IMG/VR virus record: IMGVR_UViG_3300021354_000003
Location: 1-39,396 of that record
DNA: 39,396 nucleotides
Origin: a virus
Reading direction: 5' to 3' (one strand)
The notes below the pieces were generated by a model. That model did no database searches. It saw nothing but the letters and a program-made list of their open reading frames with translations, and was not told the origin of the DNA. Each line of letters opens with the position of its first letter. The stretch's first letter is position 1. The position numbers and the translations under genes were made by a program. Positions 1 through 39,396 of this stretch are shown piece after piece.

Positions 1-740
1 TTATGTCCCCACGTTACGCTACTGTTAACCCAGCAGCCAACGCAGGTTTGGTTGAAGGTATGAAAGGTCTGTTTAATCCTACAGACACAATCAGCCGTCA
101 ATTCAAGAATGGCATGATGGGTATGGGTGTATTGGGCTTTGAAGAAATCAACATGAGCCAATCTATTATTCAGCATACAACTGGTGTTACTCCAACAGCA
201 CCAATCGTTGCTACTACAGTAACTGCTCAAGGTTCTACTTCATTGGCAATCAGCTTTACAAGTGGTTCACCAACATTCAAAATTGGTGATGTCTTTACCA
301 TTGGTAGCGTTTATGCTGTTAACCCACAAACCCGTCAATCAACTGGTTCTTTGCAACAGTTTGTTGTAACTGCTGATGTTACTGTTTCTTCTGGCACAAC
401 TGCCACTTTGACAGTATCTCCAGCAATGTATACAGCGACTAATGCTTTGGCAACTATTGATTCTTTCCCTGCTTCTAGCGCTGTATTAACTTTCCTTGGC
501 GGTTCTGCAACTCAGTACGCACAAAACTTGATCTATCATAAAGATGCGATCACTTTTGCAACTGCTGATTTGTTGTTGCCACAAGGCGTAGACATGGCTT
601 CACGTCAAGTTCACAACGGTATTTCTATGCGTGTTGTTCGCCAATACGATATTAATAATGACCGTTTACCTTGCCGTATTGACGTTCTATACGGTTACTC
701 AGCCATTCGTCCAGCAATGGGCGTTCGGATGTGGGGTTAA
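1..740 (+). CDS. Major coat protein, P22 gp5-like (C-terminal part; gene starts at 38808)
   Basis: This is the 3' part of the coat gene. Bases 1-2 are the end of a Val codon, and the first ATG at position 3 is an internal Met. Joining it to 38808-39276 gives one uninterrupted reading frame of 402 residues, close to the 430 of P22 coat. The sequence resembles the P22 coat family: an N-terminal helical part, then a segment with QFKNGMMGMGVLGFEEINMS, then a beta-rich, Ser/Thr-rich insertion-like region and a C-terminal RQYDINNDRLPCRIDVLYG segment. It forms the icosahedral shell around the scaffold. It follows the scaffold gene, as in P22, and ends just before a strong terminator hairpin. The family call is from memory of sequence patterns, not from a search. 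Confidence 0.88.
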   Translation, partial: MSPRYATVNPAANAGLVEGMKGLFNPTDTISRQFKNGMMGMGVLGFEEINMSQSIIQHTTGVTPTAPIVATTVTAQGSTSLAISFTSGSPTFKIGDVFTIGSVYAVNPQTRQSTGSLQQFVVTADVTVSSGTTATLTVSPAMYTATNALATIDSFPASSAVLTFLGGSATQYAQNLIYHKDAITFATADLLLPQGVDMASRQVHNGISMRVVRQYDINNDRLPCRIDVLYGYSAIRPAMGVRMWG

Positions 741-748
741 ACCTAAAT

Positions 749-773
749 GCTCCCGCGCAAGCGGGGGCTTTTT
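749..773 (+). terminator. Rho-independent terminator after the coat gene
   Basis: The 8-bp stem GCTCCCGC / GCGGGGGC (one G-T wobble) has a GCAA tetraloop and is followed directly by five T. It begins 8 bases after the coat stop codon. It should stop or thin transcription after the most highly expressed gene while letting some RNA polymerase pass to the tail genes. Confidence 0.85.
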
Positions 774-800
774 AAATCAATTTTTTAAGGAATTAATATC

Positions 801-1196
801 ATGGCACTTCCAAACGGAGCAGGTGGCTATCAATTAGGCGATGGCAATCTAACAGAAATTAGCATGAGTATTCAATCAGCCCCTACAGCTAAAACAGCCG
901 CAGCAACTTTAACTGCTGCTGAATTAGCAACTGGGATTATTACTTACACTGGCGCAGCCGTAGCTTTGACAGTACCTTTGGGTGCTGACTTAGACGCAGC
1001 TTTTACTAGTATGAAAGTAAATAGCTCATTTGACTTTTATATCATCAATACTGGCGCAACTAACGCTGCAACAGTAACAGCTAATACTGGCTGTACATTA
1101 GTTGGTGTAGCCGCTGTCGCTGCGGTTACGTCTTGTAAATGGCGTGTTCGTAAGACCGCTGATGCAACTTATGTTTTCTACCGTATCGCTGGTTAA
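801..1196 (+). CDS. Small head-associated protein, possible decoration protein
   Basis: This 131-residue Ala/Thr-rich protein has alternating beta-prone segments and no membrane segment, cysteine cluster or enzyme motif. The ribosome site AAGGAATTAATATC lies just before the ATG. It sits directly after the coat gene between two terminator-like hairpins, a position often used by capsid decoration or stabilising proteins. The C-terminal part (about 90-131, with SCKWRVRKTADATYVFYRIAG-like alternation of aromatic and charged residues) looks like a beta-sandwich. I do not recognise a named family; the decoration role is inferred from position and composition only. Confidence 0.7.
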   Translation: MALPNGAGGYQLGDGNLTEISMSIQSAPTAKTAAATLTAAELATGIITYTGAAVALTVPLGADLDAAFTSMKVNSSFDFYIINTGATNAATVTANTGCTLVGVAAVAAVTSCKWRVRKTADATYVFYRIAG

Positions 1197-1204
1197 TGTA
1201 ATAT

Positions 1205-1227
1205 CCCGCCCTTCGGGGCGGGCTTTA
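1205..1227 (+). terminator. Terminator-like hairpin with UUCG loop
   Basis: CCCGCCC, TTCG, GGGCGGG, then CTTTATA. The 7-bp GC stem closed by the very stable UUCG tetraloop starts 9 bases after the stop at 1196. The T-run is short (three T), so termination may be partial; it may also protect the upstream RNA 3' end. Confidence 0.7.
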
Positions 1228-1239
1228 TAAGGAAAAATC

Positions 1240-1533
1240 ATGCCTAATACCAAAGCTATTGGTGTTGCGTATTCAGATCCACAGTTTGATAGCTTGACTG
1301 TTACAGGTGCTAGCGCACTTGCGGCGGTTACTGCTACTAGCGTTACCACATCTGGTACCGCTGCTGCTGGTAATGCTGTCGCTTCACTTTACTTTTTAAC
1401 TACCGCTATTACTGCTAACAGTACTACAACTACCGCCGCTGTCGGTTCATTGGCTACTACAACCAATGCAACTGGGCTAGGTAAATTGTTTATTGCTGAT
1501 GGCACTAAATGGCAATACCCTGTTGTAGCTTAA
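1240..1533 (+). CDS. Small Ala/Thr-rich structural protein, unknown
   Basis: The 97-residue product starts at an ATG preceded by AAGGAAAAATC. It is almost wholly Ala, Thr, Ser, Val and Gly, with a short C-terminal motif GKLFIADGTKWQYPVVA. That ending (display of a token with a final beta strand) is common in phage head or fibre-associated proteins of similar size. It lies in the small-gene cluster between coat and the tail adaptor and is bracketed by hairpins on both sides. The function is unknown; a minor head protein is the simplest guess. Confidence 0.65.
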   Translation: MPNTKAIGVAYSDPQFDSLTVTGASALAAVTATSVTTSGTAAAGNAVASLYFLTTAITANSTTTTAAVGSLATTTNATGLGKLFIADGTKWQYPVVA

Positions 1534-1537
1534 TAAA

Positions 1538-1558
1538 ATAGGGGGCTTGTCCCCCTAT
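1538..1558 (+). terminator. Strong hairpin without T-run (attenuator or RNA processing/stability element)
   Basis: ATAGGGGG and CCCCCTAT form a perfect 8-bp stem with a CTTGT loop, 5 bases after the stop at 1533. No T-run follows, so it is not a classical terminator. It is the third strong hairpin in 800 bases, each placed just after a small gene. Confidence 0.6.
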
Positions 1559-1573
1559 CTAAATGGAAAAATA

Positions 1574-1777
1574 ATGCCTATAATTTATTTAAAGCATCCT
1601 ATTCATGGCACTAAAGTTGCTACAATAGACGCCGAAGCAGATTATGATGAAACACAAGGCTGGAAACGCTACGATCTGAATACGCAATCAGAAAAAGTAG
1701 AAGAAATGGTAGAAGAATTGCTTGCGGCTCCTGTCAATACACTGGATGTAAAAAGACGTCGTAAAACCGCAGAGTAA
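1574..1777 (+). CDS. Small conserved-type hypothetical protein
   Basis: I place the start at 1574 (MPIIYLKHPIHG, 67 residues) rather than at the upstream ATG at 1547, which lies inside the preceding hairpin. The 1574 ATG follows GGAAAAATA. The N-terminal half looks like a beta-hairpin protein (IYLKHPIHGTKVATIDAEA) with a Trp/Tyr pair. The C-terminal tail is charged and ends in KRRRKTAE. Phages often carry a similar small protein just before the gp4-like adaptor. The role is unknown. Confidence 0.7.
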   Translation: MPIIYLKHPIHGTKVATIDAEADYDETQGWKRYDLNTQSEKVEEMVEELLAAPVNTLDVKRRRKTAE

Positions 1778-1786
1778 GGAACCGCT

Positions 1787-2500
1787 ATGGCAACTACAGC
1801 CGCCGACCAAATAAATGGAGCATTACGCTTAATCGGGATGCTTGCCGAGGCTGAAACGCCTTCTGCCGCTACTGCCCAAGATGCCCTTAACGCTATGAAT
1901 CAAATGATTGATTCATGGAGTACCGAGCGTTTATCAACTTTTTCTACCCAAGATCAAATATTTACTTGGCCTGTAAATACAATTCATAGAACATTAGGCC
2001 CTACAGGTGATTTTGTAGGTAATCGCCCTGTTTTGTTAGATGATTCTACTTATTTTATAGACCCGTCTAATGGTATTTCGTTTGGCATTAAGATCATTAA
2101 CCAACAACAATACGATGGTATTGCGGTTAAAACGGTAACTTCCACCTATCCACAAGTTATGTGGATCAACATGGACTACCCTAATATTGATATGTACTTG
2201 TACCCAGTACCTACAAAAGCGTTAACTTGGCATTTTGTTTCGGTTACTGAACTAACTGAGCCAGCTAATCTTGCAACTAATTTAACGTTTCCCCCAGGCT
2301 ATTTAAGAGCGTTTAAGTACAATCTTGCTTGTGAAATAGCCAATGAGTTTGGTGTAGAGCCACCACCCAATGTGGCTCGTATTGCGATGACTTCTAAACG
2401 CAATCTTAAAAGAATTAACAACCCTGACGATATTATGTCCTTGCCTTACAGCATTGTTGGTACTCGTCAGCGCTTTAACATCTTTGCCGGTAACTACTAA
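1787..2500 (+). CDS. Head-to-tail adaptor, P22 gp4-like tail accessory factor
   Basis: The N-terminus reads AADQINGALRLIGMLAEAE, followed by DALNAMNQMIDSWSTERL, the characteristic helical start of P22 gp4-type head completion proteins. These bind the portal ring after DNA packaging and begin tail assembly. At 237 residues it is longer than P22 gp4 (166), but longer versions are common in environmental podoviruses. The ribosome site AAGGAACCGCT precedes the ATG. Its stop codon overlaps the start of the gp10-like gene (TAATG), which fits coordinated production of two parts of the same neck. Some P22 gp4 proteins have hydrolase activity on the cell wall; I see no clear catalytic motif here. Confidence 0.82.
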   Translation: MATTAADQINGALRLIGMLAEAETPSAATAQDALNAMNQMIDSWSTERLSTFSTQDQIFTWPVNTIHRTLGPTGDFVGNRPVLLDDSTYFIDPSNGISFGIKIINQQQYDGIAVKTVTSTYPQVMWINMDYPNIDMYLYPVPTKALTWHFVSVTELTEPANLATNLTFPPGYLRAFKYNLACEIANEFGVEPPPNVARIAMTSKRNLKRINNPDDIMSLPYSIVGTRQRFNIFAGNY

Positions 2501-4056
2501 TGCTGACGCCGATTTTAGGCCAAGCTTATGTAGCCCGTAGCGTAAACGCTGCGGATAACCGCATGGTCAATTTGTTTCCCGAGGCTATTCCCGAAGGCGG
2601 GATGACTAGCGGATTCCTTAATCGTGCCCCAGGCTTGCGTAAATTAGCTACAGTAGGCACAGGCCCCATCCGTGGTCTTTGGACGCATACAACGGCGGGA
2701 AACGACGCTTATGTAGTATCTGGCGCAGAGTTTTACAAAATTGATACAAATTACAATGCTACTTTATTAGGCACTGTTACGGGTACTGGCCCTGTGTCTA
2801 TCGCTGATAGCGGTACACAAATATTTATTGCGTGTAATCCTGATGCTTACGTTTACACCGAATCAACCAATAAATTTGAGCAAGTTACCGACGCTGATTT
2901 TGCTGGCGCAGCTACGGTTTGTTACATTGATGGTTATTTTGCGTTTAATCAACCAAATACGCAAATTATTTGGGTTACTGATATTTTTAATGGCGCGGCC
3001 ATCAATCCTTTGGCTTTTGGCGCTGCGGAAAGCTCTCCCGACCAAGTAGTAGCCGTTGTATCCAATAACCGTGAAGTTTGGGTATTTGGTCAAGGCACAA
3101 CTGAGGTTTGGTATGACGCAGGTACGATTCCTTTCCCTTTAGCCCCAATTCAAGGAGCTTACAATGAAATTGGTTGCTTGGCTCCGTTTTCTATTGCAAA
3201 GCTTGATAACAGCATCTTTTGGCTTGGCTCTGATCCTCGTGGCTACGGCATTGTTTATCGTAACCAAGGTTACACAGGCAAACGTGTATCTACCCATGCC
3301 GTAGAGTACGCTATCCAACATTACGGCAATATTTCTGACGCACAAGCGTATACCTATCAAGAAGAAGGTCATGCTTTTTATGTTTTAAATTTCCCAACTG
3401 CTAACGCAACTTGGGTCTATGACGTGGCTACAGGTGCTTGGCATGAACGGGCAAGTTGGAAAAATGGCGAATTTATGCGCCATCGTGGTCAATGTCAGAT
3501 GAACTTTAATAGCCAAACCATTGTTGGCGACTATGAAAACGGCAATATCTACGCATTAGATTTAGAGGTTTATTCCGATAACGGCGATATTCAAAAATGG
3601 ATTCGTTCTTGGCGCCCATTACCCGCTAATCAAAATAATCTTAAGCGTACTGCACAACATACCTTACAACTTGATTGTGAGTCTGGCGTAGGTTTAAATG
3701 GCTATTCCGATATTCCTATTCCTGCTTATACTGATGAAATTATTATCTTATCAGGTCAAACACTATCTATAGGCGCTGATGAGTACTTATATATCGGTGG
3801 TGATGATATAACAGGCTTAACTTTAGGCGCAAACCCACAGGTTATGCTTCGTTGGTCTGATGATGGTGGTCATACTTGGTCTAATGAACATTGGATTTCA
3901 ATGGGTAAAATTGGTGAATATGGTCACCGTGCTATTTGGCGCCGCCTTGGAATGACTGCAAAGCTCCGTGATCGTATCTATGAAGTATCAGGTACTGATC
4001 CCAATAAGATTGTTATTGTGGGTGCAGAGCTATTCCTAAGTGGCACAAATAGCTAA
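2500..4056 (+). CDS. Packaged DNA stabilisation protein, P22 gp10-like tail hub
   Basis: This 518-residue protein begins TPILGQAYVARSVNAADNRMVNLFPEAIPEGG-like, with repeated beta-propeller style blades (for example FDVATGAWHERASW and LRWSDDGGHTWSNEHW). This is typical of the P22 gp10 family, which closes the portal channel below gp4 and holds the DNA in. It directly follows the gp4-like gene with a TAATG overlap, the same order as in P22. The late-module position supports the call. A gp26-like needle gene is not evident downstream; one of the fibre-like proteins may replace it. Confidence 0.82.
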   Translation: MLTPILGQAYVARSVNAADNRMVNLFPEAIPEGGMTSGFLNRAPGLRKLATVGTGPIRGLWTHTTAGNDAYVVSGAEFYKIDTNYNATLLGTVTGTGPVSIADSGTQIFIACNPDAYVYTESTNKFEQVTDADFAGAATVCYIDGYFAFNQPNTQIIWVTDIFNGAAINPLAFGAAESSPDQVVAVVSNNREVWVFGQGTTEVWYDAGTIPFPLAPIQGAYNEIGCLAPFSIAKLDNSIFWLGSDPRGYGIVYRNQGYTGKRVSTHAVEYAIQHYGNISDAQAYTYQEEGHAFYVLNFPTANATWVYDVATGAWHERASWKNGEFMRHRGQCQMNFNSQTIVGDYENGNIYALDLEVYSDNGDIQKWIRSWRPLPANQNNLKRTAQHTLQLDCESGVGLNGYSDIPIPAYTDEIIILSGQTLSIGADEYLYIGGDDITGLTLGANPQVMLRWSDDGGHTWSNEHWISMGKIGEYGHRAIWRRLGMTAKLRDRIYEVSGTDPNKIVIVGAELFLSGTNS

Positions 4057-5954
4057 TGGCGAATATAACCCTTCTTCCGTCAGCTAAAGTTCCCCTCATT
4101 TATGAGGGTGAAAATACCATGACGACTGAATGGTATCGGTTCTTTTGGAATATATACGGTTTTACAGGCACAGGCGTAATTCCTGTCGATAAAGGCGGTA
4201 CAGGGTTAGATACCATCGGCGAACACCAGTTAATCATTGGTAATGCTAATAACGTGTTTGAGCCTGCTTTATTATCAAGCGCTAGTATTTTAATTACTTA
4301 CGTCCCTGGTTATGTCAATTTAGAGTTAGGTATTTCAGGCGTTACGGCGGGTGCTTACGGCTCTGCGTCAACCGTTGGGCAATTTACTGTTAATCAGTAC
4401 GGTATTTTAACTGCCGCATCTAATGTTTCTATTGGCATTGACGCTAGTCAAATTATTAGCGGGACAATTGCTTCTGCTCGGATTTCAGGTTCTTATACGG
4501 GCATTACAGGCGTTGGTACGCTAACCGTAGGCACTTGGAATGCTAGCACTATTGATGTAGCTTACGGTGGTACAGGTCAAACGACTTATACTAATGGTCA
4601 GCTACTCATTGGCAATACTACAGGAAATACCCTTACTAAAGCCACTTTGACTGCTGGCGCAAATATTACAATAACTAATGGTCCAGGCTCTATTACCATT
4701 GCGGCTACAAGCACAGGCGGTACAGTAACAAGCGTATCTGGGACTGCGCCAATTAGTGTAGCTACAGGCACTACAACCCCAGTCATTAGTATTAGCCAAG
4801 CCAATACAACAACAAACGGTTACCTAAGTTCTACCGATTGGAATACTTTTAACAACAAAGGAAGTGGCTCAGTCACTAGCGTAGCTGCTACCGCTGGTAC
4901 TGGAATTAGCGTAACTGGCAGTCCCATTACTACTAGCGGTACGTTAAATATTACCAACACCGCACCTGACCAGACCGTAGTTTTAACGGCTGGAACAGGC
5001 ATTAGCACTAGCGGTACTTACCCTAACTTTACAATTACTAATACAAGCCCATCTAGCGGCGGCACTGTAACTAGCGTAGCAGCTACCGTTCCGTCTATAT
5101 TTTCTATTACAGGCTCACCCATTACCACTAGCGGTACTTTGGCAATGACCTATAGTGGCACGGCATTACCTGTCGCCAACGGTGGTACAGGGCTAACTTC
5201 AACGCCTTCTAATGGTCAACTTGACATAGGAAATGGCACAGGGTTTACCCGTAGTACATTAACGGCTGGCGCAGGTATTACTGTAACTAACGGCGCAGGC
5301 ACTATTACTATTGCCGCTATAGGGGGTAATAGTATTACCTCTTATACCTATACGGCTACACAAGGTCAAACTGTCTTTACAGGGTTAACTTATGCCCTAG
5401 GCAATAATGGGCTATCGGTATTTGTTAACGGTAGTAAACAAATTACTTCGGTTAACTATGTTGAGACAAACACAACAACCGTTACTTTTACAACAGGGCT
5501 AAATGTAGGTGATCTTGTTGAAATGGAAGTAATTGCAGCGGTTGCGGGTTTAAGTGGTGTTACAGGCGTTACAGGCACAGCGCCCATTGTATCTACAGGC
5601 GGTTCAACCCCAGCCATTAGTATTCCAGTAGCTACTACTTCAGTTAATGGTTATCTATCTAGTACAGATTGGACAACTTTTAACAATAAGCAAGCCGCTT
5701 TAGTTAGTGGCACAAACATTAAAACCGTTGGGGGAACTTCATTATTAGGGTCAGGCGATGTTAATACTATTGGAAATTCGACAAATGCGGTTAATGTAGG
5801 TATAACTGACGATACAACCACAAATAGCGATTATTATGTTACTTTTGTAACTGCATCATCTGGTAATACCCCTGTTAAAACTTCGGCATCGAAGTTAAAA
5901 TACAACCCAAGTACGGGGGCATTAACAGCTTCTATTATTTATATAGCACCATAA
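4056..5954 (+). CDS. Tail fibre protein with internal repeats
   Basis: The 632-residue protein starts with a distinct N-terminus (residues 1-45, EWYRFFWNIYGFTG) that may attach it to the gp10-like hub, to which it is coupled by a TAATG overlap. Three copies of a roughly 45-residue unit follow near residues 46, 171 and 377 (GGTG...NGQL.IGN...LTAGA.ITITNG pattern). A GYLSSTDW.TFNNK element occurs near residues 255 and 531. Residues about 433-495 match the C-terminal half of the 8898-9395 protein. Gly/Thr/Ser-rich repeats of this kind build trimeric beta-structured fibres that touch the host surface. Repeats make it prone to recombination with the other fibre genes here. Receptor specificity cannot be read. 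Confidence 0.75.
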   Translation: MANITLLPSAKVPLIYEGENTMTTEWYRFFWNIYGFTGTGVIPVDKGGTGLDTIGEHQLIIGNANNVFEPALLSSASILITYVPGYVNLELGISGVTAGAYGSASTVGQFTVNQYGILTAASNVSIGIDASQIISGTIASARISGSYTGITGVGTLTVGTWNASTIDVAYGGTGQTTYTNGQLLIGNTTGNTLTKATLTAGANITITNGPGSITIAATSTGGTVTSVSGTAPISVATGTTTPVISISQANTTTNGYLSSTDWNTFNNKGSGSVTSVAATAGTGISVTGSPITTSGTLNITNTAPDQTVVLTAGTGISTSGTYPNFTITNTSPSSGGTVTSVAATVPSIFSITGSPITTSGTLAMTYSGTALPVANGGTGLTSTPSNGQLDIGNGTGFTRSTLTAGAGITVTNGAGTITIAAIGGNSITSYTYTATQGQTVFTGLTYALGNNGLSVFVNGSKQITSVNYVETNTTTVTFTTGLNVGDLVEMEVIAAVAGLSGVTGVTGTAPIVSTGGSTPAISIPVATTSVNGYLSSTDWTTFNNKQAALVSGTNIKTVGGTSLLGSGDVNTIGNSTNAVNVGITDDTTTNSDYYVTFVTASSGNTPVKTSASKLKYNPSTGALTASIIYIAP

Positions 5955-5964
5955 GGAAAAAATC

Positions 5965-7272
5965 ATGGGCCAATTAGTCTTTCAAGCAGCTTTAGGTGGA
6001 ACAACAGCGTTAGTTGGCCCTAATACAACGGCTACTAATAGCATAAATATACCTGACGCTAGTGGCACATTAGCCATATCAGGAGGTTCCCCTTCTTTTA
6101 CCAACCTAGCCTACACAGGCACACTAACTGGCGGTACAGGAGTAGTTAATCTAGGCTCAGGACAGTTTTATAAAGATGCTAGTGGTAATGTAGGTATTGG
6201 TACTAGTAGTCCTGCTGCAAGGCTAGATGTTCAATCAATACAAAGTATTATAAAAAATACATCAACAACAGGTATAAACCCAGTAGCAATAGTTCAAGGA
6301 AATACTGGCGGAAATTATTATGTTGGTGTAGATGGAAATACAGGTGGTTATTTAGGAACAGCTTACGCTGCATTTAATTGGATGTCTGGTGCATATCCAA
6401 TGGTATTTGCTACTTCTAACACAGAGCGTATGCGTATTGACTCTAGTGGTAATGTAGGTATTGGTACTACAAGTCCTAATGTTAAGTTAGATGTAAACGG
6501 CACAATGAAAGTAAGAGCTGCTGGTTTAGTAAACCTATCCAATAGCGATAGTACCAATGAGTTTTATCTACAAAATTCAGGTGCTACAGGAGCAAACAAC
6601 GCAATTCTTACCTTCCAAAAGACCAATTATGGCGAAGTGATGCGTATTGACTCTAGTGGGAATGTATTAATAGGACGGACTTCATCTGCTGGTAAATTAA
6701 GTATTCAAACGGCAGGTGGAGCTACAAATGCTATTGATTTATATTCTCCATCATCTACTAATGGTGCAAGAATACAATTAAATGATGGAAATTATAGCGC
6801 AGCTATTCAAACCGTTCCTTCTGGCGGAGCTACAAGTTTAGCATTTGAAGTATCAGGCTCAGAGCGTATGCGTATTAGTGCTGCTGGCATAGTTACTATG
6901 TCTGCTTATGGTGCTGGTGCAGCAACTTTTTCTTCTGCTGGTGTAATTAGCTCTGTATCTGATGAAACATGGAAAATTAAAGATGGAATCCCTGTTAATC
7001 CAGAAAATATGCTTCAAAAATTAGAACCAGGCTATTGGTTTTACAACGAAGAAAAGAAAGAAATTTTTGGTACTGAACGACAACTAGGTTTTTATGCTCA
7101 AAATGTAAATGAAGCTATTGGCCCTGAAGCCGCACCTGAGCCTGAAGAAGGAAAACCTTGGGGTTATTACGACAGGTCAGTTTTAGCAGTAGTTGTAATG
7201 TCTTTAAAAAATGCTTTAGTTACTATTGAAGAACTTAACGCTAAAGTTACAGCACTAGAAGGAACAAAATAA
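5965..7272 (+). CDS. Tail fibre with C-terminal peptidase S74 intramolecular chaperone
   Basis: This 435-residue protein has a short N-terminus and repeated shaft motifs of the type RMRIDSSGNVGIGTTSP (near residues 70, 155, 225 and a degenerate copy near 300). From about residue 330 it has a peptidase S74 (endosialidase-type) chaperone domain: VSDETWKIKDGI, then LEPGYWFYNEEKK, RQLGFYAQNVNEA, GYYDRSVLAVVVMSLKNAL and a C-terminal coiled coil. Such domains help the fibre trimerise and then cut themselves off at a conserved Ser (here in the SDETWK segment). The ribosome site AAGGAAAAAATC precedes the ATG. The stop overlaps the start of the spike gene (TAATG). Confidence 0.85.
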   Translation: MGQLVFQAALGGTTALVGPNTTATNSINIPDASGTLAISGGSPSFTNLAYTGTLTGGTGVVNLGSGQFYKDASGNVGIGTSSPAARLDVQSIQSIIKNTSTTGINPVAIVQGNTGGNYYVGVDGNTGGYLGTAYAAFNWMSGAYPMVFATSNTERMRIDSSGNVGIGTTSPNVKLDVNGTMKVRAAGLVNLSNSDSTNEFYLQNSGATGANNAILTFQKTNYGEVMRIDSSGNVLIGRTSSAGKLSIQTAGGATNAIDLYSPSSTNGARIQLNDGNYSAAIQTVPSGGATSLAFEVSGSERMRISAAGIVTMSAYGAGAATFSSAGVISSVSDETWKIKDGIPVNPENMLQKLEPGYWFYNEEKKEIFGTERQLGFYAQNVNEAIGPEAAPEPEEGKPWGYYDRSVLAVVVMSLKNALVTIEELNAKVTALEGTK

Positions 7273-8876
7273 TGACAACCCTAGTCCCAAAAGTTGATTT
7301 TAAAAATGGTGGCTCTACGCCTGTAGGCGCTGTTAATAGAACCAGTAGCGAAAAACTACAAGACATCGTTTGTGCAAAAGACTTCGGCGCTACTGGTGAC
7401 AGTACAACCGATGACACTGCAAGCTTGCAAGCCTTTTTTAATTACGTTACGACCAACGGTGCTATAGGCATTATCACCGCTGGTCAGTACAAAGTTACAG
7501 CGCCTTTGACCATAGCTATCACTACTAAAAGCTTTTCAATTCAAGGCGCTGGCGCACAAAGTACCATTATTAATGCGGCGTCAACATTTGCTGGCGGCAC
7601 AAAAGTCTTACAAATTACGGGCAATGGAACGGCTGTTTCATGGGACATGGGCGCTTTTTCAATTCAAGGCACCTACGGTTCAACGGGATCTGCAACAACT
7701 GGGCTTGAGATTGGTGATTCTGCTTCAGCTACTATTGGGCTACTAGGCTACACTTTCTCTCGTATCAGCCAAGTTTATGTAACAGGGTTTGCAACCTTAT
7801 GGAATGTTGTCCATACTCGTATGATTCATTTTGAAGATTGCGCTGGCTGGGGTAATGATGTAACAAACCAAACCTGTTTAAGCATTACTCAAAACGGTTC
7901 TTTTACAGGTGATTTGTTTTTTGAACGTTGTCAATTTGTTAACAAAAATGACACAGGAAATAAATGCGTAAGTATTACTTCCCCTACTGGCCCATATAAT
8001 TCTACTACTGGGGCTAATTCTATTGGTGGAATTAAATTTAGCGTTTGTGATTTTTATGCTGGTGAAAAAGCATTTTATATACAAGCGGCGGCGGCTTCTT
8101 TAATTTCTGATATTTGGCTAATGCCTGGTTGTCAATTTGACCAACAAACAACTAACGCTATTTGGGTTGAGTCTTTTAATACAAATACCATTGTTGAAAA
8201 CATTAACATTGAAAGCTGTTATGTAAATAAATCGTCTAGCGATACGATTACCTTTACCTCGACTGGAAGCGGTGGTGCTTTGCGTTCTTTACTTGTACAA
8301 AATTGCGACATTATTAAAGCGCAAGCAAAAGCAATCAACTTTTTTTCTTCTGCCGCTAACCTTATCAATAATGTGTTTGTAAATAACAATTCCATTGTTG
8401 ATGCAGTTACACCGTCAAACGGGGCTATTTTCTTTAACGATGCGACCAATGTTCAAGTATCTGGAAATAGCGCTGAACAAAGCTTTAGCGCAGGCAAACC
8501 TAAGTATTTAATTGAGTTTACTTCTGGCACAACAGGCATTACTTGTATTGGCAACTTCGGTGCTGACAATATTGTCACCGCATTAATCTTAGATAGTAGC
8601 GCTAGTGTTCCTAAAACCGTTGCAAATAATACAGGCTATAACCCTGTTGCTAATGGTACTTTGTCTTTAGGTGCTTCTCCATATACCTATACCAATACTA
8701 GCGGTTCGCCACAAATAGCATTTTTCAGTAATAGTGGAGCATATACGTTTACCCAGTTAGTTATCAATGGATCTTATGTAACGCCAACATTAACTCAACA
8801 GTATACGGTTCCTTCTGGGGCTACTATGGTAGTAACCTACACTGGTGGACTTACTGCACAAATAGCTGGACTTTAA
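7272..8876 (+). CDS. Tailspike-like protein with pectate-lyase beta-helix
   Basis: The 534-residue protein has the motif VCAKDFGATGDSTTDDTASL near residues 33-52, the hallmark of the pectate-lyase-3 type right-handed beta-helix in phage tailspikes. The following region alternates short beta strands with Asn-rich turns (for example NIVENINIESCYVN and LINNVFVNNNSIVD), as expected for helix coils. Spikes of this class bind and often cut surface polysaccharide. I cannot identify catalytic Asp/Glu residues from sequence alone, so depolymerase activity is inferred. It is translationally coupled to the S74 fibre before it. Confidence 0.8.
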   Translation: MTTLVPKVDFKNGGSTPVGAVNRTSSEKLQDIVCAKDFGATGDSTTDDTASLQAFFNYVTTNGAIGIITAGQYKVTAPLTIAITTKSFSIQGAGAQSTIINAASTFAGGTKVLQITGNGTAVSWDMGAFSIQGTYGSTGSATTGLEIGDSASATIGLLGYTFSRISQVYVTGFATLWNVVHTRMIHFEDCAGWGNDVTNQTCLSITQNGSFTGDLFFERCQFVNKNDTGNKCVSITSPTGPYNSTTGANSIGGIKFSVCDFYAGEKAFYIQAAAASLISDIWLMPGCQFDQQTTNAIWVESFNTNTIVENINIESCYVNKSSSDTITFTSTGSGGALRSLLVQNCDIIKAQAKAINFFSSAANLINNVFVNNNSIVDAVTPSNGAIFFNDATNVQVSGNSAEQSFSAGKPKYLIEFTSGTTGITCIGNFGADNIVTALILDSSASVPKTVANNTGYNPVANGTLSLGASPYTYTNTSGSPQIAFFSNSGAYTFTQLVINGSYVTPTLTQQYTVPSGATMVVTYTGGLTAQIAGL

Positions 8877-8897
8877 AGATAATTATTAGGAGCTTAT

Positions 8898-9395
8898 ATG
8901 TCAGTTAATCTATCGCCCGTAGGCGGCGCAGGATGGCAGTTTTTTAGTAATAATGGTGTGCCTTTAGCGGGCGGGTTAATCTATACCTACGCTGCGGGTA
9001 CAACTACGCCTTTAGCTACTTATACTTCAGCTAATGGTTTAACTGCAAATAGTAACCCCGTTATCTTAGATGCCGCAGGGCGTCCCCCCAATGAAATTTG
9101 GCTAACTGGCGGTTCTAGCTATAAGTTGGTGCTTAAAGACTCTACTTATGTCCAAATATGGACAATGGATAATCTAAGCGGTTTACCTTCCGCCGGAACA
9201 CAATCCTACCAAACTGCTACGCAAAGCCAAACTTTGTTCTCAGGGCTTACTTATACCGTTGGCAACAATAGCTTAAGTGTATTTGTTAACGGTAGTAAAC
9301 AGATTGTAGGCTTAAACTACACCGAAACATCGTCTAGCTCAATTACCTTTGTAACTGGGTTAAACGTAGATGATGTTGTAGAGTTCTTACAATAA
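8898..9395 (+). CDS. Short fibre or spike adaptor (head-binding-like domain plus shared fibre domain)
   Basis: Residues 1-100 (SVNLSPVGGAGWQFFSNNG, GGLIYTYAAGTTTP, PVILDAAGRPPNEIWL, SYKLVLKD) form a widespread phage domain that resembles the head-binding domain of P22-type tailspikes. Residues about 107-165 repeat the domain found at about 433-495 of the 4056-5954 fibre, sharing the exact stretch FVNGSKQI and a run of identical bases encoding it. At 165 residues it lacks its own receptor-binding tip, so it may be an adaptor that docks another fibre, or a truncated remnant of a longer one. The ribosome site is TTAGGAGCTTAT. Confidence 0.75.
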   Translation: MSVNLSPVGGAGWQFFSNNGVPLAGGLIYTYAAGTTTPLATYTSANGLTANSNPVILDAAGRPPNEIWLTGGSSYKLVLKDSTYVQIWTMDNLSGLPSAGTQSYQTATQSQTLFSGLTYTVGNNSLSVFVNGSKQIVGLNYTETSSSSITFVTGLNVDDVVEFLQ

Positions 9396-9396
9396 T

Positions 9397-9777
9397 ATGC
9401 AATTGCTTAATACCGAACAAAAAACAAATTTTGCCGAACAATTTAAAGCAAATGAAGGTCAATTTGCTATAGATTTAGGCACCGTGCATCACTTTTCGTC
9501 TGGCGTATACGCCAAACAAATGCACTTGCCTAAAGGCTATGTAGCTATGAGCCATGCCCATAATTACGATCATTTGAGTATTTTAGGTAAAGGACGCGTT
9601 ATTGTTCGTACAGATAACGATGCGGTTGAATATATTGCACCTGCTTGTATTACTATTAAAGCCAAAACTTATCATCAAATTGAAGCGCTTGAGGACGCCG
9701 TGTGGTTTTGTATTCACGCCGCAGAAAAATCAGATGCCAATAAGATTGATGAAGTTTTGATTTGTAGGGATTGCTGA
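9397..9777 (+). CDS. Cupin-fold protein
   Basis: This 126-residue single-domain cupin has the first motif MSHAHNYDHLSILGKGRVIV (residues 51-70, candidate metal ligands H53, H55 and H59) and a second motif region with H93 (TIKAKTYHQIEAL). The fold usually binds one metal ion; functions range from isomerase to dioxygenase to sensor and cannot be told apart here. The gene starts one base after the adaptor stop and its own stop overlaps the next start (TGATG), so it is probably made together with the hydroxylase that follows. Its place inside the tail/ejection block suggests action on phage particles or on the envelope late in infection, but that is inference. Confidence 0.75.
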   Translation: MQLLNTEQKTNFAEQFKANEGQFAIDLGTVHHFSSGVYAKQMHLPKGYVAMSHAHNYDHLSILGKGRVIVRTDNDAVEYIAPACITIKAKTYHQIEALEDAVWFCIHAAEKSDANKIDEVLICRDC

Positions 9778-10340
9778 TGCACAAGTCTATTCGGCTATTA
9801 TTTAGGGGAATAAATGTAGAACCTTTGGTTCATGCTATTACCCGCCAACCTTGGCTTTGGGATAAGCATACTCAAAGAACTGAAGTATATGGCGGCCCGC
9901 ATAAAAATATTAGTGACATTTGGGCGCGTTATGCTCCAATTGAAATGCTTAAAGAACCAGCAGATTTTGCTAAAGAACATGATTCTGTATGGTATGACGC
10001 TGGATATGCGTTGCCACAAATTAGACCAATTGCTATGTCGTTAATGGCTGCTGTTGAAGGTGAACGCTTGGGCGGTATCTTAATTACCAAGATTCCACCC
10101 GGCGGTTGTGTTAAACCGCACATTGACGAAGGTTGGCACGCGGATTATTATGACAAATATGCCGTACAATTGCAGGGAAACTGCGACCAAGCATTTTGTT
10201 TTGAGAATGAGCAATTATCTGCGTTACCCGGCGATGTCTATTGGTTTAACAATAAAAATAGCCATTGGATTGTTAATAATAGTACCGAAGATCGGATGAC
10301 AATGATTATCTGTATTCGGTCAGATCGTAAAGGAGTTTGA
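9777..10340 (+). CDS. Aspartyl/asparaginyl beta-hydroxylase-like 2OG-Fe(II) oxygenase
   Basis: I start it at the ATG at 9777 (187 residues), which overlaps the cupin stop and follows TAGGGATTGC; an earlier TTG at 9771 is possible. The segment ITKIPPGGCVKPHIDEGWH carries the H-x-D iron ligands (about H115 and D117). SALPGDVYWFNNKNSHWIVN gives the distal His (about H163), and EDRMTMIICIR gives an Arg (about R173) suited to hold 2-oxoglutarate. All expected residues of the double-stranded beta-helix oxygenase are present, so the enzyme should be active. The family hydroxylates protein side chains; the substrate is unknown. Confidence 0.8.
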   Translation: MHKSIRLLFRGINVEPLVHAITRQPWLWDKHTQRTEVYGGPHKNISDIWARYAPIEMLKEPADFAKEHDSVWYDAGYALPQIRPIAMSLMAAVEGERLGGILITKIPPGGCVKPHIDEGWHADYYDKYAVQLQGNCDQAFCFENEQLSALPGDVYWFNNKNSHWIVNNSTEDRMTMIICIRSDRKGV

Positions 10341-10341
10341 T

Positions 10342-11139
10342 ATGCCATGGGGAGCCGCAGCTATTGCAGGAGCCACTCTTGTCGGTGGATATATGTCGTC
10401 ACAAGCATCAAAAAGCGCTGCTCAAACACAAGCGGACGCCGCTAATAATGCAACCACAGCTAATACTGCTGCAACGCAACAACAAATTGCACTAAGTGAA
10501 CCTTGGCGTACATCGGGTACAACGGCGTTAAATCAACTATCCGCTATGACCCAACCTGGCGGCGCAGCTACACAAAACTTTAGTTATGCTCCGTTTGATT
10601 ACAATGCCAATACTGATCCAGGCACGCAATTTAGGTTAAAACAAGGCATGGATGCCATGAACGCTACTGCGGCAGCTAGAGGTGGTTTGATTTCTGGTAA
10701 CGCCCTTAAAGCAGGCCAAGACTATGGTCAATCGCAAGGGTCACAAGAATATAGCAATGCGTTTAACCGTTATTTGCAAAACTATAGCAACGCTCAAAAT
10801 ACGTTTCAATTAAATCGCAATAACTTATTGCAACCTTTGCAATTCTTAAGTGGTCAAGGTCAAGCTGCGGCGGCTAATCAAGCTTCTAATATTGGCGCAG
10901 GCGCGGCTAACAACGCTGCATTATCTACAGGCGCCGCTAATGCAACTGCTGCTGGTCAAGTTGGCTCTGCTAATGCTTATACTAACGCTATTGGTCAAGG
11001 TGTAGGTGCATACCAAATGAATCAATTGATTAACCGTTCTGCATATAATTCGCCGTCTAGCGGCGGTAATTATTATGGAGCTAACGGCGGTAATTACGGC
11101 CCAACCGAATCTGGCGGTAATTTAGTCGTTCAACCGTAA
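10342..11139 (+). CDS. Ejection (DNA transfer) protein, P22 gp7-like
   Basis: The 265-residue protein begins PWGAAAIAGATLVGGYMSSQASKSAA, a short Gly/Ala-rich hydrophobic segment followed by a helical Ala/Gln/Asn-rich region with SEPWRTSGTTALNQL and DPGTQFRLKQGMDAMNATAAARGG. This pattern is common in the first ejection protein of P22-like podoviruses. The tail is Asn/Gly-rich and low in complexity. These proteins are packed in the virion and enter the host envelope with DNA to form a channel. The ribosome site AAAGGAGTTTGAT precedes the start. Two further candidate internal proteins follow directly. Confidence 0.72.
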   Translation: MPWGAAAIAGATLVGGYMSSQASKSAAQTQADAANNATTANTAATQQQIALSEPWRTSGTTALNQLSAMTQPGGAATQNFSYAPFDYNANTDPGTQFRLKQGMDAMNATAAARGGLISGNALKAGQDYGQSQGSQEYSNAFNRYLQNYSNAQNTFQLNRNNLLQPLQFLSGQGQAAAANQASNIGAGAANNAALSTGAANATAAGQVGSANAYTNAIGQGVGAYQMNQLINRSAYNSPSSGGNYYGANGGNYGPTESGGNLVVQP

Positions 11140-11148
11140 GGAATAAAT

Positions 11149-12480
11149 ATGCCAATTGATCCAAGTATCCCCCTCCAAGTTCAACCTTTAAAACTTGAAT
11201 CGCCCGTTAATCAGTTAACGATGATGAATGAAGCGTTGAAATACGGTGAAATGAATCGTTCTATTGATACGCAAAACAAATTACGTGAGTTATATTCACA
11301 AGGCACTGATATTAGTACGCCTGAAGGTTTTAAACAAATTGCGGCTGTTGATCCTATGTCGGCTATAAAGCTTAGAACACAAGCTTTAGAAGGTCGTAAA
11401 TTACAATCACAAGTAGATACTTCTGAATTTAATTTAAAAAATAATAAAATTAATACTGCTATTACTACTATAGCAAATTTGCATACGCCTGAAGAAGCGG
11501 CAACAAGTATTGCTAAACAAGTTGAAAGCGGTGATATTCCGCCTGAACGGGGACAACAATTAATGCAACATTTAAAAACCGTTCCTTTTACGCAATTTAA
11601 AACAGATCAATTAACAGGCATTTTGTCTGCTAAAGATAATTTATCTTTTACTACGCTTAACGCTAATCAAAAAGCATCTTTGGCACAAGCTGATAGTCAT
11701 TTCCAACAACGTTTGGCGCAAGAAACTGCTACTGGCGCATTGACACCTGAAACTACTGATTTATTAGCTCAAACGTACATTAAAACAGGTCAAATGCCTC
11801 CTTTGGGTATGGGTAAAGCCGCTACTGTATTGCGTCAATCAGTGCTTAACCGCGCGGCTCAAATAAGTATGGGCGGCGGCGCAAATCCAGATGGAACTGC
11901 TAAACCTAATGTTAGCGCTGAAGATGCGGCGTCAAATATTGTTCAAAACAAATCTAGCTTAATCGGCAATAGAGCATCTGAACGTACATTAGGTACTAAT
12001 TTAGCTAATATTGTTGCAGCGGGTAGCGAAGCAGAAAAAATGATTAATATTGCGCAAACTTACGCAACTAAAATTAATCCTACAGATTATCCCGTGATTA
12101 ATACGGCAGGCAATTATATTGCTAAAAATTCAGGCGATCCTACACAAGCTGGTTTAGCTACCTCTTTAAACTCACTTGTTAACGCGTATGCTAGAGCAAT
12201 TAACCCTAAAGGTGTTGCCACCGTATCAGACAAAAATCACGCCCGTGAAGTTATTAACACAAATATGGCATCTGGGCAATTTAACGAAGTATTTAGTGTT
12301 ATGCGTCAAGAAATGGCTGCCGCGCAAGCTGCACCTGAAGAAGCGCGGGCTAAAATTCGTAATACAAGCGGTAAAGAAACAATTACTGCTAAAAAAATTA
12401 GCAACGATGTTGACTATAACGCTTTGCCATCTGGTGTTGAGTTTATAGCTCCTGATGGAAGTCACCGGAGAAAACCATAA
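11149..12480 (+). CDS. Putative internal virion/ejection protein
   Basis: This 443-residue, mostly helical protein is rich in Gln, Ala and Thr, with segments such as ALKYGEMNRSIDTQNKLREL and TLNANQKASLAQADSHFQQRL that suggest coiled coils. I see no membrane segment or catalytic motif. It starts 9 bases after the first ejection protein with AAGGAATAAAT before the ATG, and its stop overlaps the next start (TAATG). Order, size and composition match the second of the three ejection proteins of P22-like phages (gp20 position). Assignment rests on position and general character rather than on a recognised domain. Confidence 0.65.
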   Translation: MPIDPSIPLQVQPLKLESPVNQLTMMNEALKYGEMNRSIDTQNKLRELYSQGTDISTPEGFKQIAAVDPMSAIKLRTQALEGRKLQSQVDTSEFNLKNNKINTAITTIANLHTPEEAATSIAKQVESGDIPPERGQQLMQHLKTVPFTQFKTDQLTGILSAKDNLSFTTLNANQKASLAQADSHFQQRLAQETATGALTPETTDLLAQTYIKTGQMPPLGMGKAATVLRQSVLNRAAQISMGGGANPDGTAKPNVSAEDAASNIVQNKSSLIGNRASERTLGTNLANIVAAGSEAEKMINIAQTYATKINPTDYPVINTAGNYIAKNSGDPTQAGLATSLNSLVNAYARAINPKGVATVSDKNHAREVINTNMASGQFNEVFSVMRQEMAAAQAAPEEARAKIRNTSGKETITAKKISNDVDYNALPSGVEFIAPDGSHRRKP

Positions 12481-14411
12481 TGGGATGGCAAGACGCGCCT
12501 GTAGTTGGAACTGTAGCTGTATCTGACGGCAATAATTGGCAATCTGCGCCTTTGGTTGGATCACCACGTCAAAATGTTCAAGCTGAACCGGATCGCTCGG
12601 TATTAGGTTTTGCGGGTAATGTCGTTAAAAGTGGCGCAAACATGGTCAAAGGAATTGCAAGCGCTGTTGCTCACCCTGTAGATACTTTAGGTACAACGCT
12701 TGATATAGGCGCGGGTGCTTTACAAAATGTATTGCCAAAACCTTTAGTTGATTTTATAAACAAAAGCGAAACACCTGAAGCGCTTGCGGCAGGCAAACGC
12801 GCTGTAGAAATAGCCAACGCTGTTGGCGGTCAATATAAAAAAGATTACGGCACTTTAGAAGGCATTAAAAGTAAACTGTATAACGACCCTGTAGGCGTCG
12901 CCGCTGATCTTTCTACGCTACTTTCAGGCGGTTCAACAATTGCTACAAAATTGGGCGCTGTAAACACTGCTGCAAATTTAAGTAAAGCCGCCACGATTAC
13001 TAATCCTATGAACGCTATCGGCGTTGCAGGCGCGCAAATTGGTAAAATACCTGTCGTTGGCCAAGCAATAGCAAATGCTCCTAGTAAACTTACAGATTTA
13101 ACAGTTAATACGCTTTCAAATATTGCTAATCCAAAAGCAGCGGCTTTGCTTGCGGCTACAGAGGGAAAAGCGCCTGAAATAGTTAATGCGTTAACTAATT
13201 CACAAAAAACTTTTACGCCGGGTTATCAGCCTACAGCAGCGGAAGTAATGACCAATTTAAACCTTACTAAGCTTCCCGCTGCCGAAATTCAATGGGCAAA
13301 CAAGGGTGAAAGAGCAGGCACCGAAACAGCTAGAACTTTATACCATCAACGCGAACTAGCACAAAATCAAGCACTTTTGAATCAATTAGTTGTCGAGCCT
13401 ACAACGATTCCTATATCAGAAACACGTCGTACAGGTGTAACTGCGCCTATGTATGAAAAAGCTTTGGCACCTGCTCTAGCTAATTTTTTCCCTGAAACAA
13501 GCGCAATAAAAAGCACGGCAGAAACTAGATTAATGGGAATTGATAGCAATATATCTAAATTAATTAAAGATAACCCCGCTAATCCTGAGTTAATTACGCA
13601 ACTTCAGGCTGTACAAAAAGGAATGCGCGACGCAAAAGGTAATCTTTATACCGAGCCAAAACAAATATCTTCTATTTCAGAAGGCATTGGTAAAGCATTA
13701 GACACAGTTAAGGATAATTTTGTTCGTTCTGAACTTACCGCCCTTAAAAAAGATGTTTATGGCGCTATTCCTGAGTACGCAGCCGCACAAAAGAAATTTG
13801 CTGAGTTAAGTAAGCCAATTAATCAAGCCGAAGTTGCAGGTTTTCTTAAATCACAATTAGAAAATAGCGCAACTGGCGGTTTAACAGAAGCTAAATTTAT
13901 AAAGTCTATTGAAAATGCGCCGGGGACTGTTAAATCAGCAACAGGTTTAACTAAAGTTGAAGATCTAAATAAAGTGCTTGAGCCTGAACAAATTAATATT
14001 CTTAATCAAATTAAAAGCGATTTAGTTAATCGTGAAAAAGCAATTACTCAAGCTAAAGCTGGTGGGGCTACAGGCGCGTTAGAAGGCGCTCAAATGCCAA
14101 AAGCACCAAGCATATTTAACAAAACTGTATCTTTAGCGGGCGATATTCTTAACCGTTTGCAAGGTAAAATTGATCGAAAAATTGCTATGGAATTAGCTGT
14201 TGATATGCTAGATCCTAATAAAGCTGTGATGTCTATTAGCGAAGCATGGCAACATGGCAAAACAAAAGAATATTATTCAAAATTGCTTAAAGAAAGCGCA
14301 AAAGAAGCAATTAAAGTTACGGCGTCACAACCAGCGGTAGCCGCAGGTCAAATAACTAACGCGCTTCAATTGCGTTCACAGCAACCTAACCAAAACGCGC
14401 TTGCGAGGTAG
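12480..14411 (+). CDS. Putative internal virion/ejection protein (third)
   Basis: The 643-residue protein has a short N-terminal repeat (WQDAPVVGTVAVSDGNNWQSAPLVG), then a Gly/Ala-rich hydrophobic stretch near residues 38-60, and a long helical body with many Ala, Lys and Glu residues. The N-terminal motif WxDAPVV is often seen at the start of large internal virion proteins of podoviruses. It is the last and largest of three consecutive genes in the ejection-protein position (gp16-like place). No lytic transglycosylase motif is apparent. It probably crosses into the host envelope with the DNA. Confidence 0.65.
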   Translation: MGWQDAPVVGTVAVSDGNNWQSAPLVGSPRQNVQAEPDRSVLGFAGNVVKSGANMVKGIASAVAHPVDTLGTTLDIGAGALQNVLPKPLVDFINKSETPEALAAGKRAVEIANAVGGQYKKDYGTLEGIKSKLYNDPVGVAADLSTLLSGGSTIATKLGAVNTAANLSKAATITNPMNAIGVAGAQIGKIPVVGQAIANAPSKLTDLTVNTLSNIANPKAAALLAATEGKAPEIVNALTNSQKTFTPGYQPTAAEVMTNLNLTKLPAAEIQWANKGERAGTETARTLYHQRELAQNQALLNQLVVEPTTIPISETRRTGVTAPMYEKALAPALANFFPETSAIKSTAETRLMGIDSNISKLIKDNPANPELITQLQAVQKGMRDAKGNLYTEPKQISSISEGIGKALDTVKDNFVRSELTALKKDVYGAIPEYAAAQKKFAELSKPINQAEVAGFLKSQLENSATGGLTEAKFIKSIENAPGTVKSATGLTKVEDLNKVLEPEQINILNQIKSDLVNREKAITQAKAGGATGALEGAQMPKAPSIFNKTVSLAGDILNRLQGKIDRKIAMELAVDMLDPNKAVMSISEAWQHGKTKEYYSKLLKESAKEAIKVTASQPAVAAGQITNALQLRSQQPNQNALAR

Positions 14412-14414
14412 ATC

Positions 14415-14651
14415 ATGGATTGGCAATACTTATTCAATTTAATTGGTGCTGGTGCGGCGATTGGTGTTGGTTGGTGGTGTCGCCAGATATGGGACTCAGT
14501 ACAAGTTCTTAAAAAAGATGTTCAAAGTATTGAAGTATCGTTACCAACAAATTATGTTCGCAAAGTAGATTTAGACGCTAAGTTTGATAAGTTAGAGGCT
14601 ACTTTGCAACGTATTTTGGATAAGTTAGATTTAAAGGCAGATAAAGAATGA
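14415..14651 (+). CDS. Small membrane protein with coiled coil, possible holin-related
   Basis: The 78-residue protein has one N-terminal membrane segment (residues about 7-22, IGAGAAIGVGWWC) and a charged helical tail (KKDVQSIEVSLPTNYVRK, FDKLEATLQRILDKLDLK) likely to be a coiled coil. It follows the ejection gene by 3 bases, with GAGG before the ATG, and overlaps the next gene by 4 bases (ATGA). It opens the lysis cassette, so a holin or antiholin role is plausible. A one-segment protein with a coiled coil is a known arrangement in phage lysis modules. Confidence 0.65.
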   Translation: MDWQYLFNLIGAGAAIGVGWWCRQIWDSVQVLKKDVQSIEVSLPTNYVRKVDLDAKFDKLEATLQRILDKLDLKADKE

Positions 14652-14836
14652 AGATGTACAAGTCAAAGACTATGTGGTTTTCTTTGGCTTTAGTCATTGT
14701 AGGATCTTTGTACGACAATTTGTCCTATCTACAAAATGTTATAGACCCTAAATACTATGGGTTTACTTTAGTAACCATAGGAATTATTTGCGCTGTTTTA
14801 AGATTTTATACCACGCAACCTTTGGCTGAAAAATGA
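14648..14836 (+). CDS. Holin-like small membrane protein
   Basis: This 62-residue protein has two predicted membrane segments (residues about 10-24, WFSLALVIVGSLYD, and about 38-54, GFTLVTIGIICAVLRFY) with a short basic N-terminus. Its size and topology match small class II-like holins, and it sits directly before the spanin and endolysin genes, overlapping both neighbours by 4 bases. The holin would make holes in the inner membrane; since the endolysin below shows no signal peptide, it needs such a hole. Confidence 0.72.
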   Translation: MKMYKSKTMWFSLALVIVGSLYDNLSYLQNVIDPKYYGFTLVTIGIICAVLRFYTTQPLAEK

Positions 14837-15222
14837 TCTCTTATGCGCGAATCGGAATTTTGGTTGGTCTTTTTATGGCTGGTTTGCTTTTGGGCTGGGG
14901 TTATGAGTATCGGAATTTGGTGGCCTACAAAGCAGAAGTTGAAGCAGTGGCTAAAATTCAACAAGCCAAAAACGAATCCATCGTCAAGCAACAAACGCTA
15001 GTCAATAAGGGGATTGAAAATGAGTACCAAGCTAAGCTATCTGCTCTTAAGTCTTATTATGGTGGGCTGCGCTACCCCAGTAGCGGTTCAATGTCCGCCG
15101 TACCCCAATCCACCATCGGTATTGATGGAAAAGCCACCAACCTTGAACTTGCTTGCGCCTATACAACGCAACAATTAGTATCGCTCCAAGATTTTATTAG
15201 GCAACAACTTGAAGTCAAATGA
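14833..15222 (+). CDS. Rz: i-spanin, Rz-like
   Basis: The 129-residue protein has an N-terminal membrane anchor (residues about 5-22, ARIGILVGLFMAGLLLGWGY) and a periplasmic helical stretch (KAEVEAVAKIQQAKNESIVKQ), the usual make-up of Rz. It anchors in the inner membrane and pairs with the outer-membrane lipoprotein Rz1 to fuse the two membranes in the last step of lysis. The Rz1 gene lies wholly inside this gene in the +1 frame (15020-15178), as in lambda. It overlaps the holin-like gene before it and the endolysin after it by 4 bases each. Confidence 0.82.
   Translation: MISYARIGILVGLFMAGLLLGWGYEYRNLVAYKAEVEAVAKIQQAKNESIVKQQTLVNKGIENEYQAKLSALKSYYGGLRYPSSGSMSAVPQSTIGIDGKATNLELACAYTTQQLVSLQDFIRQQLEVK
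15020..15178 (+). CDS. Rz1: o-spanin, Rz1-like lipoprotein nested inside Rz in the +1 frame
   Basis: Reading the +1 frame within Rz gives a 52-residue protein with a basic start, a hydrophobic signal (SYLLLSLIMVGC) and a lipobox ending at Cys17. The mature part is short and Pro-rich (CPPYPNPPSVL, EKPP). These are the defining traits of Rz1: type II signal peptide, outer-membrane lipoprotein, Pro-rich linker. The start ATG at 15020 has GGGGATTGAAA before it. The nested arrangement is the same as lambda Rz/Rz1. The ORF is under 60 codons and would be missed by usual cutoffs. Confidence 0.85.
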   Translation: MSTKLSYLLLSLIMVGCATPVAVQCPPYPNPPSVLMEKPPTLNLLAPIQRNN

Positions 15223-15662
15223 GTCCGAATTTAAAAGCATTTCTTGATATGATTGCGGTGTCTGAAGGCACTGCTGGAAAAGGTGACGATGGTTATAATG
15301 TCATTGTTGGGGGCGGTTTATTTGAAAGCTATGATGACCATCCAAGAAAATTGGTATGGATTCGTCCCGGCCTTGCGTCCACAGCGGCGGGCAGATATCA
15401 ACTCTTAAGCCGTTATTATGATGCTTATAAGAAACAACTTGATTTACCCAACTTTAGCCCTATATCTCAAGATTTAATTGCAGTGCAACAAATTAAAGAA
15501 CGTGGGGCATTGCAAGATATTGAAAAAGGCTACATTAGCATAGCAATTGATAAGGTTAAAAACATCTGGGCATCCCTGCCTGGCGCTGGCTATAACCAAC
15601 ATGAAAACAAGCTAGATAAATTAATTACAGCTTATAAAGACGCAGGTGGTACAGTAGCGTAA
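15219..15662 (+). CDS. Endolysin, lambda R-like lytic transglycosylase (GH104 type)
   Basis: The 147-residue protein follows lambda R closely along its length: FLDMIAVSEGT (catalytic Glu at about residue 15), NVIVGGGLFESYDDHPRKL, ASTAAGRYQLLSRYYDAYKKQL, QQIKERGALQDIEKG and IWASLPGAGYNQHENKLDKL. Lambda R cuts the glycan strands of peptidoglycan to 1,6-anhydro ends. No signal peptide is seen, so it reaches the periplasm through holin holes. The start overlaps the Rz stop by 4 bases. Relatedness to lambda R, inside a P22-like genome, shows the usual modular exchange of lysis genes. Confidence 0.92.
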   Translation: MSPNLKAFLDMIAVSEGTAGKGDDGYNVIVGGGLFESYDDHPRKLVWIRPGLASTAAGRYQLLSRYYDAYKKQLDLPNFSPISQDLIAVQQIKERGALQDIEKGYISIAIDKVKNIWASLPGAGYNQHENKLDKLITAYKDAGGTVA

Positions 15663-15714
15663 CTAAGTTGTCATAATTGCCTGATTTAATTGGCAAAATT
15701 CTATTAAGGTAGAT

Positions 15715-16695
15715 ATGAAACACAGCGAAAAGTCTGATAAAGAGTTTATTGCTTTATGGAAAAAGCTAGGATCGCCCACCTTAGTTGCAAAAGAACTAGG
15801 GGTAAACCCTAGAAGTGCTATGACTAGGCGTAGCAACTTAGAAATACGTTATAAAGTTGAATTACCAACTTTTAATTCTCAACGAGATGAAAAAAAGCCT
15901 AAACAAAAAAAGATAGAATTAGCAGCGCACAACGTCCGTAGAGGCATTGATATTGATAAAGTCAAACACGTTATAGTGTTCTCAGACGCTCATTTCACCG
16001 ATACCACCACTGCGGCGTTTAAAGCCCTCTTAAAGATGATTAAAGAGTTTAAGCCACAGGTGATCATCTGCAACGGCGACGCCTTCGACGGGCAGGTTTT
16101 AAGCCGTTTCCCGTCAATTAATTACGATGCCAAGCCTACAGTCCTTGAAGAACTTAAAGCTTGCCGTGACCATTTAGATCAAATTGAAAAAATAAGACCT
16201 GCGGGATGCCGTCTAATATGGACGTTGGGTAATCACGATATGCGCTACGAGGCTTGGTTAGTTAACAAAGTGCCTGAATATAGCGGCGTAGATGGGTTTA
16301 GCCTTAAATATCACTTTCCTAATTGGGAAACGTGTTGGAGCTTTTGGATAGGCGAAGAAACCGTAGTCAAACACCGGTTTAAAGGTGGCCGTACGGCAGG
16401 CTATAGCAATTTGGTTGCAGCGGGCAACACAAACATTATTACGGGGCATACACACGTTCTCTGTGTTAGCCCAATCAGTAACTACCAAGGCAACTTTTTT
16501 GGGGTACAGACTGGATGTTTGGCTGATCCTATGTCATCTACTTTCGAATATGTGGAAGATAATCCCCTTGACTGGCGTTCTGGATTTGTCATGTTATCGT
16601 TTGATCAAGGTCGAATGTTAATGCCTGAGCTTATTATGGTTAGCGATGAACAAAATGGCGAGTATGAATTTCGTGGCGCTATACACTGCGTATGA
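15715..16695 (+). CDS. Calcineurin-like metallophosphoesterase with N-terminal helix-turn-helix
   Basis: Residues 1-50 (SDKEFIALWKKLGSPTLVAKELGVNPRSAMTRRS) look like a helix-turn-helix. The catalytic domain follows with all metal-binding motifs: FSDAHF (D91, H93), CNGDAFDG (D122), TLGNHDM (N173, H174) and TGHTHV (H245, H247). The family cuts phosphoester bonds in nucleotides, nucleic acids or proteins; the HTH hints at a nucleic-acid substrate. It starts after a 52-base gap behind the endolysin, with TTAAGGTAGAT before the ATG, and overlaps the SprT-like gene by 4 bases. The role in infection is unknown. Confidence 0.85.
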   Translation: MKHSEKSDKEFIALWKKLGSPTLVAKELGVNPRSAMTRRSNLEIRYKVELPTFNSQRDEKKPKQKKIELAAHNVRRGIDIDKVKHVIVFSDAHFTDTTTAAFKALLKMIKEFKPQVIICNGDAFDGQVLSRFPSINYDAKPTVLEELKACRDHLDQIEKIRPAGCRLIWTLGNHDMRYEAWLVNKVPEYSGVDGFSLKYHFPNWETCWSFWIGEETVVKHRFKGGRTAGYSNLVAAGNTNIITGHTHVLCVSPISNYQGNFFGVQTGCLADPMSSTFEYVEDNPLDWRSGFVMLSFDQGRMLMPELIMVSDEQNGEYEFRGAIHCV

Positions 16696-17039
16696 AACTT
16701 ACCCCATTTATATTAGAAAATTTGTACCTTTGTATGGCTGCTTGTCATCCAATGCGTAACTGGGATTTGCCTGCGCCTGAACTTATCCAGTTCAAGGTTA
16801 CAAGGGAATCAGACGCTATGGCTACCTATCGCTACGATGAATCCCTAGAAAAGCCCCATATTATTACTATTAGCCGTTTGCGTAATGAACATTTTGATAC
16901 CGTTCAACGCAGCCTTGCCCATGAAATTTGTCACATGAGCTTTTGGAAAACAGATTACTGGGATAAACACGGTAAAGCGTTCAAGATCCGTACGCGGCAG
17001 ATTGCAAGAGAATTTGGTTGGGATAGCTTAGAATTATGA
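16692..17039 (+). CDS. SprT-like zinc metalloprotease
   Basis: This 115-residue protein has the zinc motif HEICH (H77, E78, H81) followed by H93 in DKHGKAFK as a likely third ligand, the layout of SprT-like (WSS1/Spartan-type) proteases. It is compact and lacks the C-terminal zinc ribbon seen in bacterial SprT. Cellular Spartan proteases cut proteins cross-linked to DNA; a viral role in clearing DNA-bound proteins is possible but not shown. It is the last rightward gene before a convergent junction and is coupled to the phosphoesterase gene by an ATGA overlap. Confidence 0.72.
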   Translation: MKLTPFILENLYLCMAACHPMRNWDLPAPELIQFKVTRESDAMATYRYDESLEKPHIITISRLRNEHFDTVQRSLAHEICHMSFWKTDYWDKHGKAFKIRTRQIAREFGWDSLEL

Positions 17040-17048
17040 CGGGGTGTT

Positions 17049-17093
17049 AAGCCGCCATTGTAGGATGCAGTAATTGGGTAATTTTGCGGCTTT
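17049..17093. terminator. Long-loop inverted repeat at the convergent junction, weak terminator candidate
   Basis: AAGCCGC and GCGGCTT are a 7-bp inverted repeat with a 30-base spacer, followed by TTT on the + strand side. It lies between the rightward SprT-like gene (ends 17039) and the leftward gene ending at 17132. The long spacer makes it a poor intrinsic terminator, so I rate it low. Confidence 0.25.
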
Positions 17094-17131
17094 CTCGCCC
17101 ATTGATAACAACTGCCAAATACAACCCTAAT

Positions 17132-17278
17132 TTATTTAGTAGCCATCATATATAGCCCTACGTTAGAAAAAGCGTAACCGCTATATACAATCGCCATATA
17201 CAGGTTTCCTTTTGCACCCTGTTCTACAGCTATGTAACTATAAATCACACCTGTGACAATAATTAACCAACTACTCAT
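17132..17278 (-). CDS. 48-residue membrane protein
   Basis: The reverse strand encodes MSSWLIIVTGVIYSYIAVEQ followed by a second hydrophobic part (YMAIVYSGYAFSNVGLYMMATK), so two membrane-prone segments with a short charged turn (EQGAKGN). Small phage proteins of this pattern (…GYALSNVGL…) recur in many genomes. Its start overlaps the stop of the upstream gene by 8 bases, which supports translation. Function is unknown. Confidence 0.65.
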   Translation of the reverse strand: MSSWLIIVTGVIYSYIAVEQGAKGNLYMAIVYSGYAFSNVGLYMMATK

Positions 17279-17465
17279 CGGATTCTATGTACTTTTCAAG
17301 CCGTACAATTCGCTGTGTATCAAAGCTATATAGCGTGGAATAATACTCAGCATGGGTTTTATTCTCTAAATAGCTACGTTTAGCGCTTTCTAGCTCTTTA
17401 ACTGCTAGAGTTCTTGCTGATGGGGGATTGACTAATAACATCCAAAATCTTTTTAGTGCGTTCAT
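17271..17465 (-). CDS. Small helical protein, unknown
   Basis: The 64-residue product begins NALKRFWMLLVNPPSARTL and continues with VKELESAKRSYLENKTHAEYY and a helical tail ending IVRLEKYIESDE. The NPPSARTLAVKELEEAKR-like pattern is frequent in small phage proteins of betaproteobacterial phages. It has an amphipathic N-terminus and a coiled-coil-like body. It overlaps the upstream gene by 68 bases in another frame; I keep both because each shows a recognisable protein pattern. Confidence 0.6.
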   Translation of the reverse strand: MNALKRFWMLLVNPPSARTLAVKELESAKRSYLENKTHAEYYSTLYSFDTQRIVRLEKYIESDE

Positions 17466-17592
17466 TTTGATTCCTTTTCGTGGTGCAGTCTTGACAAAAC
17501 CATTTGTAAGTCAGACCGCCGGGGTTATTCACTACGCTGCCAGTTACATTATTCTTGCGTTGTTGGCAGTTGTTGCAATTTCTTAAGGTCAT
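17398..17592 (-). CDS. Small putative zinc-ribbon protein
   Basis: The 64-residue protein has two Cys pairs, CNNCQQ (about residues 6-9) and CQDC (about 33-36), spaced as in a zinc ribbon, with a basic tail (TKRNQNERTKK). It overlaps the lipoprotein stop by 4 bases upstream and overlaps the next gene by 68 bases. Zinc ribbons in small phage proteins often bind nucleic acid or host proteins. The role is unknown. Confidence 0.55.
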   Translation of the reverse strand: MTLRNCNNCQQRKNNVTGSVVNNPGGLTYKWFCQDCTTKRNQNERTKKILDVISQSPISKNSSS

Positions 17593-17918
17593 CGTCCAAA
17601 TATCGAGTCATAAATAGGTGTCATAGATGATGGATTATAGACGGGTGCGGGCATAACTAAAGGGGCTACTGGTGCCATTACAGTGCCTAGGCTTTGACCT
17701 TGGTTACCATAGACGTAGGTTGTATTGCCTGACTGCATGGCTGTCCCCCTGCTGTCACCTTGTGGGCCATAAAAGTATTGGGTATTGCCCGATTGCTGAA
17801 CAGTACCTAAACTTTCGCCTTGAGCGCCGTAAAGGTATGTTGTTTGAGCATTACAGCCCGTAATGGTAAATAAATAGCCTGCAATTACACCAGCTATAAA
17901 GATAAATATAGATTTCAT
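17589..17918 (-). CDS. Small lipoprotein with three YxYGxQG repeats
   Basis: I place the start at 17918 (109 residues) because AAGGAGATTGAA lies just before that ATG; a longer frame begins at 17954 but has no such site. The N-terminus is a signal (SIFIFIAGVIAGYLFTITGC) with a lipobox ending at Cys22. Three repeats of about 19 residues follow (pattern YxYGxQGxSxGTxxQSGNT), then a Pro-rich tail. This points to an envelope-located protein, perhaps superinfection exclusion or surface masking. The gene overlaps both neighbours by 4 bases. Confidence 0.72.
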   Translation of the reverse strand: MKSIFIFIAGVIAGYLFTITGCNAQTTYLYGAQGESLGTVQQSGNTQYFYGPQGDSRGTAMQSGNTTYVYGNQGQSLGTVMAPVAPLVMPAPVYNPSSMTPIYDSIFGR

Positions 17919-18124
17919 TTCAATCTCCTTGCGATTTCTCGCTCTAAATACCATTTTGCTTTGCGTAAATCTTCAATGGCGTCATGCTTCTCATCTGCCC
18001 GCCAAATGTACTTAACAGCGTTGCCAAGGCAAAAACTCATGTGTTCGGTGATCTGGATACATTCCACCCCTGAAGCGTGGCTTGTGTAGTGTTTTGGATG
18101 GTTTACGGCATCATATTCGTTCAT
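17915..18124 (-). CDS. DUF3310 family protein
   Basis: The 69-residue protein has the family pattern DAVNHPKHYTSHASGVECIQI, then LGNAVKYIWRADEKHDAIEDLRKAKWYLEREI. DUF3310 proteins are common in phages and are sometimes labelled nucleotide-kinase-like without firm proof. It starts inside the stop of the upstream gene (ATGA overlap), with AAAGGAAG ten bases before the ATG. Confidence 0.85.
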   Translation of the reverse strand: MNEYDAVNHPKHYTSHASGVECIQITEHMSFCLGNAVKYIWRADEKHDAIEDLRKAKWYLEREIARRLK

Positions 18125-18315
18125 GGATTTTTTGCTTCCTTTAAAAGTTCAATACGTTCACGAGATACTCTTAAGACGTTATAACGCTGATGTAAACGCT
18201 GCAATACAGACGCCCGCTTATCACCAAAACGCTCTGCTTCTAACATTCCCCAAACATCGGCTTCGGACATATTACTAAGAACATCATTCAACCCTCGCCA
18301 ACTTAGCTTGCTCAT
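18121..18315 (-). CDS. Small hypothetical protein
   Basis: The 64-residue product (SKLSWRGLNDVLSNMSEADV, then RASVLQRLHQRYNVLRVSRER) is helical and basic and could be a small DNA- or protein-binding factor: the SEADVWGMLEAER and LQRLHQRYNVLR parts resemble a phage-type short HTH protein, but I do not recognise a family. The ribosome site AAGGAGAATTAAAA is strong. It overlaps the upstream gene by 32 bases in another frame. Confidence 0.65.
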   Translation of the reverse strand: MSKLSWRGLNDVLSNMSEADVWGMLEAERFGDKRASVLQRLHQRYNVLRVSRERIELLKEAKNP

Positions 18316-18457
18316 TTTTAATTCTCCTTTCCAATTCAGTAATCGTTTTCCCTAACTTAATCACCGCACGTTCTGCGGCGTTATAAGTTCGGTGCCGAAT
18401 AATGCTTTCAGCTTTAGCGGCTTTTAGTTTTGCTTTTAAAAGCTGTAGTCGTTTCAT
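18284..18457 (-). CDS. Small basic coiled-coil protein
   Basis: The reverse strand encodes 57 residues, KRLQLLKAKLKAAKAES at the start and TITELERRIKNEQAKLARVE at the end, an uninterrupted amphipathic helix rich in Lys and Arg. GAGAAAGTTATAA precedes the ATG. It overlaps the end of the upstream gene by 44 bases and the start of the next by 32. Such small coiled-coil proteins are frequent fillers in phage early blocks. Function unknown. Confidence 0.5.
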   Translation of the reverse strand: MKRLQLLKAKLKAAKAESIIRHRTYNAAERAVIKLGKTITELERRIKNEQAKLARVE

Positions 18458-18581
18458 TTATAACTTTCTCTTGTTGTACGATAACTTGTACAAGTTCTCT
18501 AAGTGTCCAAGCAATATTGGTATGCGGAGCATATTCGTCAATATCACTAGCTAGTTTTAACGCTTCTTCAATTAGTTTCAT
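18414..18581 (-). CDS. Small hypothetical protein
   Basis: A 55-residue reading frame: KLIEEALKLASDIDEYAPHT, then NIAWTLRELVQVIVQQEKVI and a basic tail. A very good ribosome site (ATGGAGGAACAACTAA) precedes the ATG, and the start overlaps the upstream stop (ATGA). The clear signal and coupling make translation likely. The product is helical; no family recognised. Confidence 0.6.
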   Translation of the reverse strand: MKLIEEALKLASDIDEYAPHTNIAWTLRELVQVIVQQEKVINETTTAFKSKTKSR

Positions 18582-18739
18582 TTAGTTGTTCCTCCATATA
18601 CCTGTGATTCAAGATGTTTAATTTGAGTCCTTAACGCATCAATTTCAGCTTCTTGCTGGCGTAATACTTCAGCCGCTTTGGTTATATGCGTACCTGAATA
18701 AAACTGCTCTAATCTGTCAGCCAAATCGTTTATGTTCAT
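18578..18739 (-). CDS. Small coiled-coil protein coupled to the helicase
   Basis: The 53-residue product begins NINDLADRLEQFYSGTHITK and continues AAEVLRQQEAEIDALRTQIK, a clear coiled coil. The start overlaps the helicase stop (ATGA) with TTGAGGAGCTAAG before it, so it is probably co-translated with the helicase. Phages often carry a homologous small protein with the pattern AAxxLRxQxxEIxxLR in early regions. Function unknown. Confidence 0.65.
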   Translation of the reverse strand: MNINDLADRLEQFYSGTHITKAAEVLRQQEAEIDALRTQIKHLESQVYGGTTK

Positions 18740-20070
18740 CTTAGCTCCTCAATTGCTATGTCAGAAATTGCCCTTTTGTCTTTTAAGGCGTCCCAAATAC
18801 TTTGGTCAATCGTTTTATTGGTTAACAAAAGGTAAACCCATACATCGTGTTTTTGACCGCTACGATGCAAGCGTCCTACTGTCTGCTCATATAGCTCTAA
18901 ACTCCAAGGCAAAGATACAAAAACCATCTTGCTGCCCCCATGCTGAAGGTTAAGGCCATGCCCTGCTGACTTAGGATGAATCAATAGCAACTCAATCTTG
19001 CCATCGTTCCAACGCTCAATCGCCCTAGGATCATTAATTGTCTGTGCGTTAGGATACCGACGCTTAAGTTCAGCTAATTCTTCAACATAGTTGTAAACAA
19101 TAATGGTGTTGGCGCGTTGATTCTCTTGTAGCAACTCATCTAATAAATCAAATTTGTGATGGGAAAACCACATAGGTGTTTGCGTTACATTCATACGCCC
19201 TGGCGTATTAGATGGCGTAGTTTCAGTTTGATAAATAAAGCCAGACGCCATTTGTTGTAGTTTTCCAGTTACAACGGCTGCGTTAAGCGCCGTAATTTCT
19301 GTATCTTTAAACTCTACAACGTAGTCTTTCTTCATCTTCTCGTATGGGGCGCGGTCTGTTAGGTCGCAACTTAATTCAACAACGTGGCACGGTGGCAACG
19401 TATCAGCGTATTCACCAGCTTCTAAAACAAACGTAGCGGGTTTAATCTTTTCCATGACTTTTCCTAATGAGCCTACACGCGGCTCCCATTCGCCAAAGTC
19501 TTTATTGACTAAGACAAAATACTGTTGCATAAACGCGCCTTTGGCACGTCCTAATAAAGTCTGATCAACAATTTTGCATTGGCCAAAGACATCTTCTAAG
19601 CCATTGCTAGTAAAACTACCAGTCAACCCCCAACGAAATTTAAAAGGCGTTAACACCTTAGATAGCGCTTTAAATCGTGCGCCTGATGGGTTCTTTAGCC
19701 GTGTTAGCTCGTCAAATACAATGCCATCAAAATCTAAATATTGTTCTGATAGCCATTGCAAACTGTCATAGTTCACTACAACTACCTTAGTTTTGCTACG
19801 CAGCGCTTTAAGACGTTGATCTGGCGTTCCTACTGCAACACTTAGGGTTAACCCTGTAGCCCACTTAACTTGTTCTACAGGCCATACATCCGTACAAACG
19901 CGCTTAGGGGCGAGAACAAGCCAACGCTTGACTAACCCCTGCTTGATAGCATCTTGCATCGCTGTAAGCGTTATAGCCGTCTTGCCAGCGCCTACAGGAG
20001 CTAAGATCATGGCTCTGTCTTTTTCAAACAAAAAGTCAGCCGCCGTATCTTGATAAGGGCGCAATTTCAT
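18736..20070 (-). CDS. SNF2-type DEAD/DEAH-box helicase
   Basis: The 444-residue protein has the Q/N-terminal motif LRPYQ, Walker A APVGAGKT (24-31), LVLAPKRV (motif Ia), FDELTR (Walker B, D120/E121), LTGSFTSN (motif III) and the SNF2-type motif VI QTVGRLHRSGQ (about 396-406). It is an ATP-dependent DNA translocase or helicase working on duplex DNA. The gene overlaps the VRR-NUC gene by 4 bases; in many phages SNF2 helicase and VRR-NUC nuclease occur together in the replication block, suggesting joint processing of branched DNA. DELT replaces the more usual DEAH in motif II. Confidence 0.9.
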   Translation of the reverse strand: MKLRPYQDTAADFLFEKDRAMILAPVGAGKTAITLTAMQDAIKQGLVKRWLVLAPKRVCTDVWPVEQVKWATGLTLSVAVGTPDQRLKALRSKTKVVVVNYDSLQWLSEQYLDFDGIVFDELTRLKNPSGARFKALSKVLTPFKFRWGLTGSFTSNGLEDVFGQCKIVDQTLLGRAKGAFMQQYFVLVNKDFGEWEPRVGSLGKVMEKIKPATFVLEAGEYADTLPPCHVVELSCDLTDRAPYEKMKKDYVVEFKDTEITALNAAVVTGKLQQMASGFIYQTETTPSNTPGRMNVTQTPMWFSHHKFDLLDELLQENQRANTIIVYNYVEELAELKRRYPNAQTINDPRAIERWNDGKIELLLIHPKSAGHGLNLQHGGSKMVFVSLPWSLELYEQTVGRLHRSGQKHDVWVYLLLTNKTIDQSIWDALKDKRAISDIAIEELR

Positions 20071-20342
20071 ACGTTAGCCATCCAAGTGTCAATATGGTCT
20101 TTAGTCCATAGACAAGCGTAGTTTTGGTTAAGTTGCTTAAGATTACGGGCGTGGATGCCTTGTAGGGCAGATAGTTTGCCACCTGTAGTCTTTAGCTCAA
20201 CAAACCACGTCTGCCCACTAGGTAAGCAAGCTATGCGGTCAGCTACGCCGCGTTGATTAGGAGATCTGAACTTATAGGTAATACCCCCAAGGGACATTAC
20301 AGCCCAAACAAAGTATTTTTCAATTTCGGTTTCTTTTGTCAT
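20067..20342 (-). CDS. VRR-NUC domain nuclease
   Basis: This 91-residue stand-alone nuclease shows the VRR-NUC core: FRSPNQRGVADRIAC (D35), WFVELKTTGGKLSALQ (E49, K51, Q61) and a final helical part. The PD-(D/E)XK-type fold cuts branched or flap DNA. It is the first gene of the leftward block. No ribosome site is visible, and a -10-like TATATT ends only 6 bases before the ATG, so the mRNA may be leaderless. The stop overlaps the helicase start (ATGA). Confidence 0.88.
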   Translation of the reverse strand: MTKETEIEKYFVWAVMSLGGITYKFRSPNQRGVADRIACLPSGQTWFVELKTTGGKLSALQGIHARNLKQLNQNYACLWTKDHIDTWMANV

Positions 20343-20348
20343 GTGGCA

Positions 20349-20378
20349 AATATATCACAGTAAAAAAGTTTTGCACAA
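20349..20378 (-). promoter_or_regulatory. Leftward sigma70-type promoter for the VRR-NUC/helicase block
   Basis: On the reverse strand TTGTGC (20378-20373) and TATATT (20354-20349) are separated by 18 bases. The -10 ends 6 bases before the ATG at 20342, so transcription would begin at or within one or two bases of the start codon. The -35 overlaps the -35 of the rightward promoter (20371-20376). Confidence 0.55.
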
Positions 20379-20399
20379 CATTTATTTTTGATGTATAGT
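20371..20399 (+). promoter_or_regulatory. Rightward sigma70-type early promoter
   Basis: TTGCAC (20371-20376) and TATAGT (20394-20399) are separated by exactly 17 bases, a near-consensus host promoter. It stands 33 bases before the first gene of the rightward block (20433), which has AAAGGAAACAAA before its ATG. It is the best promoter I see in the window. Confidence 0.7.
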
Positions 20400-20432
20400 G
20401 GAATCTCAGTCAACTAAAGTAAAGGAAACAAA

Positions 20433-20669
20433 ATGAGAAATACCCAAAGAACTAGCGCAGGTTTATGTGAAGCTTTATTTCAAGAATTTGATATGCTTCG
20501 CAATGGCCAAAGTGACTATCAACGTGCGGCGGCTGTAGCTAAACTTGCGGTGCAAATTATTAGCACCAAACGCCTTGAGATAGAAGCGGCGCAATTTAGA
20601 AAAGCAGGGCTTAAATTTAGCTCTTTAGCACTTAGCGCAAAAGGAGTCCAAATTGGCTCTGATAGATAA
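20433..20669 (+). CDS. Small hypothetical early protein
   Basis: The 78-residue product (RNTQRTSAGLCEALFQEFDM, then AVAKLAVQIISTKRLEIEAAQF) is helical. Proteins with LFxExDxLRxGxxxxxxAxAxAKLAxxII are frequent as first genes of phage early operons. Ribosome site AAAGGAAACAAA precedes the ATG. Its C-terminal end overlaps the next gene by 17 bases. No function is known; no catalytic motif is visible. Confidence 0.7.
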   Translation: MRNTQRTSAGLCEALFQEFDMLRNGQSDYQRAAAVAKLAVQIISTKRLEIEAAQFRKAGLKFSSLALSAKGVQIGSDR

Positions 20670-21033
20670 CCCTGAAGCGGTGCGTTTAGTTAAAGCGCTA
20701 TACGATGTTTATGAGGCGCAAAAAATAGCGCGGCGTAACGAAAACATTTGCGATATTTGTGGTCGTGCTACAGACCACGCTCGAAAAGGAATTTTTCCTC
20801 GCAAAGTATTTGATGGCTTTTTACACCGCCCAAATCAAGCGCCTAGTTTATGTATGGCGCATTTAATTGGTTGGACTAAAACAATTGGTCATGTTAGAGA
20901 ACAACGATATTTAGCTGATATTACTGATAGTTATGACGCGGATATTGATGACGAAAATGTAGACTTAATATTTGCTACTTATTTAGCAAAACAATTAGCC
21001 AAACAAGCTAATCTTTATCATAAATTACAGTAA
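20653..21033 (+). CDS. Small Cys-containing early protein, TTG start
   Basis: The 126-residue protein starts at a TTG, chosen because AAGGAG stands six bases before it and it is the first suitable start. The middle part CDICGRATDHARKG and later SLCMAHLIGW contain three Cys and two His that could bind zinc. The rest is helical. It starts inside the previous gene and ends 10 bases before the DUF2800 nuclease. Function unknown; a zinc-binding DNA-associated factor is possible. Confidence 0.7.
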   Translation: MALIDNPEAVRLVKALYDVYEAQKIARRNENICDICGRATDHARKGIFPRKVFDGFLHRPNQAPSLCMAHLIGWTKTIGHVREQRYLADITDSYDADIDDENVDLIFATYLAKQLAKQANLYHKLQ

Positions 21034-21043
21034 AGGAAACAAA

Positions 21044-22180
21044 ATGGAATTAACTAAACACTCCAACGTAGTGGGCGGTTCTACAGCCAAACGGGTTATA
21101 GCTTGTCCTGGTTCAGTAGCCTTATGCGCTGCTATGCCACCTAAACCTTCTAGCAAATATGCTGATGAAGGCACCCTACTTCATAACGTCATGGACATCA
21201 TTCTTTCAACAGGTCAAACGCCTGAGTCCTGTATTGGCATGAAATATGGTGATATTAAATTAACTGATGAACTCATTAATGAGAAGGTTTACCCAGCACT
21301 ACGGGCATTAGATGAGATTGACCCTAATAAGGAAATGGAATATGCAACAGAAACGCGTGTTGGCTTCGGTGACTTTCTTCCTGATGTGTTTGGCAGCACC
21401 GATCTGCTTGGCCGTATTGGTGGACGGGCTTTCATCCTTGACTGGAAGTTTGGCTCAGGAGTTGCGGTTGACGCCGAAGAAAACGATCAACTTATGTTCT
21501 ACGCAGCCGCAGCTATGCGAACCCCTGAAGTGCAATGGGTGTTTGATGAGTGCGACGAGATTGAGTGCATCATTGTGCAACCTCCATCTGTAAAGCGTTG
21601 GGTTACAACAACCAAGCGCATTAAAGAATTTGAAACCGATCTCAAAGCAGCCGTTAAAATAGCGTCTAAGCCTGATGCACCTTTGTTTGCAGGCGAGCAT
21701 TGCCGTTGGTGTGCTGCTAAGCCTACTTGTCCTTTGATGACAGGCGCAGTAGAACGCGCTTTACACGCTCAAATTGACATACTAGATGTAGCTCAAATAG
21801 CGAGCTACTTGAAAAAAGCAGATACGTTAGAACAATGGATTGCTGATCTGCGTGGGCTAGCGCACCAAGTCTTAGAAGTAGGTAAACCTATCCCCGGCTA
21901 CAAGTTAGTAGCTAAACGGGCTATGCGCCAATGGATTGACGATGATCAAGCTTTGGTTGTTATGATGAACGAGGGTATACCCGAAGATGAATTACTTGTT
22001 AGTAAAATAGTATCCCCTGCACAAGCAGAAAAGGTATTGAAAAAGCATGGCAAGCAATTGCCTGCCGATCAAGTAGTAGCAGTAAGCAGTGGCAGTACGA
22101 TGGTTGAGGAATTCGATCCAAGGCCAGCGGTGTTACAAATCGGGCAGCAACTTACCGCAGCCCTCTCTAAACTTCAATAA
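21044..22180 (+). CDS. DUF2800 nuclease, Cas4/RecB-like with putative Fe-S cluster
   Basis: The 378-residue protein shows the RecB-family signs: EGTLLHNVMD (H47), GSTDLL (D120), LDWKFGSG (D133, K135) and DQLMFYAAA (Q149). One Cys near the N-terminus (C21, IACPGS) and three near residue 220 (C220, C223, C229 in CRWCAAKPTC) match the four-Cys iron-sulfur pattern of Cas4 and AddB-type nucleases. DUF2800 usually stands beside PolA in phage replication blocks. The likely role is DNA end processing for replication or recombination. Ribosome site AAAGGAAACAAA. Confidence 0.85.
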   Translation: MELTKHSNVVGGSTAKRVIACPGSVALCAAMPPKPSSKYADEGTLLHNVMDIILSTGQTPESCIGMKYGDIKLTDELINEKVYPALRALDEIDPNKEMEYATETRVGFGDFLPDVFGSTDLLGRIGGRAFILDWKFGSGVAVDAEENDQLMFYAAAAMRTPEVQWVFDECDEIECIIVQPPSVKRWVTTTKRIKEFETDLKAAVKIASKPDAPLFAGEHCRWCAAKPTCPLMTGAVERALHAQIDILDVAQIASYLKKADTLEQWIADLRGLAHQVLEVGKPIPGYKLVAKRAMRQWIDDDQALVVMMNEGIPEDELLVSKIVSPAQAEKVLKKHGKQLPADQVVAVSSGSTMVEEFDPRPAVLQIGQQLTAALSKLQ

Positions 22181-22191
22181 GGAATTAAATC

Positions 22192-22848
22192 ATGTCAAAT
22201 TTAACAACATTCTCAGGTGCAAATTTACCTTCAGTAAAGTCATTAGCAACCGCGTTGCGTACCATTGAAACTGATGTAGGCGCAGCAGGTACCGTCATTA
22301 TTAAGATGGACAAAACAGGGCATTGGGTATTCGGTGCAGATCAGACCGAAGTCGAAGATGCTTCCACATGGGCAGTTAATCCTTTCTCATTTGTTCACGG
22401 CTATATTGCGTGGGGTGATGGAGAAGTATTGGCTGAGAAGATGGTCAGCGTAAGCCAGCCATTGCCTGAACTCGAAGCAGCGCCTCCTGGTGCTAAAAAA
22501 GGTTGGGAAACTCAAGTTGGTATGTCTATCAAATGTCTTGATGGTGAAGATAAAGGCATGGAAGCCCGTTACACAACAACTTCGGTTGGCGGTAAGAAAG
22601 GCGTTCAAGCTTTAGCAGTTGCCATTGCTACGCAAGTAGAAAAGGATCAAGACAAACCCGTACCCGTGGTTCAACTTGGTAAAGAGCATTACACACACAA
22701 ATCGTATGGCCGTATCTTTACCCCTATTTTTAAAGTATTGGAATGGGTTGGTATGGATGGTGAAGCCCCAGCAGAAGAAGCGCCTGAAGCATTAGACGCG
22801 CCTGAAGCCGAAGCAGCGCCAGTACGTCGCCGTCGTACAGGAGCTTAG
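22192..22848 (+). CDS. Putative ssDNA-binding-like protein
   Basis: The 218-residue protein has a beta-rich central part and a Glu/Pro/Ala-rich tail (EAPAEEAPEALDAPEAEA) that ends, unusually, in a basic run (VRRRRTGA). It lies between the DUF2800 nuclease and PolA, where related phages carry a DUF2815-type ssDNA-binding protein. I do not see firm family residues, so the role is a guess from place plus the acidic linker. The ribosome site AAGGAATTAAATC is good. Confidence 0.65.
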   Translation: MSNLTTFSGANLPSVKSLATALRTIETDVGAAGTVIIKMDKTGHWVFGADQTEVEDASTWAVNPFSFVHGYIAWGDGEVLAEKMVSVSQPLPELEAAPPGAKKGWETQVGMSIKCLDGEDKGMEARYTTTSVGGKKGVQALAVAIATQVEKDQDKPVPVVQLGKEHYTHKSYGRIFTPIFKVLEWVGMDGEAPAEEAPEALDAPEAEAAPVRRRRTGA

Positions 22849-22849
22849 T

Positions 22850-23014
22850 ATGAATATTAATTTAGAACTCACGATTGAAGAAGTGAATGGTTGCCTTATG
22901 GCATTAGGCAAAGCGCCTTATGAAATGGCTCAACCGATCATTGACAAAATCAAGCAACAAGCTATGCCACAAGTGCAGCCAACACCTGCACCTGTTGAAG
23001 TAGTAGCAGAGTAA
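22850..23014 (+). CDS. Small hypothetical protein before PolA
   Basis: The 54-residue product begins NINLELTIEEVNGCLMALGK and continues PYEMAQPIIDKIKQQAMPQV, then a Pro-rich end. Phages often carry this pattern (xEEVNxxLxALGxxPxxxxxxIIxKIxxQA) next to replication genes. Its ATG comes one base after the upstream stop, with ACAGGAGCTTAGT giving a good ribosome site. Function is unknown. Confidence 0.72.
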   Translation: MNINLELTIEEVNGCLMALGKAPYEMAQPIIDKIKQQAMPQVQPTPAPVEVVAE

Positions 23015-23045
23015 GAAATAGGGGTGGTTGACATTATTCAGGTAT

Positions 23046-23129
23046 ATGGCTCGCAGAGATTTCATACCTAAGAAGGATACCGCCCCTACCCTATATGACA
23101 ATACTTTATTTGGATTACGAAACGCGTAG
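23046..23129 (+). CDS. Possible 27-codon ORF overlapping the PolA start
   Basis: ATG at 23046 (after CAGGTAT) opens a 27-codon frame (ARRDFIPKKDTAPTLYDN at its start) that runs 35 bases past the PolA ATG in another frame. PolA itself has no ribosome site at normal distance (AAGGA ends about 19 bases away), so translation of this small frame could carry ribosomes to the PolA start. The basic, Pro-containing peptide shows no family. Evidence is only positional. Confidence 0.35.
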   Translation: MARRDFIPKKDTAPTLYDNTLFGLRNA

Positions 23130-25065
23130 CCGATGCGACTTACGCAGTCGCGGTGCCTATAACTACGCGAGGGATCCTAGCACCCAAATTATTTGCATGG
23201 CGTATGCCTTTGATGATGAGGACGTTGCTTTATGGACGCCTGACCAAAAATTTCCTAAGCGTGTAGCGCAACACTTTTTTGATGATGGTCAAATCAGGGC
23301 GCACAACGCAGGTTTTGATCGTTTAATTACCGAATATGTTTTATGTTGTGACTACAAAGTGCCTACGCCTTTATTGACACAATGGTACTGCACGGCTGCT
23401 CAAGCACGGGCTAACTGCGCTCCAGGCTCATTAGAGGACGTTGGACGCTTTGCTAGTAGCAGTATGCGTAAAGACCACCGAGGCAATCAATTGATTCGCC
23501 TGTTGTGTATCCCAAGGGCAGATGGTACATTTAATACAGACCCCACCTTGCTGGCAGAAATGGGTAATTACGCCCTACAAGACGTCAGAACCATGCGGGC
23601 GATCTCTAAGGCTTTGAGGGAATTATCGGCTGATGAGCTTATGGATTATCATATTAACGAGCGCATCAATGATCGCGGCGTGTTATTAGACAAGCCATTA
23701 GCTGAGTCTGCGATTCGTTATGCAAGTCACGAGCTTGCAGAGATCGAGAATCTTGTATCTGAAATAACCCAAGGCGAAATTTCATCGGTGCGCTCACCTC
23801 GCATGAAAGAGTGGGTGCTTGCCCGTGTTGGCGATGACGCCAAAAAACTCATGGAAAACTATAAAGATGGCGATAAGAAATATTCGATCGACAAGTCAGT
23901 TCGAGCTAACCTACTTATTCTTGCTGAAGAAAACCCCGATGAAATACCGGCGGAAGTTGCAGATGTTATCCAATGTGCGGACGACCTATGGGCGTCTAGT
24001 GTTGCGAAATTTAACCGATTAAAGGATTTAGCAGATGAAGAAGATCACCGAGTTCGTGGGGCTTTTGTCTTTGCAGGTGGAAGCGCTACGGGCCGCGCTT
24101 CGTCCTACGGCGCCCAAGTTCATAACTTCACCCGCAAGTGTGCTCAAGATCCTGATGCCGTTAGACAAGCTATGGTTAGAGGCCACTCAATTGTCCCTGC
24201 CTTTGGACGCAGAGTCACCGATGTACTCAAAGGTATGCTTCGACCAGCCCTCATTCCTGCAAGAGGTAAATCATTGGTTGTCGCAGATTGGGCAGGAATC
24301 GAAGCTAGAGTTAACCCCTGGCTATCTAACTGCGATGCGGGAACCAAGAAGTTATCACTCTTTGCACGAGGCGAGGACGTCTATAAAGTTAACGCAAGTG
24401 CAACCTTCCACGTCCCTGTCGCTGACGTTAACAGTGAACAACGGCAAATTGGCAAAGTCCAAGAGTTAGCCTGTGGCTTTGCAGGGGGCATAGGAGCGTT
24501 TGCTGCAATGGGACGCGCCTATGGCATTTTGTTACCTGAGCCTCAAGCAAAGCGAATGGTCGCAGCGTGGCGTATGGCGAATCCTTGGGCTACTCCGTAT
24601 TGGCAAGACCTTGAAGAAGCGTACACCAGAGCGATGCGTAATCCGAAGCATGAATTTAGCGCGGGTAGGGTTACCTATATGTACGACGGCTTGCATCTTT
24701 GGTATGCTCTACCTTCTGGGCGTGTACTTTGTTACCCGTTTGCAAGAACAGAAGCGGACGGAATAACGTACGCTAAGTCAGCGTGGAAACCCGCAGCAGA
24801 CGCTAAAGAATGGCCTAGAGCGAGATTATGGAAGGGATTGGCTTGTGAGAATATTACGCAAGCTGTTGCCAATGATTTATTGCGTCATTCTTTACGTCAG
24901 TTAGATGATGTCGTTCTTCATGTACATGATGAAATTGTTGTAGAAACAGATCAGCCCGAAGCAATGATGAAACGAATGGAAGAAGTGATGTGTACCCCGC
25001 CTGATTGGGCTGCGGGTATACCCCTAGGAGTAGAAGTATCCACGATGAAAAGGTATGGTAAATAA
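23095..25065 (+). CDS. polA: Family A DNA polymerase with 3'-5' exonuclease domain
   Basis: In this 656-residue enzyme the exonuclease domain has LDYET (D7, E9), NAGFD (D75) and YALQDVRTM (D163). The polymerase has motif A VADWAGIEARV (D398), motif B RQIGKVQELACG (R450, K454) and motif C HVHDEIV (D612). In motif B the residue matching E. coli Phe762 is Leu458. Leu here is known from virioplankton PolA studies and has been linked to slow or temperate replication styles. No 5'-3' exonuclease domain is present. It replicates phage DNA with the primase-helicase encoded next. Confidence 0.95.
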   Translation: MTILYLDYETRSRCDLRSRGAYNYARDPSTQIICMAYAFDDEDVALWTPDQKFPKRVAQHFFDDGQIRAHNAGFDRLITEYVLCCDYKVPTPLLTQWYCTAAQARANCAPGSLEDVGRFASSSMRKDHRGNQLIRLLCIPRADGTFNTDPTLLAEMGNYALQDVRTMRAISKALRELSADELMDYHINERINDRGVLLDKPLAESAIRYASHELAEIENLVSEITQGEISSVRSPRMKEWVLARVGDDAKKLMENYKDGDKKYSIDKSVRANLLILAEENPDEIPAEVADVIQCADDLWASSVAKFNRLKDLADEEDHRVRGAFVFAGGSATGRASSYGAQVHNFTRKCAQDPDAVRQAMVRGHSIVPAFGRRVTDVLKGMLRPALIPARGKSLVVADWAGIEARVNPWLSNCDAGTKKLSLFARGEDVYKVNASATFHVPVADVNSEQRQIGKVQELACGFAGGIGAFAAMGRAYGILLPEPQAKRMVAAWRMANPWATPYWQDLEEAYTRAMRNPKHEFSAGRVTYMYDGLHLWYALPSGRVLCYPFARTEADGITYAKSAWKPAADAKEWPRARLWKGLACENITQAVANDLLRHSLRQLDDVVLHVHDEIVVETDQPEAMMKRMEEVMCTPPDWAAGIPLGVEVSTMKRYGK

Positions 25066-25072
25066 AAAAAAC

Positions 25073-25099
25073 ACCCCCTAGGTCTTTAGGCTAGGGGGT
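25073..25099 (-). terminator. Intrinsic terminator facing leftward, between PolA and primase-helicase
   Basis: ACCCCCTAG and CTAGGGGGT form a perfect 9-bp stem with a 9-base loop. On the reverse strand the stem is followed by G and then eight T, a classical terminator. On the forward strand only a hairpin without T-run appears. Both neighbouring genes run rightward, so it faces against them. Confidence 0.75.
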
Positions 25100-25124
25100 A
25101 ACCCTCACGAAAGGTAGTCCATAA

Positions 25125-27422
25125 ATGAACTTTGTAGAATATATCACCAATCTAGCACCAGAAGGTGAAACCGCTTTAATTGTTAGACAAAAACCACAGT
25201 TAGATGGCAATGGGATGTTGCAGACCCATGCCGATGGTACGATTAAATGCACATGGCCTGCGTTCCTGCCTACTGCTAAGGTCAAGAAGGATTGGGCAAT
25301 TTACGGCAATACAGGCTCGTTTATCCTTGATCGCTTTGCCGATGGCAAGGTATCAGCGTCTAGCGCCAACTGCGAATATGTCCTTGTGATGATGTTAGAT
25401 GACATCGGCACCAAGTCCAAAGAGCCACCACTTGCGCCTACTTGGATCATGGAAACATCCAAGGGATCATACCAATGGGGCTACGCATTTAAAGAGCAAC
25501 CAACTAAGGGCGACTTTACCGCAGCAATCAAAGCCATAGCCAAAGCGGGCTACACCGATCCTGGCGCTACTAATGCAGTGCGTAATTTCCGTCTGCCAGG
25601 ATCTGTAAACCTGAAACCAGGGCGTAATAACTTTGTATCAACATTGATACAATTTCACCCTGAGCGTGAATACAACCTTGAAGATATCTGCGTTGCCCTT
25701 GATGTTGTGCCTGATCCTGCCGATACTGCTACAAATGTAGCAATACGCTTAGCTGATACCGGCAAGGATTCAGTAGTCACTTGGCTTAACGAGCAGGGTT
25801 TAATTATGTCTGCTGCCAATGGCGAGGGCTGGATGGGGATCGTTTGTCCTAACAACGCCGAGCATACCGATGGCAATATTGAAGGTCGGTATAAACCCTT
25901 AGATCGTTCGTTCTGTTGCTTGCATGGTCACTGCGTGGACTTTAGTTCGCAGATGTTTCTCGATTGGGTAGCGGATAATGGTGGCCCGACTGTATCGCAT
26001 GGTTTGCGTGATGAGTTGCTTGCTGAGAAAATGAAAGATACTTTGTCCAAGATAACGCCTAATGATATTTACCGCGATACGGCTGCCGAACTCATTGCTG
26101 AAGTTGAGCGCAAAGAACTAGGACGCATCGAGAAGGCTGAGTGGTATTCCCGTTTTGCGTATATACAAGACGATGAGTCTTACTTTGATATGCAAGACCG
26201 CCGCGAAGTGAGCCGTCAAACCTTTAACGCCTTGTTCCGTCATACCGCCTGCAAGAGTATTCATACGGGGCGCAAGGTAGAAGCGTCTATCTGCTTTGAT
26301 GAGAATCGTCAAGCCAATGGTGCAAAGGCGTTAGTTGGCGTTACTTACGCTGCCGGCGAAGATGTAATCGTGTCCCGTGATGGTGATCTATATGGCAACC
26401 GCTGGCGTGATGCCCGCCCGCAATTAGAAAACCCGTCTGCTGACATCTCTATGTGGCTAAAGCATTGTCAAGAGCTTGTCCCTGAGCCTGATGAGCTAGA
26501 GCATATCTTTGATGTGATGGCCTTTAAGGTGCAACACCCTGAGATTAAGATAAACCATGCAATCCTTCATGCTGGCGATCAAGGAAGCGGCAAAGATACC
26601 TTTTGGGCGCCGTTTATATGGGCTGTTTGCGGTAATCACTCTAAGAATCGCGGCATCATGGACAATAACAGCGTCAATAGCCAGTGGGGCTACCAGCTAG
26701 AGAGTGAAATTCTCATTATCAATGAGCTAAAAGAGCCGGACGCCGCAACGCGTCGTCAGTTGGCTAACCAATTAAAGCCAATTATTGCTGCGCCACCTGA
26801 GATGTTGCCTATTAACCGCAAGGGCTTGCACCCGTACATGATGGCAAACCGCCTGTTCGTGTTGGCTTTCTCTAATGATCCTGTGCCTATCTCGCTAGAT
26901 AGCCAAGATCGGCGCTGGTTTTGCGTGTGGTCGGCTGCGCCGCGTATGGACTCAAACAAGGCCAAGAAAATGTGGGACTGGTATCGTGCCGGCGGGTTCG
27001 CTGCTATCGCTGATAATCTTAAAAAGCGTGATGTATCCCGTTTTAATCCTAGCGCGCCGCCGATGTGGACTGAGTTCAAGGCAAACTTAATAGAGCATGG
27101 CATGAGCATGGCTGAGAGTTACCTCGTAGAGATGCTTAAAAACCGCACAGGGGAGTTTTCGCGTGGGGTTATAGGCTCACCCTTTCACTCTCTCTGTGAT
27201 CGCCTTGCGGGTGCTGCGCCGTCAGGCGTTAAAGTGCCACAGGCTGCATTGTTGCACGCGCTTAAGGAAGCCGGTTGGATAGATCGCGGGCGATTAAAAT
27301 CACGTGAGTTTGATTCTAAAAAGCATATATTTTGTGCCCCTGATCTTAACGATTTAGCCAAGTCTGAATTGCGCCGGTTGGTAGAGGAAAACCCGCCGCC
27401 TAAGATGGTTCTAGTTAAGTAA
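25125..27422 (+). CDS. Primase/SF3 helicase (RepB/D5-like, DUF5906-type)
   Basis: In this 765-residue protein the N-terminal part (1-200) resembles an archaeo-eukaryotic/RepB-type primase, with VMMLDDIGTKS (D92, D93) as candidate metal ligands. A putative zinc site follows (C241, H247, C265, H267, C270). The C-terminal helicase has Walker A HAGDQGSGKDTF (484-492), Walker B ILIINELKE (529-536) and a sensor-like VLAFSNDPVPI. Such proteins prime and unwind DNA at the fork or load at an origin. The ribosome site AAAGGTAGTCC precedes the ATG. GC-rich codons appear more often here than in the late genes. Confidence 0.85.
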   Translation: MNFVEYITNLAPEGETALIVRQKPQLDGNGMLQTHADGTIKCTWPAFLPTAKVKKDWAIYGNTGSFILDRFADGKVSASSANCEYVLVMMLDDIGTKSKEPPLAPTWIMETSKGSYQWGYAFKEQPTKGDFTAAIKAIAKAGYTDPGATNAVRNFRLPGSVNLKPGRNNFVSTLIQFHPEREYNLEDICVALDVVPDPADTATNVAIRLADTGKDSVVTWLNEQGLIMSAANGEGWMGIVCPNNAEHTDGNIEGRYKPLDRSFCCLHGHCVDFSSQMFLDWVADNGGPTVSHGLRDELLAEKMKDTLSKITPNDIYRDTAAELIAEVERKELGRIEKAEWYSRFAYIQDDESYFDMQDRREVSRQTFNALFRHTACKSIHTGRKVEASICFDENRQANGAKALVGVTYAAGEDVIVSRDGDLYGNRWRDARPQLENPSADISMWLKHCQELVPEPDELEHIFDVMAFKVQHPEIKINHAILHAGDQGSGKDTFWAPFIWAVCGNHSKNRGIMDNNSVNSQWGYQLESEILIINELKEPDAATRRQLANQLKPIIAAPPEMLPINRKGLHPYMMANRLFVLAFSNDPVPISLDSQDRRWFCVWSAAPRMDSNKAKKMWDWYRAGGFAAIADNLKKRDVSRFNPSAPPMWTEFKANLIEHGMSMAESYLVEMLKNRTGEFSRGVIGSPFHSLCDRLAGAAPSGVKVPQAALLHALKEAGWIDRGRLKSREFDSKKHIFCAPDLNDLAKSELRRLVEENPPPKMVLVK

Positions 27423-27425
27423 AAG

Positions 27426-27451
27426 AAAAGCCCCAATTAAGGGGCTTTTTT
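27426..27451. terminator. Bidirectional intrinsic terminator at a convergent junction
   Basis: AAAAGCCCC and GGGGCTTTT (9-bp stem) with an AATTAA loop. The forward strand has six T after the C; the reverse strand reads GGGGCTTTTC then TTTT. It stands 3 bases after the primase-helicase stop and 1 base from the end of the leftward small-gene block, so it can serve both. Confidence 0.88.
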
Positions 27452-27452
27452 A

Positions 27453-27515
27453 TTAGAGGTCTAAGAGAATGATTAACAGGGCGCTAAGTCCCAACACTAT
27501 AACCGCTAGGAGCAT
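27453..27515 (-). CDS. Possible 20-residue membrane peptide
   Basis: The reverse strand encodes a 20-residue peptide, wholly hydrophobic apart from one Asp near the end (LLAVIVLGLSALLIILLDL). The start is inside the end of the previous small gene, with GCGAGG five bases before the ATG. It would be a single membrane segment. Very short; support is the ribosome site, the overlap and the strongly biased composition. Confidence 0.4.
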   Translation of the reverse strand: MLLAVIVLGLSALLIILLDL

Positions 27516-27649
27516 AGAACCTCGCTCTCTACGTACGCTGGCCAACCGGTAACGTGTTGGTACACCATAGCTTGTTTTAACGCCGTAGCCGCGTTCTTAT
27601 GCGCCCCGATTAGTTCGTTTTTATGGTTGTATACATTGTATATAGTCAT
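27506..27649 (-). CDS. Small hypothetical protein
   Basis: The 47-residue product (TIYNVYNHKNELIGAHKNAA, then TALKQAMVYQHVTGWPAYVE) starts at an ATG with AAAAGGCCTAATT before it. The N-terminal part looks like a small alpha/beta unit. It is one of a chain of small leftward genes with overlapping or abutting ends. No family is recognised. Confidence 0.55.
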   Translation of the reverse strand: MTIYNVYNHKNELIGAHKNAATALKQAMVYQHVTGWPAYVESEVLCS

Positions 27650-27651
27650 AA

Positions 27652-27777
27652 TTAGGCCTTTTCTATTGTGCCGCCCGTTTTGCGGGCGAATGTGGTTGCG
27701 TTTGCTTTATTAGTAAAGCGGCGATAAGCGTATGATTCAACGCCGCCGAGATACGTTTTATATATGACAGTAAACAT
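27652..27777 (-). CDS. Small hypothetical protein
   Basis: The 41-residue product (FTVIYKTYLGGVESYAYRRF, then TNKANATTFARKTGGTIEKA) starts with a TAATG overlap and a strong site GAGAGGATCAAATA. Two short beta strands followed by a helix are likely: V-x-Y-K and AxxFAxKxGG resemble small phage proteins that pair with regulators. Function unknown. Confidence 0.6.
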   Translation of the reverse strand: MFTVIYKTYLGGVESYAYRRFTNKANATTFARKTGGTIEKA

Positions 27778-27887
27778 TATTTGATCCTCTCAACGGCCAC
27801 GATCACGCGGCTTATTTTGGCTATAAAATTGGCATAGGCTACGGCCTCGGCCATTGTTTGAAATACTTTCCCGCCGGATATATACAT
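27777..27887 (-). CDS. Small hypothetical protein
   Basis: This 36-residue product (YISGGKVFQTMAEAVAYANF, then IAKISRVIVAVERIK) is preceded by GAGGAGCTATAAATC. Its stop shares one base with the next start. The pattern FxTMAEAVAYANFIAKxxxxxVxVExI suggests a small alpha/beta fold. No function can be given. Confidence 0.58.
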   Translation of the reverse strand: MYISGGKVFQTMAEAVAYANFIAKISRVIVAVERIK

Positions 27888-27890
27888 GAT

Positions 27891-28091
27891 TTATAGCTCC
27901 TCGCTTGAAAATTTAGCTTCAGTTTGAAATTCGACGCTCTCAATTTGCCAATCAAGTTCCGGCAGGTCATCCCATTCGTATTCCTCATCGCCCATTGTGA
28001 TAAGGGCTATGGCGTCAGAGCCGGTTTCGGCCTCGATGTATAGTTCTTCGTAGCTGGTGCGTTTAGCTATTACGCGGTAAAGTTTGGTCAT
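27891..28091 (-). CDS. Small acidic hypothetical protein
   Basis: The 66-residue protein starts TKLYRVIAKRTSYEELYIEA and ends SVEFQTEAKFSSEEL, with an acidic middle (GDEEYEWDDLPELDW). The pattern YRVxAxRTxYxELYIEAxxxxDAxxL with a later WxIxSVE resembles small phage proteins with a beta-alpha-beta fold also seen in its neighbours. The acidic nature could mimic DNA, but this is speculation. Confidence 0.65.
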   Translation of the reverse strand: MTKLYRVIAKRTSYEELYIEAETGSDAIALITMGDEEYEWDDLPELDWQIESVEFQTEAKFSSEEL

Positions 28092-28092
28092 A

Positions 28093-28206
28093 TTAAAACC
28101 CCCCGTTTAGATAAAAATACAAGGCGATCATGCCGCCGCACAATACGCCGCCCAAAATGCCGGCGGCTACTATCTCAAGTTTGCTAGGTTGTGGCTGCTT
28201 ATTCAT
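28093..28206 (-). CDS. Small single-pass membrane protein
   Basis: The 37-residue product (NKQPQPSKLEIVAAGILGGV, then LCGGMIALYFYLNGGF) has a Gln/Pro-rich N-terminus and one Gly-rich membrane segment (about 12-33). The start overlaps the stop of the upstream gene by 4 bases (ATGA). Possible inner-membrane toxin or exclusion factor, but there is no direct evidence. Confidence 0.55.
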   Translation of the reverse strand: MNKQPQPSKLEIVAAGILGGVLCGGMIALYFYLNGGF

Positions 28207-28640
28207 TGTTGGCCGCCTTTGATAGCTAATACAAAATGACCGCAACTGTTATAAACCTCATAGCCTTGAAATCCATCTTCCGAATAGTTATAAATACGAT
28301 CACGCCCGCCAAAAACAAACCATGCGCCGCGAATACCTAATTTATTCTCGTGGTTGTAACCTTGTTCCGGCGCGCTTACAGGTCTAAACCCTTGATCGTC
28401 GCAAGGCATAACACAATCCACCATGCCGTCAAAATTAGATAAATTCTTAATATATAACGCGGAATTTTTACGAATAAAGCTCTTAACTGTGGCCAATGTT
28501 GGATTGGCTTTAAGAGTTACCGGCGTTAAAACAGTTCCGCCGGTTGTTTTGTCCATCGTCAATAAATAGGGTTTGCCGTCAATCATAGAGCGATAATCGG
28601 CGGGTTTTGTTGCGTATTCGCGTTTTGTCATTTGTAACAT
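28203..28640 (-). CDS. Hypothetical protein, first gene of the leftward small-gene block
   Basis: The 145-residue protein starts LQMTKREYATKPADYRSMID. The middle part is ATVKSFIRKNSALYIKNLSNFDGMVDCVMPC and the end GYEVYNSCGHFVLAIKGGQQ. It has Cys near 76, 79 and 133 that might bind a metal. A site AAAGGAATCTACACC precedes the ATG, and a leftward promoter is found 60 bases upstream. As the promoter-proximal gene it should be the most expressed of the block. I do not recognise the family. Confidence 0.7.
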   Translation of the reverse strand: MLQMTKREYATKPADYRSMIDGKPYLLTMDKTTGGTVLTPVTLKANPTLATVKSFIRKNSALYIKNLSNFDGMVDCVMPCDDQGFRPVSAPEQGYNHENKLGIRGAWFVFGGRDRIYNYSEDGFQGYEVYNSCGHFVLAIKGGQQ

Positions 28641-28671
28641 GGTGTAGATTCCTTTAGTTTAGTGGACTGTT

Positions 28672-28694
28672 TACCGGTTAAGTTGCAGCCGGTA
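28672..28694. repeat. Inverted repeat in the leader of the leftward block
   Basis: TACCGG and CCGGTA are separated by 11 bases, just downstream of the -10 of the leftward promoter, so the predicted transcription start (about 28693) lies within it. It could be an operator or an RNA hairpin near the 5' end. Confidence 0.45.
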
Positions 28695-28699
28695 TTAAG

Positions 28700-28728
28700 A
28701 CTGTAAAGGATTTATTGAGGGTTTGCAA
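28700..28728 (-). promoter_or_regulatory. Leftward sigma70-type promoter for the second small-gene block
   Basis: On the reverse strand TTGCAA (28728-28723) and TACAGT (28705-28700) are 17 bases apart. The block's first gene starts at 28640. An inverted repeat GCAACAC (28725-28731) / GTGTTGC (28753-28759) covers the -35, a possible operator. Confidence 0.55.
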
Positions 28729-28768
28729 CACTTAACGCAAAATATATTTGTGGTGTTGCTTTTTTGGT

Positions 28769-28812
28769 TTGTGGATTGGTTGTGGATTGATTGTGGACTG
28801 ATTGTGGACTAA
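28769..28812 (+). repeat. Four tandem 11-bp iteron-like repeats
   Basis: TTGTGGATTGG, TTGTGGATTGA, TTGTGGACTGA and TTGTGGACTAA start at 28769, 28780, 28791 and 28802, exactly 11 bases apart, one helical turn. Seven positions (TTGTGGA) are constant. A fifth copy-like TAGTGGACTGT stands at 28659. Such spacing puts identical contacts on one face of the DNA. Confidence 0.85.
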
Positions 28813-28855
28813 GTAAAATGGCGGCAAACCCGCATTAAATCAGGGTTGCGGACAA

Positions 28856-28864
28856 TGTGGATAA
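28856..28864 (-). promoter_or_regulatory. Perfect DnaA box
   Basis: TGTGGATAA is the reverse complement of TTATCCACA, the strongest DnaA-binding sequence. It stands 44 bases after the iteron array and directly before an AT-rich stretch. Confidence 0.6.
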
Positions 28865-28897
28865 TGTTAAAAACCATATAAGCCAAAGATTGTATAT

Positions 28898-28926
28898 TTG
28901 TTGTATAAATACAACGAATGTTATAA
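28898..28926 (+). promoter_or_regulatory. Possible rightward promoter with inverted-repeat operator
   Basis: TTGTTG (28898-28903) and TTATAA (28921-28926) are 17 bases apart. A 7-2-7 inverted repeat GTTGTAT-AA-ATACAAC (28900-28915) covers the -35 and the spacer, as a repressor site would. It could drive transcription toward the terminase, about 410 bases away. Confidence 0.35.
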
Positions 28927-28954
28927 GCTAGCGATTTAAAATGCGCGTCCAAAG

Positions 28955-29151
28955 TGTCCACGTTGTCCACAATTACCCTGCTTTTATCCCCGCGCCCCCA
29001 TGTTTACAGCTAAAAGTTGTGGACAGTTTGGACAAACTTAAAACCCGTTGTCCACAATGTCCACAAGCTACGCGCCCGCCAGCTAAAAAGAAAAAGCAAA
29101 CCGCCCGAATGTTGGCAGCTCTTAGCGTGGACAAGTCCACAATGCCCACAA
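28955..29151. repeat. Array of TTGTCCACA-type boxes in 9-bp pairs
   Basis: Boxes start near 28955 and 28964 (TGTCCACG, TGTCCACAA), 29018 and 29027 (TGTGGACAG, TTTGGACAA), 29049 and 29058 (TGTCCACAA twice, perfect) and 29134 and 29143 (AGTCCACAA, TGCCCACAA), each pair 9 bases apart. GTGGAC-AA-GTCCAC at 29127-29140 is a perfect inverted pair. TTGTCCACA is the DnaA box consensus known from high-GC bacteria and differs from the E. coli box at one position. Confidence 0.75.
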
Positions 29152-29339
29152 GCGCCAGCTATAAGTTAGTAACCACTAACCTATTAGAATTTTGCCTTCC
29201 AGCTTGAGGCCCCCGGGTAGGGCCGGCAGATTTTGGGTTGTGGCTACGGAGGTATCACGAACAATTTTTATTTTTATAGTCAACGCGCCCCAAGTCTTTT
29301 AATTTTTATTTTTTATTAAAAAGTGATAACATCCACGCC

Positions 29340-29795
29340 ATGACCTTCCATTCTTTCGCGTATGAGCCTCGCAAGCTTCAAGCAACCGAAGCGCGATTAG
29401 AGGCGATAATGAAAGCCGCTAAGCTCGGCCTTAAGGGTGACTCTTTAGCATTAGCGGCGGGCATGACGCCAACCGAGTACCGCCAATTAGTATTGTTTGA
29501 CCCAATCGCTGAATACGCAGAACTCAAAGGGAGAGCGCAAGGTGAACGTGAAATGGCCGAAGTCTTGCATACTGCTGCAAAAGAAGGCGACACCAAATCA
29601 GCCCTTGCCATCTTGCAACACCAGCACGGCTGGGTCGCCAAACAACAACTCTCTATCGACGTTGATCAGCGCATCTCAATCACTGCTGCTCTCGAACAAG
29701 CACAGTCAAGAGTCATCGATGCTCTCACCCTCGACAATGAAACAGAAACAATAGAGTTCAAAGAAGTAACTAAAAAGAGTCTAAAAGCAGCCTAA
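29340..29795 (+). CDS. Terminase small subunit
   Basis: The 151-residue protein has a helical N-terminal DNA-binding part (TEARLEAIMKAAKLGLKGDSLALAAGMTPTEYRQL, an HTH of the TerS type) followed by AQGEREMAEVLHTAAKEGDTKSALAILQHQHGW, a frequent small-terminase pattern, and an acidic tail. It recognises phage DNA for packaging. It stands directly before the large subunit, whose start comes right after its stop. No ribosome site is seen before the ATG at 29340. A -10-like GATAAC ends 9 bases before it, so a very short leader is possible. Confidence 0.82.
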   Translation: MTFHSFAYEPRKLQATEARLEAIMKAAKLGLKGDSLALAAGMTPTEYRQLVLFDPIAEYAELKGRAQGEREMAEVLHTAAKEGDTKSALAILQHQHGWVAKQQLSIDVDQRISITAALEQAQSRVIDALTLDNETETIEFKEVTKKSLKAA

Positions 29796-31325
29796 ATGCA
29801 AACTACCCGTTATTCCGCGCAAGATGAACAAGAACTCATGGCACGGTTGTGGAGTCCTGCCATTAAAGACAATCCACTAGCGTTTGTGATGTTTGCGTTC
29901 CCTTGGGGACAACAAGGCACTCCGCTAGAACACTTCACTGGCCCACGCAAGTGGCAGCGCCAGGTGTTGCAAGACCTAGCCGATCACATTAAAGCGAACA
30001 ATGGCAAGGTGGACTTTGATGTTATGCGCCTGGCAATTGCGTCTGGTCGTGGTATTGGCAAGTCGGCGCTAGTCAGTTGGCTAGTGCTATGGATGATGAC
30101 AACAAGGATTGGCGCTACAGTCATTGTGTCTGCTAACTCCGAGAGCCAGTTGCGCTCAGTCACTTGGGCCGAGATTACTAAATGGTCGTCAATGTCCATT
30201 AATACATACTGGTGGGAAATATCAGCTACAAGAGTCATGCCCGCCAAATGGCTCACTGAACTAGTCGAACGTGATCTTAAAAAAGGCACACGCTATTGGA
30301 ACTTAGAAGGCCGTCTATGGTCGGCTGAGAATCCTGATTCGTTTGCTGGAGTCCACAACTATGATGGCGTAATGGTGGTGTTTGACGAAGCAAGCGGTAT
30401 TGATGACTCCATCTGGGCGGTCACTTCAGGGTTCTTTACCGAGAACACGCCTAACCGCTTTTGGTGTTGCTTCTCTAACCCACGGCGTAATACAGGTTAC
30501 TTTTATGAAGCGATCGAAGGTAGCAAACGGGACTTTTGGCAATCTAGGCAAGTAGATGCTAGGGATGTAGAAGGCACCGACAAGAACGTCTATAACCAAA
30601 TTATTGAAGAATACGGCGCTGATTCGTATCAAGCGCACGTTGAAGTGTACGGTTCGTTTCCTTCAGAAGGTGACGATCAGTTCATCTCATCAACGCTAGT
30701 AGATGAAGCAATGAAACGGGACAAATGGCAAGACGACTCCGCGCCCATTGTCATTGGGGTGGATCCAGCTAGGTTTGGCTCAGATAGTACAGTTATTGCA
30801 GTGCGTCAAGGACGCGACATTATTGAAGTTCGTAAGTTCAAGGGCGACGATACGATGGTTGTGGTTGGTCATGTGATCGAAGCCATAGAACAATATAACC
30901 CTGCGGTAGTAGCCATAGATGAAGGTGGTCTAGGCGCAGGCGTGGTGGATAGGCTTAAAGAGCAACGCTACAAGATACGGGGTGTGAACTTTGCAAACAA
31001 GTCAAGAAACCCTATGATGTATGGCAACATGAGGGCGCAGATTTGGGGTCAGATGAAGGATTGGTTAAAATCTGCAAGCATCCCTAAAGAGAAAACGCTC
31101 AAGACTGACCTGATTAGCCCGCTAATGAAACCTGACTCTAAAGGCGCTATTTATTTAGAATCCAAAAAAGACATGAAAGCTAGAGGATTAGCCAGCCCAG
31201 ACAGTGCCGACGCCATTGCGCTAACATTTGCGTTTCCGGTTGCAAATCGCGAAAGTCGTACTACAATCCGAAAACAAACGTATCAATCACAGAGCGCTGC
31301 TCTTAACTCATGGATGGGGAGCTAG
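29796..31325 (+). CDS. Terminase large subunit
   Basis: In this 509-residue motor, Walker A is ASGRGIGKS (82-90), Walker B VMVVFDEAS (192-200), and the coupling region CCFSNPRRNTGYF follows near 224. The RNaseH-type nuclease has VIGVDPARFGSDST (D323), VVAIDEGG (D375/E376) and ASPDSADAIALTFAF (D469/D472). It powers DNA packaging and cuts the concatemer. Headful packaging would be expected if it is as P22-like as the virion genes, in keeping with a circularly permuted genome, but I cannot place a pac site. Confidence 0.95.
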   Translation: MQTTRYSAQDEQELMARLWSPAIKDNPLAFVMFAFPWGQQGTPLEHFTGPRKWQRQVLQDLADHIKANNGKVDFDVMRLAIASGRGIGKSALVSWLVLWMMTTRIGATVIVSANSESQLRSVTWAEITKWSSMSINTYWWEISATRVMPAKWLTELVERDLKKGTRYWNLEGRLWSAENPDSFAGVHNYDGVMVVFDEASGIDDSIWAVTSGFFTENTPNRFWCCFSNPRRNTGYFYEAIEGSKRDFWQSRQVDARDVEGTDKNVYNQIIEEYGADSYQAHVEVYGSFPSEGDDQFISSTLVDEAMKRDKWQDDSAPIVIGVDPARFGSDSTVIAVRQGRDIIEVRKFKGDDTMVVVGHVIEAIEQYNPAVVAIDEGGLGAGVVDRLKEQRYKIRGVNFANKSRNPMMYGNMRAQIWGQMKDWLKSASIPKEKTLKTDLISPLMKPDSKGAIYLESKKDMKARGLASPDSADAIALTFAFPVANRESRTTIRKQTYQSQSAALNSWMGS

Positions 31326-31391
31326 TATGTTTAAAACCGTCTTAGCAATTTTTAACTTTGGTCGTAAAAAGCCTAAACTCAAGGAGCAACC

Positions 31392-31538
31392 ATGCCTCTC
31401 AAAAAAAGCACTAGCAAAGAAGCCTTCCGTAAAAACGTCGCAGCCGAAGTCAAAAGTGGCCGCCCCGTCAAGCAAGCCGTTGCCATCGCCTACAGCGTCA
31501 AAGAAAAAGCCGGTAGCAAAAGCAAAGGTAAAAAGTAA
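31392..31538 (+). CDS. Small basic DUF6496-like protein
   Basis: The 48-residue product begins PLKKSTSKEAFRKNVAAEVK and continues SGRPVKQAVAIAYSVKEKAG with a Lys-rich end. The pattern MPLKKxxSxxxxxxNxxxExxxGxPxKQAVAIAxS is a widespread small phage protein between terminase and portal. AAGGAGCAACC precedes the ATG. A longer frame (from 31327, also plausible in codons) overlaps it almost fully in another frame; the family pattern favours this one. Confidence 0.78.
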   Translation: MPLKKSTSKEAFRKNVAAEVKSGRPVKQAVAIAYSVKEKAGSKSKGKK

Positions 31539-31541
31539 AAA

Positions 31542-31820
31542 ATGAGTTTAAAACCATTAAGCAATTGTGTTCTAATTCGTCAAGACATAGAAAAATTATC
31601 TGAATTAATAGTTTTACCCCAAAACAAATTATTTAGCGGTATCATTGTGGCAATTGGTGAAGGTAAAAAAAATCCAAAAGGATTTCTTGAACCTATGAGC
31701 GTCAAAGATGGCGACCATGTGCTATTCGGTGAATTTTCCGGGCAAAAGGTCACAGTCGATGGCGAAGAACTGCTTATGATGCGTGAGCCTGATGTGATCG
31801 GAATACTAAATGGCGTATGA
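31542..31820 (+). CDS. GroES-like co-chaperonin
   Basis: The 92-residue protein follows the GroES layout: KPLSNCVLIRQD at the start, then a mobile-loop region with SELIVLPQ (IVL at 23-25 matches the GroEL-binding tripeptide), SGIIVAIGEGK, PMSVKDGDHVLFGEFSGQKV (barrel core) and EELLMMREPDVIGIL at the end. The loop is about six residues shorter than in E. coli GroES. It would cap host GroEL, helping large phage proteins, most likely the coat, to fold. It overlaps the portal start by 11 bases. Phage GroES-like proteins such as T4 gp31 do the same. Confidence 0.9.
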   Translation: MSLKPLSNCVLIRQDIEKLSELIVLPQNKLFSGIIVAIGEGKKNPKGFLEPMSVKDGDHVLFGEFSGQKVTVDGEELLMMREPDVIGILNGV

Positions 31821-34071
31821 CCAAACTTCAATGAATATTGTTGGCAAAGTTGCCAACGTAGGTAGTAACCCCACTTCTACTCCCGAGGAGCAGTCAGATT
31901 GTTTGGCTACTATGCGTCATCGCTTTCAAATGGCGATGTCGGCGTATTCAGAAAGTCGTGAGGATGAATTAGATGATTTAAGGTTTATGGCTGGATCTCC
32001 GGACAACCAATGGCAGTGGCCTGCTGACGTATTGGCAACTCGCGGATCTGTTCAAGGACAGACCATCAACGCAAGACCTTGCCTTACTATTAACAAATTA
32101 CCACAGCACGTCAAACAAGTAACAAACGAACAGCGTCAGAATCGACCCTCTGGAAAAGTGATTCCCGCAGACGACAAAGGCGATGTAGAAGTAGCAGAAA
32201 TTTTTGAAGGTATGGTTCGCCATATCGAGTATATGTCTGACTCTGATGTAGTCTATGACACCGCTTGTGAAAACCAAGTAACGTATGGTGAAGGGTACTT
32301 TCGCATCCTGACTGAGTATTGTTACGACAACTCATTTGATCAAGACTTGCGTTTAGGTCGCATCCGTAATGCGTTTAGCGTTTACATGGATCCAATGATC
32401 CAAGACCCTGCTGGGCAAGACGCTGAATGGTGCTTTATTAGCCAAGATATTGAAAAAGATGAATATGAGCGTCAGTTTCCGAACGCCGCGCCCATTACAT
32501 CCATTATGTCCCAAGGTGTAGGTGATGATTCCCTATCCCAATGGATTAATGAAAACACCATCCGTATTGTTGAGTATTTCTACTATACGCACACCCCGAC
32601 TAAACTCAATTTGTATCCAGGCAATCAAGCGTTTTACGCAAATAGTCCTGAAGATAAGCAAATGAAAGACCACGGGTTAAAGCCAATTAAAACTCGCACC
32701 GTAGATGTGAAAAAAGTCATGTGGATGAAGTCTAACGGCTATGAAGTTTTGGAAGAACAGGAATGGGCAGGCAAATGGATCCCTGTGATTCGTGTTATTG
32801 GTAATGAATTTGAAGTAGATGGTCGTATTTATGTATCTGGTTTGGTAAGAAATGCCAAAGATGCACAACGGATGTACAACTATTGGGTATCTCAAGAGGC
32901 AGAAATGCTTGCCTTGGCTCCAAAAGCACCGTTTATCGGTTACGGCGGTCAATTTGAAGGTTATGAACAACAATGGAAAACTGCAAACACGACCAATTGG
33001 CCGTATTTGGAAGTTAATCCTGATGTAACTGATGGAATGGGTAGCACATTACCACTTCCACAACGCGCCCCACCTCCTTTGGCACAAACTGGTCTTATCC
33101 AAGCCAAAATGGGCGCGTCTGATGATATCAAGTCCACCACTGGACAGTATGATTCGAGCTTAGGAGCCACAAGCAACGAACGCTCGGGGAAAGCTATTCT
33201 TGCAAGAGAAAAACAAGGCGATGTAGGCACTTATCATTATGGCGATAACCTAACTAAAGCGATTCGCTTTGCAACACGTCAATTAATTGATTTGATTCCT
33301 AAGATTTACGATACTGAACGCGTTGCTCGTATCGTGGGCGTGGATGGCGAAGTATCTATGGCTAAAATTAACCCTGATCAAACTGAACCAGTTAAGAAAA
33401 TCGTTGATGAACAAGGTATTGTGATTGAAAAAATCTACAATCCGAGCGTTGGTGTCTATGATGTGGTCGCTACTACAGGCCCTGGCTACATGACCAAACG
33501 CCAAGAAGCTATGGACGCAATGGGTCAGATTTTGCAAGGCAACCCTGAACTATGGAAAGTGGCTGGCGATCTATTTGTTAAAAACATGGATTGGCCTGGC
33601 GCCCAAGAGCTATCTGAGCGTTTGGCTAAAACAATTGATCCTAAGCTATTGGCAGTTGGCGACGAAGATCCAGCTTTGGCTGCGGCTCAACAACAAATTC
33701 AAGCAATGGGTCAAGAGATGGAAGGTATGCACTCCATGCTCCAAAACGTCAGCCATTCTATTGAAATGCAAGATTTGGAACGTAAAGACTTTGAAGCCCA
33801 AATTAAGATGTATGACGCTGAAACTAAACGGGCTGTGGCTATGGCTGCGGCAATGTCACCAGAGCAAATCCAAGATATTGTGCTTGGAACCGTACATGGA
33901 ATGATGACAACAGGCGATCTAGTCACCGAAATGCAACGTGATACTGCAACAGATATGCAAGAAGAAGATCAAAAAGAAGCGCAAATGGAACAGCCACAAG
34001 GCCAACCAATGCCACCTCAAGGTCAACCAATGCCCCCTGAACAAGCGCCACCACAAGGGATGCCACAATGA
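31810..34071 (+). CDS. Portal protein, P22 gp1-like
   Basis: The 753-residue protein is near the 725 of P22 portal. Early residues (HRFQMAMSAYSESREDELDDLRFMAGSPDNQW) and INARPCLTINKLPQHVKQVTNEQRQNRP are the typical start of P22-type portals, followed by the wing and stem parts and a helical barrel-like C-terminus rich in Gln/Met with three QGQPMPP-type repeats at the end. It forms the dodecameric DNA gate at one vertex. It starts within the co-chaperonin gene (11-base overlap) and overlaps the next gene by 4 bases. Confidence 0.92.
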   Translation: MAYDQTSMNIVGKVANVGSNPTSTPEEQSDCLATMRHRFQMAMSAYSESREDELDDLRFMAGSPDNQWQWPADVLATRGSVQGQTINARPCLTINKLPQHVKQVTNEQRQNRPSGKVIPADDKGDVEVAEIFEGMVRHIEYMSDSDVVYDTACENQVTYGEGYFRILTEYCYDNSFDQDLRLGRIRNAFSVYMDPMIQDPAGQDAEWCFISQDIEKDEYERQFPNAAPITSIMSQGVGDDSLSQWINENTIRIVEYFYYTHTPTKLNLYPGNQAFYANSPEDKQMKDHGLKPIKTRTVDVKKVMWMKSNGYEVLEEQEWAGKWIPVIRVIGNEFEVDGRIYVSGLVRNAKDAQRMYNYWVSQEAEMLALAPKAPFIGYGGQFEGYEQQWKTANTTNWPYLEVNPDVTDGMGSTLPLPQRAPPPLAQTGLIQAKMGASDDIKSTTGQYDSSLGATSNERSGKAILAREKQGDVGTYHYGDNLTKAIRFATRQLIDLIPKIYDTERVARIVGVDGEVSMAKINPDQTEPVKKIVDEQGIVIEKIYNPSVGVYDVVATTGPGYMTKRQEAMDAMGQILQGNPELWKVAGDLFVKNMDWPGAQELSERLAKTIDPKLLAVGDEDPALAAAQQQIQAMGQEMEGMHSMLQNVSHSIEMQDLERKDFEAQIKMYDAETKRAVAMAAAMSPEQIQDIVLGTVHGMMTTGDLVTEMQRDTATDMQEEDQKEAQMEQPQGQPMPPQGQPMPPEQAPPQGMPQ

Positions 34072-34430
34072 AAGCGTCAGATTTTGTAGGAATTTTGTTC
34101 CTAGCCCGCGATGTAACCCATTCGGTTCATCTTAATACCCGTAGTTACTCAAAGCACAAAGCTTTGCAAAAATTTTACGAAAATATCATTGATTTGGCTG
34201 ATTCATTTGCTGAGGCATATCAAGGGCGTCATGGTTTAATTGGCCCAATTAGCTTAATGTCTGCCAAAAAGACTAGCAATGTTATTGAATTTTTAGAATC
34301 ACAACTAGCAGAGATTGAATCAGTGCGCTACGATGTTTGTGAAAAATCTGATACCTCATTACAACAGTTGATTGATAATATTATTGAGCTATACCTATCT
34401 ACGCTGTATAAATTACGCTTCTTAGCATGA
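34068..34430 (+). CDS. Helical protein resembling Dps/ferritin-like phage proteins (DUF5856-type)
   Basis: In this 120-residue, all-helical protein residues 15-60 (ARDVTHSVHLNTRSYSKHKA and LQKFYENIIDLADSFAEAYQG) resemble the first helices of Dps, with His and Asp/Glu at positions where Dps and ferritins bind iron. I recall similar phage proteins annotated as DUF5856 or ferritin-like; I cannot confirm this here. It lies between portal and a fibre-like gene, overlapping both by 4 bases, so it may be packaged or act in head assembly. Function remains open. Confidence 0.6.
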   Translation: MKASDFVGILFLARDVTHSVHLNTRSYSKHKALQKFYENIIDLADSFAEAYQGRHGLIGPISLMSAKKTSNVIEFLESQLAEIESVRYDVCEKSDTSLQQLIDNIIELYLSTLYKLRFLA

Positions 34431-37012
34431 CAGTAACGGTTAACCATTCAACGCCTTCCGATAGCTCTTTTAGCGCTACGGGCGCAACAGCTTGGGACGC
34501 AAACCATACCCTTTCGGGTTTGGGAACAATGGCCGAACAAAATGCCAATAACGTAGCTATTACTGGCGGTACGATTACAGGTGTAACTATTGGTTCTTAT
34601 ATTCCGTATACCGGTGCTAGCAGTGCGATAGATTTAAACGCGCAAACCGTTACTAATATTGCTCATTTAGGCCTTAATTCAACTGCTGTGCCTGACATTC
34701 TTTTACGGGCTTATGGCGATAACAACTCTACTTCTCGTATAGGTATTCGTGGCTATTCAAGCAATGCTAGCAGTTCTTCTATGCGTGTTGCCAAGTTTCG
34801 TGGCACTTTTGCAAGCCCACAAGCACCATTAAGCGGAGATAGTCTAGGTAAATTTGAATTAGCAGGCTATGGCACAACTTCTTCAAGTGGTTACCCACAG
34901 GCTTCTTATGAAGGTGTAGCTACAGAAAATTGGGGTGCTACTGCTAGGGGTGCAAAAGCTTTATTTTATATTACCCCTAATACTACGATTACCCAGGCTG
35001 TTGCCCTTACGATTGACCAAGATAAATCGGCTACTTTTGCAGGTGCAATCAGCGTTACAGGTCATACAACCTTTGAAGGTGTAACTTCTACTGGTGCTAC
35101 AGGTACAGGCAAACTTGTTTATGATACTAGCCCTACTTTAATTACGCCTGCGCTTGGAACACCCTCTGCTCTAGTAGGAACTAATATTACTGGAACTGCG
35201 TCTGGTCTTTCTATTGGTGGAAACGCCGCTACTGCTACTAATGCAACAACAGTAACTAATGGCGTATACACAACTGGTTCTTATTCAAATCCTAGTTGGC
35301 TTCCTTCTGTTGCTTTAACGACAGGCACAATTACAACGGCGCCTAGTTCTAGCACTGATATTGTCAATAAGTCTTATGCTGATTCGATTGCTTCAGGCGT
35401 CAATTTCCATGCTGCTTGCCAATACGCAACCGCAGTTGCATTACCAACAAATATTTACAACAATGGTGCTAGTGGTGTTGGTGCTACTCTTACAGCCGTT
35501 GCCAATGGTGCTTTAACTGTTGATGGCACCGTACAAACAATTAATAACCGTGTTCTTGTTAAAAATGAAGTATTGCAAGAAAATAATGGTGTATATACAG
35601 TAACCCAAGTTGGTAGCGGTATTTTGCCTTATATTTTAACTAGGGCTACTGATTACGATACAAGTGGTGCAGGAACAAATGAAGTAGACCAGGGCGACTT
35701 ATTGCTTGTAATTTCAGGCACAGTAAACGCCAATACTTCATGGGTTCAACAGACTCCATTACCAATTACTATTGGCACAACTGCTATTGTTTTTATACAA
35801 TTTGCAGCAGTGCAAACTTATACGGCTGGTACAGGGTTAACCCTTACTACTAATCAATTTAGTATTACTGCAACAGGCACAGCAGGAACTTATGGCTCTG
35901 CTACTTTAATTCCTGTTATTACCACTAATGCACAAGGACAAGTAACCAGCGTTACAACTGCAAATAATCCGCAGGGAACAGTTACTTCTGTAGGGTTTAC
36001 AGGCGGTATTGTTAGCGTAGGAACTGCTACATCAACCCCAGCATTTACTATAGCTGGTACTTCAGGCGGTATACCTTATTTTGCAAGTGGAACTACTTGG
36101 GCTACTTCTGCTGCTTTAGCTGCTAATGCTTTAGTACAAGGAGGCGGCGCAGGCACAGCGCCAAGTACCATTACCACAGGAACAGGCGTTTTAACAGCTT
36201 TGGGTGTAAATACAGGTACGGCTGGTGCATTTTTAGTAAACGGTGGTGTATTAGGTACTCCGTCTAGCGGAACCGTAACCAACCTTACAGGCACAGCTTC
36301 AATCAACATTAACGGTACTGTAGGTGCTACAACCCCTACAACTGGCAAATTTACAACTATTACGCAATCTGCTGGTACTGCTAGTGCTGGCGGCGCACCT
36401 ATTTATTTAACTTCTGGCACTAACTTAACAGCACAAGCTGCTGGTGCTGTTGAATATGACGGTGCCGTAAGCTACTTTACCCCCGATGCAACTATTGGTC
36501 GTGGCTTTATTCCAGCTACCTCTACTTTTCGCTTAACTGCGGCTATAACCGCAATTACAACCATTTCCAACGCATTTGGAGCTACATCCAACATTCCTTT
36601 GGTAGCCAATGCGTTTTATGAAATAGACATTTATATTCTTGCTTTAAAAACCACAGCAGGGGCAGTTACAGTAACTTTAACCAATTCTGCTGCGCCAACT
36701 TTAATGTTTGTAGATTACGAGCAATCCCCTATTGCTGGTGTTGCAACACCTCCCGGCTCAGTTACTGCTTTAACTAACATAAACTTTAGAGGAACAACCA
36801 CTACCACTACTGCGGCTTACAGTTTTGCAACAGGTACTTTAGCTACAGGTGTAAACCATTATTTACGGTTTAAATTATTTTTAAATAATGGTACTGGTAC
36901 AAGTTTAAAAATTCAACTAACTAGCGGAACAGGAAGCGTAACACCGCAAGCTGGTTCAGTATGGTTTGCTAAACGCTTGCCTGCTGCTAATACTGGTACG
37001 TTTGCGGCTTAA
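34427..37012 (+). CDS. Large fibre-like or head-surface protein
   Basis: The 861-residue protein is Thr/Ala/Gly-rich throughout with repeat elements (YTGASSAIDLNAQTVTNIAHLG near 60-80; GTAGTYGSATLIPVITTNAQGQVTSV near 485; GTPSSGTVTNLTGTASININGTVG near 610) common in phage fibres. The last 200 residues (FRLTAAITAITTIS to the end) form a different beta-rich domain likely to be the binding head. It sits in the head module, between portal and scaffold, rather than with the tail genes. It may be a head fibre or a side fibre. It overlaps the previous gene by 4 bases. Confidence 0.7.
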   Translation: MTVTVNHSTPSDSSFSATGATAWDANHTLSGLGTMAEQNANNVAITGGTITGVTIGSYIPYTGASSAIDLNAQTVTNIAHLGLNSTAVPDILLRAYGDNNSTSRIGIRGYSSNASSSSMRVAKFRGTFASPQAPLSGDSLGKFELAGYGTTSSSGYPQASYEGVATENWGATARGAKALFYITPNTTITQAVALTIDQDKSATFAGAISVTGHTTFEGVTSTGATGTGKLVYDTSPTLITPALGTPSALVGTNITGTASGLSIGGNAATATNATTVTNGVYTTGSYSNPSWLPSVALTTGTITTAPSSSTDIVNKSYADSIASGVNFHAACQYATAVALPTNIYNNGASGVGATLTAVANGALTVDGTVQTINNRVLVKNEVLQENNGVYTVTQVGSGILPYILTRATDYDTSGAGTNEVDQGDLLLVISGTVNANTSWVQQTPLPITIGTTAIVFIQFAAVQTYTAGTGLTLTTNQFSITATGTAGTYGSATLIPVITTNAQGQVTSVTTANNPQGTVTSVGFTGGIVSVGTATSTPAFTIAGTSGGIPYFASGTTWATSAALAANALVQGGGAGTAPSTITTGTGVLTALGVNTGTAGAFLVNGGVLGTPSSGTVTNLTGTASININGTVGATTPTTGKFTTITQSAGTASAGGAPIYLTSGTNLTAQAAGAVEYDGAVSYFTPDATIGRGFIPATSTFRLTAAITAITTISNAFGATSNIPLVANAFYEIDIYILALKTTAGAVTVTLTNSAAPTLMFVDYEQSPIAGVATPPGSVTALTNINFRGTTTTTTAAYSFATGTLATGVNHYLRFKLFLNNGTGTSLKIQLTSGTGSVTPQAGSVWFAKRLPAANTGTFAA

Positions 37013-37013
37013 T

Positions 37014-37130
37014 ATGGATAATTTTTTTAGTGGATATTTCTTTGCAAGCAGTTTTTTTGGTAGTATTATTCAAGTTACTGAACAATTATGGATTAAAATC
37101 CGTACATTCACGGAAAGAGGAAGATTCTAA
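37014..37130 (+). CDS. 38-residue small protein, unknown
   Basis: A short frame begins one base after the previous stop and ends with a TAATG overlap with the next gene. The product (DNFFSGYFFASSFFGSIIQV, then TEQLWIKIRTFTERGRF) has an aromatic, hydrophobic first half that could insert in a membrane and a basic end. The next gene's ribosome site (GAAAGAGGAAG) lies inside it. Translation is likely but not certain. Confidence 0.5.
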   Translation: MDNFFSGYFFASSFFGSIIQVTEQLWIKIRTFTERGRF

Positions 37131-37435
37131 TGTCTATCAATTTAAAAGCAATAACCGTATGTATCGGTTATCAACAGATTACTGACCTAACATCTGCTGT
37201 TGGGCTTACTGTACCTGCAATGGATAAAACAGGCTTAAAACAAATGCCTACCATTGCTTTAATTACGCCTTTGACTGGCGCTGTACGCTGGCGCGATGAT
37301 GGTACTAATCCATCTAGCACCGTTGGTATGCCTTTGGCGGCAGGCGTGACTTTACAGTACGACGGCAATTTAAACGGCATTAAATTTATTAACAATGGCG
37401 GTACCGCCGAGCTTAACATTAGCTATTACGCTTAA
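37130..37435 (+). CDS. Small beta-sandwich head protein, unknown
   Basis: The 101-residue product contains ALITPLTGAVRWRDDGTNPS, then STVGMPLAAGVTLQYDGNLN and GTAELNISYYA. The pattern VRWRDDGTxPxxxxGMPxxAGxxLxYxGxLxxIxFI is a frequent phage beta-sandwich with unknown role, often near head genes. GAGGAAGATTCTA precedes the ATG, which overlaps the previous stop. It could be a decoration or fibre-tip protein. Confidence 0.72.
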   Translation: MSINLKAITVCIGYQQITDLTSAVGLTVPAMDKTGLKQMPTIALITPLTGAVRWRDDGTNPSSTVGMPLAAGVTLQYDGNLNGIKFINNGGTAELNISYYA

Positions 37436-37444
37436 AGGTGATAT

Positions 37445-37942
37445 ATGGACATTTCTAACGGTTCCGGTGGCATTGATTCTAGTAAATTAATGGACTATTT
37501 TACTAAAGATTTTCTTACAGATCTTGGCAAAATGGCTGTTTTGCGTGACGAATTGGAAAAACGTCAAGGCTCAATGAACGCGGTTAATGCGGCTAATGCC
37601 AAAGTAACTGAAGCCGATGCTTATGCCGAAAGCACCAAAGCGCAAGTCGATGCCCTTTTAGCAGACGCTAAAATTAAAAACACCGACGCTAATGCTAGAC
37701 AAGCTATTTTAGATGCGCGTGAAAAAGATTTAGCTGAACTTCAAAAACAGTCCCTTGCTAATGCTGCTGCTGCGGCTAAAGATGTAGCTGCTAAAGAAGC
37801 TTCATTGACAGGGCGTGAAAATGGATTATCTCAAGCACAAGCAGCATTAGCTGCTGGACAAGCTAAACTAGATTCAGATCAAAGCGCGCTTGATGCAAGA
37901 ATTAAAGCTTTGCAAGATAAAGTAGCTTCGATTAATATTTAA
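37445..37942 (+). CDS. Coiled-coil protein upstream of scaffold
   Basis: The 165-residue protein is mainly an Ala-rich coiled coil (NAVNAANAKVTEADAYAEST to ARIKALQDKVASINI), with a short Gly/Ser N-terminus. It starts 9 bases after the previous stop, with AAAGGTGATAT before the ATG. Its place before the scaffold suggests a capsid assembly or internal protein. I do not recognise the family. A hairpin follows in the spacer before the scaffold. Confidence 0.7.
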   Translation: MDISNGSGGIDSSKLMDYFTKDFLTDLGKMAVLRDELEKRQGSMNAVNAANAKVTEADAYAESTKAQVDALLADAKIKNTDANARQAILDAREKDLAELQKQSLANAAAAAKDVAAKEASLTGRENGLSQAQAALAAGQAKLDSDQSALDARIKALQDKVASINI

Positions 37943-37956
37943 GAAATAAAACTGTA

Positions 37957-37973
37957 CTGGTGCGGATCACCAG
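37957..37973 (+). promoter_or_regulatory. Hairpin in the leader of the scaffold gene
   Basis: CTGGTG-CGGAT-CACCAG, a perfect 6-bp stem with a 5-base loop, 21 bases before the scaffold ATG and close to its ribosome site (TAAGGAAACATCGAA). No T-run follows. P22 scaffold is known to control its own synthesis after transcription, so this hairpin is a candidate site. Confidence 0.5.
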
Positions 37974-37994
37974 GGTTTCTAAGGAAACATCGAA

Positions 37995-38783
37995 ATGGAC
38001 GAAAGTCAAGAAGTAGTACTAGCGGAAGTAACCGCGCCAGAGCAGGTGGCAACGGCTGCACCTGAAGCTGAAGAAGTAGCGCCGGAAGCAGTAGAACCAA
38101 CAGCGGAAGCACCTAAGACCTTCTCACAAGAAGAACTTGATGCCGCTATTGGGAAAAGACTTGCTAGAGAACAACGTAAGTGGGAAAGAGAACAGACAGC
38201 TAAGGCCGCGGAAACGCAAGCCCGAAAAGCTCCAGTAGAAATCCCGCCGATTGAGCAATTTAATTCGCCTGACGAATATGCTGATGCTTTGGCAGAACGT
38301 AAGGCAGAAGAATTGCTTGCTAGGCGTGAACAAGCTAGGATGCAGTCTGAGATCATTGAGTCTTATCACGACAAAGAAGAAGATGCTCGGCTTAAGTATG
38401 ATGACTTTGAACAAGTCGCATATAACCCCAAGCTTCCAATTACTGATGCGATGGCTCAAACGATTCAATCTTCCGAAGTTGGCCCCGACATGGCTTATTA
38501 CCTTGGGTCTAATCCGAAAGAAGCAGATCGTATTTCACGTTTATCGCCTCTCCAACAAGCCAAAGAATTAGGGAAAATTGAAGCTAAATTAGCTGATAAC
38601 CCAGTTGTAAAAAAGACTTCGAGCGCCCCAGCACCAATTGCTCCGATTACGGCAAGATCCACTGGATCTTCAGCAACAGACACAACGGATCCTCGTGCCA
38701 TTAAAAGCATGACGACTTCAGAGTGGATTGAAGCTGATCGCCAACGTCAGATCAAGAAGTGGGAAGCGCAGAGAAACCGCTAA
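37995..38783 (+). CDS. Scaffolding protein, P22 gp8-like
   Basis: The 262-residue acidic protein begins with a Glu/Ala/Pro-rich region, then a long helical part (EELDAAIGKRLAREQRKWERE, AERKAEELLARREQARMQSE) and ends in a basic helical unit SEWIEADRQRQIKKWEAQRNR-like. The basic helix-turn-helix end corresponds to the coat-binding domain of P22 gp8. It guides coat assembly and then leaves. It stands just before the coat gene, as in P22. The size is near the 303 of P22 gp8. Ribosome site TAAGGAAACATCGAA. Confidence 0.82.
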   Translation: MDESQEVVLAEVTAPEQVATAAPEAEEVAPEAVEPTAEAPKTFSQEELDAAIGKRLAREQRKWEREQTAKAAETQARKAPVEIPPIEQFNSPDEYADALAERKAEELLARREQARMQSEIIESYHDKEEDARLKYDDFEQVAYNPKLPITDAMAQTIQSSEVGPDMAYYLGSNPKEADRISRLSPLQQAKELGKIEAKLADNPVVKKTSSAPAPIAPITARSTGSSATDTTDPRAIKSMTTSEWIEADRQRQIKKWEAQRNR

Positions 38784-38807
38784 CTATTTTTTAATTAGGA
38801 CTTTATT

Positions 38808-39396
38808 ATGTCAAATTCGATCTTAACCATCGACATGATTACAAGAAAAGCTCTCGAAATCCTTGAGAACAACCTTGTACTCACACGCAACGTAAACCGC
38901 CAATATGATGATTCCTTTGCTGTTGAAGGTGCCAAAATTGGTTCCACTCTCCGTATCCGCTTACCAGACCGCGCTTTGGTAACTGACGGTGCCGCCTTGC
39001 AAGTTCAAGACGACAACGAACAGTACACAACTTTAACTGTAGCGTCACAAAAGCACATTGGTGTTAACTTCACCTCTGCTGAATTGACAATGCAGTTAGA
39101 TGACTTTGCAGAGCGTGTTTTAAAACCACGTATCTCTCAGTTGGCATCTTCTATTGATAATGATGTAGCAAACAGCTACAAAGCTATCTATCAGTCAGTT
39201 GGTACTCCTGGTACTACTCCTGCTACTTCTTTAGTCCTGTTGCAAGCTCAACAAAAACTGAACGAAGCGGCTGCTGTTATGTCCCCACGTTACGCTACTG
39301 TTAACCCAGCAGCCAACGCAGGTTTGGTTGAAGGTATGAAAGGTCTGTTTAATCCTACAGACACAATCAGCCGTCAATTCAAGAATGGCATGATGG
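38808..39396 (+). CDS. Major coat protein, P22 gp5-like (N-terminal part; continues at 1)
   Basis: This is the 5' part of the coat gene, running off the right edge without a stop because the circle was cut here. It starts at 38808 (after TTAGGACTTTATT) with SNSILTIDMITRKALEILEN, the usual P22 coat N-terminus, then NVNRQYDDSFAVEGAKIGST and RIRLPDRALVTDGAALQVQD. The last 120 bases equal positions 1-120; joining 38808-39276 to 1-740 gives 402 residues. Confidence 0.88.
   Translation, partial: MSNSILTIDMITRKALEILENNLVLTRNVNRQYDDSFAVEGAKIGSTLRIRLPDRALVTDGAALQVQDDNEQYTTLTVASQKHIGVNFTSAELTMQLDDFAERVLKPRISQLASSIDNDVANSYKAIYQSVGTPGTTPATSLVLLQAQQKLNEAAAVMSPRYATVNPAANAGLVEGMKGLFNPTDTISRQFKNGMM
39277..39396 (+). 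repeat. 120-bp exact terminal repeat (same as positions 1-120)
   Basis: The last 120 bases are identical to the first 120, including mid-gene coat sequence. An exact repeat ending at both window edges and cutting a gene is the mark of a circular or circularly permuted assembly, not of a biological terminal repeat. Confidence 0.95.

Follow-up and report, generated by a model that had tools for sequence, protein, structure and literature searches.

A very likely phage iteron origin beside the terminase genes of a freshwater podovirus, with repeats that covary with the wing tip of the phage primase-helicase

What reads a dense array of short repeats that lies next to the terminase genes of a phage? 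The array occupies positions 28748-29151 of the window, meaning the whole stretch of 39,396 nucleotides that was analyzed, a circular phage contig whose two ends share a 120-bp repeat. A sequence-only reading of this DNA had named three possible readers: host DnaA, the phage primase-helicase, and the machinery of packaging or segregation. Comparison with related phages makes it very likely that the array is an iteron origin of the phage, read by its own primase-helicase in the manner of P4 alpha or SaPI Rep, with specificity residing in the tip of a wing. The protein would bind the array, melt it and start replication there.

The repeats form one family with the unit consensus TG(T/A)C-N-N-A-N, in which the TG.C core is constant and the other bases vary. 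With the family PWM at a score above 8, 15 of the 33 sites in the window fall inside 28769-29151, a density ~77 times that of the rest of the window. Similarly, 9 of the 13 window matches to TTGTCCACA with at most one mismatch lie within 421 bp, where 0.04 would be expected from the density outside. The array is thus a cluster of short iterons, and no second cluster was seen anywhere else in the window. The four phased 11-bp repeats described earlier are indeed spaced in exact 11-bp steps, and the eight or more boxes in 9-bp pairs on both strands are borne out by the 15 PWM sites, which include five such pairs (Table 1).

Table 1. Positions in the window of the array, its flanking genes and the proposed initiator
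Feature	Position	Strand	Basis
Primase-helicase, 765 aa, proposed initiator	25125..27422	+	PHROG DNA primase, Pfam, motif
C-terminal winged-helix domain, residues 660-754 (predicted)	27102..27386	+	AlphaFold, mean pLDDT 79, ~90 in wing
Wing tip, residues 725-732 KSREFDSK (predicted); covarying K725, R727, D730	27297..27320	+	Covariation and AlphaFold
Left iteron block, four units CAATCCACAA, CAATCCACAA, CAGTCCACAA, TAGTCCACAA at 28769, 28780, 28791, 28802	28769..28811	-	PWM scan and sequence
Iteron pair TTGTCCGCAA, TTATCCACAT at 28846/28855, 9-bp spacing; holds the sole TTATCCACA 'DnaA box'	28846..28864	-	PWM scan; alignment of relatives
AT-rich core between opposed iteron blocks, candidate unwinding element	~28861..28940		AT content, alignment; putative function
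Iteron pair at 28954/28963, 9-bp spacing	28954..28972	+	PWM scan
Iteron pair at 29017/29026, 9-bp spacing; inverted repeat with the 29048..29066 pair	29017..29035	-	Sequence and PWM scan
Iteron pair at 29048/29057, 9-bp spacing	29048..29066	+	PWM scan
Three iterons: single site at 29125 (-), 9-bp pair at 29133/29142 (+)	29125..29151		PWM scan
Terminase small subunit gene (terS), right flank of array	29340..29795	+	Position before terL; matching gene so annotated in OR003940
Terminase large subunit (terL)	29796..31325	+	PHROG 2

Does the array resemble an origin? As to layout, and layout only, it does, as had been proposed: minus-strand units lie to the left of an AT-rich core and a plus-strand pair lies to its right. 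The AT-rich inverted repeat reported earlier survives in part, since the stretch is AT-rich (73%–77% in 60-bp windows across 28861-28940) but its short palindrome is not conserved. No conserved hairpin was found in the core, and shuffled sequences give equal hairpins in most arrays. A AATGTTATAAGC island at 28919-28930 within the core is kept in the closest relatives, and only 86 of 265 arrays contain a AATGTTATAAG island. Strand skew, suggested earlier as a check, is likewise divided. With the window treated as a circle, there is no GC-skew switch at the array, and the cumulative GC-skew minimum lies at 20085, but detrended AT skew reaches its minimum at 28810, within the left iteron block; since gene content shifts there too, the support is weak. 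A minus-strand SNF2/DEAD-type helicase gene (18736-20342, PHROG 62), in a region that is otherwise plus-strand, lies at the GC-skew minimum. The array itself sits between a small minus-strand ORF and terS/terL, and a GroES-like co-chaperonin is encoded at 31542-31820, adjoining terL. The region had been described as lacking a convincing gene; an ORF inside the array (28941-29207) had no match in a PHROG search.

How is the array conserved? Relatives were collected by terL (80) and by the primase-helicase (80), the loci being environmental contigs, some of them clonal. In related freshwater phages the array is found at the same place upstream of terS and has a similar layout. Many of these phages carry TGTCCACA, the window-type unit, at that place, and others, with terL 92%–97% identical, carry TGACAATT, TGACCCAA, TGACTAAC/TGACTACA, TGAC(C/T)CAC or TGACCCAT instead; TGACCCAC is likewise found as a replacement unit in the related phages. 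In a multiple alignment, the swapped units mostly occupy the same columns in the same orientation, with conserved islands between them. Hence, of the conservation that the sequence-only reading had looked for, place and layout are kept but the sequence of the unit is often replaced wholesale. The nearest named phages, OR003940 (L398, 3200-4400) and MW202483 (L397, 4400-5200), have other repeat families before terS (TGACCCACTGG and ATGTAAAC, respectively), and their initiators lie outside the wing pattern defined here. MW202483 annotates a 'dnaa protein helix-turn-helix' gene near its pre-terS repeats.

Could the array be an origin that depends on host DnaA? The boxes would then be true DnaA boxes, and the host initiator would melt the AT-rich core; TTGTCCACA and TTATCCACA do match DnaA-box consensus forms, and such a core is present. 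The one perfect DnaA box is there as a sequence, a single TTATCCACA at 28856, but its identity is another matter: it forms the latter member of an iteron pair at 9-bp spacing, and at the equivalent position relatives have TTGTCCACA or, in other array types, another unit. The two supposed forms of DnaA box are both variants within one phage iteron family. Moreover, TTATCCACA occurs 46 times in 79 kb of window-type arrays and 0 times in 82 kb of arrays lacking K725/R727, residues of the phage primase-helicase that are discussed below. TTATNCACA has 4 copies in those 82 kb; conserved DnaA boxes of this form are not kept across the relatives, and the boxes vary with the wing type of the phage. Every box is replaced in phages whose terL is nearly the same, and the unit follows the residues of a phage protein rather than any host feature. 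Host DnaA is therefore disfavored as the reader, because the units swap and TTATCCACA vanishes with wing type; these observations contradict a host-DnaA-dependent origin, which we regard as highly improbable.

The phage encodes a protein that, judging from profile matches, has primase and SF3 helicase domains. Its N-terminus resembles an AEP-like/RepB-type primase and is followed by an SF3-like helicase and a C-terminal winged-helix domain; a Walker A motif, GDQGSGKD, occurs at residue 484. The protein matches PHROG 1156 (1e-18), Pfam DUF5906 (3e-11, above the cut-off) and an NrS-1-type primase (1e-4), and it falls 0.1 bit below the cut-off for Pfam RepB_primase. AlphaFold was run on residues 638-765 with a 100-sequence alignment, and only this C-terminal model was used because the full-length model has a mean pLDDT of 57. 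The model has helices at 650-673, 687-697 and 706-716 and wing strands at 719-724 and 733-737, and it points to a DNA-binding domain of the winged-helix type, with a helix-turn-helix and a beta-hairpin wing. Structural neighbors are weak, mostly winged helices, with a best Z of 6.0. The P4 OBD was absent from the sequence and Foldseek/VIA matches of the domain, an absence that does not imply a different fold. The helix at 706-716, the would-be recognition helix, is well conserved, and residues 725-732 fall between the two wing strands, at what would be the tip of the wing.

Which part of the protein, if any, changes when the repeat changes? Among 61 loci, residue 725 is the only one of 765 primase columns that fully separates the three main array types: it is K in 41/41 loci with TGTCCACA, A in 15/15 with TGACAATT and M in 5/5 with TGACT-AC. 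The next columns are 730, 727 and 731. No column of terS or terL, compared with array type in the same way, separates the types. A tree of primase-helicase residues 1-690 shows at least 13 switches of array type. In each of the seven supported independent pairs, K725 and D730 switch together with the array; the five best columns of the whole protein in this tree test are 730, 725, 731, 728 and 727.

Does the pattern predict the repeat in other phages? A held-out set comprised 235 new loci from other clades. Scoring called for four or more copies of the top unit, which 125 arrays provided; in ~59 further loci the copies were too few. The rules for D730 and R727 were noted before this test. D730 with TGTC, and any other residue with TGAC, was right in 124 of the 125 arrays, and R727 went with a following C in 67 of 68. 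The fuller rule for the last base (C for R727, A for G727, T for A727 or S727) was right in 112 of 123 arrays, with the letters for G, A and S fixed after a first look at the pooled list, though consistent with the training loci; most of the misses come from arrays with A727 or S727, in which T and A are mixed. There are 25 changes between TGTC and TGAC on a second tree, built on residues 436-690 of 181 loci. On this tree, TGTC goes with D730 in 15.7 of 16 independent pairs (none opposite, p ~3e-5) and a last-base C goes with R727 in 14.2 of 16 (none opposite, p ~1e-4). The best column for the TGTC trait is D730 and that for the last-base C is R727. That each base trait has a best residue of its own speaks for direct reading and against loose linkage. 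For residue 725 and the inner bases, the relation is less clear-cut than for 727 and 730.

The proposal that the phage primase-helicase reads the array is thus the one that residue-level covariation strongly supports. The repeats are most likely binding sites of this protein, because the repeat and three wing-tip residues change together across hundreds of related phages. The covarying residues are predicted to lie on the beta-hairpin wing and not on the recognition helix. These three wing-tip residues are likely to hold the specificity of the initiator in a large lineage of freshwater podoviruses, as a readable code: at 730, D pairs with T as the third base of TGWC; at 727, R, G and A or S pair with C, A and T as the last base; and 725 influences the bases between. 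The same reading would make the changes of array type in the 61 loci at least 13 re-targeting events, with the whole array rewritten or swapped each time. Arginine and guanine form a classical contact, and R727 may make one with the guanine opposite the last-base C. RFX1 offers a precedent for the wing, as it has a distinct DNA-binding mode in which the wing carries recognition. A passage in PMC10516667 likens the RFX1 fold to the P4 OBD and to a viral SF3 tail domain. RFX1 is a eukaryotic transcription factor with no sequence relation to the window domain, for which wing-based recognition is likewise proposed. No three-residue wing pattern for AEP-SF3 initiators was found in the accessible literature, subscription papers being mostly outside it, and the novelty of the pattern is provisional.

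The pattern is not absolute. Two arrays (L091 and L094) are mixed, with TGACCCAC beside TGTCCACA, and are possibly intermediate between two unit types; in both, TGTCCACA and TGACCCACA alternate head to tail. Two others (L069 and L275) depart from it by having D730 with mostly TGACCCAC, and both T and A occur as the last base in arrays with A727. Only L196 is a strong mismatch: its wing is K-R-T, but its array holds 11 copies of TGACCCAA. The left part of this contig resembles one clade and the right part another, with the junction between domain and array, so it is either a recombinant or a misassembly that separates initiator from origin. A different case is L082, whose protein is 94% identical to that of the window but whose array is D-type. 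The DNA of the two primase genes is ~90% identical over most of its length, the last 100 codons are 51%–75% identical, and similarity returns only after the array. Because identity drops between these points, the C-terminal domain and the origin appear to have been replaced together or in parallel, and the best reading of the aligned sequences is that initiator specificity has been exchanged as a module in at least one relative.

Could the array serve some purpose other than replication? One suggestion was a packaging or segregation site; the reader would then be terS, with the array as a terminase pac/cos or segregation element, and the array does adjoin terS and terL. The unit is tracked by no terS or terL column. 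In addition, 192 of 241 loci conserve a separate 10-mer, GGGTAGGGCC, with no more than one mismatch and located ~112 bp upstream of terS, whatever the array type. If a packaging site lies here, this island (29208-29225 in the window) is a better candidate than iterons that swap; its role could be in packaging or in regulation. The array can be explained without packaging, and that it serves packaging is very unlikely. Also just before terS, at 29249-29279, is GGAGGTATCACGAACAATTTTTATTTTTAT, conserved in the nearest relatives and present with at most five mismatches in 43 of 241 loci. Another possibility is that the primase-helicase binds the array mainly as an operator, for autoregulation or to control the divergently oriented terS and minus-strand genes, or as a copy-control site. 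The array fills the divergent intergenic region before terS, and the initiator of phage P4 also binds a second control site. Against this, a promoter and terminator scan stayed at chance level, with no promoter excess over shuffles, only one iteron cluster was seen in the window, and SaPI-type origins have opposed iteron blocks around an AT-rich core, the layout found here. We consider a mainly operator or copy-control role unlikely.

How might the primase-helicase start replication from the array? Copies of the protein would bind the repeats through the C-terminal winged-helix domain, with the wing tip (725, 727 and 730) reading the variable bases of the unit and the conserved part of the domain presumably reading the constant TG.C core. 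The bound copies could then form SF3 helicase rings at both of the opposed iteron blocks, melt the AT-rich core, unwind and prime, and the phage's own PolA-type polymerase would extend the primers.

Several known systems resemble this arrangement in part. First, P4 alpha joins primase, SF3 helicase and a C-terminal winged-helix origin-binding domain that acts on short repeats in one polypeptide (Yeo 2002, as described in PMC4234260). The likeness extends to the ori/crr repeats, which the winged helix binds; the P4 alpha primase is of the Toprim type (PMC4234260), whereas the N-terminus of the window protein is AEP/RepB-like. Second, the C-terminal domain of SaPI Rep recognizes short iterons just downstream of its gene (Ubeda 2007, as cited in PMC7581432). 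Within this group (SaPIbov1, SaPI5 PriRep and SCCmec Cch2), SaPI5 shares the AEP primase and helicase as well as C-terminal iteron recognition. These are staphylococcal satellite islands, whereas the window is a complete phage with the array ~1.5 kb downstream of the gene, beside terS, and no wing-residue code for SaPI Rep initiators was found in the literature searched. Third, in the PLE satellites of Vibrio cholerae, the RepA DNA-binding domain and the origin covary and have been swapped repeatedly, and experiments have demonstrated cognate pairing (PMC8263062). RepA is a RepA_N-domain protein that uses ~30-bp semi-palindromic iterons and covaries as a whole domain, whereas the window family has a three-residue pattern. 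Fourth, geminivirus iterons keep their position but differ in sequence among close relatives, with recognition by the cognate Rep (PMC12548392). Iteron position and sequence behave in this way here too, although geminivirus Rep is a rolling-circle initiator of ssDNA plant viruses and is unrelated to the window protein. Fifth, proteins of the pRN1 ORF904/BIP-1 type share the order of AEP primase, SF3 helicase and C-terminal winged helix, but a stem-loop rather than iterons has been proposed as their site (PMC4234260), and in the window family the hairpin is not conserved.

What does this array mean for phage replication more generally? First, it warns that an array in a phage genome can look like DnaA boxes and yet belong to an initiator of the phage. 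Second, initiator-origin pairs set which replicons can coexist and which satellites or defenses can hijack them, and how such a pair changes specificity without dying is a general question that this family addresses. It offers hundreds of matched pairs, at least 13 to 25 switches, and a pattern of three residues from which the repeat is predicted in held-out arrays. Hence, the question of how specificity switches can be put to a direct test, for which short DNA probes and a domain of ~115 residues would serve.
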